Shown: positions 1-64,000 of the stretch, piece after piece
Numbering within the stretch: position 1 is the stretch's first letter
Layout: each line of letters opens with the position of its first letter
Assembly (NCBI RefSeq): GCF_030347395.1
Contig: NZ_CP128170.1
Location: 620,001-684,000 of the forward strand
Length of the DNA: 64,000 bases
Source: Microbacterium sp. ET2
GTDB taxonomy: Bacteria > Actinomycetota > Actinomycetes > Actinomycetales > Microbacteriaceae
Direction of reading: 5' to 3'
The notes under the pieces: generated by a model
Seen by the model: the letters and a program-made list of their open reading frames with translations, nothing else
Told to the model about the DNA's origin: nothing
The model's database searches: none
Position numbers and translations under genes: made by a program

Positions 1-1
1 C

Positions 2-1692
<1,691 letters not shown>

Positions 1693-1696
<4 letters not shown>

Positions 1697-2628
1697 CGGC
1701 CGACACGGTCTGGGCCGCGGGCGGCGTCGTCTGGCGCCTGGTGGAGGGGAAGCTCCGGATCCTCCTCATCCATCGCACGAAGTATCGCGACGTCACGCTG
1801 CCGAAGGGCAAGGTCGACCCGGGAGAGACCCTCCCCGAAACGGCCGTGCGCGAGATCCACGAGGAGACCGGGATCAAGGTGAGCCTCGGCGCACCCGTCG
1901 GGGTGTCCCGCTACCACCTGCCGAGCAAACGCGAGAAGGTCGTGCACTACTGGGCGGCCGAGGCGACCGAGACGGCCATCCGCACCTCCTCGTTCGTGCC
2001 CAACCGTGAGATCGCGGCCCTGGAGTGGCGGTCCCCGAAGAAGGCGCTGAAGCTGCTCAGCTACCCGGTCGACGTCGACATCCTCGAGCGGTTCCTGGCC
2101 CTCCGCGAAGGCGATCCGCCCCGGACCTTCCCGGTCGTCGTCCTCCGCCACGGAAAAGCCGTCGGGCGCGAGGATTGGGAGGGAAAGGACACCGACCGCC
2201 CGCTGGCCGTCCGCGGCAAGCGGCAGGCGTCGGCGCTCGTCGGCCAGCTGCAGGCCTTCGGTGTGCGACAGGTGCTCTCCAGTCCCGCCGTGCGCTGCGT
2301 GAAGACGGTCGCCCCCTTCGCCGCCGCTGCCGGTCGAAAGGTGGAGTTCTGTCGCAACATCAGCGAGGACGCCTGGGACGAGGGGTCGGCCGACGTGCGA
2401 AGGGTGATCGGGGAGCGGGTGCGCGGCCGGAAGCCCGTCGTGCTCGTCAGCCACCGCCCGGTGCTCCCCACGATCCTCAGTGAGGTCGTGCTGGCGACGG
2501 GGACGCTCCCGGGGATGCTGGCCAAGACACCGGCCCTCGAGCCGGCGGGGTACGCCGTGCTCCACGTCTCCGCCGACGCACCGGGCTCCGGTCTTCTCTC
2601 GATCGAGACCTTCACGCCCGCGCTGTGA
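1693..2628 (+). CDS. mutT1: MutT1-type Nudix hydrolase fused to a histidine phosphatase domain
   Basis: A 311-residue two-domain protein. Residues about 5-130 are a Nudix domain with a full Nudix box ([20 protein letters not shown] at its core). Residues about 150-311 are a histidine phosphatase (phosphoglycerate mutase-like) domain opening with [11 protein letters not shown] and carrying a later VSHRP histidine. Mycobacterial MutT1 has this architecture and hydrolyses 8-oxo-GTP, 8-oxo-dGTP and diadenosine polyphosphates; that activity is inferred here. The start is the ATG that overlaps the ppk1 stop (ATGA). Open frame continues upstream on the same strand but there it is only the alternate frame of ppk1. 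The chosen start begins immediately before the Nudix fold ([16 protein letters not shown]). Confidence 0.92.
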
Positions 2629-2644
2629 GCGGACGGCCGGCACG

Positions 2645-3238
2645 GTGAGCGCACAGTCGCGGGCGCCTCATCCGCCTGGGTTCGCCATCGACTGGGCGGA
2701 GGTAGGTGAGGGGATGCCACGGCGCGACGTCGCCTGGACCCTCATCGCCGGGCTCGCAGGCAACCCCGCCGACCTTCGCATCCGTAACCCGTGCCCGCGG
2801 TGCGGCGGACCGCACGGACCGGTGGTGCTGGAAGGCACACGGCTTCGAGGCTCCGTGGCGTACGCCGGACGGATCGCGGTCGCTGCCGTCGCCTTCCAGG
2901 CGGGGGTCATCGGATTCGGAATCGATGCCGAGTCGCGGGTCGATGCCGCGCGCGACAGCGCCGGGTGGGAGGGCGTGCCGCGCCCTGGGCGGCACGGCAC
3001 CGTGCGCGAGTGGACCCGGATCGAGGCCGCGCTGAAAGCCGACGGTCGAGGCCTGGGGGCCGACCCGGCAGACGTGGTCATCCACGATGTGTCGACCGGC
3101 GTCTGGCGGGCCCTGCTCCCCCGCCGCACGAGCGCCGCCGAGGGGTGGGATGTCGACGCATCCCCCGATCTCGTCGTGAGCGCGGCGATCCTCCGTCAAC
3201 CGAGCGGCGGGAGTTCGGCGCCGTCGATCCAGCGGTGA
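2645..3238 (+). CDS. Degenerate 4'-phosphopantetheinyl transferase-like protein
   Basis: A 197-residue protein starting at GTG, 16 bp after the MutT1-like gene. It follows the Sfp-type order of motifs: NPCPRCGGPHG near residue 45, then GSVAYAG, then GFGIDAE (the D and E expected to bind Mg), then EWTRIEAALKADGRGL. The glutamate and the lysine four residues later that match Sfp E151 and K155 are present. The lysine just before that glutamate is isoleucine, and the usual SHS/SHT segment is AYA, so two CoA-contacting positions have changed. It is also shorter than most Sfp enzymes. It runs convergently into the M1 peptidase gene (43 bp 3' overlap) beside a synthetase whose carrier domain needs phosphopantetheine, so it may serve that enzyme. 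Whether it is active is uncertain. Confidence 0.68.
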   Translation: MSAQSRAPHPPGFAIDWAEVGEGMPRRDVAWTLIAGLAGNPADLRIRNPCPRCGGPHGPVVLEGTRLRGSVAYAGRIAVAAVAFQAGVIGFGIDAESRVDAARDSAGWEGVPRPGRHGTVREWTRIEAALKADGRGLGADPADVVIHDVSTGVWRALLPRRTSAAEGWDVDASPDLVVSAAILRQPSGGSSAPSIQR

Positions 3239-4482
3239 ACAAGCGCCTCCGCCGCGGACCCGAAGGTCTCTGCGACCGCGAGGCGGAAGTCGTCGGTTCC
3301 GACGAGCTGGTGGCGGTGCGCCGTGGTCCAGCGCCGCAGGAACCCGAAGAACGCCTCGTCCCCGACAGCCAGACGCAGCGCATGCAGCGTCAGCGCGCCG
3401 CGCTTGTAGACGCGGTCATCGAACATCGCCTTCGGACCGGGGTCGGAGAGGATGAGATCGGCCGGCTCTGCCGCCACCCGCTCCCAATGCGCGGCGGCAT
3501 GGGCGGCGGCGATCGCACCGCCCGAACGCTCCGACCACAGCCACTCGGCGTAGCAGGCGAACCCCTCGTTCAGCCAGATGTCCTGCCAGTCACGGATGCC
3601 TACGCTGTTTCCCACCCACTGGTGGGCGAGCTCGTGCGCGATGAGCCGCTCGAAGGACGGTGCGAGGTGGTTGACGCCGAAGAGCGCCATCCCCTGCGCT
3701 TCGAGCGGGATCTCCAGGACGTCGGGGGTGACGACCATCGTGCAGCGTTCCTGCGGATAGGGGCCGAAGATGTCCTCGAAGACCGCCATCATCCGCGGGA
3801 GCGGAGCGAAAGCCTGCGCGGCCGGTCCCGCGAGTTCGGGCGGGTGGACGAGCTCCGCTGCCACCCCCGGAATACTCACCTCAGCGATCGTGAAGCGTCC
3901 GACGTGCGCAGCCACGAGGTAGGTCGCCGTCGGCGCGCGCAGCTCGAAGGTGCGTGATTCGAGCCGGCCACGACGGCGGACGTCCACCGGCACCCCCGTC
4001 GCGATGGCGCGGTAAGGGGCGTCCGTCGCAAGGGTCACGCGGTAGGTGGCCCGATCGTCGGGGCGGTCGTTGCACGGGAACCAGGTCGGTGCGCCCGTCG
4101 GCTGAGCGGCCACGAGGGCGCCGTCGTCGAGCTCCTCCCACCCGAGCGTCCCCCACGGGCTTCGCCGTGGCCGCGGGGTGCCGGAGTAGGTCACGTCGAT
4201 GGAGAACCGCTCCCCCGGCTGCAGAGGCGTCGGAAGGGTGATGTGGACGCCCCGCGCATCGTGCCGGAAGATGACGGGGTCGCCGTCCACCCGGATCGCG
4301 CTGGCGCGCAGGCCGACCAGGTCCAGACGGACGCGTCCGGTGGGGAGGGCCATGACCGCGTGCAGCAGCGCCCGCCCGTCGAGGCGGTTGGTACGCACGC
4401 GGTACGTCAGGTCGAGCGTGTACGACTCGACGTCGAAGGTAGGGTCCCCGCTGTCGGGGGTGTAGGCCGAGACCGGGGTCAC
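3196..4482 (-). CDS. M1-family zinc metallopeptidase, partner of the Pls-like synthetase
   Basis: A 428-residue gluzincin with HELAHQWVGN (H283, E284, H287) and the third zinc ligand in WLNEGFACYAE (E306). An N-terminal beta-domain (about 1-200) precedes the catalytic domain. There is no signal peptide or membrane segment, so it is probably cytosolic. The usual GAMEN exopeptidase motif is absent; the equivalent region reads LEAQGMALFG. It starts at GTG 13 bp after the stop of the synthetase gene on the same strand, so the two almost certainly share a message. From memory, the epsilon-poly-lysine-degrading enzyme of Streptomyces albulus is also an M1-type zinc aminopeptidase, so a role in trimming or detoxifying the polymer is a reasonable inference. 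The family call is firm; the substrate is not known. Confidence 0.9.
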   Translation of the reverse strand: MTPVSAYTPDSGDPTFDVESYTLDLTYRVRTNRLDGRALLHAVMALPTGRVRLDLVGLRASAIRVDGDPVIFRHDARGVHITLPTPLQPGERFSIDVTYSGTPRPRRSPWGTLGWEELDDGALVAAQPTGAPTWFPCNDRPDDRATYRVTLATDAPYRAIATGVPVDVRRRGRLESRTFELRAPTATYLVAAHVGRFTIAEVSIPGVAAELVHPPELAGPAAQAFAPLPRMMAVFEDIFGPYPQERCTMVVTPDVLEIPLEAQGMALFGVNHLAPSFERLIAHELAHQWVGNSVGIRDWQDIWLNEGFACYAEWLWSERSGGAIAAAHAAAHWERVAAEPADLILSDPGPKAMFDDRVYKRGALTLHALRLAVGDEAFFGFLRRWTTAHRHQLVGTDDFRLAVAETFGSAAEALVHRWIDGAELPPLG

Positions 4483-4495
4483 GAGATCGAGGACG

Positions 4496-7400
4496 TCACG
4501 AGGTCGACTGATAGGCGCGCACCTTCACCGCGCGCCACGGGCCGATCGGGTTGCCGCTCCAGCGTGACCCGACGGGCACCGCCTCGCCGCGCATCACCAG
4601 CGACGCCGGGCCCACCGTCGCGTGCGAGCCGATGACCGCGCCGGGAAGGATGACGCTGTGCGGTCCGAGCGTGGCTCCGGGTTCCAGGGTGACGGTGTCC
4701 ATACTCATGATTCGATCATGGAACAGGTGTGTCTGCACGACGCACCCGCGATTGACCGTGCTGCCGTCGCCGAGGGTGACGAGGTCGGGTTCGGGGAGCC
4801 AGTAGCTCTCGCACCACACTCCCCGGCCGATGCGGGCTCCGAGGGTGCGCAGCCACACGGCCAGAGCCGGGGTGCCGGCGGCTGCTCGGGCGAACCAGGG
4901 TGCGGCGACCATCTCGGTGAACGTGTCCGACACCTCGGTGCGCCAGACGAAGCTCGACCACAGCGGAAACTCGCCCGCGCGGATGGGCCCCACGATGAGC
5001 CACTTCGCCGCGGTGGTCACGATCGCCGCCACTGCTCCGGCGGAGAGGAGCACGACGCCCGAGAGCAGCAGGGCCGCGATCGGGGCCGCCTCCCACAGGG
5101 CCGCGAGGACGAACAGGACGCCCAGGCCGATACCGCAGGTGACGACGACGGGCAGGAAGCGGCACAGTTCCCACAGCGTCCGCGCGACGCGGAGCCGGGT
5201 CGGCGGGTGGTAGGTGCGCGCGTCGTCTCCGTCGGCGGTGACCCGTCGCAGGCGCACCGCGGGCGAGCCGAGCCACGACGAGCCGGCCTTCGCCTTTCGC
5301 GGCGCGGAGGACAGCACCGCGACGAGGCCGTCGCGGGGCACACGGTGTCCGGGCGCGGCCATTCCGGAGTTGCCCAGGAACGCGCGCTTGCCGATGCGCA
5401 CCGCGCCGATCCGCACCCAGCCGCGCCGAAGCTCGTAGGAGGCCACCATCGTGTCGTCGGCGAGGAAAGCCCCGTCTTCGATGCGGGTCATCGACGGCAG
5501 GAGCAGCACGGTCGACGCCTCGACATCCTTTCCGACCTCGGCGCCGAGAAGCCGCAGCCAGACCGGGGTGAACAGGCTCGAGTAGAGCGGGAAGAGGATC
5601 GTGCGCGCAGAATCCAGCAGCCGCTCGATGGTCCAGGCGCGCCATCCGTTCGCGCTTCGCACCGGGAAGGTGCCCTCGCGAAGGCCCGAGGACAGCAGGC
5701 GCACGGCGACGACCACGGCGGCGGCGAAGACGACACCGGCGACGAGGACTCCCGGAACGAGCAGGGCGAGCGCGCCCAGGAGGGCGGCGCCGAGGTCATC
5801 CGCCCCCCGGATCCCTGCGGCCACGACGAGTCCTCCGACGGCGAAGGCGACGACCGGGAGGAGGGCGAGCAGAACGGATGACGCGGCATAGGCCCAGAGC
5901 CATCGATGCGGCGCGGGTGCGCGTTCGGCCGGCCACCCCGAGGCGACCTCCCCCACCCGGACGGCGGGAGACCCGGCCCACGATTGGTCGGCCTTGACAC
6001 GCCCGAACACCGCCGATCCGGGCGCGATCTCCGCGCGCTGACCGATGCGCGTTCCGGGCGCAAGCGTCGATCGCGTGCCCACCGTGGCATCGGCCCCGAT
6101 GCGCACCCGGCCGATGCGCACGACGTCGCCGTCGATCCATGTGCCGCTGAGGTCCACCTCCGGCTCGATCGCCGCGCCGTCGCCGACCTCGAGCAGGCCG
6201 GTGATGGGCGGGAGGGTGTGCAGATCGACGCCTCGGCCCACCTTGGCCCCGAGCGCCCGGGCGTAGTAGACCACCCAGGGCGCACCGGCGAGCCCGACAG
6301 CGTCGACCTGGTCGGCGATCTGCTCGGCGAGCCAGAGGCGCAGGTGCACGCCACCCCCGCGGGGATAGTCCCCGGGCTTCACGCCCGAGAGCAGAAGCCG
6401 GGCCGCCGTCGCGGCGATCGCCATGCGACCGAACGGTGTGGCGAAGATCACCAGACCCCCGAGGAGCACGGGCCACGGCGCGGTCGGGAGGACCTCGAAG
6501 CCCGGCACCTGCTGCAGGAGCGCCGCGGCGGTGAGGAGGTACAGCAGCCATCGGATGCCGCTCAGCACGAACAGCGGCGCCGCCAGGAGCGTCTGGGCCC
6601 ACTGCGTGCGGCGCGGGGTCGGCAACGGGCGGCGGAAGTCGGTGCGGGCATCCTCGGCGACGGCCCCGACGGCCTTCGCCATCGCGCCGAGCCGCGGCAC
6701 ATCGTAGATGTCGGCGACGGAGAACTCGGGCACCCGGGCTCGCAGCCTCGACACCAGCTGAGCCGCAGCGAGCGACCCGCCGCCCAGGTCGAAGAAGTCC
6801 GCCTCCCGGTCGGCCACCGGCATCCCGAGCACCGCCTGCCACTGGGCGGCCAGCCACACCTCATCGGGCGACAGGTCGCTCACATCCAGCTCTACCCCGG
6901 GAAGCGGCCAGGGCAGCGCGGCGCGGTCGACCTTGCCCGAGGTGCGCACCGGGAGGTCGTCGACGACGGCGAGGAGCGGCACGAGCGCGGCGGGAAGGCG
7001 CTCGGCGAGGAAGGCGCGCGCTGCTCCCCGATCCAGATCCGCGGGGGCGACGAGGTAGCCGACGAGGAGGGGGACGCCGGCGTCGCTGGTGCGCACGGCC
7101 GCTGCAGCGGCGGCGACGCCGGGGATGTCCTGCAGCGCCGCCTCCACCTCTCCGAGCTCGATGCGCCTGCCGCCCACCTTCACCTGGTCGTCGGCGCGAC
7201 CGACGAACACCAGGCCCTCGGGGTCGTATCGCACGAGGTCGCCCGACCGATACGCCCGCTCCCACTCCAACTGCGGAAAGGGAGCGTACTTCTCGGCGTC
7301 CTTGGCCGGGTCGAGATAGCGGGCGAGGCCGACACCCCCGATGATGAGCTCGCCGATCTCGCCCGGCGCAACCCGCATGCCATCGGCGTCCACGACCGCG

Positions 7401-8461
7401 AGCGCCCAGCCGTCCAGGGGCAGACCGATACGCACCGGTCCGGGACCTCCGAGCGGCGCAGCGCACGCGACGACGGTCGCCTCGGTGGGGCCGTAGGTGT
7501 TCCACACCTCGCGACCCTCCACCGACAGCCGCGCAGCGAGCTCGGGCGGGCAGGCCTCGCCGCCGAAGATCAGCAGACGCACGCTTTCCAGCGCATCCTG
7601 CGGCCACATCGCCGCGAGAGTGGGGACGGTCGAGACCACGGTGATCCCCTGCCGGATGAGCCAGGGCGCGAGATCCTCACCCGACCGCACGAGCGCCCGC
7701 GGCGCGGGAACCAGGCACGCACCGTGTCGCCACGCGAGCCACATCTCCTCGCAGGAGGCGTCGAAAGCCACGGACAGTCCTGCCAGCACGCGGTCGGCGG
7801 GGCCGAGCGGCGCGTCCTGCAGGAACAGTCGCGCCTCGGCGTCGACGAAGGCGGCAGCCGACCGGTGTGTGACGGCGACGCCCTTCGGCACGCCCGTCGA
7901 TCCGGAGGTGAAGATGATCCACGCGTCGTCGTCGGGAGTGGGGGGCGTGAGCGCGGCGAGGGTGGCGGTGTCGGTCGGCACGGAGGGGGCGCGCGCCTCG
8001 TCGGGAGCGGATGTGGATGCTGCGGCGCCACCCGCGACGAAGACGAGACCATCGGTGAGGATCCCCGCGACCTGCGCCTCGCCGAAGACCAGCCGCGCCC
8101 GCTCGTCCGGGTCGTCGGCGTCGACCGGCACGTACGCGGCGCCGGCGGCGAGGATCCCGAGGATCGCCAGATACAGGTCCTGGGAACCCGACGCGATCCG
8201 AACCCCGATGCGATCGCCGCGCGTCACCCCTGCCTCCTGCAGACGGAGCGCGAGGCGGCCGGCCGCGCGCACCGTCTCGCGGTAGCTGAGCGCGGTCGAG
8301 CCGTCATCCAGCGCCGAGGCCTCGGGGTGCCGTGCGGCGGTCTCGCGGACGATGTCCCAGAGGGTCCGCGGCGGCGCCGCGACGCCGGCACGGTCGAGCT
8401 CGGGCTGGTGACCGCCGGCCGCCTGTCGGGGCGGATTCGCATCCGGTTCGGGGTCGGGCAT
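4496..8461 (-). CDS. Pls/PosA-type membrane-bound nonribosomal peptide synthetase
   Basis: 1321 residues. An adenylation domain (about 30-516) has FTSGSTGVPKG at 184-194, NTYGPTEA at 321-328, YRSGDLVRY at 404-412 and the A10 lysine K510. A carrier domain follows with DFFDLGGGSL (Ser 563). There is no condensation or thioesterase domain. Instead six membrane segments lie in three pairs (about 624-690, 854-923, 1101-1155), each pair followed by a left-handed beta-helix domain of hexapeptide repeats (about 740-838, 970-1072, 1204-1310). This is the layout of epsilon-poly-L-lysine synthetase, where the three tandem C-terminal domains catalyse chain growth. Aligned to PheA, the specificity residues are D234 A235 E238 S277 I298 G300 T322 V330 V331 K510, suggesting a basic amino acid, probably lysine. 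There is no Shine-Dalgarno; a -10 box lies 7 nt before the ATG. The product is likely a cationic isopeptide homopolymer, but it is unproven. Confidence 0.92.
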   Translation of the reverse strand: MPDPEPDANPPRQAAGGHQPELDRAGVAAPPRTLWDIVRETAARHPEASALDDGSTALSYRETVRAAGRLALRLQEAGVTRGDRIGVRIASGSQDLYLAILGILAAGAAYVPVDADDPDERARLVFGEAQVAGILTDGLVFVAGGAAASTSAPDEARAPSVPTDTATLAALTPPTPDDDAWIIFTSGSTGVPKGVAVTHRSAAAFVDAEARLFLQDAPLGPADRVLAGLSVAFDASCEEMWLAWRHGACLVPAPRALVRSGEDLAPWLIRQGITVVSTVPTLAAMWPQDALESVRLLIFGGEACPPELAARLSVEGREVWNTYGPTEATVVACAAPLGGPGPVRIGLPLDGWALAVVDADGMRVAPGEIGELIIGGVGLARYLDPAKDAEKYAPFPQLEWERAYRSGDLVRYDPEGLVFVGRADDQVKVGGRRIELGEVEAALQDIPGVAAAAAAVRTSDAGVPLLVGYLVAPADLDRGAARAFLAERLPAALVPLLAVVDDLPVRTSGKVDRAALPWPLPGVELDVSDLSPDEVWLAAQWQAVLGMPVADREADFFDLGGGSLAAAQLVSRLRARVPEFSVADIYDVPRLGAMAKAVGAVAEDARTDFRRPLPTPRRTQWAQTLLAAPLFVLSGIRWLLYLLTAAALLQQVPGFEVLPTAPWPVLLGGLVIFATPFGRMAIAATAARLLLSGVKPGDYPRGGGVHLRLWLAEQIADQVDAVGLAGAPWVVYYARALGAKVGRGVDLHTLPPITGLLEVGDGAAIEPEVDLSGTWIDGDVVRIGRVRIGADATVGTRSTLAPGTRIGQRAEIAPGSAVFGRVKADQSWAGSPAVRVGEVASGWPAERAPAPHRWLWAYAASSVLLALLPVVAFAVGGLVVAAGIRGADDLGAALLGALALLVPGVLVAGVVFAAAVVVAVRLLSSGLREGTFPVRSANGWRAWTIERLLDSARTILFPLYSSLFTPVWLRLLGAEVGKDVEASTVLLLPSMTRIEDGAFLADDTMVASYELRRGWVRIGAVRIGKRAFLGNSGMAAPGHRVPRDGLVAVLSSAPRKAKAGSSWLGSPAVRLRRVTADGDDARTYHPPTRLRVARTLWELCRFLPVVVTCGIGLGVLFVLAALWEAAPIAALLLSGVVLLSAGAVAAIVTTAAKWLIVGPIRAGEFPLWSSFVWRTEVSDTFTEMVAAPWFARAAAGTPALAVWLRTLGARIGRGVWCESYWLPEPDLVTLGDGSTVNRGCVVQTHLFHDRIMSMDTVTLEPGATLGPHSVILPGAVIGSHATVGPASLVMRGEAVPVGSRWSGNPIGPWRAVKVRAYQSTS

Positions 8462-8468
8462 GCCTCGG

Positions 8469-8474
8469 ATCGTA
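8469..8474 (-). promoter_or_regulatory. -10 box of the Pls-like synthetase gene (leaderless)
   Basis: TACGAT on the minus strand, ending 7 nt before the ATG at 8461. Transcription would begin at or next to the start codon, and no ribosome binding site is visible. The same TANNNT-N6-8-start arrangement recurs at many genes in this window. Confidence 0.6.
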
Positions 8475-8516
8475 GCGAGAGAAGGTAACGCGACCGGCCG
8501 TTTCCGGGTGCGGCCC

Positions 8517-8534
8517 GTTCACCTGCCGTTCACC
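8517..8534 (+). promoter_or_regulatory. PHO box: two PhoP direct-repeat units upstream of pstS
   Basis: Two perfect GTTCACC heptamers (8517-8523 and 8528-8534) are separated by TGCC, giving the 11-bp direct-repeat spacing of the PhoP binding site known from Streptomyces. The box lies about 93 bp before the pstS start. PhoR-PhoP induction of pstSCAB under phosphate limitation is inferred from this and from the known regulon. A palindrome, CTCTTAAGAG (8548-8557), lies just downstream. The divergent Pls-like gene begins only 56 bp to the left. Confidence 0.85.
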
Positions 8535-8626
8535 GTCCCAGCGCACTCTCTTAAGAGTCGATGCTTAGCGTGCCCTGCGGACCCTGCACCGGGCATCCAT
8601 CACCCCGAACCCGAAGGATTCACACA

Positions 8627-9736
8627 GTGAAGATCTCTCGCATTGCCCAGTTGGGCGCCGTCGCGGCTGTCGCGGCGCTCACGCTCACCGCCTGCGCCGC
8701 CAACGAGGGCACCACCTCCGGTGGCGACAGCTCCGACGCACCTGCCGAGTCGAGCCTCTCGGGCAACCTCGTCGGCTCCGGCGCCTCGTCGCAGGAGGTC
8801 GCTGTTCAGGCGTGGTCGGCCGGCTTCCAGGGCGCGAACCCCGACGTGACGGTCAACTACGACCCCTCGGGCTCCGGCGCCGGGCGCGACTCGTTCCAGG
8901 CCGGCGCGGTCGCCTTCGCCGGCTCCGACCGCGCATTCACCGCCGACGAGATCGCCGAGGGCCCCTTCGACGGCTGCGTCGAGGGCACCGGCATCATCGA
9001 GCTCCCCTCCTACATCTCGCCGATCGCCGTCATCTTCAACCTCGAGGGCGTCGAGGAGCTGAACATGGATGCCGCGACCATCGCGGGCATCTTCGCGGGC
9101 ACCATCACCAACTGGAACGACCCGGCCATCGCCGCGCTGAACGAGGGCGTCGAACTCCCCGACCAGGTGATCACTCCCGTCCACCGCGCCGACGACTCGG
9201 GTACCACCGAGAACTTCACCGACTACCTCTACCAGGCCGCGCCCGACGTGTGGACCTACGAGCCCGACGGCGTGTGGCCGCTCGAGTCCGGTGAGGGCGC
9301 GCAGGGCACCTCGGGTGTCGTCGCCGCCGTCGAGGGTGGCGTGGGAACGATCGGCTACGCTGACGCGTCGCGCGCCGAGGGCTTCGGCCAGGTGGCCGTC
9401 CAGGTCGGCGAGGAGTTCGTCGCCTTCTCGCCCGAGGCTGCTGCCGCCATCGTCGACGCCTCGCCCCGCGAGGACGGCCGCACCGACGGCGACCTCGCGA
9501 TCGCCCTGGACCGCACCCCTGACGAGGCCGCTTACCCGATCGTTCTGGTCAGCTACATGATCGCGTGCGAGGAGTACACCGACGCTGCCCAGGCGCCGCT
9601 GGTGAAGGGCTTCCTCGAGTACGTCATCAGCCCCGAGGGCCAGGACGAGGCGGCCGCCGCGGCCGGCTCCGCCCCGATCTCGGACACCCAGCGTGAGAAC
9701 ATGCAGGCCGCGATCGACCTGATCGTCACCGAGTGA
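8627..9736 (+). CDS. pstS: Phosphate ABC transporter substrate-binding lipoprotein PstS
   Basis: A 369-residue periplasmic-type phosphate binder that delivers phosphate to PstCA. It starts at GTG with GAAGGA 8 nt upstream. A lipoprotein signal ends in LTAC (Cys 23), followed by a Gly/Ser-rich linker. The mature part has the PstS phosphate-contact signatures SGNLVGSGASSQ, FAGSDRAFT and RADDSGTTENFTDY. An upstream in-frame ATG at 8561 is rejected because it lies before the ribosome binding site and the lipoprotein signal. First gene of pstSCAB; a strong hairpin follows its stop. Confidence 0.96.
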   Translation: MKISRIAQLGAVAAVAALTLTACAANEGTTSGGDSSDAPAESSLSGNLVGSGASSQEVAVQAWSAGFQGANPDVTVNYDPSGSGAGRDSFQAGAVAFAGSDRAFTADEIAEGPFDGCVEGTGIIELPSYISPIAVIFNLEGVEELNMDAATIAGIFAGTITNWNDPAIAALNEGVELPDQVITPVHRADDSGTTENFTDYLYQAAPDVWTYEPDGVWPLESGEGAQGTSGVVAAVEGGVGTIGYADASRAEGFGQVAVQVGEEFVAFSPEAAAAIVDASPREDGRTDGDLAIALDRTPDEAAYPIVLVSYMIACEEYTDAAQAPLVKGFLEYVISPEGQDEAAAAAGSAPISDTQRENMQAAIDLIVTE

Positions 9737-9742
9737 CACCAT

Positions 9743-9774
9743 GGTGTCCGGCCCGCTTCGGCGGGCCGGACACC
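9743..9774 (+). terminator. Intra-operon hairpin between pstS and pstC
   Basis: A perfect 14-bp stem (GGTGTCCGGCCCGC paired with its complement) closed by a C(UUCG)G tetraloop, starting 6 nt after the pstS stop. No U tract follows. It probably works as a partial terminator or a 3' stabiliser, so that the binding protein is made in excess over the membrane subunits. Confidence 0.8.
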
Positions 9775-9824
9775 GCTTCTCTCCTCGCGAGAGAAAACGA
9801 CCGCACAACCGAGAACAGGATGAG

Positions 9825-10778
9825 ATGACCACTCTGGCTCCTCCGGCGGCTGACAGCCGCGCGAAGCCGAAGCAGCGGCCCGGCGACCGCTGGTTCTCGG
9901 GAACAGCACTCTTCGCCGGCTCGATGATCCTCGTGACCCTCGCCGCGGTCGCGATCTTCCTCATCGTCCAGTCGATCCCGGGCATCACGGCCACGAGCGA
10001 GAACGCCTCCGTCCTCACCTCCACCTTCTGGAATTACGTCTGGCCCCTCGCCTTCGGCACGCTCTGGGCCTCTCTCCTGGCCCTCCTGATGGCCGTCCCC
10101 CTCTCGGTGTCCGTCGCGTTGTTCATCTCGCACTACGCACCTCGGCGCCTGGCTCAGACGCTCGGCTACATCGTCGACCTGCTCGCCGCGGTTCCCTCGG
10201 TCGTCTTCGGTCTCTGGGGCATCCTGGTGCTGGCGCCCGCCGTCCAGCCGGTCTACAGCTGGCTCGTCGACAACGCCGGCTGGTTCCCGCTCTTCGCCGG
10301 CCCCGTCTCGGGCACCGGCCGTACGATCTTCACCGCCGCGATGGTGCTGGCGGTCATGGTGACCCCGATCATCACCGCCATCTGCCGCGAGATCTTCTTG
10401 CAGACCCCGGTCCTCCACGAGGAGGCCGCGCTCGCCCTGGGCGCGACCCGCTGGGAGATGGTGCGCATGGCCGTCTTCCCGTTCGGTCGCTCCGGCATCG
10501 TCTCGGCCTCGATGCTCGGACTCGGGCGCGCGCTCGGTGAGACGATGGCGGTGGCCCTGGTCCTCTCCGCCACCGGTGTGATCACGTTCGAGCTGTTCAC
10601 CTCGGTGAACCCGAGCACGATCCCCGCGAACATCGCCCTCACCTTCCCCGAGGCCTACGGCGTCAACGTGAACGTCCTCATCGCCACCGGCCTGATCCTC
10701 TTCATCGTCACCTTCGCCGTCAACGCACTCGCCCGCTGGATCGTCAGCCGGCGCAAGGAATTCTCGGGAGCGAACTGA
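9825..10778 (+). CDS. pstC: Phosphate ABC transporter permease PstC
   Basis: A 317-residue inner-membrane permease. An N-terminal cytoplasmic tail (about 25 residues) is followed by six hydrophobic segments. The EAA-type coupling loop, which contacts the ATPase, reads EEAALALGATRWEMVRMAVFP, and GLGRALGETMAVALV follows it. The ATG at 9825 is preceded closely by AGGA (9817-9820). Second gene of pstSCAB, one base before pstA. Confidence 0.95.
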   Translation: MTTLAPPAADSRAKPKQRPGDRWFSGTALFAGSMILVTLAAVAIFLIVQSIPGITATSENASVLTSTFWNYVWPLAFGTLWASLLALLMAVPLSVSVALFISHYAPRRLAQTLGYIVDLLAAVPSVVFGLWGILVLAPAVQPVYSWLVDNAGWFPLFAGPVSGTGRTIFTAAMVLAVMVTPIITAICREIFLQTPVLHEEAALALGATRWEMVRMAVFPFGRSGIVSASMLGLGRALGETMAVALVLSATGVITFELFTSVNPSTIPANIALTFPEAYGVNVNVLIATGLILFIVTFAVNALARWIVSRRKEFSGAN

Positions 10779-10779
10779 C

Positions 10780-11901
10780 ATGGCCATCACCTCCGCTCCT
10801 CCCACCGAGTCCGAGTCCGAGTCCCCCTCGGCACGGCAGGTTATCCCCGACCAGCGCATCACGACGGGGCGCCTGCCGAAGTGGGCCCCGTGGGGCATCC
10901 TCGGCGCCAGCATCCTGCTCAGCCTGATCTTCTTCGGCATCCTCGCCCTCGCACCCGAGGGAAGCTTCAACATCGCGGGATTCGCGGTCGTCGCAGCACT
11001 GGCCTACCTTGTCCTCATCACCGTCGTGTCGAGCGTCGTCGAGGGGCGCCGGAAGGCCGTCGACCGCCTCGTCACGGGCGTCGTCACGACCGCGTTCGCG
11101 ATCGCGATGGTGCCCCTCGTGTCGCTGGCGTTCACCGCGGTGGTCAGCGGTGTCGCCGGGATCTCGGCGGAGTTCTTCAGCTCGTCGATGCGCAACGTCG
11201 TCGGTGAGGGAGGCGGTGCGCTCCACGCGATCGTCGGTACGCTTCTGATCACCGGTGCCGCGGCCATCATCTCCATTCCCATCGGGGTCTTCACGGCGAT
11301 CTACCTCGTCGAATACGGAGAGGGCAAGCGTCTGGCGCGAGGAATCACCTTCCTCGTCGACGTCATGACCGGCATCCCCTCGATCGTGGCGGGACTGTTC
11401 GCGTACGCCCTGTTCGCGATCTTCTTCGGACAGGGCATCCGTCTCGGCATCATGGGCGCCATCGCCCTCTCGGTGCTCATGATTCCGGTCGTCGTCCGCT
11501 CCTGCGAGGAGATGCTCCGCCTCGTCCCGAACGAGTTGCGCGAGGCCTCCCTCGCCCTCGGCGTGCCGAAATGGCTGACCATCGCCAAGGTCGTCCTCCC
11601 CACGGCGATCGGCGGCATCGTCACCGGCATCATGCTCTCCATCGCCCGCGTCATCGGCGAGACGGCCCCGCTGCTCATCACGGCGGGGTTCACTACGAGC
11701 ATGAACTACAACCTGTTCGAGGGCCGCATGATGACCCTTCCCGTGTTCACGTACACGCAGTACATGAACCAAGGCATCCCTGCCGAGGCGTACATCGACC
11801 GCGCGTGGGCCGCCGCTCTCGTCCTCATCCTGATCGTCATGGCCCTCAACATCGTCGCCCGCGTCATCGCGAGCTTCTACGCACCCGCCAAGGGCCGCTG
11901 A
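10780..11901 (+). CDS. pstA: Phosphate ABC transporter permease PstA
   Basis: A 373-residue permease partner of PstC. A Ser/Glu-rich cytoplasmic N-terminus ([14 protein letters not shown]) precedes two extra hydrophobic segments and the six-helix permease core. The coupling loop is [21 protein letters not shown], followed by [13 protein letters not shown]. The ATG begins one base after the pstC stop. The protein is longer than enterobacterial PstA because of the N-terminal extension, which is common in actinobacteria. Confidence 0.95.
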
Positions 11902-11929
11902 CCCCTTCTCCACCCGAATCAGAGGAATC

Positions 11930-12709
<780 letters not shown>

Positions 12710-12759
12710 GCCCCTCAGACCTCCGCCGCGCGGCGCGCCCTGCTGGGGGGCTCGGCCCG

Positions 12760-12855
12760 TCGCGCGGCGAGAGTACCGTCGCGCGGCGAGAATTCGGTCG
12801 CGCGGCGAGAGTACTCTCACTCGCGCGGCGAGGGTACTCTCACTCGCGCGGCGAG
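12760..12855. repeat. Five short direct repeats between pstB and the PabC-like gene
   Basis: The 12-mer TCGCGCGGCGAG occurs at 12760, 12779, 12798, 12821 and 12844, with periods of 19, 19, 23 and 23 bp. Four of the copies are followed by a GTAC or ATTC motif, and GAGAGTACTCTC (12807-12818) is a perfect palindrome. The last copy lies inside the coding sequence of the minus-strand gene and encodes its final SPRE residues. The cluster may act as a bidirectional terminator or as a REP-like element. The units are too short and too closely spaced for a CRISPR array. Confidence 0.85.
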
Positions 12856-13724
12856 AGCAGGTATTCGGTGATGGATGCGGTCAGGGCGGCGTCCATGGCG
12901 ATCTCGCGGTCGTCCACCCCGACGATCGGTGCCGCGAGCCGAATGCTGGAGACCAGCCATCCGCTTTCCGCGCGTCGGAGCTGATCGACCGAGATGGTGT
13001 CGTACCCGACGTCGAAGCCTCGTCCGGCGAGGTACCTGAAGAGGCTCAGCTGCGTCGTGCCGTGGAGGATGCCGGCTGCCGGTTCGGGGGTGACGAAGCG
13101 GTCGCCGAATCGGAGGATGACCGACGCCGTCGGGGCCTCGAGGACGACGCCGTCGGACGACACGAAGACGGCGTCATCGGCGCCTCGGCGGTTCGCTTCA
13201 CGTATCGCCGCCATGTTGACTGCGTACGACAGGGTCTTGGCTCCCAGGAGCAGCCAGGGTGCGCGGGCCGAGGCGCCACTGTCGACACCCCGGTCGAGGG
13301 TCACCACCCGCACGCCCTCGCGGCGGATCCGCGAGAAGTCCGGCGCGGGTGACGCCGTGACCCAGGCCGTGGGTGCGGGTCCATGATCGACGCCCCGGCT
13401 CAGGAGGAGCTTGATGACGTACTCCCCCGCCTCGCATCGCGACGCGATCTCGGCCACCGCCGCGCGCCACTGACCGGGATGCGGAGCCGGCAGATCGCAG
13501 AGACGTGCGGAATGCGCGAGGCGCTCCAGGTGCGCGGTGACCTCCTGCGGATGCCCGTCGACGACCCCGATGGATTCGAAGACACCGTCGCCGCGCTGCG
13601 CGCTCAGCTCGCCGAGGCTCAGGACCGGTCCTGCCGGATCGACAGCGGAGAGGGTGTCGGCGAAGTCGCTGCGGTCGTCATCTGATGCGACGGGGTCGAT
13701 CAGCAGGGCGTGGCGCCGGGTCAT
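12840..13724 (-). CDS. pabC: Class IV aminotransferase, aminodeoxychorismate lyase-like
   Basis: A PLP fold-type IV enzyme of 294 residues. GDGVFESIGVVDG near residue 45 and the Schiff-base lysine in LLLGAKTLSYAVNMAAIREA are characteristic, as are DDAVFVSSDGVVLEAPTASV and the phosphate-cup segment GILHGTTQ. PabC cleaves aminodeoxychorismate to p-aminobenzoate and pyruvate for folate. Branched-chain or D-amino-acid aminotransferases share the fold, so the exact reaction is inferred. The start is the ATG at 13724: a TAGGCT -10 box (13736-13731) lies exactly 6 nt before it, a leaderless layout. A GTG one codon upstream fits less well. The last codons come from the direct-repeat cluster. Confidence 0.82.
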   Translation of the reverse strand: MTRRHALLIDPVASDDDRSDFADTLSAVDPAGPVLSLGELSAQRGDGVFESIGVVDGHPQEVTAHLERLAHSARLCDLPAPHPGQWRAAVAEIASRCEAGEYVIKLLLSRGVDHGPAPTAWVTASPAPDFSRIRREGVRVVTLDRGVDSGASARAPWLLLGAKTLSYAVNMAAIREANRRGADDAVFVSSDGVVLEAPTASVILRFGDRFVTPEPAAGILHGTTQLSLFRYLAGRGFDVGYDTISVDQLRRAESGWLVSSIRLAAPIVGVDDREIAMDAALTASITEYLLSPRE

Positions 13725-13782
13725 CACTCGAGCCTAGGTCAGGGAACGGAGGTGGAGGGAATAGCCCGCGCGTGAGGTCGGT

Positions 13783-13788
13783 TAGACT
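13783..13788 (+). promoter_or_regulatory. -10 box for the 13795 RNA
   Basis: TAGACT on the plus strand. Transcription starting about 7 nt downstream would begin at the first base of the closing helix of the RNA described next. The SRP RNA gene in this window uses the same hexamer at the same spacing. Confidence 0.55.
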
Positions 13789-13794
13789 CTTCTA

Positions 13795-13872
13795 GCCGGG
13801 CCGCAGTAACCCCGGGCTCCATCTTCTGCCGCTTCGAGCGGCCATGCGCCGAGAGGCGTTCTGCGGCCCGGC
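13795..13872 (+). ncRNA. Putative small structured RNA, family not recognised
   Basis: A 78-nt segment closed by a perfect 12-bp helix (GCCGGGCCGCAG at 13795-13806 with 13861-13872). Inside are a second hairpin, GCCGC-UUCGA-GCGGC, and a third with a GAGA loop flanked by GCGCC/GGCG. A TAGACT box sits just where a promoter for the plus strand should be. The element lies between two minus-strand genes, so it is antisense to nothing at its core and does not lead into a plus-strand gene. On the other strand it would be 70 nt upstream of the lyase gene and could be a leader structure, but that gene has its own leaderless promoter. It does not match SRP, 6S, 6C or the THF riboswitch as I know them. 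Confidence 0.5.
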
Positions 13873-13885
13873 ACTTCTCTGCCAC

Positions 13886-14524
13886 TCAGGTGAGCGCGTC
13901 GCGGCGCCACAGGCCCGCGCAGGCGGAGAGATCGGCCGCGTAGTCGGTGAGACGCAGGGCCCGGGTCGTCAGCGCAGCGGCTCGGTCGGGTTCGGTTTTC
14001 TCGTAGTCATCCGCGAGATGGCTCGCTCCCGACGCCTGCACACGGCAGAAGGCCGCAGCCCGTTCGAGCGCGACGGCGAAGTCCCCCTGGAAGAGACCGC
14101 GCAGAAGCGTGTCCACGAGTTCGACGAGCTCGTCCGGCCCGGCAGGAGTCGGAGCGCCGGCGATGACCTCGTCGGCCGAGGCGAGCTCCACCCGCCCCCG
14201 CTCGTACAGCAGAGCGGCGGTGCGCGGGTCGTCATGGATCATGAGCTGCAGGAGGTACAGGCGCCAGAGCGCGCCGGGCAGACTTTTCGCGGGGGCGTGG
14301 GACCACAGCTCGGCGATGTCGTCGATCCCGTGGTGATCGGTGAATGCCACGAGGCGATCCACGATCTCAGCCGTGGGTTCCGAACGCACGCGAGTCAGCA
14401 GCGCCTGCGCGGTGGAGTGGGCCACCCGGGAGACTTCGGCGGGATCGCGCGACGCGAACACGCGATCGAACAACTCCGCGGGGCGGCGCACCGGCTTGTG
14501 GAATTCCCTCGATCCGTCACTCAC
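13886..14524 (-). CDS. Conserved actinobacterial protein of unknown function
   Basis: 212 residues, soluble, mostly helical by composition, with no signal peptide or membrane segment. It begins VSDGSREFHKPVRRPAELFD and contains SLPGALWRLYLLQLMIHDDP and LLRGLFQGDFAVALERAAAF. I recognise it only as a protein found in Microbacteriaceae and relatives, without a known role. The GTG at 14524 is chosen because a TAGCGT box ends 7 nt upstream, as in other leaderless genes here; GTG at 14533 would overlap that box. It stands alone between the RskA gene and the putative RNA. Confidence 0.7.
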   Translation of the reverse strand: MSDGSREFHKPVRRPAELFDRVFASRDPAEVSRVAHSTAQALLTRVRSEPTAEIVDRLVAFTDHHGIDDIAELWSHAPAKSLPGALWRLYLLQLMIHDDPRTAALLYERGRVELASADEVIAGAPTPAGPDELVELVDTLLRGLFQGDFAVALERAAAFCRVQASGASHLADDYEKTEPDRAAALTTRALRLTDYAADLSACAGLWRRDALT

Positions 14525-14564
14525 CCGCACCACGCTACCCCCGTCTCCTGACGGAGGGCCGGTC

Positions 14565-15410
14565 TCAGGCGTCGGTGGCGATCGCGATCAGGGGGTCGGA
14601 GGTGGGCAGGCCCGTCGGCGAACCGCCCTCCGGCTCGATGGACATCGCGATGGTGTCGCCCTGTTCGAAGCTCGCCTCCAGCAGGGCGACGGCCTCGCCT
14701 CCGGATGCCGGCTCGAAGGTTCCCGCAGAGGTCACGTCATCGCCCCGGAGGACCCAGAGTTCGAAGACCTGGTCATCGGTGAGCTGCGGCAGGCCGTCGG
14801 TGACGACGACCGCCTGCTCGAGCGAGGGCGACCAGCGGGCGGTCACGACACCGCCGTCGGCGGCCTCCGCGGTCACCGACGCCGCGTCGGGTGCGCCCTC
14901 GATGGCCGCGAGCGCCACCTGGGCGGGAGTCCTGTTGAGATACTCGTTCACCGACGCGGCGCCGAACCCGAGCGCGACGAGGAGGACGAAGCTGGCCGCC
15001 AGGGCGAGCAGACCGCGTGTCCATCGGCGCCGGATGACGGCGACCGCTCCCGTCGTGGCTGGGTGGGCGTCGTCGACGTCCGTGCGCGGGGAGGCGGACT
15101 CGGTAGCATCCGAGGTCTCAGGATCGGGGATGTTCTGCACCGCCGCCAGGAGGCCGGTGGCCGAGGAGATCTCGGTCACGCTGTCGGCGCCGCCGGAGAT
15201 CTGCCTCATGAGCAGGTCGCGCACGGAAGGCGGCGGGGCGACGGCAGGCGCCAGGTCGGCGAGGAGCGCAGCGGACGCGAGAGCGTCGTCGACGTGGTGA
15301 GCCCACTCGGGATGTGCGCTCCGCGCCTTCTCGAACGCCCGCGCATCGTCAGGAGCCAGCGCGTCGAGCGCGAAGCCGGCCGCGAGCTCGGCGAATTCCT
15401 GTTCGTTCAC
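14565..15410 (-). CDS. rskA: Anti-sigma-K factor RskA
   Basis: A 281-residue membrane-bound anti-sigma factor. The N-terminal cytoplasmic zinc-binding-type domain (about 1-90; NEQEFAELAAGFALDAL) binds the sigma factor. One membrane segment follows near residues 145-165 (GLLALAASFVLLVALGFGAA). The C-terminal extracytoplasmic RskA domain contains VFELWVLRGDDVTSAGTFEP. The GTG start overlaps the sigK stop as GTGA, so the pair is co-translated. Open frame extends upstream to 15740 but that part is the shadow of sigK. Confidence 0.92.
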   Translation of the reverse strand: MNEQEFAELAAGFALDALAPDDARAFEKARSAHPEWAHHVDDALASAALLADLAPAVAPPPSVRDLLMRQISGGADSVTEISSATGLLAAVQNIPDPETSDATESASPRTDVDDAHPATTGAVAVIRRRWTRGLLALAASFVLLVALGFGAASVNEYLNRTPAQVALAAIEGAPDAASVTAEAADGGVVTARWSPSLEQAVVVTDGLPQLTDDQVFELWVLRGDDVTSAGTFEPASGGEAVALLEASFEQGDTIAMSIEPEGGSPTGLPTSDPLIAIATDA

Positions 15411-16006
15411 GTTGTCACCCCCATCTCCACGCGCAGTCGCGAGAGACCGTCCCGCATCCTGGTCTTGATCGTTCCGAGCGGCGCTCCCACGAGTGCCGCG
15501 ATTTCGCTCTGACTGTAACCACCGAAATACGCGAGGGTCAGTGCCTCCCGCTGCGCATTCGGCAGGGTTTCGAGCGCTCGATTGACTTTCTCTGCTTCCA
15601 GGCGCAGCTCCACGTGCTCGGAAACCGTGTCGTGGGCGACCCCGAGGTCGCGATAGCCCACGCGGATGTCGCGATCCGAACTCGACTGCGACGACCGGAC
15701 CCGATCGACCGCGCGGCGATGTGCAATCGTCAGCACCCACGTTCTGCCCTGACCCTTGTTCGGGACGAAGCGGGAAGCGGATTGCCAGACTTCGAGGAAG
15801 ACCTCCTGCAGCACCTCTTCGCTCTGAGACCGGTCGACGAGCACGCGCAGGATCAGACCGAACACCCGCGGCGAGAGCATGTCATACAGCTGCGTGAAGG
15901 CGTCGGCATCGCCCTGAGCGACCTGCTGGAGGAGATCGCCGACGTGGTCGGCGTGCGGTTCATCCTCGCGCACGTCCGCTCCGTCGATCACCACATCCAA
16001 CAGCAT
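15407..16006 (-). CDS. sigK: ECF RNA polymerase sigma factor SigK
   Basis: A 199-residue extracytoplasmic-function sigma factor. Region 2 spans about residues 25-95 (DAFTQLYDMLSPRVFGLILR, then a segment ending EVLQEVFLEVW). Region 4 lies at about 140-195, with the helix-turn-helix YSQSEIAALVGAPLGTIKTR. The ATG at 16006 has GAGGGGAG a few bases upstream; the longer open frame to 16102 lacks a ribosome binding site. It is paired with RskA and divergent from a fasciclin lipoprotein, the same arrangement as SigK/RskA and MPT70/MPT83 in mycobacteria, where SigK switches on those lipoproteins. Confidence 0.92.
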   Translation of the reverse strand: MLLDVVIDGADVREDEPHADHVGDLLQQVAQGDADAFTQLYDMLSPRVFGLILRVLVDRSQSEEVLQEVFLEVWQSASRFVPNKGQGRTWVLTIAHRRAVDRVRSSQSSSDRDIRVGYRDLGVAHDTVSEHVELRLEAEKVNRALETLPNAQREALTLAYFGGYSQSEIAALVGAPLGTIKTRMRDGLSRLRVEMGVTT

Positions 16007-16103
16007 GCCGTACTCCCCTCGGAATCCCGATTCCGGCGCTCGGTCGACACCTGTTCGTTGCGGAGCATCCAGCGGTTTGCCAGAACACGACGTCGCGTTC
16101 ATC

Positions 16104-16131
16104 CCATCCGATCCGGGAGGGGTTCCGAACG
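16104..16131 (+). promoter_or_regulatory. Candidate SigK promoter of the fasciclin lipoprotein gene
   Basis: CCATCC at 16104-16109, a 16-bp spacer, then CGAACG at 16126-16131. This is close to the mycobacterial SigK promoter as I recall it (CCATCC with CGAATA about 16-17 bp later). It lies about 80 bp before the lipoprotein start and 98 bp from the divergent sigK start. Confidence 0.55.
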
Positions 16132-16212
16132 ACCCGTTGTACCCGCTGAACCCAGTGGGGTCCCTGCACCAGGGATGCGGCCCGTGCCGCTTCGACTATC
16201 AGGAGGAACGCA

Positions 16213-16884
16213 ATGTCACGCAAGACTCGTCTCACCGCCGGTCTTTCCCTCGCCTTCGCTGCGACGCTCGCTCTGAGCGCCTGTTCGTCCGGCGCCGGCA
16301 CCGCGGAAGACACCATGGAGCCCTCGATGGAGCCGTCGACAGAGGCTTCGTCCCCCGCAATGGAAGAGGACATGGCCATGGACCCGGCCGCCAACCTCGT
16401 CGGCCCCGGCTGCGAGGCCTACGCCGAGCAGGTGCCCGACGGCGCCGGCTCGATCGAGGGCATGTCGACCGAGCCCGTCGCAGTGGCGGCATCCAACAAC
16501 CCGCTGCTGAGCACCCTCGTGCAGGCTGTCAGCGGCCAGCTCAACCCCGAGGTCGACCTCGTCGACACGCTGAACGGCGACGAGTTCACGGTGTTCGCAC
16601 CGGTCAACGACGCGTTCGCTGCGCTCGACCCGGCAACCCTCGAGTCGCTGCAGACCGACACCGCCGGCCTGACCTCGATCCTCACCTACCACGTGGTCCC
16701 CGGCCAGCTGTCGCCCGACGAGGTCGTCGGCACCCAGACCACGGTCCAGGGCGCTGATCTCGAGGTGACCGGCTCGGGTGACGAGCTCATGGTCAACCAG
16801 GCGAGCGTGATCTGCGGTGGCGTCGTCACCGCCAACGCCACGGTCTACCTGATCGACTCGGTCCTGACGCCGCCGGCTCAGTGA
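16213..16884 (+). CDS. Fasciclin-domain surface lipoprotein (MPT83/MPT70-like)
   Basis: 223 residues. The lipoprotein signal ends LSAC (Cys 24), followed by a Met/Glu/Ser/Pro-rich linker and one fasciclin (FAS1) domain at about residues 85-220. FAS1 motifs are [39 protein letters not shown] and the closing [16 protein letters not shown]1 domains mediate adhesion or protein binding at the cell surface. AGGAGG lies 7-8 nt before the ATG. Divergent from sigK-rskA and probably under SigK control. A strong hairpin ends the transcript. Confidence 0.93.
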
Positions 16885-16932
16885 TCTGATGCTCCCGGCC
16901 GTATCTGGGGTGCGACCGGGTGAATGGGGCGG

Positions 16933-16974
16933 CGTGACCGCCGGTGCCGAGCGAGGTTGGCACCGGCGGTCGCG
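16933..16974 (+). terminator. Hairpin terminator after the fasciclin gene
   Basis: A perfect 13-bp stem, GACCGCCGGTGCC (16936-16948) with 16959-16971, extended by three more pairs, and a 10-nt loop. There is no strong U tract, as is usual in high-GC actinobacteria. It lies 49 nt after the stop codon. Confidence 0.75.
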
Positions 16975-17026
16975 TCGTTAAGGGTTGGGTGATCTCTGCG
17001 CCACGACACCGTTAGGCTGGAATCGC

Positions 17027-17099
17027 GGGCCTCTAGCTCAGTCGGTAGAGCATCGGACTTTTAATCCGCGGGTCGTGGGTTCGAGCCCCACGGGGCCCA
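17027..17099 (+). tRNA. tRNA-Lys (TTT)
   Basis: Complete cloverleaf: acceptor GGGCCTC pairing with GGGGCCC, D-arm AGCTC..GAGC, anticodon loop CTTTTAA (anticodon TTT), T-arm with GGTTCGAGCC, and discriminator A. The CCA end is not encoded. Confidence 0.97.
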
Positions 17100-17175
17100 C
17101 CGCATCCCCCTGCACGGTCGGCGCGATCCGTCAAGGGCCCTGGGGTGGAACTTCTCCCCGCGTACCGTTTCAGGT

Positions 17176-18798
17176 ATGTCGTCACCGGCCGAACCCCCCT
17201 TGCTGTCGGGGCGTTATCGCATCGGTGAGTGCATCGGCGAGGGCGGGATGGCGCGGGTCTACCGTGCCGAGGACGTCGCTCTCGGGCGCACCGTCGCCAT
17301 CAAGCGGATGCGCGGATCCATCGACGACGATCAGCCGCGCGTCCGCTCCGAGATGCGACTTCTCGCCGGCCTCAGCCACCCCTCGCTCGTCACCCTCCTG
17401 GACGCGCATCTCGGCGACGACACTCGTGGGGGCGACGGCGATTTCCTCGTGATGGAATACGTCGAGGGCCCGACCTTGGCCCAGTGTCTGAGCGGCGGCC
17501 CGTTGCCTCCGGCGACGGCTGCGGCTCTGACGATGGACCTCGCGGATGCGCTGCACACGGTGCACGACGCAGGAATCGTCCACCGCGACATCAAGCCGTC
17601 CAACATCCTCCTGTCCCCCTCGCCGCTGCCGATGCGGCAGTTCCGCGCCAAGCTCGCCGACTTCGGCATCGCGTATCTCCATGACAGCGCGCGGATCACC
17701 TCCCCCGGCCTCGTGCTGGGGACTGCCGCCTACCTCGCTCCCGAACAGGTCAGGGGCGACGCACCCACCCCGGCGGTCGACGTGTTCTCGCTGGGCCTCG
17801 TGGTGATCGAGGCGCTCACCGGCCTCCGCGCGTATCGACACGGCACGGGCGCCGAAGCCCTCGTGGCGCGGTTGGCGTCTGCGCCCGCCATCCCTCCCGA
17901 CCTCGACGACGGATGGCGCGAGCTCCTCGTGGCCATGACCTCGCTCGACCCCCGGGACCGCCCGAGCGCCCTGGATGTCGCTGTTGCCGCATCCGCTCTC
18001 ACCAGTACCGGTGTGATGATCGCCATGCCACCGGCAGCACCTGCTTCCGCGCCCGCGCCGTCGGGCGACCTTGTTCTTCAGCACGACACGTCGGACCGCG
18101 ATCTCGACACCTCCGAGATTCCGGCCACCATGCCGACCGCGTTCCCCGCCGCTGCGACGGCACATCAGGCGCCGACGCCGGTGAAGAACGCCCCGAGTCG
18201 TCGCACGACTCGCACCGAACGCACCCGACGGTCGCGCCGGATGACGGCCCTCTGGGGCGCGGCCGCCGTGGCCACCCTGCTGGTCGTCGGGGTCGTCAGC
18301 GCGCTCTCCGGCGCATTCGGGACCGCCGGATCGTTGACCCCCGTGGTTTCCGAACCGACGCCCGCGCGGACCCTGCCCGCTCCGAACCCCACCGAGGAGA
18401 CGGCGGAGAATGCGGGCACCGCTCCGGCCACGGTGCTGGACTCGGTGCCGGCATCGGACACCGAGCTTCGGACGGATGACGCGCCCGTCGCGGATCCGCA
18501 GACACCGCCCGCCCCCGCGGCGACCCCGCGTCCGATCGAATCGGCGGGGACGGCGCACCCGCGGCCCACCCCCACCGCCCCTCGCGACGACGCCGACGAC
18601 GAGGGCGAGACGGCTCCGTCGCCGACACCCTCGTCACCCGCCCCCGGCCCGACCCAGACGGGGCCGGAGGAGAACGAGGCGCCAGGAGTCGGCGCCGGCA
18701 ACGGGGCCGGCAATGGCAACGGTCCCGGTGATGCCCCGGGTATCCCGGACTGGCTCCGCCCGCCCCCCTTCGACCGCGAGTCGGGCTCGCGCAGCTGA
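17176..18798 (+). CDS. Membrane-anchored serine/threonine protein kinase
   Basis: A 540-residue Hanks-type kinase. The kinase domain (about 10-275) has the glycine loop GEGGMARV, VAIK (K43), the catalytic HRDIKPSN (D138), DFG (D162) and the APEQ activation segment. A linker is followed by one membrane segment (about 356-380). The C-terminus is a long Pro/Thr/Ala-rich extracytoplasmic tail without PASTA repeats, ending in a Gly/Asn-rich stretch. It resembles actinobacterial Pkn kinases that sense envelope signals; the ligand and targets are unknown. A TACCGT box lies 7 nt before the ATG, suggesting a leaderless message. It runs convergently into the nicotinamidase pseudogene. Confidence 0.92.
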   Translation: MSSPAEPPLLSGRYRIGECIGEGGMARVYRAEDVALGRTVAIKRMRGSIDDDQPRVRSEMRLLAGLSHPSLVTLLDAHLGDDTRGGDGDFLVMEYVEGPTLAQCLSGGPLPPATAAALTMDLADALHTVHDAGIVHRDIKPSNILLSPSPLPMRQFRAKLADFGIAYLHDSARITSPGLVLGTAAYLAPEQVRGDAPTPAVDVFSLGLVVIEALTGLRAYRHGTGAEALVARLASAPAIPPDLDDGWRELLVAMTSLDPRDRPSALDVAVAASALTSTGVMIAMPPAAPASAPAPSGDLVLQHDTSDRDLDTSEIPATMPTAFPAAATAHQAPTPVKNAPSRRTTRTERTRRSRRMTALWGAAAVATLLVVGVVSALSGAFGTAGSLTPVVSEPTPARTLPAPNPTEETAENAGTAPATVLDSVPASDTELRTDDAPVADPQTPPAPAATPRPIESAGTAHPRPTPTAPRDDADDEGETAPSPTPSSPAPGPTQTGPEENEAPGVGAGNGAGNGNGPGDAPGIPDWLRPPPFDRESGSRS

Positions 18799-18799
18799 C

Positions 18800-19377
18800 T
18801 CAGCCCTGCGAAGCAACGAGCTCGGCGCCGGCGCGGGAGATCTCGTCGAGCGCTCGCGCGCTGGAGTCCGGGTGGACGCCGGCGATGAGGTCGGTCAGCA
18901 CCCTCACCCGCCGCCCAGCGGCGAGTGCATCCAGAGCGGAGGCCCGCACGCAGTAGTCCGTCGCGATCCCTGCGACATCGATGTCGACGATGCCGTGCGA
19001 ATCGAGCAGCTGGGCCGCCGTGGTGCCGTCCTCCGCATGCCCTTCGAACAGCGAATAGGCGGGCCGGCCCTGCCCCTTCTTCAGATGATGGGTGACCTCC
19101 GACTCATCGAACAGCTCGTCGTACTCCGCGCCGTACGTGCCGGCGACGCAGTGCGGCGGCCACGTGTCGACGAAATCCGGTGCGTCGGAGAAGTGGCCGC
19201 CGTTGTCGTTGTCGGGGTCGTGCCAGTCACGGGACGCCACGATCAGCGCGTAGTCATCCGCGTGCCGGGCGAGGAACGCCGTCACCCGTGCTGCGACCTC
19301 GTCTCCCCGGTCACGCCGAGCGCGCCCCGCTCGGTGAAGTCGTTCTGCAGATCGACGATGAAAAGCGCCCGGGTCAT
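18800..19377 (-). pseudogene. pncA: Nicotinamidase, frameshifted by one base
   Basis: The N-terminal part starts at ATG 19377 and reads MTRALFIVDLQNDFTERGAL, with the catalytic aspartate in VDLQNDF, but stops after 31 residues (TGA at 19284-19282). The rest continues in another frame: DEVAARV, then the metal-site SRDWHDPDNDNGGHF, the lysine in HHLKKGQG and the nucleophilic cysteine in ATDYCVRASALDA. The whole region is 578 nt, one base short of a multiple of three; adding one G to the GGGG run (plus-strand CCCC at 19305-19308) would give a complete 192-residue enzyme. The stop of the first part overlaps a GTG as GTGA, so reinitiation is conceivable. A TAGGCT box lies 6 nt before the ATG. Nicotinamidase recycles nicotinamide to nicotinate for NAD. 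Confidence 0.88.
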
Positions 19378-19426
19378 GCTTCGAGCCTACGACGGGGGGT
19401 GCCCGTTCGGGCGAGGCGCCTCCGCG

Positions 19427-19837
19427 TCATCCGGCCGTGAACAGCAGGATCCAGGAGATCACGAGGGCGAGGAGGCCGAGCGCGGCGAGACCCACCCCGA
19501 ACCAGGCGACGAAGCGCACGAGCGGCGATCCCCTGGTCAGCCGCATCCGTCCGGGAGAGTCACGGCGGGCGAACGCCGAAGCGGAGTCCTGACCCTCCAG
19601 CGCACGGAGCTGCTCGGGCGTGAGGTGCGCCTCGCCGACCTCGCCGTCCGATCCGAACCACCGGGCGATCCGGCCACCCTCGTCATCGTCGTCGATCATG
19701 ACGGTGACCGGCTCCCACGTGCCGTCGGCGAGGGCGAGGATTGCCGCGACCAGCAGCACGACACCGCCGAGGCCCAGTCCCACCCAGCTGAAGATCTCCA
19801 GCACCGCGTTCACCGCGGTGTCGGCAGAGGTGGTCAC
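19427..19837 (-). CDS. Small two-segment membrane protein, function unknown
   Basis: 136 residues with membrane segments at about 17-38 (VGLGLGGVVLLVAAILAL) and 110-134 (VGLAALGLLALVISWILLF). Between them is an acidic loop with DDDDEGGRIARWFGSDGE and LTPEQLRALEG. I do not recognise a named domain. The GTG start is supported by a TAAACT box exactly 6 nt upstream (leaderless). Confidence 0.7.
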   Translation of the reverse strand: MTTSADTAVNAVLEIFSWVGLGLGGVVLLVAAILALADGTWEPVTVMIDDDDEGGRIARWFGSDGEVGEAHLTPEQLRALEGQDSASAFARRDSPGRMRLTRGSPLVRFVAWFGVGLAALGLLALVISWILLFTAG

Positions 19838-19896
19838 TCCGTGAGTTTATTCGGCGCGCTGAGCCGCAAGGACCAGGAGCGGAGCCGATCGGATTG

Positions 19897-19972
19897 TGGA
19901 GCCACCTAAGGGAATCGAACCCTTGACCTATTCATTACGAGTGAATCGCTCTGCCGACTGAGCTAAGGTGGC
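19897..19972 (-). tRNA. tRNA-Thr (CGT)
   Basis: Minus-strand cloverleaf starting GCCACCTTAGCTCAGTCGG, anticodon loop CTCGTAA (anticodon CGT), T-arm GGGTTCGATTCCC, acceptor AGGTGGC with discriminator T and an encoded CCA end. Confidence 0.96.
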
Positions 19973-20043
19973 GCGCGTCGCTCGCGCGATGCACGATCAC
20001 CGATCTTACAGCCTCGTCGGGCACGGGGCGAACCGTGCCGCGG

Positions 20044-21603
20044 CTACTCGCAGCGCAGCCCGTCCTCGGGAACCACACCGTCGACGAGGTACGACTCCAC
20101 AGCGGAGTCGACGCAGGCGTTGCCCTTGTTGTACCCGGTGTGGCCTTCCCCGACGCGCGTCACGAGAACCCCGGAGGCGAGCTGATCGGCGAGCGCCACC
20201 GACCACTCGTACGGGGTCGCCGGATCATTGGTCGTGCCGACCACGACGATGGGGGCGGCGCCTTCGGCGGTGATCGCCTCACGCACTCCCGTCGGCGGGT
20301 AGGGCCACACGTCGCACGGATCAGGTCCGGCCCAGTAGGGAGCGACGGTCGGGGCCTCGATCTCCAGTCGGGCTTGCGCAGCCTCTTCGTCGGCGTCGAA
20401 GGTGGGATCCTCGGGGTAGTCCATGCAGTTGTACGCACGGAAGGCCTCCGTGGAGTTGTCGAGGTACTGGCCCTCCTGACGGCCGTTGTAGAAGTCCGCC
20501 AGCACGAAGGCGAACTCCGGATCGCCTTGCAGCACGTCGCTGAGCGCGTTGGTGAGGAACGTCCAGTTGTCGCGGGAGTATAGGGCAGCCACGATGGCCG
20601 TGGTCAGCGCATCCGCGTTCAGCTCACGCCCGTCGGAAGCGATGAGCGGCGCAGCGTCGGCGCTGGCCAGCAGCGCACCCAGGTCGGCCATCGCCTCGTC
20701 CAGCGACCCCCGGAAGGGGCAGTCGTCGCTCGTCAGGCAGTCGGTCATGTACGCCCGCAATGCCGACTCGAACCCGATCGCCTGCGTCGTGCTGACATCG
20801 AAGCCCGACGCCGCGGGGTCGATCGCCCCGTCGAGCACGAGACGGCCCACCCGCTCGGGATAGAGCTTGGCGTAGGTGGCGCCGAGGAACGTGCCGTACG
20901 AATAGCCGAGATAGTTCAGCTGCTCGTCGCCGAGGACCGCGCGCAGAAGGTCCATGTCGCGGGCCGCGTTCTCGGTGGTGATGTGCGGAAGGATGCCGCC
21001 GCTGTTCGCCTCGCACGCCTCTGCGAACCCCTCGTGAAGGTCGAGCCACTCCTGGGTCCATGCGTCGCTGCCGCGCGGGGCGGAGACGTCGGGGTAGAGG
21101 TAGGCGTCCATCTGCGGGGCGTCGTAGCAACGCACGGCGGTGGACTCCCCCACCCCGCGCGGGTCGAATCCGATGACGTCGAAGCGCTGCTGCAGCTGCT
21201 GTCCGACGGCGAACCCCAGGGAGTCGCGGATGAGGGAGACGCCACTCGCGCCCGGCCCGCCGGGGTTGGTCAGAAGGGAGCCGATCGCCTCGCCCCCGGT
21301 CGCCCGATGGCGGACGACGGAGAGCTGGATGTCGCCGGCCGACGGGTCGCTCCAGTCCAGGGGAGCCCGCACCATGGTGCAGTCGAAGCCGTCGCCGCAG
21401 TCGCTCCATGTCAGCGTCTGCTCGTAGAACGGCAGGAGCTCTTGATCGACCCCCTCCGTGTCCGGGGTCGGACTCGCCGTCGACGTCGGCCGGGTCTCGG
21501 GGATCAGCGAGTACACACACCCCGACAGCACCAGCGTCATAGCGACGACGGTGGCGAGCGCCGCGGCGACGCGGCGGCGGAGGCGAGAGGGTGCGGGGGT
21601 CAC
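20044..21603 (-). CDS. Secreted lipoprotein alpha/beta hydrolase, tripeptidyl aminopeptidase-like
   Basis: A 519-residue exported serine hydrolase. The lipoprotein signal ends LSGC (Cys 29). The fold shows LLTNPGGPGASG (oxyanion-hole region), FDVIGFDPRGVGES, the nucleophile elbow GYSYGTF and, near the end, a late histidine in GEGHTGYNKGNACVDSAV. This is the SlpD/Tap-type proteinase family of actinobacteria, which removes N-terminal tripeptides from exported proteins or takes up peptides; the exact substrate is unknown. It starts at GTG overlapping the holB stop as GTGA and is the last gene of the topA-tmk-holB operon. Functionally it is unrelated to its replication neighbours. Confidence 0.88.
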   Translation of the reverse strand: MTPAPSRLRRRVAAALATVVAMTLVLSGCVYSLIPETRPTSTASPTPDTEGVDQELLPFYEQTLTWSDCGDGFDCTMVRAPLDWSDPSAGDIQLSVVRHRATGGEAIGSLLTNPGGPGASGVSLIRDSLGFAVGQQLQQRFDVIGFDPRGVGESTAVRCYDAPQMDAYLYPDVSAPRGSDAWTQEWLDLHEGFAEACEANSGGILPHITTENAARDMDLLRAVLGDEQLNYLGYSYGTFLGATYAKLYPERVGRLVLDGAIDPAASGFDVSTTQAIGFESALRAYMTDCLTSDDCPFRGSLDEAMADLGALLASADAAPLIASDGRELNADALTTAIVAALYSRDNWTFLTNALSDVLQGDPEFAFVLADFYNGRQEGQYLDNSTEAFRAYNCMDYPEDPTFDADEEAAQARLEIEAPTVAPYWAGPDPCDVWPYPPTGVREAITAEGAAPIVVVGTTNDPATPYEWSVALADQLASGVLVTRVGEGHTGYNKGNACVDSAVESYLVDGVVPEDGLRCE

Positions 21604-22817
21604 GGGGTCCTTCCGGTGGCGACGGTGATCAACATGCTCTCGATGGCCAGGGTCGGAGCGACGTTCTGCTCGAGATTGCGCCGGGTCTCGGAGATCTGGT
21701 CCAGCACGACGAGCGTGCGCGAGGGTTGCCACTGATCGGCGAGAGCACGGATGTCATCGGAGAATTCGCGATTGATCATGTCGTCCTCCCGGCCGAACTG
21801 CCGCATGAGGACGTCGCGGAATAAGGACTGCAGATCGGTCAGGACGCGATCGATGCCGTCTCGCAGGCTCCTGGTCGCCCGACGCTTCTGGTCGTCCTCC
21901 AGCGCAGACAGCTGGCTGCGCACGGCGGGCGGCACAGGAGCTCCCTCGGGGATGCCGAGGGTGCGTCGCAACTGCAGACGCTCGGCCTCGTCGCGCTCGG
22001 CGCTGAGCGCCTTGGCGTCATCGGTGGCCGCCGCGACGATGCGCGCGGCCGCATCGACCGCGCCCCCCACGCCGCGGACGGAGAGGACGCCCGCGAGGGT
22101 CTCGGCGCGACGCCTGCGCGCCGCGTCGTCGCTCGCCAGGCGCTGGGCCATGCCGATGTGCCTTTGAGCGTGCCGCGCCGACTGTTCGGCGATCTCGGGC
22201 GTCGCGCCGGTGCGGGCGGCGATGAGAGCGGCGACGTCGGCGACATCGGGCTCGCGGAGCCGCACGGTGCGGACCCGCGACCGGATCGTGGGAAGCAGGT
22301 CGGCGTCGCTCGGCGCGCACAGCACCCACACCGTGCGCTCGGGAGGCTCCTCCAGGGCCTTCAGCAGCACGTTCGAGGTGCGCTCGGCCATCCGATCCGC
22401 GTCCTCGACGACGATGACCCGATGCCGCCCGATCGAGGGCGCGAAATAGGCCCGCTCCACCAGCCGACGGGCCTCGTCGATGCGGATGATGACCTGCTCT
22501 GTGCGCAGCGCCGTGAGGTCGGGGTGGGTACCGGCGAGGACCTGGCCGATGGCGGCGTCATCGCCGGGTTCTGCGATCAGAGCGGCGGCGAACGCGTACG
22601 CGAGGGTCGATCGGCCCGATCCGGGCGGCCCGATGAGCAGCCACGCGTGCGTCATCGACGCGGGGTCGGCGGCCGCGGCCTGGAGGGCAGCCACCGCATC
22701 GGGCTGCCCCCACACGCCGCGCCACGGGTCGGTCGCGGTGCCGATCGTGGTCGCGCTGGCCTCCATGGGATTCAGCCTATTCTCCCCGCCCGACACCCCG
22801 GCTGGGGGGTTGCTCAC
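21600..22817 (-). CDS. holB: DNA polymerase III subunit delta'
   Basis: A 405-residue clamp-loader subunit that opens the beta clamp with DnaX and delta. AAA+ features are WGQPDAVAAL, the P-loop-like GPPGSGRST (Arg replaces the Walker lysine), VIVVEDADRM, and LLKALEEPPERTVWVL followed by TIRSRVRTVRL. Delta' commonly does not bind ATP, so the Arg is not surprising. The GTG at 22817 overlaps the tmk stop (GTGA). ATG 22766 (MEASATTIG) is an alternative start closer to the conserved domain. Confidence 0.92.
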   Translation of the reverse strand: MSNPPAGVSGGENRLNPMEASATTIGTATDPWRGVWGQPDAVAALQAAAADPASMTHAWLLIGPPGSGRSTLAYAFAAALIAEPGDDAAIGQVLAGTHPDLTALRTEQVIIRIDEARRLVERAYFAPSIGRHRVIVVEDADRMAERTSNVLLKALEEPPERTVWVLCAPSDADLLPTIRSRVRTVRLREPDVADVAALIAARTGATPEIAEQSARHAQRHIGMAQRLASDDAARRRRAETLAGVLSVRGVGGAVDAAARIVAAATDDAKALSAERDEAERLQLRRTLGIPEGAPVPPAVRSQLSALEDDQKRRATRSLRDGIDRVLTDLQSLFRDVLMRQFGREDDMINREFSDDIRALADQWQPSRTLVVLDQISETRRNLEQNVAPTLAIESMLITVATGRTP

Positions 22818-23524
22818 GATGTGCGGGCGGCGAGCAGGGCGGCCACGCGCGTCCGCACGGCGGTCGCGATCTCATCCGCCGGCGCGGCGGCGTCGAGCAC
22901 GAGGAAGCGTCCGGGCTCGGCGGCGGCGAGGGAGAGGAACTCGCTCCGCACCCGTGCGTGGAAGTCATCCTGCTCCGCCTCGAGCCGGTCGAACGGTTTG
23001 TCGTCGGCATCGCGTCGAGCGCGCGCCGCCGCGGGGTCGAGGTCGAGCAGCACCGTGAGATCGGGCAGGAGACCCTCGGTGGCCCAGAGCGACAGATCGC
23101 GCACTTCGCCGGAGCCGAGCACCCGGCCGGCACCCTGGTAGGCGACCGAGGAGTCGAGGTAGCGGTCTTGGATCACGACATCGCCGCGGGCGATCGCCGG
23201 ACGCACCACCGTCGCGACATGATGGGCCCGGTCGGCGGCATACAGCAACGCCTCGGCACGCGGCGAGACGTCGCCGCGGTGATGCAGCACGATGTCCCGG
23301 ATCAGGACCCCCACCTCGGTCCCGCCCGGTTCCCGGGTGCGGACCACCCGCCGACCGCGCTCGGTCAGCCACTCCTCGAGAAGCGCGGCCTGGGTGGTCT
23401 TTCCGGCACCGTCGCCGCCCTCGAGGGTGACGAAAAGTCCCGGAACCACGGGGAGCCCCGGGACTGCGGGGAGTCCGGATGACTCGGGCTCGCCCTCCGA
23501 CGCCAGGGCGGCGCCCGAGCTCAC
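22814..23524 (-). CDS. tmk: Thymidylate kinase
   Basis: A 236-residue kinase that converts dTMP to dTDP. The P-loop GGDGAGKTT begins at residue 36 after an unusual 28-residue N-terminal extension with repeated VPGL units (LPAVPGLPVVPGLF). It also has RTREPGGTEVG, DRYLDSSVAYQGAGR and the LLDLDP segment. It starts at GTG overlapping the topA stop (GTGA). If the extension is not translated, another start would be needed closer to the P-loop, but none with a ribosome binding site is visible. Confidence 0.94.
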   Translation of the reverse strand: MSSGAALASEGEPESSGLPAVPGLPVVPGLFVTLEGGDGAGKTTQAALLEEWLTERGRRVVRTREPGGTEVGVLIRDIVLHHRGDVSPRAEALLYAADRAHHVATVVRPAIARGDVVIQDRYLDSSVAYQGAGRVLGSGEVRDLSLWATEGLLPDLTVLLDLDPAAARARRDADDKPFDRLEAEQDDFHARVRSEFLSLAAAEPGRFLVLDAAAPADEIATAVRTRVAALLAARTS

Positions 23525-26265
23525 TTCTTCTTCGCCGCGGGCTTGCGGGCGGTGGTGGTGCGGCGCGTCGTGCGTTTGGGCGCCGGGCCCTTCGCCCGCT
23601 TGTCGGCGATCAGCTGCACGGCGCGCTCGTAGGTGACATCCATCGCGTTCTCACCCCGGGGGATGGTCGCGTTCGTCTCCCCGTCGGTGACGTACGGTCC
23701 GAAGCGGCCGTCGCGCAGCTTGATGGGCTTGCCGCTCACCGGATCGTTGTCGAACTCCTTCAGCGCACTCGATGCCTTCCGTGCACCGTACTTCGGCTGC
23801 GCGTAGAGCGCCAGTGCCTGCTCGAGTGTGACGTCGAAGATCTGCTGCTCCGACTCCAGTGACCGTGAGTCGGTGCCCTTCTTCAGGTACGGGCCGAACC
23901 GGCCGTTCTGGGCGGTGATCGGCTCGCCCGACTCGGGATCCTCGCCGACCACGCGGGGAAGGTCGAGCAGGCGCAGCGCGGTCTCGAGGTCGATCGTGTC
24001 GGGGGACATCGACGCGAAGAGGGACGCGGTGCGGGGCTTGGGCGCCGTCTTGGCGGCATCCTTCCTGCCCTTCTTCGGAGCCTCCTCGATCACTTCTCCG
24101 GTGGCCTCGTCGACCTCGCCGGGCTCTTCGGGGTCGGTCTCCTCGATGTAGGGACCGAAGCGACCGTCCTTCACGACGACCAGCTTCCCGTTCGCCGGGT
24201 TCGTCCCGAGCACGCGGTTGCCCGCGACGGGGGCGTCGCGAAGCTCCTGCACCTTCTCGGGGGTGAGCTCGTCGGGCGCGAGGTCATCGGGGATGTTCAC
24301 CCGGCGCGGCTCGGCCTCGGGCTGCTCGGGATCGGTGATCTCGAGATACGGCCCGAACTTGCCGAAACGCAGGGTGGCGGTGTCGGTGATGCGGGTGGAG
24401 TTGAGCTCGCGGGCGTCGATCTCGCCGAGGTTCTCGACGATGTTGCGCAGGCCCGGGTGCTCCTCGTTGCCGAAGTAGAAGGCACGGAGCCAATCGGTGC
24501 GACGCTGCTCGCCACGTGCGATGCGGTCGAGGTCGTCCTCGAGCGCAGCCGTGAAGTCGTAGTCGACCAGGTCGGCGAAGTGCTGTTCGAGCAGTCGCAC
24601 GACGCTGAAAGCGAGCCAGCTGGGCACCAGCGCTTGTCCGCGCTTGCGCACGTAGCCGCGGTCGAGGATCACGTCGATGATGCTCGCGAACGTCGAGGGA
24701 CGGCCGATCCCCTTCTCCTCGAGGGCCTTGACCAGGCTCGCCTCGGTGTAGCGCGGTTTCGGCGACGTCGCATGGCCCTTGGCTTCGATGTCGCGCAGGC
24801 GCACCAGGTCGCCGACGCTCAGCACGGGCAGGGACTGGTCGTCGCTGCGGTGGGCATCGCCCCGCTTCTCATCGGTCCCCTCCTCGTACGCCTCGAGGAA
24901 CCCCTTGAAGGTGTAGACGGTGCCCGACGCGGTGAACTCCGCGCGCTGGACCGCGCCGTCGACCGAGACATCCGCGGTGATGGTCACCGTGGTCGTCTCG
25001 TACTTGGCGTCGGACATCTGGCTGGCGATGGTTCGCTTCCAGATGAGGTCGTACATGCGCAGCTCGTCGCGATCGAGCTGATCCTTGACCGACGAGGGCG
25101 TGCGGAAGTCCTCGCCCGAGGGACGGATCGCCTCGTGCGCCTCCTGGGCGTTCTTGCTGTTGTTGCGATACGCGCGGGGATTGGCGGGCACCGCCTTGTC
25201 GCCGTACAGGCTGACCGCCTGCGCACGAGCCGCCGTGACCGCCTGGGCCGACAGCGCCGTGGAGTCGGTGCGCATATAGGTGATGTAGCCCTTCTCGTAA
25301 AGGCGCTGCGCCACGCCCATGGCGTGCTTCGCGCTCATCGAGAGCTTCCGCCCCGCCTCCTGCTGGAGGGTCGAGGTGGTGAAGGGCGGCTTGGGGCTGC
25401 GGGTGCCGGGCTTGGATTCGAGATTCGAGACGGATGCTTCACCAGCTGCCTCCAGCGCAGCGGCGAGGGCGCGCGCCCGCACCTCGTCGAGGACGACGAC
25501 CGCCTTCTTCAACCGACCCGCGTCGTCGAAGTCGGTGCCGCGGGCGAGGGCGGCGCCGTCCAGGCGCGCGAGACGCGCGGTGAAGGGCTGCGCTCCGTCG
25601 GCGAGCGATCCCTTGACCGCTCCGGTCTCGACGTCCCAGTAGCTGGCGGTGACGAAGGCCATCCGCTCGCGTTCGCGGTCGACCACCATCCGAGTCGCCG
25701 CGGACTGCACACGACCGGCACTGAGCGCTGCGCCTTCCCGACCGCTTCCGACCTTGCGCCAGAGGACGGGCGAGACATCCCACCCGTAGAGCCGGTCGAG
25801 GACGCGCCGGGTCTCCTGGGCGTCGACGAGGGCGTGGTCGAGTTCGCGGGTGTTGTCGACGGCAGCGCGGATGGCGTCCTTCGTGATCTCGTGGAAGACC
25901 ATGCGCTTGACGGGCACCTTGGGCTTGAGCACCTCGAGCAGGTGCCACGCGATCGCCTCGCCCTCGCGGTCCTCATCGGTGGCGAGGAGGACTTCGTCGG
26001 CCCCCTTCAACGCACGCTTGAGTTCGGCGACGGTCTTGGTCTTGCGGTCGTTCACGACATAGAGAGGATCGAAGTCGTTGTCGATGTCGATCGAGTACTT
26101 GCCGTACGCGGCCTTCTTGTCGGCCGGAATGTCCTTCTTGTTCGCCAGGTCGCGGATGTGCCCGACGGAGCTGAGCACCTCGTATCCGTCGCCGAGGTAC
26201 CCCTGAATGGAGCGCATCTTCGTCGGGGACTCGACGATGACGAGCTTTTTGCCTGTGGATGCCAC
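23521..26265 (-). CDS. topA: DNA topoisomerase I
   Basis: A 914-residue type IA topoisomerase that relaxes negative supercoils. The Toprim domain comes first (KKLVIVESPTK, then LLATDEDREGEAIAW). The active-site tyrosine is Y330 in GYITYMRTDST. The C-terminal half has four repeated TopA C-terminal units of the form NGRFGPYL/DGRFGPYV, and the tail is Lys/Arg-rich (TTRRTTTARKPAAKKK). There are no zinc fingers, as usual in actinobacteria. The GTG at 26265 is chosen because AAAGGA lies 6 nt upstream; the longer frame starting at 26298 lacks a site. Head of the topA-tmk-holB-hydrolase operon. Confidence 0.97.
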   Translation of the reverse strand: MASTGKKLVIVESPTKMRSIQGYLGDGYEVLSSVGHIRDLANKKDIPADKKAAYGKYSIDIDNDFDPLYVVNDRKTKTVAELKRALKGADEVLLATDEDREGEAIAWHLLEVLKPKVPVKRMVFHEITKDAIRAAVDNTRELDHALVDAQETRRVLDRLYGWDVSPVLWRKVGSGREGAALSAGRVQSAATRMVVDRERERMAFVTASYWDVETGAVKGSLADGAQPFTARLARLDGAALARGTDFDDAGRLKKAVVVLDEVRARALAAALEAAGEASVSNLESKPGTRSPKPPFTTSTLQQEAGRKLSMSAKHAMGVAQRLYEKGYITYMRTDSTALSAQAVTAARAQAVSLYGDKAVPANPRAYRNNSKNAQEAHEAIRPSGEDFRTPSSVKDQLDRDELRMYDLIWKRTIASQMSDAKYETTTVTITADVSVDGAVQRAEFTASGTVYTFKGFLEAYEEGTDEKRGDAHRSDDQSLPVLSVGDLVRLRDIEAKGHATSPKPRYTEASLVKALEEKGIGRPSTFASIIDVILDRGYVRKRGQALVPSWLAFSVVRLLEQHFADLVDYDFTAALEDDLDRIARGEQRRTDWLRAFYFGNEEHPGLRNIVENLGEIDARELNSTRITDTATLRFGKFGPYLEITDPEQPEAEPRRVNIPDDLAPDELTPEKVQELRDAPVAGNRVLGTNPANGKLVVVKDGRFGPYIEETDPEEPGEVDEATGEVIEEAPKKGRKDAAKTAPKPRTASLFASMSPDTIDLETALRLLDLPRVVGEDPESGEPITAQNGRFGPYLKKGTDSRSLESEQQIFDVTLEQALALYAQPKYGARKASSALKEFDNDPVSGKPIKLRDGRFGPYVTDGETNATIPRGENAMDVTYERAVQLIADKRAKGPAPKRTTRRTTTARKPAAKKK

Positions 26266-26346
26266 GGGGGTCCTTTCTTCGTTGCACACCATACACACCG
26301 CACAGGGGGGTGATCGCTGAGAGCGGCCGCGGCATTCCCCGTCGCG

Positions 26347-26670
26347 TCATGGGAAAACGGGCGGCCCGGCGCGGGCAGACGCCGACACCGGGAGCCCGAG
26401 GACGCGACCTTCCACCGAGACGGTCGCGACGAGGTCGTCGAGCTCGCAGCGGGTGAGCTCGCCCCCGATGGTGGCCGCCATCTGCGCGGCGCGCTCGCAC
26501 GGTGCACCCGCGAGCACACCCGACGCGGCGTCGGCGGCAGCGAGCGCAGCCGCGTCGGCGACGCCGGCGACGCGCTGGGCCTGAACCGCTGCGCCGCCGA
26601 CGGCGACGAGACCTACCGCGAGAGCTGCCGTCATGCCGACGACGCCGACGGCGAGGGAGGTGCCGGCCAC
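26347..26670 (-). CDS. TadE-like secretion-neighbourhood protein (Rv3654c-type)
   Basis: A 107-residue protein with a hydrophobic N-terminus (GTSLAVGVVGMTAALAVGLV) followed by AQRVAGVADAAALAAADAAS and two conserved cysteines (APCERAA, TRCELDD). It matches the small TadE-like proteins at the end of actinobacterial Tad loci and is probably a minor pilin or assembly factor. GTG start 4 bp after the preceding gene. Confidence 0.78.
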   Translation of the reverse strand: MAGTSLAVGVVGMTAALAVGLVAVGGAAVQAQRVAGVADAAALAAADAASGVLAGAPCERAAQMAATIGGELTRCELDDLVATVSVEGRVLGLPVSASARAGPPVFP

Positions 26671-26674
26671 CGGG

Positions 26675-27016
26675 TCACCACCCCCCGGCGAGACCGCAGC
26701 TGCGCGCCGACAGCGTGATCGGCAGAACGGGGTGCGCCGGCGCGGTGGCCGACACGCACACGAGATCCCCCTCGTGCGACACGGTGCTCCGCGCACCCGG
26801 CACACCGGCCCCGATCGCACCGTGGATGCGCTCCCCGTCCTCGCCGCGTGCGGCGAGACGTGCCGCATCCGCGGCGGCGTCCTGCAGCCGCACCTGCTGG
26901 GCCGAGACCGTCAGCGCGGCCACGGAGAGGAGGACCACGACCACGACGGCGGGAAGCGCCACCGCGAACTCGGCGACGACCGACCCGCGGTCGCCACCGA
27001 GCTCACGGCTTCTCAT
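26675..27016 (-). CDS. TadE-family pilus assembly protein
   Basis: 113 residues. GSVVAEFAVALPAVVVVVLLSV is the typical TadE N-terminal membrane segment (glycine, then a glutamate five residues on). AQQVRLQDAAADAARLAARG follows, then a short extracytoplasmic domain with two cysteines. The ATG overlaps the preceding stop as ATGA. Confidence 0.85.
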   Translation of the reverse strand: MRSRELGGDRGSVVAEFAVALPAVVVVVLLSVAALTVSAQQVRLQDAAADAARLAARGEDGERIHGAIGAGVPGARSTVSHEGDLVCVSATAPAHPVLPITLSARSCGLAGGW

Positions 27017-27231
27017 GCCACCGTGAGGGCGCGGCGGACGAGCTCCGTCAGGATGCCCCGCACCTCGTCGCTGCGCATGATCAGGACGAGGAGACCGGCG
27101 AAGGCGACGGCGGCCATCGTCGCGATGGCGTACTCGGCGGTGGCCGCGCCGGACTCGTCGGCGAAGAGCCGCGCCGCGCGACTTCGGCTCAGGCGGACCG
27201 AGCGCGTGGTGGTGTGGTGTCGGTGGGTCAT
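27013..27231 (-). CDS. Flp-like pilin, DUF4244 family
   Basis: 72 residues. A basic leader (THRHHTTTRSVRLSRSRAAR) precedes ESGAATAEYAIATMAAVAFAG and a hydrophobic stretch. This is the type of small major pilin found in actinobacterial Tad loci. The start is ATG 27231, with an in-frame GTG three codons upstream as an alternative. It is the likely structural subunit of the fimbria. Confidence 0.82.
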   Translation of the reverse strand: MTHRHHTTTRSVRLSRSRAARLFADESGAATAEYAIATMAAVAFAGLLVLIMRSDEVRGILTELVRRALTVA

Positions 27232-27283
27232 GGTGGTCACTTCTCTCTGCGATGGGATGGGCGGTGGGCACGTCGAGGCGCTG

Positions 27284-28198
27284 TCACAGGCTGAGCGCGG
27301 ACGAGGACAGGACGCTGAGGAACATGGGCCCGACCCCGAGGAGCAGGAATGCCGGGAGCGTGCAGACGCCGAGGGGCAGAAGAAGCGTCGTCGCAAGCTT
27401 CGCGGCACGAAGTCTGCCGTCGACACGCGCCTGGTGACGCGCGAGCGCGGCGGCGGCGCGCAGCAACTCGACAGCGGGCACTCCTGCCCGCCGGGACAGC
27501 TCCAGCAGACCCACCGTCGCGGGTGCCGGAGGTGTCCCGGTTGCGGTGGTGACGAGGATCATCGCCCGTTCGATCGAGACGCCGCCGCTCAGGGCGATCG
27601 CCAGAAGCTCGCCGTCGAGGCCCGCGATCCCCCCGGGCGGCCGGGCTTTGCGGGCCAGGGATGCCGTCCAGCGCCGCGCGATGAGGATGAGGGCGCCGCC
27701 GACGACGAGGCAGGCGATACCCAGGGGGTGCGTGGTGAGGATCCCGACCGTATCGAAGCCGAGCAGAAGTCCCAGGGCGACACCCAGAAGCGGTAGCCAG
27801 CCGATCAGTCGGGCGGTTCCGGCGGGCTCGGCCAGGGCCACCCGGACTTCATCCGCTCCCTCCTGCGCGTCGCGGAGGGCGACGGCGAGCCCGCGCAGGC
27901 TCGGCGCCAGAGGCGCCCCGACGACGGTGGCGACCTCCCATGCGGCCCCGACCTCCCGCCAGGGGCTCGCTTGCGGCCCCGTTCCGCTGATCGCCGACGC
28001 GAGGCCGGCGCCACCTCGTCGCCGGTCGCGGATCGTCCGCGCCGTGGCATCCCCCGTCTCGGCAAGGTGCTCCCACGCCCGGTCGGGCGTGACCCCCGCC
28101 TGGAGGAGGACCGCCAGCTTCAGGACGGTGTCGGCGGCGGGGGTCGTGGGCGGAGCGGGTGAGGTCCGACCGGGGAGACGGGCGAGCAGCGCACTCAT
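27284..28198 (-). CDS. Type II secretion system F-domain protein (TadB/TadC-like)
   Basis: A 304-residue inner-membrane platform protein with membrane segments near 128-145, 153-172 and the C-terminus. F-domain motifs are ALSGGVSIERAMILV and LSRRAGVPAVELLRAAAAL followed by a basic stretch. Only one F-domain gene is present, whereas many Tad loci have separate tadB and tadC. The ATG overlaps the tadA stop (ATGA). Confidence 0.87.
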   Translation of the reverse strand: MSALLARLPGRTSPAPPTTPAADTVLKLAVLLQAGVTPDRAWEHLAETGDATARTIRDRRRGGAGLASAISGTGPQASPWREVGAAWEVATVVGAPLAPSLRGLAVALRDAQEGADEVRVALAEPAGTARLIGWLPLLGVALGLLLGFDTVGILTTHPLGIACLVVGGALILIARRWTASLARKARPPGGIAGLDGELLAIALSGGVSIERAMILVTTATGTPPAPATVGLLELSRRAGVPAVELLRAAAALARHQARVDGRLRAAKLATTLLLPLGVCTLPAFLLLGVGPMFLSVLSSSALSL

Positions 28199-29217
28199 CG
28201 GTCGGCCACCTCCTCCAGGTCCACGGGCGCGATCTCCAGCCGACCGACCGACGAGAGCTGCGGACGACCCGCGCCGGCGAGCCGGCGCTCGCTCCCGCTC
28301 CGCTCGACATGCAGCACGACATCGATCGCGCTGGTCACCTGGCGGGCGAGCGCGTGGTCTCCGAGTCCTGCCAGCGCGCCGAGCGCCTCGAGCCGGGCGG
28401 CGACGTCGCCGAGCCCGTTCGCGTGCACGGTTCCCGCACCTCCGTCGTGACCGGTGTTCAGCGCCGAGAGGAGCTCACGCACCTCGGCCCCGCGGCACTC
28501 CCCCACAACCAGCCGGTCGGGACGCATCCGCAGCGCTTCGCGCACGAGCCGAGCCAGGGCGATCTCGCCCGCCCCTTCGAGGTTGGCCTGGCGCGCCTCG
28601 AGGCGGGCATGGTGCGGATGCGAGAGGCGCAGCTCCGCGACATCCTCGATCGTGACGATCCTCTCCGCTGCGGGGGCGGCGGACAGCAGGGCGGCCAGCA
28701 GCGTGGTCTTCCCGGCCCCGGCGGCGCCGCTGACGAGCAGGTTCGCCCGTCGGGCGACCATTCGCTCGAGAGCACGCTGCGCCGCCCGGTCGAACATGCC
28801 CGAGGCGGCGAGGTCGTCCAGCGTGGGGGTGCCCAGTCGCGGGATGCGCAGGGAGATGAGGGTGCCCTCCGGCGAGACCGGCGGGAGTACGGCATGGACG
28901 CGGATCCCGCCCTCCAGACGCACGTCGACGCAGGGCGTCGCATCGTCGATGTGCCGGCCGCCCGCCCCGATGAGGTGCACGGCTAGGTCGCGGACCTCCT
29001 CCTCGGTGGCACGCCAACCACCCGCGCGCTCGGCTCCGAGACCGCGATCGACGAACAGACCTCGGGCGCCGTTGACGAAGACATCCGACACATCCGGGTC
29101 GTCGATGAACGGCGAGAAGGCGTCGAGGACCGCCGGACGCCGGACTCCGGCCGGTGAGGATTCACCCGCCGCGACCTCTCCCGCGGAGCGGGGGCGGACG
29201 ACGAACGGGATCGACAT
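28195..29217 (-). CDS. tadA: TadA-type secretion ATPase
   Basis: A 340-residue CpaF/TadA ATPase that powers pilus assembly. It has Walker A GAAGAGKTTL, the Asp box IVTIEDVAELRL, Walker B LVVGECRGAEV and the His box TGHDGGAGTVHAN. The N-terminal region contains LDAFSPFIDDPDVSDVFVNG. The ATG at 29217 has a TACGGT box 7 nt upstream (leaderless); the longer frame upstream is not protein-like. First gene of the Tad operon. The CpaE/TadZ-like gene that often precedes it is absent. Confidence 0.92.
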   Translation of the reverse strand: MSIPFVVRPRSAGEVAAGESSPAGVRRPAVLDAFSPFIDDPDVSDVFVNGARGLFVDRGLGAERAGGWRATEEEVRDLAVHLIGAGGRHIDDATPCVDVRLEGGIRVHAVLPPVSPEGTLISLRIPRLGTPTLDDLAASGMFDRAAQRALERMVARRANLLVSGAAGAGKTTLLAALLSAAPAAERIVTIEDVAELRLSHPHHARLEARQANLEGAGEIALARLVREALRMRPDRLVVGECRGAEVRELLSALNTGHDGGAGTVHANGLGDVAARLEALGALAGLGDHALARQVTSAIDVVLHVERSGSERRLAGAGRPQLSSVGRLEIAPVDLEEVADR

Positions 29218-29729
29218 GACCTCGACCGTAGGGACGGCGCACACTGCGCACGGCGCCGGGGACGGGATCGGTGGACAGTCGAGGAGCCCACGACGATGTG
29301 CAGGAGAGGACGGCCGTTGCTCCTCGTGATCCCCCGTCCTCCCGCGACCCGTCGGAAAACGCGGCCCGGACCGAGAGGAGGCCGCGGTATTCGACGGATC
29401 ACGATGCGCATCCGCGGCTCGTCCGACGTGAGCGGACGATGGACAAGAGGAGGCGGTATCCCATGGGGGGAATGGGATACCGCCTCCCGCGACGCCCCGG
29501 CTCGGGGGGATGGGCGGGCGTCGCGGATGCCGGAATCGAAGTTCGGCCGTGAGAATCATACGCAGTCGTCACAGGGCGGCCAAACAGCGGCGGCGATCTC
29601 TCATCGGAATATCACGTTCCTCTCATCCACCCACTAACGGAGGTAGTGAGGCGACGCACGCCGTCGGTACTCTCACCAGTGTTGTGGCCGGAACCGGCAC
29701 CCCGTCCGCCCGCGAAGGAGCGCGCACCG
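29218..29729. other. 512-bp divergent intergenic region between tadA and acs
   Basis: No convincing gene. The left end holds the tadA -10 box (29225-29230, minus strand). The middle holds a strong isolated hairpin at 29449-29487. The right end is the leader of acs. Open frames here are short or unlike protein. Confidence 0.7.
29449..29487. terminator. Isolated 16-bp hairpin in the tadA-acs gap
   Basis: A perfect 16-bp stem, GGAGGCGGTATCCCAT paired with 29472-29487, and a 7-nt purine loop. It lies between two divergent genes, where no terminator is expected. Confidence 0.7.
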
Positions 29730-31709
29730 ATGAGCATGACCAGCAGCCAGATCGACCACCTGTTGAACGAGAACCGACGGTTCGCACCGTCGCCGGAGTT
29801 CGCCGACGACGCCGTCGCGAACGCCGACCTCTATGCCCGCGCGGCAGAGGATCGCGAAGGGTTCTGGGCCGACCAGGCCCGGGAGCTGCTGCACTGGCAC
29901 ACGCCCTTCACGCAGGTGCTGAACTGGTCGAACCCCCCGTTCGCCGAGTGGTTCGCCGACGGCGAGCTCAACGTCGCCTACAACTGCCTCGACCGGCATG
30001 TCGAAGCCGGAAACGGCGACCGCGTAGCCCTGCTGTGGGAGGGTGAGCCGGGCGAGGAACGCCGTGTGACGTACGCGGAGCTGACCGACGAGGTCAAGCG
30101 GCTCGCCAACGTGCTGGAGGGCCTCGGCGTCGGCGTCAACGACCGTGTGGCCATCTACATGCCGATGATCCCCGAAGCGATCGCCGCGATGCTCGCCGTC
30201 GCACGCATCGGCGCGGTGCACTCCGTGGTGTTCGGCGGCTTCTCCGCCGACAGCCTGCGGGCGCGCATCGACGACGCCGGTGCGAAGCTCGTGATCACCG
30301 CCGACGGCGGCTACCGCAAGGGGAAGGTGTCACCCCTCAAGCCCGCCGTCGACATGGCGCTCGCCGATCGCAACGGCTCCGGCCCCCAGGAGACGGTCGA
30401 GAACGTGCTCGTCGTCCGCCGCGGCGGCAACGACGTCGACTGGGTGGAGGGGCGCGACCTGTGGTGGCACGACGTCGTCCCGGCGGCGGCGGCCGAGCAC
30501 GAAGCATCCGCTTTCCCGGCTGAGAACCCGCTGTTCATCCTCTACACCTCCGGCACCACGGGTAAGCCGAAGGGGATCCTGCACACCTCCGGCGGGTACC
30601 TCACGCAGGCGGCGTTCACCAACCGGGTCGTCCACGACATCCACCCCGAGACCGACGTGTACTGGTGCACCGCCGACATCGGGTGGATCACCGGTCACTC
30701 CTACGTCACCTACGGTCCCCTCGCCAACGGCGCCACCCAGGTGCTCTACGAGGGCACGCCCGACACCCCGCACCCCGGGCGCTGGTGGGAGCTCGTGGAG
30801 AAGTACGGGGTCACGATCCTGTACACCGCTCCGACCGCCATCCGCTCGTTCATGAAGATCGGACGCGCGGTTCCGCAGAAGTTCGACCTGTCGTCGCTGC
30901 GCCTCCTCGGTTCGGTCGGCGAGCCGATCAACCCCGAGGCGTGGGTCTGGTACCGCGAGATCATCGGTCACGGTGAGACGCCGATCGTGGACACGTGGTG
31001 GCAGACGGAGACCGGCGCGATGATGATCTCGGCCCTTCCCGGCGTGACGGAGACCAAGCCGGGGTCGGCTCAGGTGCCCCTGCCCGGCATCTCGATCGAC
31101 GTCGTCGACGACGACGGCACCCACGTCGGCAACGGCAACGGCGGGCTGCTTGTGGTCACCGAGCCCTGGCCGTCGATGCTCCGCGGAATCTGGGGCGATC
31201 CCGAGCGGTTCACGGAGACCTACTGGGACAAGTTCCGCGAGAAGGGCTACTACTTCGCCGGCGACGGCGCGCGGCTCGATGACGACGGAGATGTGTGGCT
31301 CCTCGGCCGCGTCGACGACGTGATGAACGTCTCGGGCCATCGCCTGTCGACGACCGAGATCGAGTCGGCCCTCGTGGCGCACGAGGCCACCGCCGAGGCG
31401 GCGGTCGTCGGTGCCTCCGATGAGACGACGGGTCAGGCCGTGGTCGCGTTCGTCATCATCAAGCAGAGCTACCTCGACAAGCACTCCCCCGAGGGGCTCG
31501 CGCAGGCACTGCGCGCGTGGGTGAGCGAGCAGATCGGGCCGATCGCCCGGCCGCGCGACGTCTACATCGTCGGTGAGCTGCCGAAGACGCGGTCGGGCAA
31601 GATCATGCGCCGGCTGCTGCGGGATGTCGCGGAGGGCCGTGAGGTCGGCGACACGACGACCCTCGCGGACACGGCCGTAATGAGCGTGATCTCGGCGCAG
31701 GTGAGGTAG
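29730..31709 (+). CDS. acs: Acetyl-CoA synthetase
   Basis: A 659-residue AMP-forming acetate-CoA ligase. The adenylation core has YTSGTTGKPKGILHTSGGYL, DTWWQTETGAMM and GDGARLDDDGDVWLLGRVDD followed by DVMNVSGHRLST. The C-terminal PKTRSGKIMRRLLR contains the lysine usually regulated by acetylation. Length and motifs are standard for Acs. It converts acetate to acetyl-CoA at low acetate and complements the pta-ackA route elsewhere in the window. GAAGGAG lies 9 nt before the ATG. Confidence 0.97.
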   Translation: MSMTSSQIDHLLNENRRFAPSPEFADDAVANADLYARAAEDREGFWADQARELLHWHTPFTQVLNWSNPPFAEWFADGELNVAYNCLDRHVEAGNGDRVALLWEGEPGEERRVTYAELTDEVKRLANVLEGLGVGVNDRVAIYMPMIPEAIAAMLAVARIGAVHSVVFGGFSADSLRARIDDAGAKLVITADGGYRKGKVSPLKPAVDMALADRNGSGPQETVENVLVVRRGGNDVDWVEGRDLWWHDVVPAAAAEHEASAFPAENPLFILYTSGTTGKPKGILHTSGGYLTQAAFTNRVVHDIHPETDVYWCTADIGWITGHSYVTYGPLANGATQVLYEGTPDTPHPGRWWELVEKYGVTILYTAPTAIRSFMKIGRAVPQKFDLSSLRLLGSVGEPINPEAWVWYREIIGHGETPIVDTWWQTETGAMMISALPGVTETKPGSAQVPLPGISIDVVDDDGTHVGNGNGGLLVVTEPWPSMLRGIWGDPERFTETYWDKFREKGYYFAGDGARLDDDGDVWLLGRVDDVMNVSGHRLSTTEIESALVAHEATAEAAVVGASDETTGQAVVAFVIIKQSYLDKHSPEGLAQALRAWVSEQIGPIARPRDVYIVGELPKTRSGKIMRRLLRDVAEGREVGDTTTLADTAVMSVISAQVR

Positions 31710-31762
31710 CCCCGCGCCCGCTCTTCGTCCGAGCCCGTTCGCTTCCCGCTGGTTCGCCGAGG

Positions 31763-31819
31763 GTGCATCTGCGTGCCGAGGGTGTGGGGTTCACCCGCAT
31801 TCTCGGCGCGCCGATGCAC
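31763..31819. terminator. Long imperfect hairpin between acs and the RidA gene
   Basis: GTGCATC.GCG.GCCGAG (31763-31780) pairs with 31802-31819 at 16 of 18 positions. An inner stem (TGTGGG with CCCGCA) brings the helix to about 24 bp. It sits between convergent genes and can serve both as a terminator. Confidence 0.75.
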
Positions 31820-31877
31820 TCTCGCGGAGGCGCGTGGGGAGGACGGGCGGTGGGGGGATGGATGCCGCGGAGCGGCG

Positions 31878-32345
31878 TCAGGCGAGGGTGAACACGACCT
31901 CGACCTCGACGGGTGCGTCCAGCGGCAGGACCGGCACGCCGACCGCGGAGCGGGCGTGCCGACCGGCGTCGCCGAAGATCTCCCCGAGGACATCGCTCGC
32001 ACCGTTGATCACGCCCGGCTGACCGGTGAACTCCGGTACCGAAGCGACGAATCCGGTGACCTTCAGCACGCCGGCCAGGCGGTCCACGCCCCCGGCTGCG
32101 GCGGCCGCCGCCGCAATCGCGTTCAAGGCGCACTGGCGGGCGTAGCCCGCCGCGGCATCCGGGGCCACAAGGCCCTCGCCCTCGCCGACCTTGCCGGTCT
32201 CGGGAAGCGCACCCGAGACCATCGGCAGCTGGCCCGCGGTGTACACGAGGCCGCCGTGCGCCTTGGCGGGGATGTAGGCGGCCACCGGCGGGACGACCGA
32301 GGGGAGCTCGATGCCGAGCTCGGCCAGGCGCTCGGAAACACTCAC
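31878..32345 (-). CDS. RidA/YjgF/Rid-family protein
   Basis: A 155-residue Rid-fold protein with GLVYTAGQLPMVSGALPETG, QCALNAIAAAAAAAGGVDRL and RSAVGVPVLPLDAPVEVEVVF. RidA proteins deaminate reactive enamines from PLP enzymes. The arginine that defines true RidA deaminases is not in its usual place: the segment reads SAVGVPVLPLDAPVEVE. This is more like the longer Rid-related subgroup, so deaminase activity is uncertain. The GTG overlaps the upstream stop as GTGA. Confidence 0.82.
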   Translation of the reverse strand: MSVSERLAELGIELPSVVPPVAAYIPAKAHGGLVYTAGQLPMVSGALPETGKVGEGEGLVAPDAAAGYARQCALNAIAAAAAAAGGVDRLAGVLKVTGFVASVPEFTGQPGVINGASDVLGEIFGDAGRHARSAVGVPVLPLDAPVEVEVVFTLA

Positions 32346-32560
32346 TGCTCTTCTCCGAACTGGCGCGCCGCCTGCTCGGCGGCACCGAGCGCCGCGTTGG
32401 GGACTCCGCCGCCGGCGGGACGCTTGAAGTAGGCGACGAGGCCCCCCTCAGGCCCCTGGACGACCTGCACGAGCTCCCAGCCCTGCTTCCCCCAGTTGTT
32501 GAGGATGGCGGCGGTGTTGTGGATCAGCAGAGGAGTGGTGAGGTACTCCCACGTCGTCAT
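32342..32560 (-). CDS. DUF4177-family small protein
   Basis: 72 residues: MTTWEYLTTPLLIHNTAAIL, then NWGKQGWELVQVVQ and AYFKRPAG. DUF4177 proteins have no known role. AGGAG lies 5 nt before the ATG at 32560. Co-transcribed with the RidA-like gene through a GTGA overlap. Confidence 0.82.
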   Translation of the reverse strand: MTTWEYLTTPLLIHNTAAILNNWGKQGWELVQVVQGPEGGLVAYFKRPAGGGVPNAALGAAEQAARQFGEEQ

Positions 32561-32667
32561 CGAGGCTCCTGTGGTCGGGGCGGTATCGCGGGCGGATGCT
32601 GGGAAACATCTCCGTGGGCGCACGCCGGTCGAGGGATCGCCCAGGAAGCTCCCTTACGATCAACCCT

Positions 32668-35412
32668 ATGCCTGAGACGAAACGGACGGGTAGCGGTGTG
32701 CTCGGCGGCCTCCTCGGGGTCGTCGGGCTGAGCGCCGTCGCCGGTGTTCTCGTGACCGCCGCCGTCACCCCCGCGATCGCGGTTTCGGGGGCAGCTGCCT
32801 CCAGCGCCATCTCGATGTTCGACAACATGCCGAGCTACCTCGAGATCGACGAGCTGATGCTGCCGACGACGCTGATGTACGTGAACCCCGACAACGGGCA
32901 AGAGGTCGAGTGGACGAAGTTCTACGACCAGAACCGGTCGCCGGTGAACTTCGACCAGGTCGCGCCGGTCGTCTACGACGCGGTGCTCTCGTCGGAGGAT
33001 CCGCGCTACTACCAGCACGGCGGTGTCGACCTCATCGGCACGACCCGCGCACTCCTCAGCAACGCCCAGGGCGGCCAGACCCAGGGTGGGTCCTCGATCA
33101 GCCAGCAGTACGTCAAGAACGTGCTCATCCAGCGTTGCGAGCGCGACGCCGAGCCCGAACTCGACGCCGACAACAACGTGGTGAGGACTCGCGACGAAGT
33201 CCTCCGCAACTGCTGGGAGGACGCCACCAACGCGACGGGTGCCGAGGGCTACGAGCGCAAGCTCCAGGAGATGCGCTATGCGATCGCCCTCGAGCAGCGC
33301 TACTCGAAGAACGACATCCTGCTCGGCTACCTCAACATCGCCAACTTCGGCGGTACGAACTACGGCATAGACGCGTCGTCGAAGTACTACTTCAACGTGC
33401 CCGCGTCACAGCTGAGCGTCTCTCAGGCCGCGACGCTCGCCGGGATCGTGCAGAACCCGAACACCTACCGGATCGACAAGCCGGAAGGTTCGATCTTCAA
33501 CTCCGAGGGCGTCGGCTACAACAAGGCTCCCGACGGGTCCATCGACGACGTCGAGCCCGGCACCATCCAGGCGCTCTACACCCTCCGAGACGAGGGTGTC
33601 ATCGATGATGAGCAGCTCCTCGCGGCGGCGGACGGTTACAGCGCGACCAAGGGGCGGCAGCTGTATGTGCTCAGCCGCATGCTGGACGACGGCAAGATCA
33701 ACCGCGACCAGTACATCCAGGCAGCGGTGGAGCCGATCACACCGACCATCACGCAGCCGGTGACGGGCTGCCAGTCGACCGGCGCCGCCGCTTACTACTG
33801 CCAGTACGTCGTTGCGACCATCCAGAACGACCCCGCGTTCGGCGAGACACGAGAGGCTCGGGACCGGGCGCTCCGGCAGGACGGCCTGAAGATCTACACT
33901 ACGATCGACCCCCGCGTGCAGGGCGCCGCGGAGCAGGCCATGGCCGAATACGCCCCGACGTCGATCGAGGGCATGGAGTTCGGGGCGACAGCCACGAGCA
34001 TCGAGGCCAAGACCGGCCGGGTCCTCGCCATCGCGCAGAACACCCGCTACGTGCCGGGAGCCACCGAGGATCCCAACGAGTCGTCCATCGTGTTCGCCGG
34101 CGACTCGACCTACGGCGGCTCCGGCGGCTTCGGCGCCGGATCGACGTTCAAGCTCTTCACGCTCATCGACTGGCTGGAGCAGGGCAAGTCCCTCCGCGAG
34201 GTCGTGAACGGCACCGATCGCAACATCCCCCGGATGACCTCCTGCGCCGGAGATTGGGTCAACCCCGGCAGTGACCGGATCCGGAACTTCGGCAACCAGC
34301 GCGGTTACAACGGCACTCCTCTGCAGTTCACCGCTCAGTCGCTCAACACCGGCTTCATCGGGATGGCCGCTGAGCTCGATCTCTGCGACATCACCAACGT
34401 GGTGGCGAAGATGGGTGTGACCAGCGGAAACGGCAACCCGATCGACGTGACCGTGCCCTCTCAGATCATCGGTGTCGACGACGTCTCGCCGATCGCGATG
34501 GCGGGCGCCTACGCCACGGTGGCCAACGGCGGGACGCTGTGCCAGCCGAAGGTCATCGATCGCGTGGTCGACAACAACGGCGTCGACCGCCCGGACCTCG
34601 TCCCGGTGCGCAACTGCTCCCCCGTGCTGACCCCCGAGGTCTCCTCCACCGCCGCCTTCGCCCTCCAGGGCGTGATGGCCCGCGGCGGAACCGGCGCCCA
34701 GGCGAACCCGTTCGACGGCACGCCGATGCTCGGTAAGACCGGAACCAACGAGCAGCGCCACTCGTGGATGATCGAGTCGTCGACGAACGTCACGACCGCC
34801 GTGATGGCCGGCAACGTCCGCGGCGCCGTCGACATCGCTCGCACCTACGCCTACGACCGACGCGTGATGGACATCCGCTACCCGATCGCCCAGCGCATCC
34901 AGGCCACCGCCAATGCCGCCTACGGCGGAGACGACTTCCCGCCCCCCGCCGAGAACCTGATCCGTCAGGTGGTCCGCGACGTGCCCAACGTGGTCGGACA
35001 GACGATCGACCAGGCCCGGGGTACCCTCGAAGGCGCCGGCTGGCAGGTCGCCGTGGGCGAGGCGGTGAACTCCGACCAGCCGACGAACATCATCGTGCAG
35101 CAGAACCCCTCGGGTCAGGCCCCTGCCGGCTCCGTGATCACGATCAACCCCAGCAACGGCCAGGCCGCCACCGTTCCCGACGTCAGCGGGCAGAATCCCG
35201 CCGTCGCCGCGGGAGCCCTGAACGCGGCGGGATTCTCGGCGCAGCTCGGGTCGTGCACACCCGATCCCGGATCCGGTGGCGGTCGTGTCACCGGAACCGA
35301 TCCGGCGGCCGGTACGGCGACGACGCGCGGAGCAACCGTGACGATCAACTTCGCCGCTGCCGCCTGCCCCGGCCAGGGTGGGCCCGATGACGACGAAGAC
35401 GACGACGAGTAG
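32668..35412 (+). CDS. Class A penicillin-binding protein with C-terminal PASTA domains
   Basis: A 914-residue bifunctional peptidoglycan synthase. One N-terminal membrane anchor (about 10-40) precedes the glycosyltransferase 51 domain (catalytic E110 in SSEDPRYYQHGGVD; GGSSISQQYVKN; LLGYLNIANFGGTNYGI). The transpeptidase domain has S492 in GSTFKLFT, the SLN motif in QSLNTGF, and KTG at K690 (GKTGTNEQ). Two PASTA repeats follow (RDVPNVVGQTIDQARGTL and TVPDVSGQNPAVAAGALN), then a Gly/Thr tail ending in an acidic DDDEDDDE. PASTA units bind muropeptides. The ATG has a TACGAT box 7 nt upstream (leaderless). The stop overlaps the next GTG by one base. Confidence 0.95.
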   Translation: MPETKRTGSGVLGGLLGVVGLSAVAGVLVTAAVTPAIAVSGAAASSAISMFDNMPSYLEIDELMLPTTLMYVNPDNGQEVEWTKFYDQNRSPVNFDQVAPVVYDAVLSSEDPRYYQHGGVDLIGTTRALLSNAQGGQTQGGSSISQQYVKNVLIQRCERDAEPELDADNNVVRTRDEVLRNCWEDATNATGAEGYERKLQEMRYAIALEQRYSKNDILLGYLNIANFGGTNYGIDASSKYYFNVPASQLSVSQAATLAGIVQNPNTYRIDKPEGSIFNSEGVGYNKAPDGSIDDVEPGTIQALYTLRDEGVIDDEQLLAAADGYSATKGRQLYVLSRMLDDGKINRDQYIQAAVEPITPTITQPVTGCQSTGAAAYYCQYVVATIQNDPAFGETREARDRALRQDGLKIYTTIDPRVQGAAEQAMAEYAPTSIEGMEFGATATSIEAKTGRVLAIAQNTRYVPGATEDPNESSIVFAGDSTYGGSGGFGAGSTFKLFTLIDWLEQGKSLREVVNGTDRNIPRMTSCAGDWVNPGSDRIRNFGNQRGYNGTPLQFTAQSLNTGFIGMAAELDLCDITNVVAKMGVTSGNGNPIDVTVPSQIIGVDDVSPIAMAGAYATVANGGTLCQPKVIDRVVDNNGVDRPDLVPVRNCSPVLTPEVSSTAAFALQGVMARGGTGAQANPFDGTPMLGKTGTNEQRHSWMIESSTNVTTAVMAGNVRGAVDIARTYAYDRRVMDIRYPIAQRIQATANAAYGGDDFPPPAENLIRQVVRDVPNVVGQTIDQARGTLEGAGWQVAVGEAVNSDQPTNIIVQQNPSGQAPAGSVITINPSNGQAATVPDVSGQNPAVAAGALNAAGFSAQLGSCTPDPGSGGGRVTGTDPAAGTATTRGATVTINFAAAACPGQGGPDDDEDDDE

Positions 35413-36344
35413 TGCCGCACCCTCTGACGAGGGCCGCCCTCACCACGCTCGGTGTGGTGGGGGCGGCCGGCACCGCCGCGGCCGTGTGGGGCATCGGGAT
35501 CGAGCGGTACCTCTTCACGCTCCGTGAGCACCAGCTGCAGCTCCTCCCGGCAGGCACCCGACCCCTGCGTATCCTTCACCTCTCCGATGCCCACATGGCG
35601 CCTTGGCAGCGACGGAAGCAGCGCTGGATCGCCGGGCTCGCAGCGCTCGAGCCCGACCTGATCGTCAACACCGGCGACAACCTCGGCCACCCCCTGGGGC
35701 TCGATGGCATCCGCGCCGCGTTCGGGCCGTTCCGCGGCATCCCGGGGGTGTATGTCCACGGGTCGAACGATCGCGTCGCCCCGAGCCCGCGCAATCCGCT
35801 CAACTACTTCCTGGGCCCATCGAAGATCAAGACCGAGCCCGAACTCCTCGACACCGATGTGCTCGATCGCTATCTCACCGACGAATTGGGCTGGCACGAC
35901 CTCAACAACACCGTCGCAGCTTTCGACGCGGCCGGAGCTCGCATCCATGCGTTCGGCGTCAACGACGCGCACCGGGAGTGGGACCGTCTGGGCTCACTCC
36001 CGGAGCCGGTCCACCGCATGCGAGAGACCGAAGACGCAGCGCTGACGGTCGGCGTGACCCACGCACCCTACCGCCGCGTTCTGGACGCTTTCGTCGATCT
36101 CGGGGCCGATGCCGTATTCGCCGGACACACGCACGGCGGACAGGTGCGCCTCCCGGGGGTGGGCGCCCTCGTGGCGAACTGCGACATTCCACTCGACCAG
36201 GCGCGTGGGCTGAGCACCTGGACCCATGATGGTCGCGTCACACCCCTGAATGTCAGCGCTGGCCTCGGTCACTCGATCTACGCACCGGTGCGCTTCGCGT
36301 GCCGCCCGGAGGCGACGCTGATCACGGTCCTCCCCACCCGCTGA
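35412..36344 (+). CDS. Membrane-anchored metallophosphoesterase
   Basis: A 310-residue calcineurin-like phosphoesterase. An N-terminal hydrophobic segment (about 5-25) tethers it. Metal-binding motifs in order are LHLSDAH, VNTGDNLG, HGSNDR (usually GNHD/GNDD), GVTHAPY and AGHTHGGQ. The substrate is unknown; related proteins act on cell-envelope lipids or nucleotides. The GTG overlaps the PBP stop (TAGTG), so the two form an operon and may act together at the envelope. Confidence 0.88.
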   Translation: MPHPLTRAALTTLGVVGAAGTAAAVWGIGIERYLFTLREHQLQLLPAGTRPLRILHLSDAHMAPWQRRKQRWIAGLAALEPDLIVNTGDNLGHPLGLDGIRAAFGPFRGIPGVYVHGSNDRVAPSPRNPLNYFLGPSKIKTEPELLDTDVLDRYLTDELGWHDLNNTVAAFDAAGARIHAFGVNDAHREWDRLGSLPEPVHRMRETEDAALTVGVTHAPYRRVLDAFVDLGADAVFAGHTHGGQVRLPGVGALVANCDIPLDQARGLSTWTHDGRVTPLNVSAGLGHSIYAPVRFACRPEATLITVLPTR

Positions 36345-36352
36345 GACCAGGG

Positions 36353-36378
36353 CATCTCTCCTGCACAACGGGGAGATG
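36353..36378 (+). terminator. Hairpin after the metallophosphoesterase gene
   Basis: CATCTCTCC pairs with GGGGAGATG (36370-36378) around an 8-nt loop, 8 nt after the stop codon. A 9-bp stem with one G-U pair. Confidence 0.6.
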
Positions 36379-36475
36379 AGCGAACTTCTCCACCGAAGCG
36401 ACGCCTGACGACCTCGGCGATGCGCCCGGACGCGACGATCGATCCGTCCGATCGTCTCACCGGGAGTCCGCCACG

Positions 36476-38316
36476 ATGCCTTTCACCGCCCCTCGCCCCG
36501 CCGCGTCCCGCCCCTCGGTCCGAGAGCTCCTCCGACTCCTCGCCGCGGGTGTCGCACTCAGCCTCGTCGCGGTCGCGGCGATCGTCCTCTCCCCCGCGCC
36601 GGCCTCCGCCGCCGAGCGGGGGACCGGCTTCGGTACGTGGGCGCCGGTGTCGGCCTACGGATGGCACGGCTCCATGCTGGTGAACGGCGTCCACACCTAC
36701 TGCATCCTCCCCGGCCTACCGCTGCCCACCGGCCAGAGCGTCGATCACGGAATCAGCGGCGGCGCCGCCGGGCTCTCGGCCGAGCAGCTCACGCGCATCA
36801 ATCACCTCGTCTCCACCCATGGACAAACGGATGACCCGGTGCAGGCGGCCGCGGTCGGCTGGGCTGTGAAGGCCGTTGCGGACTGGGACGAGACGCTCGG
36901 CCAGTTCGGCTACGAGGGAGACGCGCTCGCGGGTGTCATCGATCGGGTCTTCTCCCGTCTCGCCCCCGAGCACAGCGCGGCGGTTCAGCAGCGGGCGGTC
37001 GCCTTCTACGACGAGGCGATGAGGATAAGCACCGGCGCGCCCGCGGGGTCGCTGGTCTTCACCGCCGACCCGGTCGATCATCGAAGCGGCACGGTCAGAG
37101 TCGAGACGAGCGCCGCCGGCGCCGTCGGAACGGTGACCCTCGTGGACGCGGTATTCACCGACACCGGTGCAGCGACGCGCGAGGACGTGACGACGGGGAC
37201 CGAGTACGCGATCACGACAGCGCCTCCCGCACCGGGACGCGCCTACACCGTGAGCGGCACCGGCCGCTTCGCGGGCGGAGTCGCTCCGGCGGTCCGCCAC
37301 TTCACCACCGCCGGCGGACAGGACACCGCCGGTCCTGGGGGCCTCGCGACGTTCGACGTGGCAGGCGCCGACACCTCGCCGCGCGTCCCCGTCTTCTCCC
37401 CCGCGATCACGACGCAGGTCGCGTCCCGCTACGTCGCCGGAGGTGCGTTCGTCGACGACGTGATCGTCACCGTCGCCGACGGCGACTGGCCCCGCTCGGA
37501 TGACGGGTCACCCTTGCCGATCTCGGCGAGCGCAGAGGTGTTCCGGACGGAGACGGAGCCGGCCGAACCGCAGCCCTCCGTCCCCGCCGAAGCCGAGCGC
37601 GTCGGTTCCCTCGCGCTCGTCACGGGCGACCAGGGCGGCGACATCAGCTACCGGGTCACCTCTGACTGGGAGCTTCCGGGACCGGGCTTCTACACGGCCG
37701 TCTGGACGATCACCCGCGACGCGCAACAGCCGGAGATCGCCGCGCACCTTCCTGCGGGCTTCTCCTGGACGGAGTTGTTCGGGGTGAGAAGCCAGATCAC
37801 CGCGGTTCCCGACGTCTCTTCCCGCGCGGAGGGGCGCGTGCTGGTCGGCGCGCCGATGTCGGACACCGTTGTCGTCGGGGGCGTGGTCCCCACGGGTGGA
37901 TTGACCGTGTCGTCCGCTGTCTACCGCGCGGTCGCGGGCGTCGAGCCAGAAGAGGCCTGCACCCCGGAGACGCTCGTCTGGCAGAGCGAGCCGATCACGG
38001 TCACGGAGGCGGGTGAATACACCGTGACCTCTCCCGCCGTCACCGAGCCGGGAACCTACTACTGGCGGGAGCGTGCCGTGGATGGCGCCGGTGAAGAGAT
38101 GCATCACGGACCCTGTGGTCTGGCGAACGAGACCACGATCGTCGAAGAGTCCCCCCGACCCCGACCCCGACCCCGACCCCGTCGCTCGCCGTCACCGGTG
38201 CGAGCGTCGCGACGACCGCGGCGGCGCTCGTCGTCGGTGGCACCGTCCTCGTGACGGGAGTCACGCTCGGTCTCTCACGACGGCGGCGGTTCGAACACGG
38301 CGCGGGCATCGGGTAG
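36476..38316 (+). pseudogene. LAVTG-anchored surface protein, sorting signal out of frame
   Basis: The open frame from ATG 36476 runs to 38254 (592 residues): a signal peptide (about 20-48, ending PASAAERG), then a long extracytoplasmic region. It ends in a nonsense Arg/Pro-rich tail. In another frame, right after a run of six C (38151-38156), the sequence reads PTPTPTPTPSLAVTGASVAT, a hydrophobic stretch, then SRRRRFEHG and a stop at 38316. That is a textbook sorting signal of the LAxTG (class E sortase) type. The span is 1841 nt, one base short of a multiple of three; a seventh C would give a complete 613-residue protein. The N-terminal domain has YCILPG and VQAAAVGWAVKAV, which resemble the Cys and Gln motifs of thioester adhesion domains. 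Repeated beta-rich units follow. No sortase gene is in the window. Confidence 0.85.
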
Positions 38317-38332
38317 GCTGGGAGGGTTGTCA

Positions 38333-38406
<74 letters not shown>

Positions 38407-38411
38407 CAGCA

Positions 38412-38442
38412 GAGAGGCCTCACCGCATCGGTGAGGCCTCTC
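38412..38442 (+). terminator. Terminator of tRNA-Pro
   Basis: A perfect 14-bp stem, GAGAGGCCTCACCG with 38429-38442, around a 3-nt loop, 5 nt after the tRNA. Confidence 0.85.
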
Positions 38443-38465
38443 GCACGACACCGAACAGGAGCGCC

Positions 38466-39251
38466 GTGAACGCCACCCCGCCCCACCCCTCCCCGAAGCT
38501 CGTCGCGTTCGACCTCGACGACACCCTCGCGCCCTCCAAGAGCGCCATCGATCCCCGTATCGGCGATCAGCTGATCGCATTGGCCGAGCGCGTCGAGGTC
38601 GCCATCATCTCCGGGGGTCAGCTGTCGCAGTTCCGCACCCAGGTGGTCGATCGCCTGCCGGCTGCCGCGTCCGACATCCTCGATCACGTTCACCTGCTGC
38701 CCACCTGCGGCACCCAGTACTACCGGGTGGGCCCCGACGGCATCCGCACGGTCTACGCCCACAGCCTGACCGACGACCAGAAGTCACGGGCCATCGCCGC
38801 CGTCGAGGAGGAGGCGCGGCGCCTGGGGCTGTGGGAGAGCGAACCGTGGGGTGACATCCTCGAGGACCGCGGCTCGCAGATCACCTTCTCGGCGCTCGGC
38901 CAGCAGGCGCCGCTGGACGCCAAGACGGCGTGGGACCCGACGGGCGAGAAGAAGAACGCCCTCCGCGACGCGGTCGCCTCCCGCATCCCCGACCTCGAGG
39001 TCCGTTCGGGCGGCTCGACGTCGGTCGACATCACTCACCGCGGAATCGACAAGGCCTACGGCATGCGTCAGCTCTCCGACCAGACGGGCATCTCCCTCGA
39101 TGACATGCTCTTCGTCGGCGACCGACTCGACCCCCACGGCAACGACTATCCCGTCCTGGCGATGGGTGTGCGCTGCCAGGCCGTCGAGGGGTGGGAGGAC
39201 ACCGCGACCTTCCTCGACGGGTTGCTGCCGACCCTCCCCGTTCGCGTCTGA
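38466..39251 (+). CDS. HAD-family hydrolase (subclass IIB, phosphomannomutase/sugar-phosphatase-like)
   Basis: 261 residues. HAD motif I is FDLDDTLAPS near residue 16, motif II is AIISGG, and motif IV is MLFVGDRLDPHGNDYP. The IIB cap contains TCGTQYYRVGPDG and SGGSTSVDITHRGIDKAYGM. This subgroup resembles eukaryotic-type phosphomannomutase and sugar phosphatases; the substrate is not determined. The GTG at 38466 has CAGGA 5 nt upstream. Transcribed alone after tRNA-Pro. Confidence 0.88.
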   Translation: MNATPPHPSPKLVAFDLDDTLAPSKSAIDPRIGDQLIALAERVEVAIISGGQLSQFRTQVVDRLPAAASDILDHVHLLPTCGTQYYRVGPDGIRTVYAHSLTDDQKSRAIAAVEEEARRLGLWESEPWGDILEDRGSQITFSALGQQAPLDAKTAWDPTGEKKNALRDAVASRIPDLEVRSGGSTSVDITHRGIDKAYGMRQLSDQTGISLDDMLFVGDRLDPHGNDYPVLAMGVRCQAVEGWEDTATFLDGLLPTLPVRV

Positions 39252-39256
39252 AGCCC

Positions 39257-39285
39257 GCTCAGCGCGCACGCACGGCGCGCTGAGC
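39257..39285. terminator. Bidirectional terminator between the HAD gene and lldD
   Basis: GCTCAGCGCGC (39257-39267) pairs perfectly with 39275-39285 around a 7-nt loop. It begins 6 nt after the HAD stop and overlaps the last codons of the convergent lldD. Confidence 0.75.
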
Positions 39286-40530
39286 GTCACCCACCGGCAC
39301 CAGGCGAGTGAGCTGCGTCACGTGCGCGGGCTCGAGCTCGTCGAGGCCGGACACACCCAGCAGGCGCATCGTGCGCTCGATCTCCTCCCGGAGGATCGCG
39401 ATCGCACGGTCGACGCCGGCGCGGCCGCCCGCCATCAGACCGTAGAGGTAGGCCCGCCCGACGAGGGTGAAAGAGGCGCCGAGCGCGATCGAGGCGACGA
39501 TGTCGGCACCGTGCATGATGCCGGTGTCGACCATCACCGTCGCGTCCCTGCCGACCTCCCGCACCACACGCGGGAGAAGATGGAAGGGCACCGGCGCGCG
39601 ATCGAGCTGACGCCCCCCGTGGTTGGACAGAACGATGCCGTCCACGCCCGCATCGATGAGACGCGCGGCGTCCTCGACCGTCTGGACGCCCTTGACGACG
39701 ATCTTCCCCGGCCAGAGATCGCGGATGACACCGAGGTCGTCGTAGCTGATGGTCGGGTCCATCGCCGCATCCAGCAGCTCTCCCACCGTGCCGCCGGTCG
39801 AACTCAGTGACGCGAACTCCAGCTTCGGCGTGGTGAGGAAGTCGAACCACCACCACGGCCGCGGGACGGCGTCGAGGATGGTCCGGATCGTCAGCTGCGG
39901 CGGGATCGAGAAGCCGTTCCGCTTGTCCCGCAGGCGCGCCCCCGCAACGGGGGTGTCGACGGTGAACAGCAGCGTGTCGAAGCCCGCCGCCGCAGCCCGC
40001 CGTGCCAGCTCGTAGGAGATCTCCCGATCGCGCATCACGTACAGCTGGAACCAGTTGCGGCCGTCCGGGTTGGCGGCTCTGACGTCCTCGATCGAGGTCG
40101 TTCCGAGCGTCGAGAGTGTGAACGGGATGCCGGCGGCGCCCGCCGCGGAGGCGCCGGCCTGCTCCCCCGCGGTGTGCATCAGCCGGGTGAATCCGGTCGG
40201 GGCGATGCCGAACGGCAGCGCGCTGGCACCGCCGAGGACGGTGAGGGAGGTGTCGACATGCTCGGCGGGTCGGAGAATCGACGGGTGGAACTCGACATCC
40301 TCGAAGGCGCGCCGAGCCCGCGCCAACGACAGCTCGCCTTCGGCGGCGCCGTCGGTGTAGTCGAACGCCGCCTTCGGTGTGCGGCGCTGGGCGATCCCCC
40401 GGAGGTCGGCGATGGTGAGGGCAGAGGCGAGGCGTCGCCGGGTGCCGTTCAGCTCGGGACGCTTGAACCGCATGAGCTCGCGAAGGTCCGCCGGTACGGG
40501 CAGTTGCCGACGCACGATGGGCTCGGTCAT
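39259..40530 (-). CDS. lldD: FMN-dependent alpha-hydroxy-acid dehydrogenase, L-lactate dehydrogenase-like
   Basis: A 423-residue FMN enzyme that oxidises L-lactate to pyruvate and passes electrons to the quinone pool. The TIM barrel shows [61 protein letters not shown] and the catalytic histidine/arginine motif in [15 protein letters not shown]. It overlaps the regulator gene upstream as ATGA. Lactate as substrate is inferred from the family and from the adjacent FadR-type regulator. Confidence 0.9.
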
Positions 40531-41276
40531 GGCGTGGTCCTCTCCGAGGTGGTCTCGCGGGCGAGACGGGCCTCGGCGTAGTAGCCGGTGATGTGGGCGC
40601 GCACGAGATCACGGGCTCGCCCGGGATCACCCGCCTCGACGGCCTCCACGATGGCGCGATGCTCGTGCTGCAGTCGCGCCGCCATCGCCGGCCAGTCCGT
40701 CACGCGCGCGGCGCCGATCTGCACATACGACTCGATCGCATTGCGCAGTCCTGCCATCGTGGCGGTGATGACGAGATTGCCGGATGCCTCGGCGAGGCCG
40801 AGATGGAACTGCGCGTCCAGCGTCAGGAACTCCTCGCGCGTGCGGTCTGCGGCATCCATCGCGTCGAGGATGCGGCGGACCGCGGCCGTGTCGGGTGCGC
40901 CCTGCGAGGCGAGGTCTTCGACGACGGCGCTCTCCAACGCCACCCGGGCGCGGACGACGTCGTCGAGCGGGAATCCGTGAGCGGCCACCTGCAGCCGGAG
41001 AAGCGCCGACATGCCCCCGTGCGGGGTGGCGATGATCACGGCCCCCGAGCTCGGTCCCGAGCCCGTACCGGTGCGGATGAGCCCCATCACCTCCAGCACG
41101 CGGAGCGCCTCCCGCACGCTCGAGCGGCCGACCCCCAGGCGCGCCGCGAGGTCGCGCTCGGGGGGCAGGTGATCGCCGGGAGCGAGCGTGTCGTCGAGGA
41201 GGTCGCGCTCGATGTGCTCGAGGACGACCTGCCACGCCCGCGGGGCGGGTGGCAGAGAATCGTCTGATGGGGGCAT
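40527..41276 (-). CDS. lldR: FadR-subfamily GntR regulator of lldD
   Basis: 249 residues. The N-terminal winged helix-turn-helix (about 15-80) includes [20 protein letters not shown]. The C-terminal FCD domain (about 95-235) binds a small carboxylate through histidines such as those in [14 protein letters not shown] and [10 protein letters not shown]. It precedes lldD with an ATGA overlap, and an operator lies 33 bp upstream of its own start, so lactate-responsive autoregulation of lldR-lldD is likely. GGAG precedes the ATG. Confidence 0.88.
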
Positions 41277-41309
41277 GAAGGCTCCGATGAACAGAGGGCC
41301 ACCATACTC

Positions 41310-41324
41310 TGTGGTCAGACCACA
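41310..41324. promoter_or_regulatory. LldR/FadR-type operator
   Basis: The perfect palindrome TGTGGTCAGACCACA contains TGGTCAGACCA, which matches the TGGTNNNACCA consensus of FadR-subfamily GntR regulators. It lies 33 bp before the lldR start. Confidence 0.88.
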
Positions 41325-41339
41325 CGCAACCGCGCGGGC

Positions 41340-41993
41340 CTACCGCCCGTCGAGACGCCCGCCCGACTCGCGCAGGTAGCACTGAGCGCACATCGACTCG
41401 TAGGTCACGCGGTCGGCGGAGAGCTCGTCGATCGCGACCTGGTCGCCGTCGAACACGAACCGGCCACCGACCAGGCGGGCATTGAAGAGGGCCTTGCGCC
41501 CGCAACGGCAGATCGTCTTCAGCTCCTCGAGGCTGTGGGCGAGCTCCATCAGCCTGGCGGACCCGGGGAACGCATCGGTGCGGAAATCGGTGCGGATGCC
41601 GTAGGCGAGGACCGGCACACCGTCGAGCACGACGATGCGCAGGAGATCATCGACCTGTTCGCGCGTGAGGAACTGCGCCTCGTCGATGAGGAGGCAGGCA
41701 ACGTCCGGGCTCGCCTCCCCCGCCTCGGGGACGAGGGCATCCTCTGCAGCTCTCCTCACGCGCTCGCGGTGAATGCCGAACAGCAGGCGGATGTCATCGC
41801 GGGGCCCGACGAGGAAGTCGGCATCGCGCGTGACACCCAGGCGGCTGGAGATCTTGGCGGCATGTTTGGTATCGATGGCGGGCTTGGCGAGCAGGACATG
41901 CTGGCCGCGCTCCTCGTAGTTGTATGCGGCCTGCAGCAGGGCGGTCGACTTCCCCGAGTTCATCGCCCCGTATCGGAAATACAGCTTCGCCAC
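41340..41993 (-). CDS. tdk: Thymidine kinase
   Basis: A 217-residue type II thymidine kinase that salvages thymidine. P-loop GAMNSGKSTALL, DEAQFL (Walker B-like), YGIRTDFRTDAFPGS, and zinc cysteines in ICRCGRKA and CAQCYLRE. GTG start with a TAGACT box exactly 6 nt upstream (42005-42000), so the message is probably leaderless. Confidence 0.95.
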   Translation of the reverse strand: MAKLYFRYGAMNSGKSTALLQAAYNYEERGQHVLLAKPAIDTKHAAKISSRLGVTRDADFLVGPRDDIRLLFGIHRERVRRAAEDALVPEAGEASPDVACLLIDEAQFLTREQVDDLLRIVVLDGVPVLAYGIRTDFRTDAFPGSARLMELAHSLEELKTICRCGRKALFNARLVGGRFVFDGDQVAIDELSADRVTYESMCAQCYLRESGGRLDGR

Positions 41994-42055
41994 CCCGAGA
42001 GTCTAGGCCCACGATGGGTCCGGTCAGCTGTCGCCGAATCTTCCCGCCGCCGCGG

Positions 42056-43567
42056 TCACGCGGTGAGGGCGAGCGCCTCCGCCGTCTCCGACAGCACCTC
42101 TTCCGCGACCTCGGGCCGCGGGTTCAGCGTGTGCCCGTAGCTCGGGATCAGCTGCTGCAATCGAGGCTCCCACGTGCCGATCCGGTCGGGGAAGCACGTC
42201 TTGAGCAACCCGAGCATGATCGACACCGCCGTGGACGCCCCGGGAGAAGCCCCGAGGAGCCCCGCGATCGTGCCGTCGGACGAGGTGACCACCTCGGTGC
42301 CGAACTGCAGCACGCCGCCCTTCTTCGGATCCTTCTTCATGACCTGCGCGCGCTGACCGGCCTGCAGCAGCTCCCAGTCCTCGTCGCGGGCGGTCGGCAT
42401 GAAGTCCCGGAGACTGTCGACCTTGCCGGCGTGGTTCTTCAGCAGCTCGCCCACGAGGTACTTGATGAGACCCGGGTTGTCGACGGCGACCTTCAGCATC
42501 GGAAGGATGTTGCCCGGCCGAACCTGCGCCACGATGTCGGTGATCTTGCCGTTCTTGAGGAACTTCGGGCTGAACGTGGCGAAGGGGCCGAACAGCAGCG
42601 AGGCCTCACCGTCGACGACACGGGTGTCCAGGTGCGGTACCGACATCGGCGGGGCCCCGACCGAGGCCTGGGAGTAGACCTTCGCGCGGTGCTGCGCGAC
42701 GAGGGCGGGGTTGCTGGTCTTCAGCCATTGCCCCCCGATCGGGAAGACTCCGTATCCGGCGATCTCGGGAATGCGGCTCGACTGCAGAAGCTTCAGCGCC
42801 CATCCACCCGCGCCGACGAAGACGAACCGTGCCCGGGTCTCGCCGGGGGTGTGGCCGATGGTGTTGCGCCATCGCACCCGCCAGGTGCCGTCCTTGGCAC
42901 GCCGGACCTTCTTCACTTCGCGGTTGGTGACCACCTGCGCGCCCTTGTCCACGAGGTCGTCGAACAGCTGACGCGTGAGCGCTCCGAAGTCGACATCGGT
43001 CCCACTGGGAACCCTCGTCGCGGCGAAGGGCTCGCCCTTTCTGCGCTTCTTCATGAGCAGCGGCGCCCACTGGTTGATCACCCGTGAGTCCTCGCTGTAT
43101 TCGATACCGGCGAACAGAGGCTGCTGCCTGAGAACCTCGTAGCGCTTTCGAAGGTAGGCGACGTCTTTCTCACCCGTGACGAAGGTCATGTGCGGCGTGG
43201 CGTTGATGAAGGTGGACGGCTCGTCGAGCACGCCCCTCTCCACCAGGGATGACCACAACTGCCGGCTCTGCTGGAACTGCTCGTTGATCGCGATGGCCTT
43301 GGCGGGATCGAGCGATCCGTCGGGGCCCTCGGGCATGTAGTTGAGCTCGCACAGCGCTGCGTGACCGGTCCCGGCGTTGTTCCACGCGTTCGAACTCTCC
43401 AGGGCCACGTCGCTCAGTCGTTCGTAGACGACGATCTTCCAGTCCGGCTGGATTTCCTTCAGCAGCGTGCCAAGGGTGGCCGACATGATGCCCCCGCCGA
43501 TCAGGACGACGTCGATGACCTCGTCTGGTGCCGCCGGTGGGGTCTCGGAATCGGAGGAATCAGTCAC
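42056..43567 (-). CDS. mqo: Malate:quinone oxidoreductase
   Basis: A 503-residue FAD enzyme that oxidises malate to oxaloacetate in the TCA cycle and reduces quinone at the membrane. It has the FAD-binding VVLIGGGIMSATLG, ESSNAWNNAGTGHAALCELN, VFVGAGGWALKLLQSS and GASPGASTAVSIML near the C-terminus. Length is standard. GTG start with a TAGACT box 6 nt upstream (43579-43574), overlapped by a weak GAGGA. Confidence 0.96.
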   Translation of the reverse strand: MTDSSDSETPPAAPDEVIDVVLIGGGIMSATLGTLLKEIQPDWKIVVYERLSDVALESSNAWNNAGTGHAALCELNYMPEGPDGSLDPAKAIAINEQFQQSRQLWSSLVERGVLDEPSTFINATPHMTFVTGEKDVAYLRKRYEVLRQQPLFAGIEYSEDSRVINQWAPLLMKKRRKGEPFAATRVPSGTDVDFGALTRQLFDDLVDKGAQVVTNREVKKVRRAKDGTWRVRWRNTIGHTPGETRARFVFVGAGGWALKLLQSSRIPEIAGYGVFPIGGQWLKTSNPALVAQHRAKVYSQASVGAPPMSVPHLDTRVVDGEASLLFGPFATFSPKFLKNGKITDIVAQVRPGNILPMLKVAVDNPGLIKYLVGELLKNHAGKVDSLRDFMPTARDEDWELLQAGQRAQVMKKDPKKGGVLQFGTEVVTSSDGTIAGLLGASPGASTAVSIMLGLLKTCFPDRIGTWEPRLQQLIPSYGHTLNPRPEVAEEVLSETAEALALTA

Positions 43568-43666
43568 TCCTCGAGTCTACGCGCCGCGGAAAACCTGCCG
43601 ATCAGAGGGCGGGTCCACGCGCCGAAAGGATGACGGAACTTTCTCGTCGTCGAAAGACCGGTCGGA

Positions 43667-44809
<1,143 letters not shown>

Positions 44810-45442
44810 TCAGCCGAGTGCGGCGGCACCGAAGGACACGCTGAATTGCACACACCACAGGTCGACGGTGCGGAAGACGTCGAGGTCGATCTCCGGGGGA
44901 ATGTCGTAGAGCTGGTTGCCGAGATTCCCTTTGATCGGGCCGAGGTCGACGAACTCGTTCTGGCCGGCGGTGAACCAGCCGTCGAATCCCTCGATCACCG
45001 GTCCCGCGCTCAGCCACACGTGGACGTCCGGGCCGTTCGTGGTGGCGAGGTTCTCGATCGCCAGCTGCCGCGTGCCGTCGGCATTCTCGATGATCCGCGC
45101 CGACCCCGACGTCTCGTGCTCGTGGCTGATGAACGTCCCGGAGAGGAGGTCGACGGGACCGGACGGCGGCGCGGGTGGGGATGCGGATGCGGATGCCGCG
45201 GGCGACTCGTCTCGCGAGGGCGACGGGTCCGCCCCGGCGAGGGGCTGCTGCGGCGTCGAGACGGCCACCGGGATCTCATCATCGACCTGCACGTCGATCA
45301 GGGCCAACCACGGCTGGAAGACGAGCGCAGCGACGAGCCCGCCGGCGAGCGCAACCGTTCCGCCGACGATCCATGTCCAGCGCCGCCTCCGCCCCGCCGC
45401 CGCGCCTCGCTTTCGCACGCTCCGCCTCCGCTCGGCTGACAT
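44810..45442 (-). CDS. Membrane-anchored DM13-domain protein
   Basis: 210 residues. A basic N-terminus (RRRSVRKRGAAAGRRRRW) leads into one membrane segment (about 23-45). A Ser/Pro/Ala linker follows, then a DM13 domain (about 95-205) with LLSGTFISHEHETSGSARII, PDVHVWLS and LYDIPPEIDLDVFRTVDLWC, in which one cysteine is conserved. DM13 domains have been proposed to act in redox or electron transfer at the cell surface; the function is unproven. A TAGCAT box lies about 19 nt before the ATG. Confidence 0.83.
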   Translation of the reverse strand: MSAERRRSVRKRGAAAGRRRRWTWIVGGTVALAGGLVAALVFQPWLALIDVQVDDEIPVAVSTPQQPLAGADPSPSRDESPAASASASPPAPPSGPVDLLSGTFISHEHETSGSARIIENADGTRQLAIENLATTNGPDVHVWLSAGPVIEGFDGWFTAGQNEFVDLGPIKGNLGNQLYDIPPEIDLDVFRTVDLWCVQFSVSFGAAALG

Positions 45443-45490
45443 CGATGCAGCCGTCAGGCGAATGCTAGGGCGAGAGGCTGGACACGCGCC

Positions 45491-46072
45491 TCACGTTCCC
45501 GGACGCAGGCGCACGTACTCGTTGATGAGAACGCCGGAACGAAAGGTCCGGCTCGCCTGGAGGGTGAACGCGGCCGGGTCGTATCCGGTGGCGAACAGCG
45601 GACGACCGTCACCGAAGACGACGGGATTGACCTTCAGCACCAGGCGGTCGATATCGTCGATCAGCTGCCCAGCGAGGTCGCCTCCGCCGCAGAGCCAGAT
45701 GTCACCGCCGCCGCGCGCCTTCAGGTCTGCGACCACGCCCCGGGGATCGTCCCGCACCACGCGCACCCCCGATCCGACGTCGGCCTCTGTGCGGTTCCGC
45801 GAGAAGACGATCTGGTCGAGGTGGGCGTACGGCGAGTCGGTGACGCTCAGGCCCGCGGCGAAGGTGTTCCATCCCATAAGCACGGTGGAGAACCTCTTGC
45901 GCGGTGCCATGGACCCGGATCGTTCATAGAAGGCGGAGGGCAGCGTGTCCGCCCAGTCGACCTGTATCGCCTCGAGGTGATCACCGGTCATGGGGAACGC
46001 ATCGAACCCGCCGTCGGGTGCGCAGATGCGCCCGTCGAGGCTGGTCGCGACGTAGTAGACGAGTTCCGTCAT
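45491..46072 (-). CDS. Dihydrofolate reductase-family (RibD C-terminal-like) protein
   Basis: 193 residues: ELVYYVATSLDGRICAPDGG, VLMGWNTFAAGL, DIWLCGGGDLAGQL and DRLVLKVNPVVFGDGRPLF. This is the DHFR/RibD-fold family of NADPH-dependent reductases, usually of unknown substrate; it is not the housekeeping DHFR. The ATG at 46072 with GAAGGG 7-8 nt upstream is preferred over a GTG at 46087 that lies inside the operator palindrome. Divergent from a TetR gene that probably represses it. Confidence 0.85.
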   Translation of the reverse strand: MTELVYYVATSLDGRICAPDGGFDAFPMTGDHLEAIQVDWADTLPSAFYERSGSMAPRKRFSTVLMGWNTFAAGLSVTDSPYAHLDQIVFSRNRTEADVGSGVRVVRDDPRGVVADLKARGGGDIWLCGGGDLAGQLIDDIDRLVLKVNPVVFGDGRPLFATGYDPAAFTLQASRTFRSGVLINEYVRLRPGT

Positions 46073-46085
46073 GGCATCACCCTTC

Positions 46086-46122
46086 ACAACAGCTGTTGTG
46101 GTTAGAATACGACAGATGTCGT
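46086..46122. promoter_or_regulatory. Two TetR operators between the DHFR-like and TetR genes
   Basis: ACAACAGCTGTTGT (46086-46099, perfect palindrome, extended to 16 bp) and ACGACAGATGTCGT (46109-46122, inverted repeat with a 2-nt centre) share ACRACAGNTGTYGT. Their centres are 23 bp apart. The second ends 8 bp before the TAGAGT box of the tetR gene, and the first overlaps the leader of the DHFR-like gene, so one protein could repress both. Confidence 0.85.
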
Positions 46123-46142
46123 GATCTGGCTAGAGTGACGGT

Positions 46143-46745
46143 GTGGCCCGGAACGACGCACGGCGGCAGACGCTCGCAGACGCAGGTCTGTCGGTCATCG
46201 CGCGCGAGGGGATGCGGGGTCTCACCCACCGGGCGGTGGATGCTCAAGCAGGCGTGCCCGTGGGCACGACCTCGAACTACTTCCGCAGCAGAGCCGCGCT
46301 CATCGCGGCGCTGGTCCAACGCATCGGGGAGCGACTGGCACCGAATCCGACGGTGTATGCCCCGTGGCAGGACCGCGCCCCGACACCCTCCCTGTTCGCC
46401 GACTACGCGCGCGACATCGTGCGCCGACTCCTGGCCGACCGCGACGTATCCCTCGCGCTGTTCACCCTCCGCGTCGAGGCAGCACGCAACCCGGAGATCG
46501 CCGGGCCCCTGAGCGAATGGATGCGAACGGGCTTCGCTGCCGACGTCGCGTTCAACCGGGCCGCCGGCCTCCCCGGCGGCGACTTCGAGATCGCCCTGTT
46601 CCACTACGCCCTGGAGGGGCTGGTGCTGGACAGGCTGACGGTGTCGATCGACCCGGACATCTCCACCGACGCCGCGGTCGATGCCTTCGTGCGGGGGATC
46701 CTGGGCGAGGACCCGCCCGCGGGTCAGCGCCCGGTGCCGGCGTAG
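46143..46745 (+). CDS. TetR-family repressor
   Basis: 200 residues. The N-terminal helix-turn-helix is in [28 protein letters not shown]. The C-terminal half is a ligand-binding TetR domain ([19 protein letters not shown]). Starts at GTG with a TAGAGT box exactly 6 nt upstream (46131-46136), so leaderless. Its 3' end overlaps the convergent lysC by 22 bp. The target is probably the adjacent DHFR-like gene, and itself. Confidence 0.9.
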
Positions 46746-48010
46746 ACGACGGCCTCGGTCTCGCCGTCGAGACCATAGGCGGTATGGACGACGCGGGCCG
46801 CCTCGCCGAGGTTGTCGCCGCGCACGACGACGGAGGTGCGGATCTCCGACGTCGAGATCATCTCGATGTTGATCCTGGCGACGCTCAACGCCTCGAACAG
46901 CGTCGCCGCCACGCCCGAGTGCGTGCGCATCCCGGCCCCGACGATCGAGAGCTTGCCGATCTGGTCATCGTGGACGAGGCTCTGGAACCCGACCTCCGAC
47001 TGCTCGCCCGCGAGGGCCCTCAGCGCCGCCGTCGCGTCGGACTTCGGGAGGGTGAAGGAGATGTCGGCGAGTCCGGTCGCCGCTGCGGAGGCGTTCTGGA
47101 CGATCATGTCGACGTTCGCGCCCGACTTGGCCACGATCTTGAAGATGTCGGCCGCCTTGCCGGGCACATCGGGAACACCGATGACGGTGATCTTGGCCTG
47201 GCTGAGGTCGGTGGCGACTCCGGCGACGATCGGCTCTTCCATGTTCTCTCCCTTTTCCCCGTCGGGAAGACTCTGACCCGGGCCCACGACCCACGTCCCC
47301 ACGTCCGGGCTGAACGTCGAACGCGCGTGGATCAGCACGCCGTGCCGACGGGCGTACTCCACGGCGCGGATGTAGAGCACCTTCGCGCCGTTGGCGGCGA
47401 GCTCGAGCATCTCCTCGCTGGAGATGCTCCCGAGCTTCTGCGCCTTGGGCACGACCCGCGGGTCGGCCGTGAAGATCCCGTCCACGTCGCTGTAGATCTC
47501 GCACACGTCGGCCCGGAGCGCGGCGGCGAGGGCCACAGCAGTGGTGTCGGACCCGCCGCGTCCGAGCGTGGTGATGTCGCGGGTGTCGCGGTTGAATCCC
47601 TGGAATCCGGCGACGATCACGATCGCGCCGTCATCGAGCGCCTCCCGCAGGCGCACCGGAGTGACATCGACGATGCGCGCGGCGCCGTGCGTGGCATCCG
47701 TGATCATGCCCGCCTGGCTGCCGGTGAACGAGCGCGCCTCGAAGCCCATCGAGTGGATGGCCATCGCCAGCAGCGCCATCGATATCCGCTCGCCGCTGGA
47801 GAGCAGCATGTCGAGCTCGCGCGGGGCCGGCATCGGGGCGACCTTGCCCGCGAGTTCGAGAAGCTCGTCGGTGGTGTCGCCCATCGCGCTGACGGCGACG
47901 ACCACTTCGTGGCCGGCGCGCCGGGTGTCGACGATCCGCTTGGCGACCCGCTTGATGCTCTCGGCATCGGCGACGGACGAGCCACCGTATTTCTGGACGA
48001 TCAACGCCAC
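46724..48010 (-). CDS. lysC: Aspartate kinase
   Basis: A 428-residue aspartokinase, the first step of the aspartate family. The kinase domain begins [20 protein letters not shown] and contains [14 protein letters not shown] [32 protein letters not shown] and [18 protein letters not shown]. Two C-terminal ACT domains (about 265-428) give lysine/threonine feedback control. The start is the GTG at 48010; a TTG two codons upstream is possible. In relatives lysC usually leads directly into asd. It would provide the lysine precursor for the Pls-like enzyme. Confidence 0.95.
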
Positions 48011-48132
48011 GTGCAAGACCCCCGCGTACGTCTGGCGCCACAGCGCCCGGCGACGGCGCGCGACGGGACGGCGCGCCGATGCACCATCTTACGGACCTTC
48101 GCATTCCCCGACTTCCATGTAGCCTGCCGACC

Positions 48133-48630
48133 ATGACGGCGGACCTCGCGGCGTGGTCGGACTTCAACGTGGCGATCGTGGGCGCGGCTGCCGCGCTCGC
48201 AGGCCTGGTGATCGTCGCCGCGAGTGTCAACATCCGAGAGGTCATCCAGGCGACGACCGTCACAGCCCGGCTGGGGGCCGGCATCGTCGCCCTCGTGGTC
48301 GCCCTCTCGATCGCAGCGATCGGCCTCATCCCCGACCTCGACACCGGCGCCTACGGGGTGATCATCCTCACCCTCACCCTCATCGCGGCCGTCTTTCAGG
48401 CGCATGCGGCACGTGTCATCGTCCGCACTCCCCCACCGGGTGACGACACCCCTCCGATGGTGACGAAGGCCGTCGTCGGTTTCGTGCCGATCGCCGCGTA
48501 CGCCGTGGCGGGGTTCGCGCTCCTCGTCGGTCACCCGGCTGGGCTGTATGCCTCCGCCGCTGCCGCGCTCCTGACGATCGCCTCCGCGCTGCTGGTGTCG
48601 TGGATCGCACTGGTCGAGGTGCTTCGCTGA
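48133..48630 (+). CDS. Multi-pass membrane protein, function unknown
   Basis: 165 residues with about five hydrophobic segments (VAIVGAAAALAGLVIVAASV; GAGIVALVVALSIAAIGLI; VIILTLTLIAAVFQAHAA; VGFVPIAAYAVAGFALLVG; ASAAAALLTIASALLVSWIA). No domain recognised. The ATG at 48133 has a TAGCCT box 7 nt upstream (leaderless). Convergent with the EamA transporter: the two stops abut. Confidence 0.75.
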   Translation: MTADLAAWSDFNVAIVGAAAALAGLVIVAASVNIREVIQATTVTARLGAGIVALVVALSIAAIGLIPDLDTGAYGVIILTLTLIAAVFQAHAARVIVRTPPPGDDTPPMVTKAVVGFVPIAAYAVAGFALLVGHPAGLYASAAAALLTIASALLVSWIALVEVLR

Positions 48631-49584
48631 TCAGCCCGGGGCGACCGGTGGTGGATCGACCGCGGCGCGACGCGGCCGGAGGGTACCGCCTGTCGCGGCG
48701 AGCCAGCACCCGAGGATGACGAGCGGAAAGCCGAGGAGAAGTCCCACGGTGAGGGGCTCGGAGAGCACGATCACCCCCAGCAGGATGGCGACCACGGGAT
48801 TGACGTAGGTGAACAGCGGTGCACGGGCGGGGCCGACCTCGCGGATCAGGGCGAAGAAGGCGATGAACGCGAGCGCCGTGCACAGCACCGCCAGGAGCCC
48901 GAGGGCCCACAGACTCCGCGCGCTCGGCGGGCCCGGCTGGACGACCAGCGCCACGGGGAGGTAGCACAGCCCGACCACCAGCAGCGACACCGTGATGGTC
49001 CCCAGCGGCGGGACATCGCGCAGCTTGTGGGCGACGATGAAGGGCGCGGTGGCGTACAGCACAGCCACCAGCAGCACCTCCCCCACGGCGATGAGGCCGG
49101 CGACGATCTCGCCCTCCGAGATCGCGGGTCCGGCGACGATCACCCCGACGCCGACGAATCCGATCACGAGACCGAGGACCCGGGAGGGGCGGAGGGCGGC
49201 ACGGTCGCCGCCGATGACGGCGATGATCGCCGCGAACAGCGGCACCGTGGCCACGAGGAGTCCGGTCAGACCAGAGGACAGCGTCAACTCCGCGTGGCTG
49301 AGGAGGAAGAACGGTCCGGCCATCTCGACCGCTCCGAACGCCAGAACCCATCCGATCTTCGCGAACGCAGGGCGCAGTGCTTTCGCACGCAGTGCGAAGG
49401 GCAGCAGGAGAAGGGCGGCGGCCAGGGTTCTGCCCGCGACCACGCCGGCCGGGGAGATCGTCTCGACGGCTTCCTTGATGAACAGGTAGGGCATGCCCCA
49501 GAGCACCGACATGACGGCGAAGAGGGCCCAGCCGCGCGTGCCGAACCGACCTCCGGCCGGAGGGGCGAGGACGGGCGCGGTCAC
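48631..49584 (-). CDS. EamA/DMT-family transporter
   Basis: A 317-residue permease with about ten membrane segments in two EamA halves: [55 protein letters not shown] and [23 protein letters not shown] transporters usually export metabolites or amino acids; the substrate is unknown. The GTG overlaps the recR stop as GTGA, so it rides on the dnaX-recR message. A weak link to lysine or polymer metabolism is possible but not shown. Confidence 0.9.
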
Positions 49585-50174
49585 ATCGAGCGCCGGCCTT
49601 CGAAGGCCCGCCCCAGGGTCACCTCGTCGGCGTACTCGAGGTCGCCTCCCACCGGCAGGCCCGAGGCCAACCGGGTCACGGTGATCTGCAGCGTGTGGAG
49701 CAACCGGCTGAGGTACGTCGCCGTGGCCTCCCCCTCGAGGTTGGGGTTCGTGGCGAGGATGACCTCCTGCACGGTTCCGTCCGCCAGACGCTGCATGAGC
49801 TGCGCGATCCGCAGGTCGTCGGGACCGATCCCTGCGATCGGGCTGATGGACCCGCCCAGCACGTGGTAGAGCCCGCGGAACTCCCGGGTCCGTTCGATCG
49901 CGGCGACGTCTTTGGCATCCTCCACCACGCAGATGAGCGTGGCGTTGCGACGCGGGTCGCGGCAGATCGCGCAGCGCTCCTGTTCGGAGACGTTGCCGCA
50001 GATCTCGCAGAAGCGCACCTTCTCTCGCACGTCGGCGAGCAGGTGCGACAGGCGCGATACGTCGAAGTTCGGGGTCTGCAGGATGTGGAACACGATCCGC
50101 TGCGCCGATTTCGGTCCGATGCCGGGGAGACGGCCGAACTCATCGATCAGGTCTTGGACGATGCCGTCGTACAT
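49581..50174 (-). CDS. recR: Recombination protein RecR
   Basis: A 197-residue RecR that loads RecA at gaps with RecF/RecO. The helix-hairpin-helix [17 protein letters not shown] is followed by the zinc finger [16 protein letters not shown] and a Toprim domain ([32 protein letters not shown]). The ATG shares one base with the dnaX stop (TGATG). The ybaB/ebfC gene that often sits between dnaX and recR is absent. Confidence 0.97.
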
Positions 50175-52405
50175 CAGCCGAACCTCGTCGGTGACTGATG
50201 CGGCTCCTCGCGGACGAATCGCGCACCCAGGACCTGGCGGACGACCGCCTCACCGTACCGCTGCATGCCGCCCGAGGATCGCGCGGGAGAGATGATCGGG
50301 GGGGCGACGACCGGCGGCACGGGCGCGTCGACGACGGTCGGCCCCGTGTCGGAGTCGTCGTCCGGCTCGGAGGAGGTCACGACGTCGGAGGCTGGGAGCA
50401 CCTGACCCTCGCGTCGAGGGGCGGCAGACGCCGCTCGGACGCGGGCGACCTCGATCGCGGCGTCCTCCGGATCGTCGTCGACAGCCAGAGCCGGCATCAC
50501 GCGAGCACCGGCATCCCCGCCGGCCTCGCTCGCATCGCGCGGAATCGGGGCCACGGCCCACTCCGTGACCGAAGCCACGGCGCCGGCCGCCGACCCGCCC
50601 GGCCCGGATGCGACGGAACGATCCGGTGTCCCGCGCATCGGCGCTCCCTGCGGCGGGCGCCCCGCGGTGGCCTGGCGCGCTGCTCCGCCCCGACCGGGCG
50701 GGTCTGAGGGGCCGCGGTCATCGCGGGGGTCGGGTGGCGGCGGGGGCCCGTCCTCCCCACCATCGTCTCGCGGACCCTCGTCATGGGACGCGTCGCCGGC
50801 GCCGGCGTCATGGCGCGCGAGGTACTTGACCCGGATGCCCAGAACACCCTGGATCGCGGTGCGGAGGTCTTCGCTGGGCCCCGCGCCGGCGCTCCGCTGC
50901 TTGAACTTCACCAGGTCGGCCTGACTCTGGAACGACAGCGTGAGCACGTCGTCCCGCAGGTCGGCGACACGTGCGGTCGTGGCGACCAGCCACGACGAAC
51001 GGCTCAGGTCCTCGAGCCGCGCCAGCACCTCCGGCCAGGCGTTGCGCATGAGCTCGAGCGTGACGGGCCCGGCCGGCGGCGTCGCGACCGGCTGCACAGG
51101 CGTCGGCGCGGCCGACGCGGGCGCTTCGGTCGGGGCTTCGATAGGCCGCCAAGACTCCGCGGCGGGGGTCGGCGCCGATGTCACGGCAGGGCTCGACGCT
51201 TCCGCCACCGTCTCCGCCACCGGGGAGGATGAAGTCGCGGGGGGCGCGGGCGCTGCCACCACATGCGCGGCGGGCGATGCACCGGCACCGCCTCCCGTCG
51301 ACGCCGCCGTGTGCGTCAGCACGCGGGCGATCATCAGCTCGAGCTGCAGGCGCGGCGAGGTCGCACCGGTCATGTCGTCCAGAGCGCCGATGACGATGTC
51401 GGCGGTGCGCGAGAGCCGCTCGACTCCGAAAGCATCGGCCTGACGCATCATCTGCGCCAGGTCCTCCGCCGAAGTGCCGCGCAGGACCGCAGCCGCCCCC
51501 TGTCCGGCGGCACCGACGATGATGAGGTCACGCAGCCGCTCGAGCAGGTCGTCGACGAACCGACGCGGGTCCTGCCCGGTCTGCACGACTCGATCGACTG
51601 CCGCGAACGCGGCGGCGGCATCGGCGGCGGCGAAGGCGTCGACGACCTCGTTCAGCAGCTCGCCATGGGTGTACCCGAGCAGGGCGACGGCGCGCTCATA
51701 ACGCACGACGGGGCCGTCGGACCCGGCGATCAGCTGGTCGAGAAGCGACAGGGTGTCGCGGGGCGACCCGCCTCCGGCACGCACGACGAGCGGGAGGACA
51801 CCCGTCTCGACTGTCACGCCCTCGCTGTCGCAGAGCGTCTGGACGTACTCCAGCATCGCGGCGGGCGGCACGAGCCGGAACGGGTAATGATGCGTCCGCG
51901 ACCGTATCGTGCCGATGACCTTCTCGGGCTCGGTGGTGGCGAAGATGAACTTCACGTGCTCCGGCGGTTCTTCGACGAGCTTCAGCAGGGCGTTGAAGCC
52001 CTGCGGGGTGACCATGTGCGCCTCGTCGAGGATGAAGATCTTGAAACGGTCGCGCGCGGGTGCGAAGACCGCCCGCTCCCGGAGGTCGCGTGCATCGTCG
52101 ACGCCGTTGTGCGAGGCCGCGTCGATCTCGACCACGTCGAGCGAGCCACCACCGCCCCGTCCCAGTTCCACGCAACTCTCACAGGTGCCGCAGGGGGTGT
52201 CGGTGGGGCCTTCGGCGCAGTTCAGGCAGCGGGCGAGGATGCGCGCCGACGTCGTCTTCCCACAGCCGCGGGGACCTGAGAAGAGGTAGGCGTGACCGAC
52301 CCGATCGCTGCGAAGCGCCGTCATGAGCGGCTCGGTGACCTGCGACTGCCCGATCATCTCGCCGAACGCCTCGGGACGGTAGCGGCGGTACAGGGCGGTG
52401 GTCAC
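50174..52405 (-). CDS. dnaX: DNA polymerase III subunits gamma and tau
   Basis: A 743-residue clamp-loader ATPase. It begins [20 protein letters not shown], with Walker [10 protein letters not shown] at about 45-53, the zinc module [39 protein letters not shown], and [13 protein letters not shown] (sensor and Arg finger). After residue 370 comes a long Pro/Ala/Asp-rich linker and a tail with ARDARVPP-like variable sequence. GTG start with a TAGGCT box exactly 6 nt upstream (52417-52412). Head of the dnaX-recR-DMT operon. Confidence 0.96.
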
Positions 52406-52445
52406 CCGAACAGCCTACGGCGTGCCCCCGACATCCGTTCTGCGG

Positions 52446-52468
52446 GCTCTTCCCGACCCCGGAAGAGC
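52446..52468 (-). terminator. Terminator after the GH65 gene
   Basis: GCTCTTCC (52446-52453) pairs with GGAAGAGC (52461-52468) around a 7-nt loop, 5 nt beyond the GH65 stop and upstream of the dnaX promoter. Confidence 0.65.
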
Positions 52469-52472
52469 GAGA

Positions 52473-55004
52473 TCACCGTTCTGCCACGGGCTCCGGCTCC
52501 CCGCCCGCGGCGAGAACGGGGGCGGTGACGACCGGGATCGAGGCGGTCACCGTCGGCACCGACGCCGACAGGGTCGTGCCGTCCTCGAGCTCGACATCGG
52601 CGAACTGCGTCAGCGACGGACGGCCGGGGATGACCGGTCCTTGATCCGCCAGCGCAACGGTGACCTCTTCACCGGGCGCGACCACGTAGGGGTTTCCGCG
52701 CACGCTGAACATGAGGGGCACCTCCCCCTCGATCCGCACGCGCATCTCATCCGCGCGGATCGCCACGTGCACCGGAGTATCCCTCCAGCGCAGCGGGAAG
52801 GCCAGCTCCTCCCACCCGGCGGGCAGACGAGGATCGAACGAGAGCTCCTCGGCGTGATCGCGCATGCCGCCGAAACCGCTCACGAGCGCGGTCCACACCC
52901 CGCCGGCGGAGGCGACGTGCACCCCGTCCGCGGCGTTGCGGTGAAGATCGGCGAGATCGACGAAGATCGCCTGTCGGAAGTAGTTCAGCGCCAGCTCCTG
53001 ATAGCCGACCTCGGCGGCGAGGATCGTCTGGACTACCGCTGACAGGGTGGAGTCGCCCGTCGTCAGCGGGTCGTAGTACTCGAAGTCGGCGAGCTTGTCC
53101 TCGTCGGAGAAATGCTCTCCCTGCAGGAAAAGGGCGAGGACGACATCGGCCTGCTTGAGCACCTGATAGCGGTAGATCACCAGCGGGTGGAAGTGCAGCA
53201 GGAGCGGCCGCTTGTCGGGAGGCGTCGCCTCGAGATCCCACACCTCGCGCTCGAGGAAGATCTCGTCCTGCGGGTGGATGCCGAGCGCGGTGCTGAAGGG
53301 GATGTGCATGGCCTCGGCCGCGCGCTCCCAGTGCTCCGGCTCGGCCGGATCCAGCGACAGCCGCTCGGCGGTCGCGCGGTAGGCGTCGGGATCGCCCTCG
53401 GCCATGTCGCGGAGCGTCCGCGCGGCGAAACGCAGATTGAAACGCGCCATCACGTTGGTGAAGAGGTTGTCGTTCACGACCGTGGTGTACTCGTCGGGTC
53501 CGGTCACACCGTGGATGTGGAACGACTCGATCGCATCGCCGTTGGAGGTGCGCCAGAAGCCCAGCGTCGTCCACAGGCGCGCCGTGTCGACGGCGATGTC
53601 GACCCCCTCGCGGTACAGGAAGTCGGTGTCACCGGTGGCCCGCACGTACTTCGCCAGCGCGAAGCACACGTCGGCGTTGATGTGGTACTGGGCGGTGCCG
53701 GCGGCGTAGTAGGCCGAGGCTTCCTCACCGTTGATGGTGCGCCACGGGAAGAGGGCGCCGGCCTCGTTCAGCTGGTAGGCGCGCCGACGCGCGGCGGGCA
53801 GCATGAGGTACCGCATCCGCAGCGCATTGCGGGCCCAGAGCGGCGTCGTGTAGGCCAGGAACGGCAGGACGTAGACCTCGGTGTCCCAGAAGTAGTGGCC
53901 GCTGTATCCCGAACCCGTGACCCCCTTCGCCGGCACACCCTGTCCATCCGCTCGTGCGGATGCCTGTGCGAGCTCGAAGAGGCACCAGCGGGTGGCCTGC
54001 TGAACCTCCGGCTGACCTTCGATGCGGATGTCGCTGCGCGCCCAGAACGCATCCAGCCACGCCCGCTGCCGCTCGAACTGGTGTGTCACGCCCTCGGCCA
54101 GGGCACGGTCGATGGTGCGGCGACAGCGGTCGACCAGCTCCCGGGCGGGAACGCCGCGCGAGGTGTGGTAGCTGACGAGCTTGGTCACCCGGATGGGGAC
54201 ACCTGCCCGCGCCTGCACGCGGAAGACGTTCTTGGCGATGTCGGGCTCGACGATGCCCCGAGCCGAGTAGTGGTTCTCGGTCTCCACGACATGGTCGGCG
54301 ACGACGGCGAGCGTCATCCCCGAGTCTGTCACCTGGTACGCCAGGGCCGACCGGTCGCGATCCTGCCAGTACTCCTTCGGCTGGAGCACCCGCTCGTGGA
54401 TCCTGTCGCTGCGCCGGGGGTCGAACCCGGCCTTCTTCACCGGCGCGGGAGACCCGCCGTAGACGTCTTCGCCGTCCTGTCGGTTGATCAGCTGGCAGTT
54501 GATGGTCACCGGGGCGTCGGCGTTCAGCACGGTGACGTCCAGGCGCAGAACGACCAGGTGCTTCTCCTCGAACGACACCATGCGCTCGTCCTCGATCAGC
54601 ACCTCTTTGCCGGACGGGGTCACCCAGAGCACACGGCGGCGCAGGACGCCGTCGGCCATATCGAGCTCGCGGTGATACTCGCGCACGTCCGCCACGTCGA
54701 GCGAGAGCGGTTCGTCGTCGACGTAGACCCGCATGATCTTGGCGTCGGGTGCGTTGACGATGATCTGGCCGACCTCGGCGAAGCCGTAGGCCTGCTCGGC
54801 ATGGTGGATCGGAAAGGTCTCGTGGAACCCGTTGATGAACGTGCCGTGTTCGTGGGCGTGGCGCCCCTCGGGCGTGTTCCCTCGGAGCCCGACGTAGCCG
54901 TTGCCGACCGCGAACAGCGTCTCGGTGACGCCCTGGTCCTCCAGGGAGAACCGCCTCTCGATCAGCCGCCACGGATCGACGGGGAACCGGTCGCGGTCCA
55001 TCAT
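52473..55004 (-). CDS. Glycoside hydrolase family 65 disaccharide phosphorylase
   Basis: An 843-residue GH65 enzyme of the trehalose/maltose/kojibiose/nigerose phosphorylase type. An N-terminal beta-sandwich (about 1-270; TLFAVGNGYVGLRGNTPEG) precedes the (alpha/alpha)6 barrel. The catalytic acid is E505 in HGVTGPDEYTTVVNDN; other markers are GYSGHYFWDTEVYVLPFL and RRAYQLNEAGALFPW. It phosphorolyses an alpha-glucosyl disaccharide to beta-glucose-1-phosphate. The ATG overlaps the stop of the beta-phosphoglucomutase gene (ATGA), which would convert that product to glucose-6-phosphate. The specific disaccharide cannot be read from sequence. Confidence 0.92.
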   Translation of the reverse strand: MMDRDRFPVDPWRLIERRFSLEDQGVTETLFAVGNGYVGLRGNTPEGRHAHEHGTFINGFHETFPIHHAEQAYGFAEVGQIIVNAPDAKIMRVYVDDEPLSLDVADVREYHRELDMADGVLRRRVLWVTPSGKEVLIEDERMVSFEEKHLVVLRLDVTVLNADAPVTINCQLINRQDGEDVYGGSPAPVKKAGFDPRRSDRIHERVLQPKEYWQDRDRSALAYQVTDSGMTLAVVADHVVETENHYSARGIVEPDIAKNVFRVQARAGVPIRVTKLVSYHTSRGVPARELVDRCRRTIDRALAEGVTHQFERQRAWLDAFWARSDIRIEGQPEVQQATRWCLFELAQASARADGQGVPAKGVTGSGYSGHYFWDTEVYVLPFLAYTTPLWARNALRMRYLMLPAARRRAYQLNEAGALFPWRTINGEEASAYYAAGTAQYHINADVCFALAKYVRATGDTDFLYREGVDIAVDTARLWTTLGFWRTSNGDAIESFHIHGVTGPDEYTTVVNDNLFTNVMARFNLRFAARTLRDMAEGDPDAYRATAERLSLDPAEPEHWERAAEAMHIPFSTALGIHPQDEIFLEREVWDLEATPPDKRPLLLHFHPLVIYRYQVLKQADVVLALFLQGEHFSDEDKLADFEYYDPLTTGDSTLSAVVQTILAAEVGYQELALNYFRQAIFVDLADLHRNAADGVHVASAGGVWTALVSGFGGMRDHAEELSFDPRLPAGWEELAFPLRWRDTPVHVAIRADEMRVRIEGEVPLMFSVRGNPYVVAPGEEVTVALADQGPVIPGRPSLTQFADVELEDGTTLSASVPTVTASIPVVTAPVLAAGGEPEPVAER

Positions 55005-55747
55005 GCCGGGATCTCCTTCTCGACGAACTCGGCGAGGTCGCTCACCACGACGTGGGCACCGGCATCACGCAGCGCCTCCGCGCCGGCTCCTCGGTCGACG
55101 CCGACCACGAGCCCGTACCCGGCGGCGACCGCCGACTGCACGCCGCTCAGGGCATCTTCGACGGCGGCGCTTCGTGCGGGGTCGACTCCCAGCATCCGAG
55201 CGGCTTCGGCGAACACGTCGGGCGCGGGCTTGGAGGCCAGGTGGTCGCGCTCGGCGATGACACCGTCCATCACGACGGAGAAACGATCGCGGATGCCGGC
55301 GACGGCGAGCACCTCCTCGGCGTTCTTCGAGCTCGACACCACCGCGATCGGCACCTCCGCGGCGATGAGCACGTCCAGGAGGGCGACCGATCCCGGGTAG
55401 GGGGCGATCCCCTCGCTGCGGAGCACCTGCGCGAAGACGTCGTTCTTGCGATTGCCGATGCCGCAGACCGTGTCGGCGGTGGATGCGTCGGAGGGCTCTC
55501 CCCAGGGAACCTCGACGTCTCTGCTGCGCAGCAGGCTCGCGACGCCGTCGTACCTCTTCTTGCCGTCGAGGTGGGCGAAGTAGTCGGCGTCGCTGTAGGG
55601 CGGAGTGACCTCCCATGCGGCGAAGAGCTCCTCGAACATCGTCCGCCATGCGTGCATGTGCACCTCGGCAGTCGGTGTGAGGACGCCGTCGAGATCGAAC
55701 AGCACACCGTCGTAGGTGGTGAGGTCGGGGAGGGAGGGGGCGATCAC
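55001..55747 (-). CDS. Beta-phosphoglucomutase-like HAD phosphatase
   Basis: A 248-residue HAD enzyme: DGVLFDLDGVLTPTAEVHMHAW (motif I with the nucleophile Asp), AVVSSSKNAEEVL (motif II), SKPAPDVFAEAARMLGV (motif III) and VEDALSGVQSAVAAG (motif IV). The DLDGVL.PT form with a helical cap fits beta-phosphoglucomutase. The GTG at 55747 has GGAG about 5-6 nt upstream; the longer open frame upstream is the shadow of ackA. It is co-translated with the GH65 phosphorylase. Confidence 0.9.
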   Translation of the reverse strand: MIAPSLPDLTTYDGVLFDLDGVLTPTAEVHMHAWRTMFEELFAAWEVTPPYSDADYFAHLDGKKRYDGVASLLRSRDVEVPWGEPSDASTADTVCGIGNRKNDVFAQVLRSEGIAPYPGSVALLDVLIAAEVPIAVVSSSKNAEEVLAVAGIRDRFSVVMDGVIAERDHLASKPAPDVFAEAARMLGVDPARSAAVEDALSGVQSAVAAGYGLVVGVDRGAGAEALRDAGAHVVVSDLAEFVEKEIPA

Positions 55748-55865
55748 GGGTTCTCCATACGCGAGCGAGGCTCCTGGCGGGGGATGCGGGACGGAGCAGC
55801 GAGAGGGACGGATAAAGCGTAGTGGCCTGCGATCGAGCCCGGTGGACGTCGGGGTTTCCAGCGCG

Positions 55866-57107
55866 TTACGGGGTTTCGGCTCGTCCCGCCACGGTGAGGG
55901 TCTGCCGAGCGATCTCGAGTTCTTCATCGGTCGGGACGACGAGGACGGTGACCGCCGAATCGTCGGTGGAGATGACCCGGATGCCGCGCTCGCGCGCGTC
56001 GTTTCGCGCCGGCTCGACCCGGATGCCGGCGAACCCGAGCGTCGCGAGCGCCGCGGCGCGCACGCGGGGGGCGTTCTCGCCGACGCCCGCGGTGAAGGAG
56101 ATGACATCGACGCCGCCCAGCTGCGCGAGATACGCTCCCGCGTAGGCCCGGAGCCGGTGCACGTAGACCTCGAACGCGAGGGTCGCCGCGGTGTCGCCTC
56201 GGTCGATGCCCGCCTGGATGTCGCGCATGTCCGACACCCCGGCAAGACCGAGCAGTCCGCTCCGCTTGTTCAGCAGCGCGTCGAGCTCATCGATGGAGAG
56301 CCCCGCACGACGGGAGAGCTGGAACAGCACCGCGGGATCGACGTCTCCCGAGCGGGTACCCATCACGAGTCCCTCCAGCGGCGTGAGACCCATCGATGTC
56401 TCGACGGATCGACCGCCCTCGATCGCGGTGACCGACGCCCCGTTTCCGAGGTGGAAGACGATCTGACGGAGCTCGGCCGTCGGTCGGCCGAGGAACGCTG
56501 CGGCCGCCTCGCTGACGAACTTGTGACTCGTGCCGTGGAAGCCGTAGCGCCGGATGCGGTGGGCGGCGGCCAGTTCGGCGTCGATCGCGTAGGTGAAGGC
56601 GGCGGGCGGAAGCGTCTGGTGGAAAGCGGTGTCGAAGACGGCGACGTGGGGGACCTTCGGAAAGGCCTTCCTGGCCGCGACGATGCCGACGAGGTTCGCC
56701 GGGTTGTGCAGCGGCGCGAGGACCGACAGCTCGTCGATGTTGATCTCCACGAGCGGGGTCACCAGGGTGGGTTCGAAGAACCGTGCACCGCCGTGGACGA
56801 CCCGGTGCCCGACCGCGACCGGAGCCGTGTCCGTCAGCGACGGACCGTTGTCGGCGAAGGCCTCGAGCATGACCGCGAAGCCGGCCGTGTGGTCGGGGAT
56901 GGGGAGCTCGCGCTCGTAGGTCGCGTCGACCATCGTGGTTGCAGGACCCGTCGTGGATGCCTGATGGACGGTGTGGATCGCGCGCCCCGGGCCTGCTTGT
57001 CCGATGCGTTCCACCAGGCCAGAGGCCAGCAGGGTCTCCCCCGTCATGTCGATGAGCTGGTACTTGAACGACGAGGATCCGCTGTTGACCACGAGGACGG
57101 GGGTCAT
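55866..57107 (-). CDS. ackA: Acetate kinase
   Basis: A 413-residue acetate kinase: [17 protein letters not shown] at the start, [66 protein letters not shown] and [17 protein letters not shown]. It forms acetyl phosphate from acetate and ATP and makes ATP in the reverse direction. The ATG overlaps the pta stop (ATGA). Confidence 0.97.
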
Positions 57108-59261
57108 TCTCCGCCCTCTCCCTGCGCCTGGATCGCCGTGATCGCGATGGTGTTGACGATGTCGTCGACGAGCGCTCCTCGCGAGAGGTCGTTGATCGGC
57201 TTGTTCAGCCCCTGGAGCACGGGGCCGATCGCGACCGCTCCGGCCGAGCGCTGCACCGCCTTGTACGTGTTGTTGCCGGTGTTCAGGTCGGGGAAGACGA
57301 ACACCGTCGCACGTCCGGCGACAGCGGAGCCGGGGGCCTTGGCGGCCGCGACGGCGGCGTCGGCGGCGGCGTCGTACTGGATCGGTCCCTCGACCGGAAG
57401 CTCGGGCGCGCGCTCGCGCACGAGCGCCGTCGCTGACCGGACCTTCTCGACGTCGGCCCCGGAACCGGACTCCCCCGTCGAGTACGACAGCATCGCCACG
57501 CGCGGCTCGATGCCGAACTGCTCGGCGGTCGCCGCTGACGAGATCGCGATGTCGGCGAGCTGTTCGGCTGTGGGATCGGGGATGACGGCGCAGTCGCCGT
57601 ACACCAGCACCCGGTCGGCCAGCGCCATCAGGAAGACGCTGGAGACGACCGAGACGCCGGGCTTGGTCTTGATGATCTCGAACGCCGGGCGGATGGTGTG
57701 GGCTGTCGTGTGCGCCGCGCCCGAGACCATGCCGTCCGCCAGCCCCAGGTGGACCATGAGAGTCCCGAAGTACGACACATCGGTCACGGTGTCGGCCGCC
57801 TGCGAGTAGGTGACCCCCTTATGGGCGCGCAGGCGCTCGTACTCGCGCGCGAAGCGGTCGACGTGCACGGCGTCGAAGGGCGAGACGACCTCGGCGTCGC
57901 GGATGTCGATGCCGAGGCTCGATCGCACGGTTTCGCACCTCGATCTCCTCGCCGAGGATCGTCAGGTCGGCGATGCCGCGCGCCAGCACCGTCGCCGCGG
58001 CGCGGAGGATGCGGTCGTCGTCGCCCTCGGGCAGGACGATCCGTCGACGCTCCGCGCGTGCGCGCTCGAGCAGGCGGTACTCGAACATCAGCGGAGTGAC
58101 GACGGTGGGCCGGGCCAGCCCCAGCGCGGTGACGAGGGTCTCGGTGTCGACGTGCCGCTCGAACATCGACAGGGCGGTGTCGTACCGACGCTGCGAGTCG
58201 GCGGCGAGCCGGCCCCGCGTTCCCATGATCCTGACCGCCGTGTCGTAGGTGCCGAGGTCGGTGGCGATGATCGGCAGCGACGAGTCGAGGCCGTCGATGA
58301 GCGTGTCGACCGGTTCGGGAAGCGGGAAGGGGCCGTTGAGGATGACGGCGGCGATGCTCGGGAAGGTTCCCGACGAGTTCGCCAGGAGGGTGGCCAGCAG
58401 CACCTCGGTGCGATCGGCGGGGATCACCACGATCGCCGATTCGGTCAGGCGCGGCAGGACGTTCACCATCGACATGCCGGCGATGACCACCCCGAGCACC
58501 TCGCGGGTCAACAGGTCGGGATCACCCTTGACGAGGTGACCATCGACGGCGCGGGCGACGTCGCGGACGGAGGGGGCGACCAGCAGGCGGTCTTCGGGAA
58601 GCGCCCACACGGGCACCGGTCGCGCACCGCCCGCGCCGGGACCGCCCGCCTTCCGCGCCGCGGAGACGACGCCCGAGACGGCGCTGACGACGTCGTCGAG
58701 GCGATCGGGGTCGGCCCGGTTGGCGACCACGGCGAACAGCTCGGCACGCTCGTGGGCCAGCTCGGCGAGCGCGAGCGCAGTGATCTGGCCCATCTCTGCG
58801 GGTGACCGCGCGATGGTGGTGCCCAGCTGCTCACCCTGGCCGTGCTGAGCGCGACCGCCGAGCACCAGGAGCACCGGAGCGCCGAGGTTGACCGCGATGC
58901 GGGCGTTGTAGGCGAGTTCGGCCGGGCTGCCGACGTCGGTGTAGTCGCTGCCGAGCACGACCACGGCCTCGCAGGCCGCGGCGACGGCGTGGTAGCGCTC
59001 CACGATGGTCGCCAGTGCCCGCTCGGGATCGCGCCGCACATCGTCGTAGGTCACGCCGATGCAGTCCTCGTACGGCAGGTCGACGCCGTCGTGGTCGAGG
59101 AGCATCTCCAGGACGTAGTCCGGCTCGGTCGTGGAGCGTGCGATCGTGCGGAACACCCCCACGCGGGAGGTGGCGTGGCTCAGGGCGTCGAGCACACCGA
59201 GCGCGATCGTCGACTTGCCCGAGTGACCTTCGGCCGAGGTGATGTAGATGCTCTGCGCCAC
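57104..59261 (-). pseudogene. pta: Phosphate acetyltransferase, frameshifted near codon 445
   Basis: The N-terminal part runs from GTG 59261: a BioD-like P-loop domain (ITSAEGHSGKSTIALGVLDAL), a DRTGG-type middle domain, and the first strand of the catalytic domain (RRRIVLPEGDDDRILRAAAT, then [18 protein letters not shown]). The catalytic rest continues in another frame from about 57925: [77 protein letters not shown]. The span is 2158 nt, one base more than a multiple of three, so removing one base near 57919-57928 restores a 718-residue Pta of usual size. The two frames overlap by about 110 nt. TAGGCT lies 6 nt before the GTG. Because ackA downstream is intact and motifs are conserved, a sequencing error is the likely cause. 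Confidence 0.9.
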
Positions 59262-59284
59262 CCGTCCAGCCTATGGGCGGGGCC

Positions 59285-59308
59285 TTTGCCGGGCACGTTC
59301 CCGGCAAA
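59285..59308 (-). terminator. Terminator of the SRP RNA
   Basis: TTTGCCGGG pairs with CCCGGCAAA around a 6-nt loop. On the minus strand it begins 8 nt after the SRP RNA and lies upstream of the pta -10 box. Confidence 0.75.
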
Positions 59309-59313
59309 AGTAA

Positions 59314-59400
59314 GACTCTCCGCGAACCCGGCAGAGCCTGGTTACCCTTGCTACGTTTCCGTCCTGGGGGAGTTGGCCTGGATGCCGCCTCGCGGAGAGC
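59314..59400 (-). ncRNA. ffs: Signal recognition particle 4.5S-type RNA
   Basis: The terminal helix is CTCTCCGCG with CGCGGAGAG (59316-59324 and 59391-59399). The apical domain IV reads CCCCCAGGACGGAAACGTAG followed by CAAGGGTAA, giving the GGAA-type loop (59355-59360) and the asymmetric GUAGCAAGG bulge bound by Ffh. Size (about 85 nt) fits the small bacterial SRP RNA. A TAGACT -10 box at 59413-59408 places transcription start at about 59400. The RNA works in cotranslational membrane targeting. Confidence 0.93.
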
Positions 59401-59407
59401 TGATGAC

Positions 59408-59413
59408 AGTCTA
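59408..59413 (-). promoter_or_regulatory. -10 box of the SRP RNA gene
   Basis: TAGACT on the minus strand, about 8 nt before the inferred 5' end of the SRP RNA. Confidence 0.65.
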
Positions 59414-59517
59414 CCCCGGGACGGGTCGGGGGATTCCCAGGCCCCCCTCTGCCGGCGGCGGTTACGATCGCATAACGAGCACCGACGCCCGACCCGCGCG
59501 CCGTCCGAGAGGGGCAC

Positions 59518-60549
59518 ATGGACCATCCCGTCACGACCGAGCAGGTCGCGCCCGCCCGCCCCGCCCTGCCCGAACGACCGGCGTCGGCCGAGGAGTTCGC
59601 ACGGCTGACCGAGTCCATCGTGGCCTCGGTGGAGCGGGTGATCGACGGCAAGCCCGACGCGGTGCGCAGCGCCCTGGTGTGCCTCCTCGCCGAAGGCCAC
59701 CTCCTCATCGAGGACGTTCCGGGCGTCGGGAAGACCATGCTCGCCAGAGCGCTGGCCGCGAGTGTGGATGCCACGGTCCGTCGCATCCAGTTCACCCCCG
59801 ACCTGCTGCCGGGCGATGTCACCGGGGTGAGCGTGTTCAATCCCGTCGCGCGCGAGTTCGAGTTCAAGCACGGCGCGGTGTTCGCCAACATCGTCATCGC
59901 CGACGAGATCAACCGCTCCTCCCCCAAGACGCAGTCCGCTCTCCTCGAGGCGATGGAGGAGGGGCAGGTCACCGTCGACGGCTCGACCCACCTCCTGCCC
60001 GACCCCTTCCTCGTCGTGGCGACGCAGAACCCGCTCGAGATGGAGGGGACCTACTCCCTTCCCGAGGCGCAGCGCGACCGCTTCATGATGCGCGTCTCGA
60101 TGGGCTACCCCGATGCCCGCTCCGAGGCGCTCATGCTGCGTCAGCGCGAGACCGTCAACCCGCTCGATGCGATCCGCCCCGTCGCCACCGCACACCAGAT
60201 CGCCGGCCTCATCGCCTGGGCGCGCGCGGTGCACGTCGCACCGGCGATCGAGGACTACGCCGTCGCTCTCGCGGCGGCCACCCGCACCCACGCCGACCTG
60301 CGCCTGGGGGCGAGCCCCCGCGCAACGCTGCAGCTGGTGCGGGCCGCCAAGGTCTGGGCCGCCCTCGACGGCCGCGGCTTCGTCATCCCCGACGACATCA
60401 CCGCGCTCCTCATCCCCGTCCTCGCGCACCGGCTCATCCCGACTCGATCCGCCGGCGGCGCCCGGGCGAAGTCGATGACCGACGTCATCTCGTCGGTGCT
60501 CGAGCAGATCGCCGCGAGCGTGCGGGTGCCGATCGCCGCTCGGCAGTGA
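59518..60549 (+). CDS. MoxR-family AAA+ ATPase
   Basis: A 343-residue AAA+ chaperone. Walker A is DVPGVGKTMLARALA. Then come FTPDLLPGDVTGVSVFNP, Walker B IVIADEINRSSPKTQSALLEAMEEG, sensor 1 VVATQNPLEMEGTYSLPEAQ and the Arg finger DRFMMRV. MoxR ATPases remodel or activate VWA-domain partners, here probably the DUF58 protein encoded 4 bp downstream. GAGAGGGG precedes the ATG; a TACGAT box lies about 50 nt upstream (59463-59468). Confidence 0.95.
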   Translation: MDHPVTTEQVAPARPALPERPASAEEFARLTESIVASVERVIDGKPDAVRSALVCLLAEGHLLIEDVPGVGKTMLARALAASVDATVRRIQFTPDLLPGDVTGVSVFNPVAREFEFKHGAVFANIVIADEINRSSPKTQSALLEAMEEGQVTVDGSTHLLPDPFLVVATQNPLEMEGTYSLPEAQRDRFMMRVSMGYPDARSEALMLRQRETVNPLDAIRPVATAHQIAGLIAWARAVHVAPAIEDYAVALAAATRTHADLRLGASPRATLQLVRAAKVWAALDGRGFVIPDDITALLIPVLAHRLIPTRSAGGARAKSMTDVISSVLEQIAASVRVPIAARQ

Positions 60550-60553
60550 TCCG

Positions 60554-61804
60554 ATGCTCCGACGACTCTGGCCCCTGACGCTGCGCGGAACCGGTGCGGC
60601 GCTGCTGGCGCTGGTGAGCTTCGTCGTCGCGAGCGAGGTCGGAATCCCCGAGCTGATGTACTTCGGGATGCTGCTGGTCGGCGTCCTCGTCGCTGCGGTG
60701 GCCTCCCTCTACCTCACCCGACACGCCGACTCGGTCACCCGCTCCCTGGCCCCCGACACCGTCGGGGTGGGCCGTGCCTCGCTCGTGCGTGTGCGCGTCG
60801 GCGTCCGCACCGCGCTGCCGACGCCGCCAGGGACCTGGACCGACACGCTGCCGGCGGGGTTGGAGGGCACGGCGGCGGGTGTCTTCCCGGCGCTCGGGTC
60901 TGGCCTGCGGGGCTCGGATCGCGCGGTGAATATCGCGTACACCGTGACCGGGGTGCGCCGCGGCATCCATCACCTGGGCCCCCTGCGGGTCCACTCCGCC
61001 GACCCCTTCGCCCTTGCTCGCCGAAGCACCCTCTACGGCCAGCGCACCCGTGTCACCGTCGCCCCCGCCGTGATCGACCTGCCGCCCCTCACGGGCCTGG
61101 CCGGTGAGGCCGGGGGCACGCTGCAGACGCAGAACAATCAGCCCGGGCAGGGTGCGGACAATCTCATCGCCCGCCCCTACGCGCCCGGTGACTCCATGCG
61201 CCGCATCCACTGGCGGGCAACGGCTCATCGCGATGAACTCATGGTGCGCCAGGAGGAGCAGGAAGCGACCCCGGAGGCGACCGTGATCCTCGACCGGGGA
61301 GTCCTGCGGTGGTCGACGGAGGCCCTCCACGAGCCCGGCGCCGATGACGCCTTCGAGACGGCGGTATCGGCATGCGTCTCGGTGGTGTCACGGCTCGTGC
61401 ACGACGGATACGGCGTGAGCGTGCTCGACAGCGACGGCACCGCCATCACCGAACGCATCGACGGCGGAGACACCACGGCGGTGGAGGACCTCGTGACCCA
61501 CTTCGCCACCGTCACCGCGCGACGCGACGACCACCTTCCTCGTCTCGCGCGTCAGTTCGCGGGGGTCATGACCGGGCCGGTGATCGTGGTGACCGGGCGG
61601 CTCGACCCCGCCGACGTCGACGCGCTCGCACCGATCGTCCACCACTCGACCTTCGCGGTGCTGCTGGCCGCCTCACCCCGCAGCGGCGCGCTGGACCGCG
61701 CGGGTGACATCGGCTGGCATGCGGTCCACCTCCACCCGGACGGCGATCTGGTGCAGGAGTGGGCCGCCGCCGGCGAACGGGGGGTGAGCCGTGCCCTCCG
61801 CTGA
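60554..61804 (+). CDS. DUF58-domain membrane protein
   Basis: A 416-residue protein with two N-terminal membrane segments (about 9-55), a beta-rich region, and a C-terminal DUF58/VWA-like part with the signature RPYAPGDSMRRIHWRATAHRD. It is the usual partner between MoxR and the transglutaminase-like protein. Its role is unproven, but this triad is thought to act in envelope assembly or protein maturation. The ATG lies 4 bp after the moxR stop, and its end overlaps the next gene by 14 bp. Confidence 0.92.
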   Translation: MLRRLWPLTLRGTGAALLALVSFVVASEVGIPELMYFGMLLVGVLVAAVASLYLTRHADSVTRSLAPDTVGVGRASLVRVRVGVRTALPTPPGTWTDTLPAGLEGTAAGVFPALGSGLRGSDRAVNIAYTVTGVRRGIHHLGPLRVHSADPFALARRSTLYGQRTRVTVAPAVIDLPPLTGLAGEAGGTLQTQNNQPGQGADNLIARPYAPGDSMRRIHWRATAHRDELMVRQEEQEATPEATVILDRGVLRWSTEALHEPGADDAFETAVSACVSVVSRLVHDGYGVSVLDSDGTAITERIDGGDTTAVEDLVTHFATVTARRDDHLPRLARQFAGVMTGPVIVVTGRLDPADVDALAPIVHHSTFAVLLAASPRSGALDRAGDIGWHAVHLHPDGDLVQEWAAAGERGVSRALR

Positions 61805-64000
61805 GTCGTCATCACGCAGGAGTGCGGATCTCCTGCTGACAGCCGGGGTCTTCGCCGCCCTGATCGCGGCGCTCCTCCCCCTCATGCGAGTGGTGCGCCC
61901 CACAGGCTGGCTCCTGGGGACCCTGGTGATCGTCGCCGTGGTGCTCGTCACCGGATACGTCGCACGGCGCTTCCGGCTGCCGGCGCTGGCGGTCTCGCTC
62001 ATCGAGGTGGCCGTGTGGGTGGCGTTCGTCACTCTGGTGTTCCTCCGCGACAGCGCCTTCCTCCTGGTCATACCGACCGTGGAGACCTTCCGGGAGCTTC
62101 CCGACATCCTCACCGCCGCCGGGGAGGAGATCGCGCTCGGGGTCGCACCGCTGACTCCCGGCGCCCCGCTCTCGATGCTGATCGTCGGGGCGACGGGCCT
62201 CCTCGCCGTGGTCATCGACCACGTGGTCCTCACGGCACGGATGCCGCTGCTCGCAGGGGTCGGGCTGATCGCGGTCTCTCTCATCCCCGCGATCGCCGTG
62301 CCGGCGGAGATCGACGTGGTCGCCTTCGTGCTGCTGGCCGCCGCGATCCTCTTCCTCATCCGGACCGACACCCGCACGCGCGAGGAGGCGGGGAGCGCGG
62401 AGGCGACCCGGGCGGGAGCGACCCGGACGACAGCATCACCGTCCTCGGCGTCGACGGCGGCCGGGGTGTCCGCCTCAGGGGTGTCGGCGACCGCGATCGG
62501 CATCGGGGCGATCGCCGTCGTCGTGGCGCTCGTGGCCACCCCCCTCCTCCCCCAGCCGGCGATCCGGCCGGGGTCGGGGGATCTGGGTCCCGGGCCCGGC
62601 ATCGATGCCACGCTGCAGCTCGGCGACGACCTGCGCCGACCGCGTGAGGTCGAGGTGCTGCAGATGCGCAGCGATGCGCCCTCGCCGCCCTACCTTCGAG
62701 CGACGACCCTCACCGAGTTCACCGGCGCGGTGTGGGAACCCGATACCGGACGTTCCTATCCGCTCGACAGCGCCGAGGCGCTCACCGCGCTCCCGGTCGA
62801 TCCCGAGATCCAGGTCGCGGAGTATTCGACGACCGTGGAGATCCGCAACCTCAACTCCTCGTGGCTTCCGGTGTCCTACCCCGCGATCGGGATCGAGGGA
62901 CTCGACGGCGTGTGGGGGGCGTTGCCCTACAACCGCACGGTCGAAGCCCGGCAGGGCGGGACGCAGGGGCAGGACTACGAGGTCGTCTCCAGCGTCCCGC
63001 GTCCGACGCTCGAGCAGATCCGCGCGCGTTCGGCCGGGGGCGCGGGCGTCCGCGCCGACACCCTGGGGCTGCCCGCCGACCTCCCCCCCATCGTCGGTGA
63101 GCTGGCGGCGGAGATGACCGCCGGGGCGGCGTCCGATTACGACGCGCTGCTGGCCCTGCAGAGCTGGTTCCGCGGAGCCGACTTCCGCTACTCGCTCGAG
63201 GCGCCCGTCGAGGAGGGGTTCGACGGCAGCGGCGCCGAGGCGGTCGCCCGATTCCTGGAGGTGCGCGAGGGCTACTGCGTGCACTACGCCTCGGCTTTCG
63301 CACTCATGGCCCGGACCCTCGACATGCCGAGCCGGATCGTCGTCGGCTACCTCCCGGGAACCTCGACCGGTGATGCCGTGGACTTCCAATCGGTGTACTC
63401 GGTGATGTCGGGTCAGCTGCACGCGTGGCCGGAGATCTACTTCGAAGGCGTCGGATGGATCCCCTTCGAACCGACCAACGGTCTCGGTCAGCCGACCCGC
63501 TTCTCCCCCGAAGCCTCGGCGCCCGGGGAGACCGCCGACGGCGCGGACGCCGCCCCCGAGGCATCCACTCCCGCCGACGTGCCCGACGCGGTCGACCCCG
63601 ACACGGGCGAGCCGCTGACCCCGGATGCCGGCACCGCCGCCCCCGACGACGAGGTCGACGCTCTCCCGGCGGTGACGGTGGTCCTCGCCGTCCTGGTAGT
63701 GCTGGCGATCCCGCTCATCGTCCGGGATCTGCGGCGCAGGCAGCAGCTGTCTGCCGCCCGGTCCGGCGATGCCGCCGCCGCGTGGGCGGTCGTGCAGGAC
63801 ACCGCGATCGACCTGGGGATCCCGTCGCCGATCAGCGAGAGTCCGCGAGGGATGGGAGCCCGGCTCATCGCCGAAGCCGGCGCGTCCGCCGACGCCATGG
63901 GTGTGCTCATCCGGGCGATCGAACGCGCCAGCTATGCCCCGGGTGGGCGCCACGGCTTCGGGCAGGGCGAGGCGACCGCGGTCGCCGCGCAGGAGGTGAG
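61791..64000 (+). CDS. Transglutaminase-like membrane protein (TgpA-type), 3' end cut off
   Basis: Open from GTG 61791 to the right edge without a stop, at least 736 codons. Five or six membrane segments occupy about residues 12-165, followed by another at 230-250. An extracytoplasmic transglutaminase-fold domain (about 440-560) has the nucleophile C496 in REGYCVHYASAFALMARTL and H544 in QLHAWPEIYF. The third triad position is Glu in GWIPFEPT rather than Asp, which I recall in other actinobacterial members. A Pro/Asp/Ala-rich linker and one more membrane segment (about 625-645) precede a cytoplasmic DUF4129-like tail. The last gene of the MoxR-DUF58 cluster visible here. Confidence 0.92.
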   Translation, partial: MPSAESSSRRSADLLLTAGVFAALIAALLPLMRVVRPTGWLLGTLVIVAVVLVTGYVARRFRLPALAVSLIEVAVWVAFVTLVFLRDSAFLLVIPTVETFRELPDILTAAGEEIALGVAPLTPGAPLSMLIVGATGLLAVVIDHVVLTARMPLLAGVGLIAVSLIPAIAVPAEIDVVAFVLLAAAILFLIRTDTRTREEAGSAEATRAGATRTTASPSSASTAAGVSASGVSATAIGIGAIAVVVALVATPLLPQPAIRPGSGDLGPGPGIDATLQLGDDLRRPREVEVLQMRSDAPSPPYLRATTLTEFTGAVWEPDTGRSYPLDSAEALTALPVDPEIQVAEYSTTVEIRNLNSSWLPVSYPAIGIEGLDGVWGALPYNRTVEARQGGTQGQDYEVVSSVPRPTLEQIRARSAGGAGVRADTLGLPADLPPIVGELAAEMTAGAASDYDALLALQSWFRGADFRYSLEAPVEEGFDGSGAEAVARFLEVREGYCVHYASAFALMARTLDMPSRIVVGYLPGTSTGDAVDFQSVYSVMSGQLHAWPEIYFEGVGWIPFEPTNGLGQPTRFSPEASAPGETADGADAAPEASTPADVPDAVDPDTGEPLTPDAGTAAPDDEVDALPAVTVVLAVLVVLAIPLIVRDLRRRQQLSAARSGDAAAAWAVVQDTAIDLGIPSPISESPRGMGARLIAEAGASADAMGVLIRAIERASYAPGGRHGFGQGEATAVAAQEV

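Follow-up and report, generated by a model that had tools for sequence, protein, structure and literature searches.

Organization of the pls locus

The window, a stretch of 64,000 nucleotides from Microbacterium sp. ET2, carries a pls gene and an M1 peptidase gene within a ppk-nudix...pstSCAB arrangement, with pls lying back to back with pstS. The features are as follows.

26..1696, forward strand: polyphosphate kinase gene (ppk), a listed ORF; best ppk match from profile position 184
1696..2628, forward strand: Nudix / MutT1-like protein; 192.3 bits, under the model cut-off of 475
3196..4482, reverse strand: M1-family zinc peptidase (ORF and Pfam), 428 aa, HELAHQW motif, in the position of PldII in Streptomyces
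4496..8461, reverse strand: pls, predicted Pls/PosA-family epsilon-poly-L-lysine synthetase; one ORF from ATG, 1321 aa
6896..8401, reverse strand: adenylation (A) domain of Pls, residues 21-522, code DAESIGTVVK (code Lys is residue 510)
6668..6856, reverse strand: carrier (T) domain of Pls, residues 536-598, GGGSL phosphopantetheine site
4544..6598, reverse strand: TIGR02353 polymerisation domain of Pls, residues 622-1306, containing C1-C3 and three hydrophobic blocks
8517..8538, forward strand: PHO box of two 11-bp repeats, GTTCACCTGCC GTTCACCGTCC, directed toward pstS, with the start codon of pls 55 bases away
8561..9736, forward strand: pstS, listed with the first ATG as its start; TIGR00975, 215.5 bits, cut-off 205
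9741..12709, forward strand: pstC, pstA and pstB; TIGR02138, TIGR00974 and TIGR00972, all above cut-off

Because the ppk ORF starts at base 26 and its profile match begins only at position 184, the N-terminus of this protein probably lies outside the window. The real start of pstS is perhaps the GTG at 8628, which by eye stands ahead of a lipoprotein-like signal.

The preliminary description had assigned to 4496..8461 the plan of an epsilon-poly-L-lysine synthetase, with one A domain, one carrier domain and neither a condensation nor a thioesterase domain, and the profile searches bear this out. Specifically, Pfam finds a single AMP-binding domain (residues 39-381), a single carrier domain (536-598) and two stretches of hexapeptide repeats, the better one at 786-818, with no match in Pls to condensation or thioesterase families at E<=0.001. 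The product scores 728.4 bits against TIGR02353 (curated cut-off 423.1), which places it in that family, and its C-terminal half (622-1306) covers profile positions 2-695 of 695. By hydropathy, this half contains three hydrophobic blocks (624-684, 854-928 and 1098-1157), giving room for six paired membrane segments; C1-C3 would be the three left-handed beta-helix domains of the family plan. An additional short hydrophobic block is found inside the A domain (95-115).

The M1 peptidase gene, on which the preliminary description was silent, as it was on the surrounding phosphate genes, starts 13 bases past the pls stop, and a peptidase of this family lies on the same strand and close 3′ of pls in 198 of 200 fetched loci. 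Judging from PldII in Streptomyces, the probable role of this enzyme is trimming or degradation of the polymer. PldII is described as lying outside the membrane and has been modelled with two zinc ions (PMC9223678); a simple test for a hydrophobic N-terminus or export signal found none in the window's M1 protein, for which the start codon was set crudely, as the first in-frame ATG or GTG.

Substrate code and predicted product

To read the substrate pocket, we aligned the A domain to its best solved relative, epsilon-poly-L-lysine synthase 7wew (E 3.8e-182, 608.5 bits), which we take to be the A domain of Streptomyces albulus Pls, the structure listing giving only the molecule name. Residues 234, 235, 238, 277, 298, 300, 322, 330, 331 and 510 read D-A-E-S-I-G-T-V-V-K, exactly the ten-residue code proposed before. 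The two A domains are not identical overall; their pockets are, at all ten positions. The same code is present in 200 of the 200 Pls proteins readable by our script, the window's included (locus L204 was left out, as the script read no Pls frame there), and relatives with other codes read DFEYNGTVTK, DFECLSVVTK, DFEALSVVTK or DIWQSTA... In a C1-C3 tree, all 44 rows with a DAE code fall on one side of a branch with an SH-aLRT value of 100, as computed by a quick method, and the window Pls lies inside this lysine-code group with the other-code relatives outside. This tree was built without named characterized sequences; the large-genome relatives L160, L162 and L163 stand in for Streptomyces.

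These results have implications for the product. One rival reading is activation of ornithine, diaminobutyrate or beta-lysine, giving another cationic homopolymer: synthetases for these substrates are members of this family too, and all have Asp as the first and Glu as the third code residue (PMC10522769). However, in the portion of PMC10522769 available to us, position 2 is Met in PosA (DMEHNGTVSK), Phe in the PDAP/PDAB enzymes and Gly in the epsilon-poly-beta-lysine enzyme (DGESISVVNK), whereas the window code equals that of Pls; together with the position of the window Pls in the tree, this makes such a product very improbable. The candidates Orn, Dab, Dap and beta-Lys were rejected as substrates on the code and the tree. 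(For PosA, the same text names the bacitracin lysine module as closest.) The earlier prediction of epsilon-polylysine thus holds at the level of sequence, through pocket identity and the C1-C3 tree, and 4496..8461 very probably encodes an epsilon-polylysine synthetase. If it works as the Streptomyces enzyme does, the A domain would adenylate L-lysine and transfer it to the carrier domain, C1-C3, embedded in the membrane, would link the residues via their epsilon-amino groups, and the product would exit the cell.

The window enzyme is a further member of an already known, well-studied family. Like S. albulus Pls, it has the same domain order, an identical ten-residue pocket and an adjoining peptidase gene; it differs in its ppk-pst setting and in an M1 protein without an export signal. 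The Pls set from Corynebacterium variabile and other coryneforms is alike in enzyme kind and layout, with lysine-type pockets reported, but in the text of PMC8117764 as available we found no mention of a phosphate setting, in contrast to the window. PosA, the delta-poly-L-ornithine synthetase of Acinetobacter baumannii, shares family and architecture and differs in its pocket and in being a single-gene operon, according to the available part of PMC10522769. The preliminary description had also hinted that no producer is described in this family of organisms. That hint is weaker than it sounded. Our literature search found no product chemistry for the family, but the accessible text of Jiang et al. 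2021 reports that Microbacterium is among the genera with Pls homologs, whose pockets match that of Pls exactly or very closely (PMC8117764), and NAPAA clusters have been tabled for Microbacterium strains (PMC10456417) and for Subtercola (PMC10303725). It is improbable that the gene is silent or makes no natural product: C. variabile cultures yielded neither detectable epsilon-PL nor detectable Pls protein (PMC8117764, in the part available), but here the frame is intact, the pocket is conserved, the GGGSL site is present and the genome has two PPTase-family matches. The C. variabile gene has been expressed in Streptomyces coelicolor behind the promoter of S. albulus pls (PMC8117764).

PHO boxes at the pls promoters of relatives

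We assembled two collections of related loci. For the first, 586 confirmed stretches were cut down to the 80 best; the second comprised 120 places, of which 40 came from the family, 20 mostly from a draw across the phylum, 20 from the order and 40, mostly top-scoring, from the 84 of 149 own-genus genomes with TIGR02353 copies above cut-off. Another 20 places, lower-scoring or second-copy, were added, and some genomes appear in both collections (for example L014/L214, L016/L217 and L017/L222). Outside the genus, pst linkage was seen in 0/40 family loci and 0/20 order loci; because the fetched places were selected, for the own genus mostly as the best-scoring ones, linkage counts here are not unbiased rates.

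In the window, the PHO box scores 28.3 bits toward pstS with a matrix made from pstS promoters. It is one of two exact matches in the genome, and with up to one mismatch there are 3 matches versus 1 for a reversed control pattern. No PHO box faces pls in the window; the best score in that direction is -6.7 bits.

Away from pst, a different pattern emerges. We scored 144 representative pls promoters (unlinked loci after removal of near copies) from -200 to +10 of the estimated start. De novo search upstream of these genes recovered the motif cGTTCACCTgCCGTTCACCTgg with a log-likelihood gain of 484, compared with 72-81 in five shuffles. The matrix trained on pstS promoters alone reached at least 8 bits in 41 of the 144, as opposed to 5 of 621 upstream regions of other genes (script-called ORFs) at the same loci (Fisher 6e-27). 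The sites are also oriented: with at least 12 of 14 motif positions matching, 33 of 163 distinct unlinked promoters have a box facing pls and 4 have one facing away, and among 29 distinct linked promoters the numbers are 0 and 13. A run on the reverse complement could not serve as a control, since the same motif turns up on the opposite strand. The pattern has exceptions. Among named unlinked loci, a pls-facing box was found in none of 15 from Nocardia, 5 from Mycobacterium and Mycolicibacterium, 3 from Tsukamurella and 4 from Microbacterium. None of the large-genome, class-level relatives L159-L163 is in the de novo site list, from which near copies had been removed earlier; the link between PHO box and pls is thus not universal.

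A proposed link between epsilon-polylysine and phosphate starvation

In the window itself, it is the position of the genes that hints that pls is tied to phosphate starvation; the PHO box there faces pstS alone. Across relatives, we propose that epsilon-polylysine is a phosphate-starvation product, with pls a PhoP/RegX3 target in Rhodococcus, Arthrobacter-like genera and much of the Microbacteriaceae and located in the pst-ppk locus in many Microbacterium; we give this reading a probability of about 0.5. We judge it an even bet that some of the Actinomycetota make polylysine as part of their phosphate-starvation response or in connection with it. A polycation released at phosphate exhaustion could lyse neighbours; it could also bind phosphate-rich polymers such as DNA and teichoic acids, or pair with polyphosphate.

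A genomic accident, in which pls-M1 landed between phosphate genes where an insertion is tolerated and is not phosphate-regulated in this organism, has a probability only a little short of even. In its favour, every one of the 14 loci where a short gap separates pls from pstS, the window included, has its box facing pstS only, and among the own-genus group's 26 unlinked loci just 3 (L177, L200 and L201) have a pls-facing box of at least 8 bits within 200 bases. Against it, pls-facing boxes occur in many other genera with no pst nearby, and in three loci of Arthrobacter, a genus of another family, pls is likewise close to ppk-nudix (L052 and L068) or pst (L081). In addition, six of 34 pst-linked loci do have a pls-facing box, of 6.8-16.2 bits, although it lies 600-950 bases upstream. 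We consider it unlikely that the 11-bp repeats before pls are instead sites of another OmpR-type or similar regulator, such as MtrA or GlnR, which would put pls under cell-wall or nitrogen control. MtrA and GlnR sites have similar repeats, and Nocardia variants such as GTTTGCC-GGTAACC depart from the PHO consensus; however, the pls sites are recovered by the matrix trained on pstS promoters alone. Moreover, in six genomes picked for a near-exact box at pls, such boxes amount to 4-11 per genome, with one at pls in every genome and, in the five with a located pstS, another just before that gene.

The Streptomyces pstSCAB-pptA-nudA-ppk supercluster resembles the window in ppk, the Nudix gene, pstSCAB and a PHO box before pstS, and differs in that the window has pls-M1 between the Nudix gene and pstS (PMC7866108, in the portion available); the main text of that review never uses the word "lysine". 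The available portions of PMC9195005, PMC10012588, PMC9695796 and PMC7866108 describe no connection between pls and either PhoP or the Pho regulon. Phosphate-limited cultures are in use for S. albulus epsilon-PL, the stated reason being the nitrogen content of the polymer (PMC9695796, as far as its text was available); despite that rationale, the practice agrees with phosphate control of pls.

How epsilon-PL is regulated and what it does in nature are described as less well understood (Jiang et al., PMC8117764, in the part accessible), and our literature search found no report of low phosphate being tried on strains with silent pls genes. The regulatory side of these results is weightier than one more enzyme of a well-studied family. 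Epsilon-polylysine is an antimicrobial polymer and a food preservative. Should pls prove to be driven by PhoP, lowering the phosphate supply would offer an easy way to wake silent pls genes, for example in C. variabile-like strains.

The synthetase and its predicted substrate

The features of the window on which the analysis rests are:

3196-4482, minus strand: gene for an M1 peptidase, starting 13 bases past the pls stop
4496-8461, minus strand: pls, an unbroken frame of 1321 amino acids encoding a Pls/PosA-type synthetase
8517-8538: PHO box between pls and pstS, two 11-bp direct repeats, GTTCACCTGCC GTTCACCGTCC

The NCBIfam profile assigns the pls product to the Pls/PosA family synthetases (728.4 bits against a cut-off of 423.1). 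In a Pfam scan at E<=0.001 it has a single adenylation (A) domain and a single carrier domain, as the preliminary description put forward, along with hexapeptide repeats in two stretches; neither a condensation nor a thioesterase domain matches. The hydropathy profile agrees with the three pairs of membrane segments claimed there. A beta-helix domain after each membrane pair is predicted from the family model and, for PosA, from published models of its C-terminal domain (PMC10522769).

The nearest solved structure to the A domain is 7wew, the A domain of epsilon-poly-L-lysine synthase, and alignment of the two shows identity at 10/10 pocket positions. An alignment-based reading of the window gives DAESIGTVVK, the code earlier proposed by eye. 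It is present in all 200 readable Pls (199 relatives and the window; one more locus, L204, is without a readable Pls frame), which are not independent because the sets were drawn by similarity and partly overlap. As a discriminating check of the code reading, 20 lower-scoring or second-copy regions were additionally fetched; these yielded DAESIGTVVK (7), DAESIGTIIK (1), DFEYNGTVTK (3), DFEALSVVTK (1) and DFECLSVVTK (2), with a separate A protein carrying DIWQSTA.. in five and no A domain within the stretch in one. In the relevant sections of Patel and Gulick (PMC10522769), pocket position 2 is Ala in lysine enzymes and Phe in PDAP/PDAB enzymes, and the PosA code is given as DMEHNGTVSK, whereas the window Pls has DAESIGTVVK. 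In the C1-C3 phylogeny, which the preliminary description had suggested and which was built by a quick method from 50 rows (the program warned of long outer branches), all 44 DAE-code rows fall on the same side of one branch with an SH-aLRT of 100, the window among them and placed within Microbacterium. We consider it highly probable, at roughly 85%, that the window pls encodes an epsilon-PL synthetase.

One outlying Pls (L277, code DAESIGTIIK) lies on a 6.5-kb contig in which a search for M1 gave no match. At five loci (L269, L270, L271, L273 and L284) we observed a split relative, in which a TIGR02353 protein adjoins an A-domain protein coded DIWQSTA.., with Trp instead of Glu at position 3. 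The two frames overlap in L273, where three carrier domains are present on the TIGR02353 protein. This split relative probably uses something other than a plain diamino acid as substrate.

Distribution and the neighboring peptidase

TIGR02353 scores above its cut-off in 84/149 genomes of the genus, 59/150 of the family, 59/198 of the order draw and 24/396 of the phylum draw, and in one of 14 control genomes, Corynebacterium glutamicum. Jiang et al. 2021 (PMC8117764) describe, in the portion bearing on this, Pls homologs in genera including Microbacterium, with pockets identical or highly similar to that of Pls, and tables within two other papers list NAPAA clusters for Microbacterium (PMC10456417) and Subtercola (PMC10303725). 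The window pls is thus one further member of an already known enzyme kind. No study of the chemistry of polylysine in Microbacteriaceae appears in the literature listings, few of whose papers were examined.

The M1 peptidase of the window carries the motif HELAHQW, and its closest solved relative is the zinc metalloprotease 6a8z. At 198/200 fetched loci pls is followed by a co-oriented M1 gene no more than 1.5 kb downstream, the exceptions being L063, where it is ~2.2 kb away, and L204. HExxHQW is found in 194 of 200 M1 proteins (199 relatives and the window), and a simple test using crude starts detected a hydrophobic N-terminus in none of these 200. In Streptomyces, passages of PMC9223678 and PMC8117764 describe a peptidase, PldII, that is coupled to pls and shields the producer.

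The phosphate locus around pls

The pls-M1 pair sits between two groups of genes, ppk with a Nudix gene to one side and pstS, pstC, pstA and pstB to the other. Sections of PMC7866108 describe a pst-pptA-nudA-ppk supercluster in Streptomyces, and PHO boxes made of two 11-nucleotide repeats ahead of pstS. With linkage defined as PstC of >45% identity near pls, 34 loci including the window are pst-linked: 33 in the own-genus group and one, L081, in Arthrobacter. The own-genus group as drawn takes in L015, whose title reads Microbacteriaceae bacterium. Within one fetched set of own-genus loci the proportion is 20/40; outside the genus it is 0/40 for the fetched family loci and 0/20 for the order loci. 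Two other Arthrobacter loci, L052 and L068, have ppk-nudix near pls.

The pattern GTTCACC-N4-GTTCACC has two exact matches and one with a single mismatch in the window's own genome (3.6 Mb); the reversed control pattern has one match. The second exact match (G000:C1:2521933-2521950, L290) neighbors genes for a 247-aa membrane-protein-like product and a 479-aa protein, neither obviously phosphate-related.

PHO boxes near pls in relatives and in the window

Motif discovery on the raw sequence upstream of 144 representative unlinked pls genes (those without pst nearby) recovered cGTTCACCTgCCGTTCACCTgg; the mixing fraction was 0.54 and the gain 484, against 72-81 in five shuffles. As a positive control, 26 such genomes gave 30 pstS matches, several of them resembling distant paralogs, and 22 of the 30 have a gene-facing box matching at least 12/14 positions. 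A matrix trained exclusively on those pstS promoters reaches its threshold of 8 bits in 41/144 pls promoters versus 5/621 upstream regions of neighboring genes from these loci, and on the turned strand in 4.9% of the 144. Six genomes selected for a near-exact pls box contain 4-11 boxes of this kind apiece, versus 0-1 for the reversed pattern; each genome has one at pls, and wherever pstS was located (five of the six, G007 lying outside the pstS-locating set) another stands immediately before it (5/5).

Among unlinked loci of the best 80 of 586 confirmed relative stretches, the box occurs in Rhodococcus (7/9), Arthrobacter (5/6), Pseudarthrobacter (4/4) and several Microbacteriaceae genera, by single loci each, and was not found at the loci of Nocardia (0/15), Mycobacterium and Mycolicibacterium (0/5), Tsukamurella (0/3) and Microbacterium (0/4). 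The wider own-genus group has a pls-facing box of at least 8 bits within 200 bases at 3/26 unlinked loci (L177, L200 and L201). Nocardia pls upstreams (L033, L036, L044 and others) show a recurrent variant 11-bp repeat, GTTTGCC-N4-GGTAACC. The literature searched held no description of a link between pls and PhoP or the Pho regulon in the wider family.

At L009, L011, L017 and other loci, the gene directly upstream of pls runs in the same direction and encodes a histone H1-like protein rich in Ala, Lys and Arg; its product ends in LTVAxLRERAR..GYSRL, which we take to be a SAP/Rho-N-like motif. A strict pattern, which overlooks variants such as that in L178, finds this gene at 22/200 loci, all but one (21) belonging to the own-genus group; it was not found in the window. 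A box facing the operon precedes it in L178 (16.2 bits) and L014 (12.0).

In the window the box is directed at pstS (28.3 bits), and the pstS-trained matrix finds none facing pls. The same holds at all 14 short-gap loci, window included. Every linked locus has a strong pstS-facing box (34/34), and six of the 34 have a weaker pls-facing one, 600-950 bases upstream of pls. Given this orientation, it is from the place of the gene and from its relatives, and not from its own promoter, that we infer phosphate control of the window pls.
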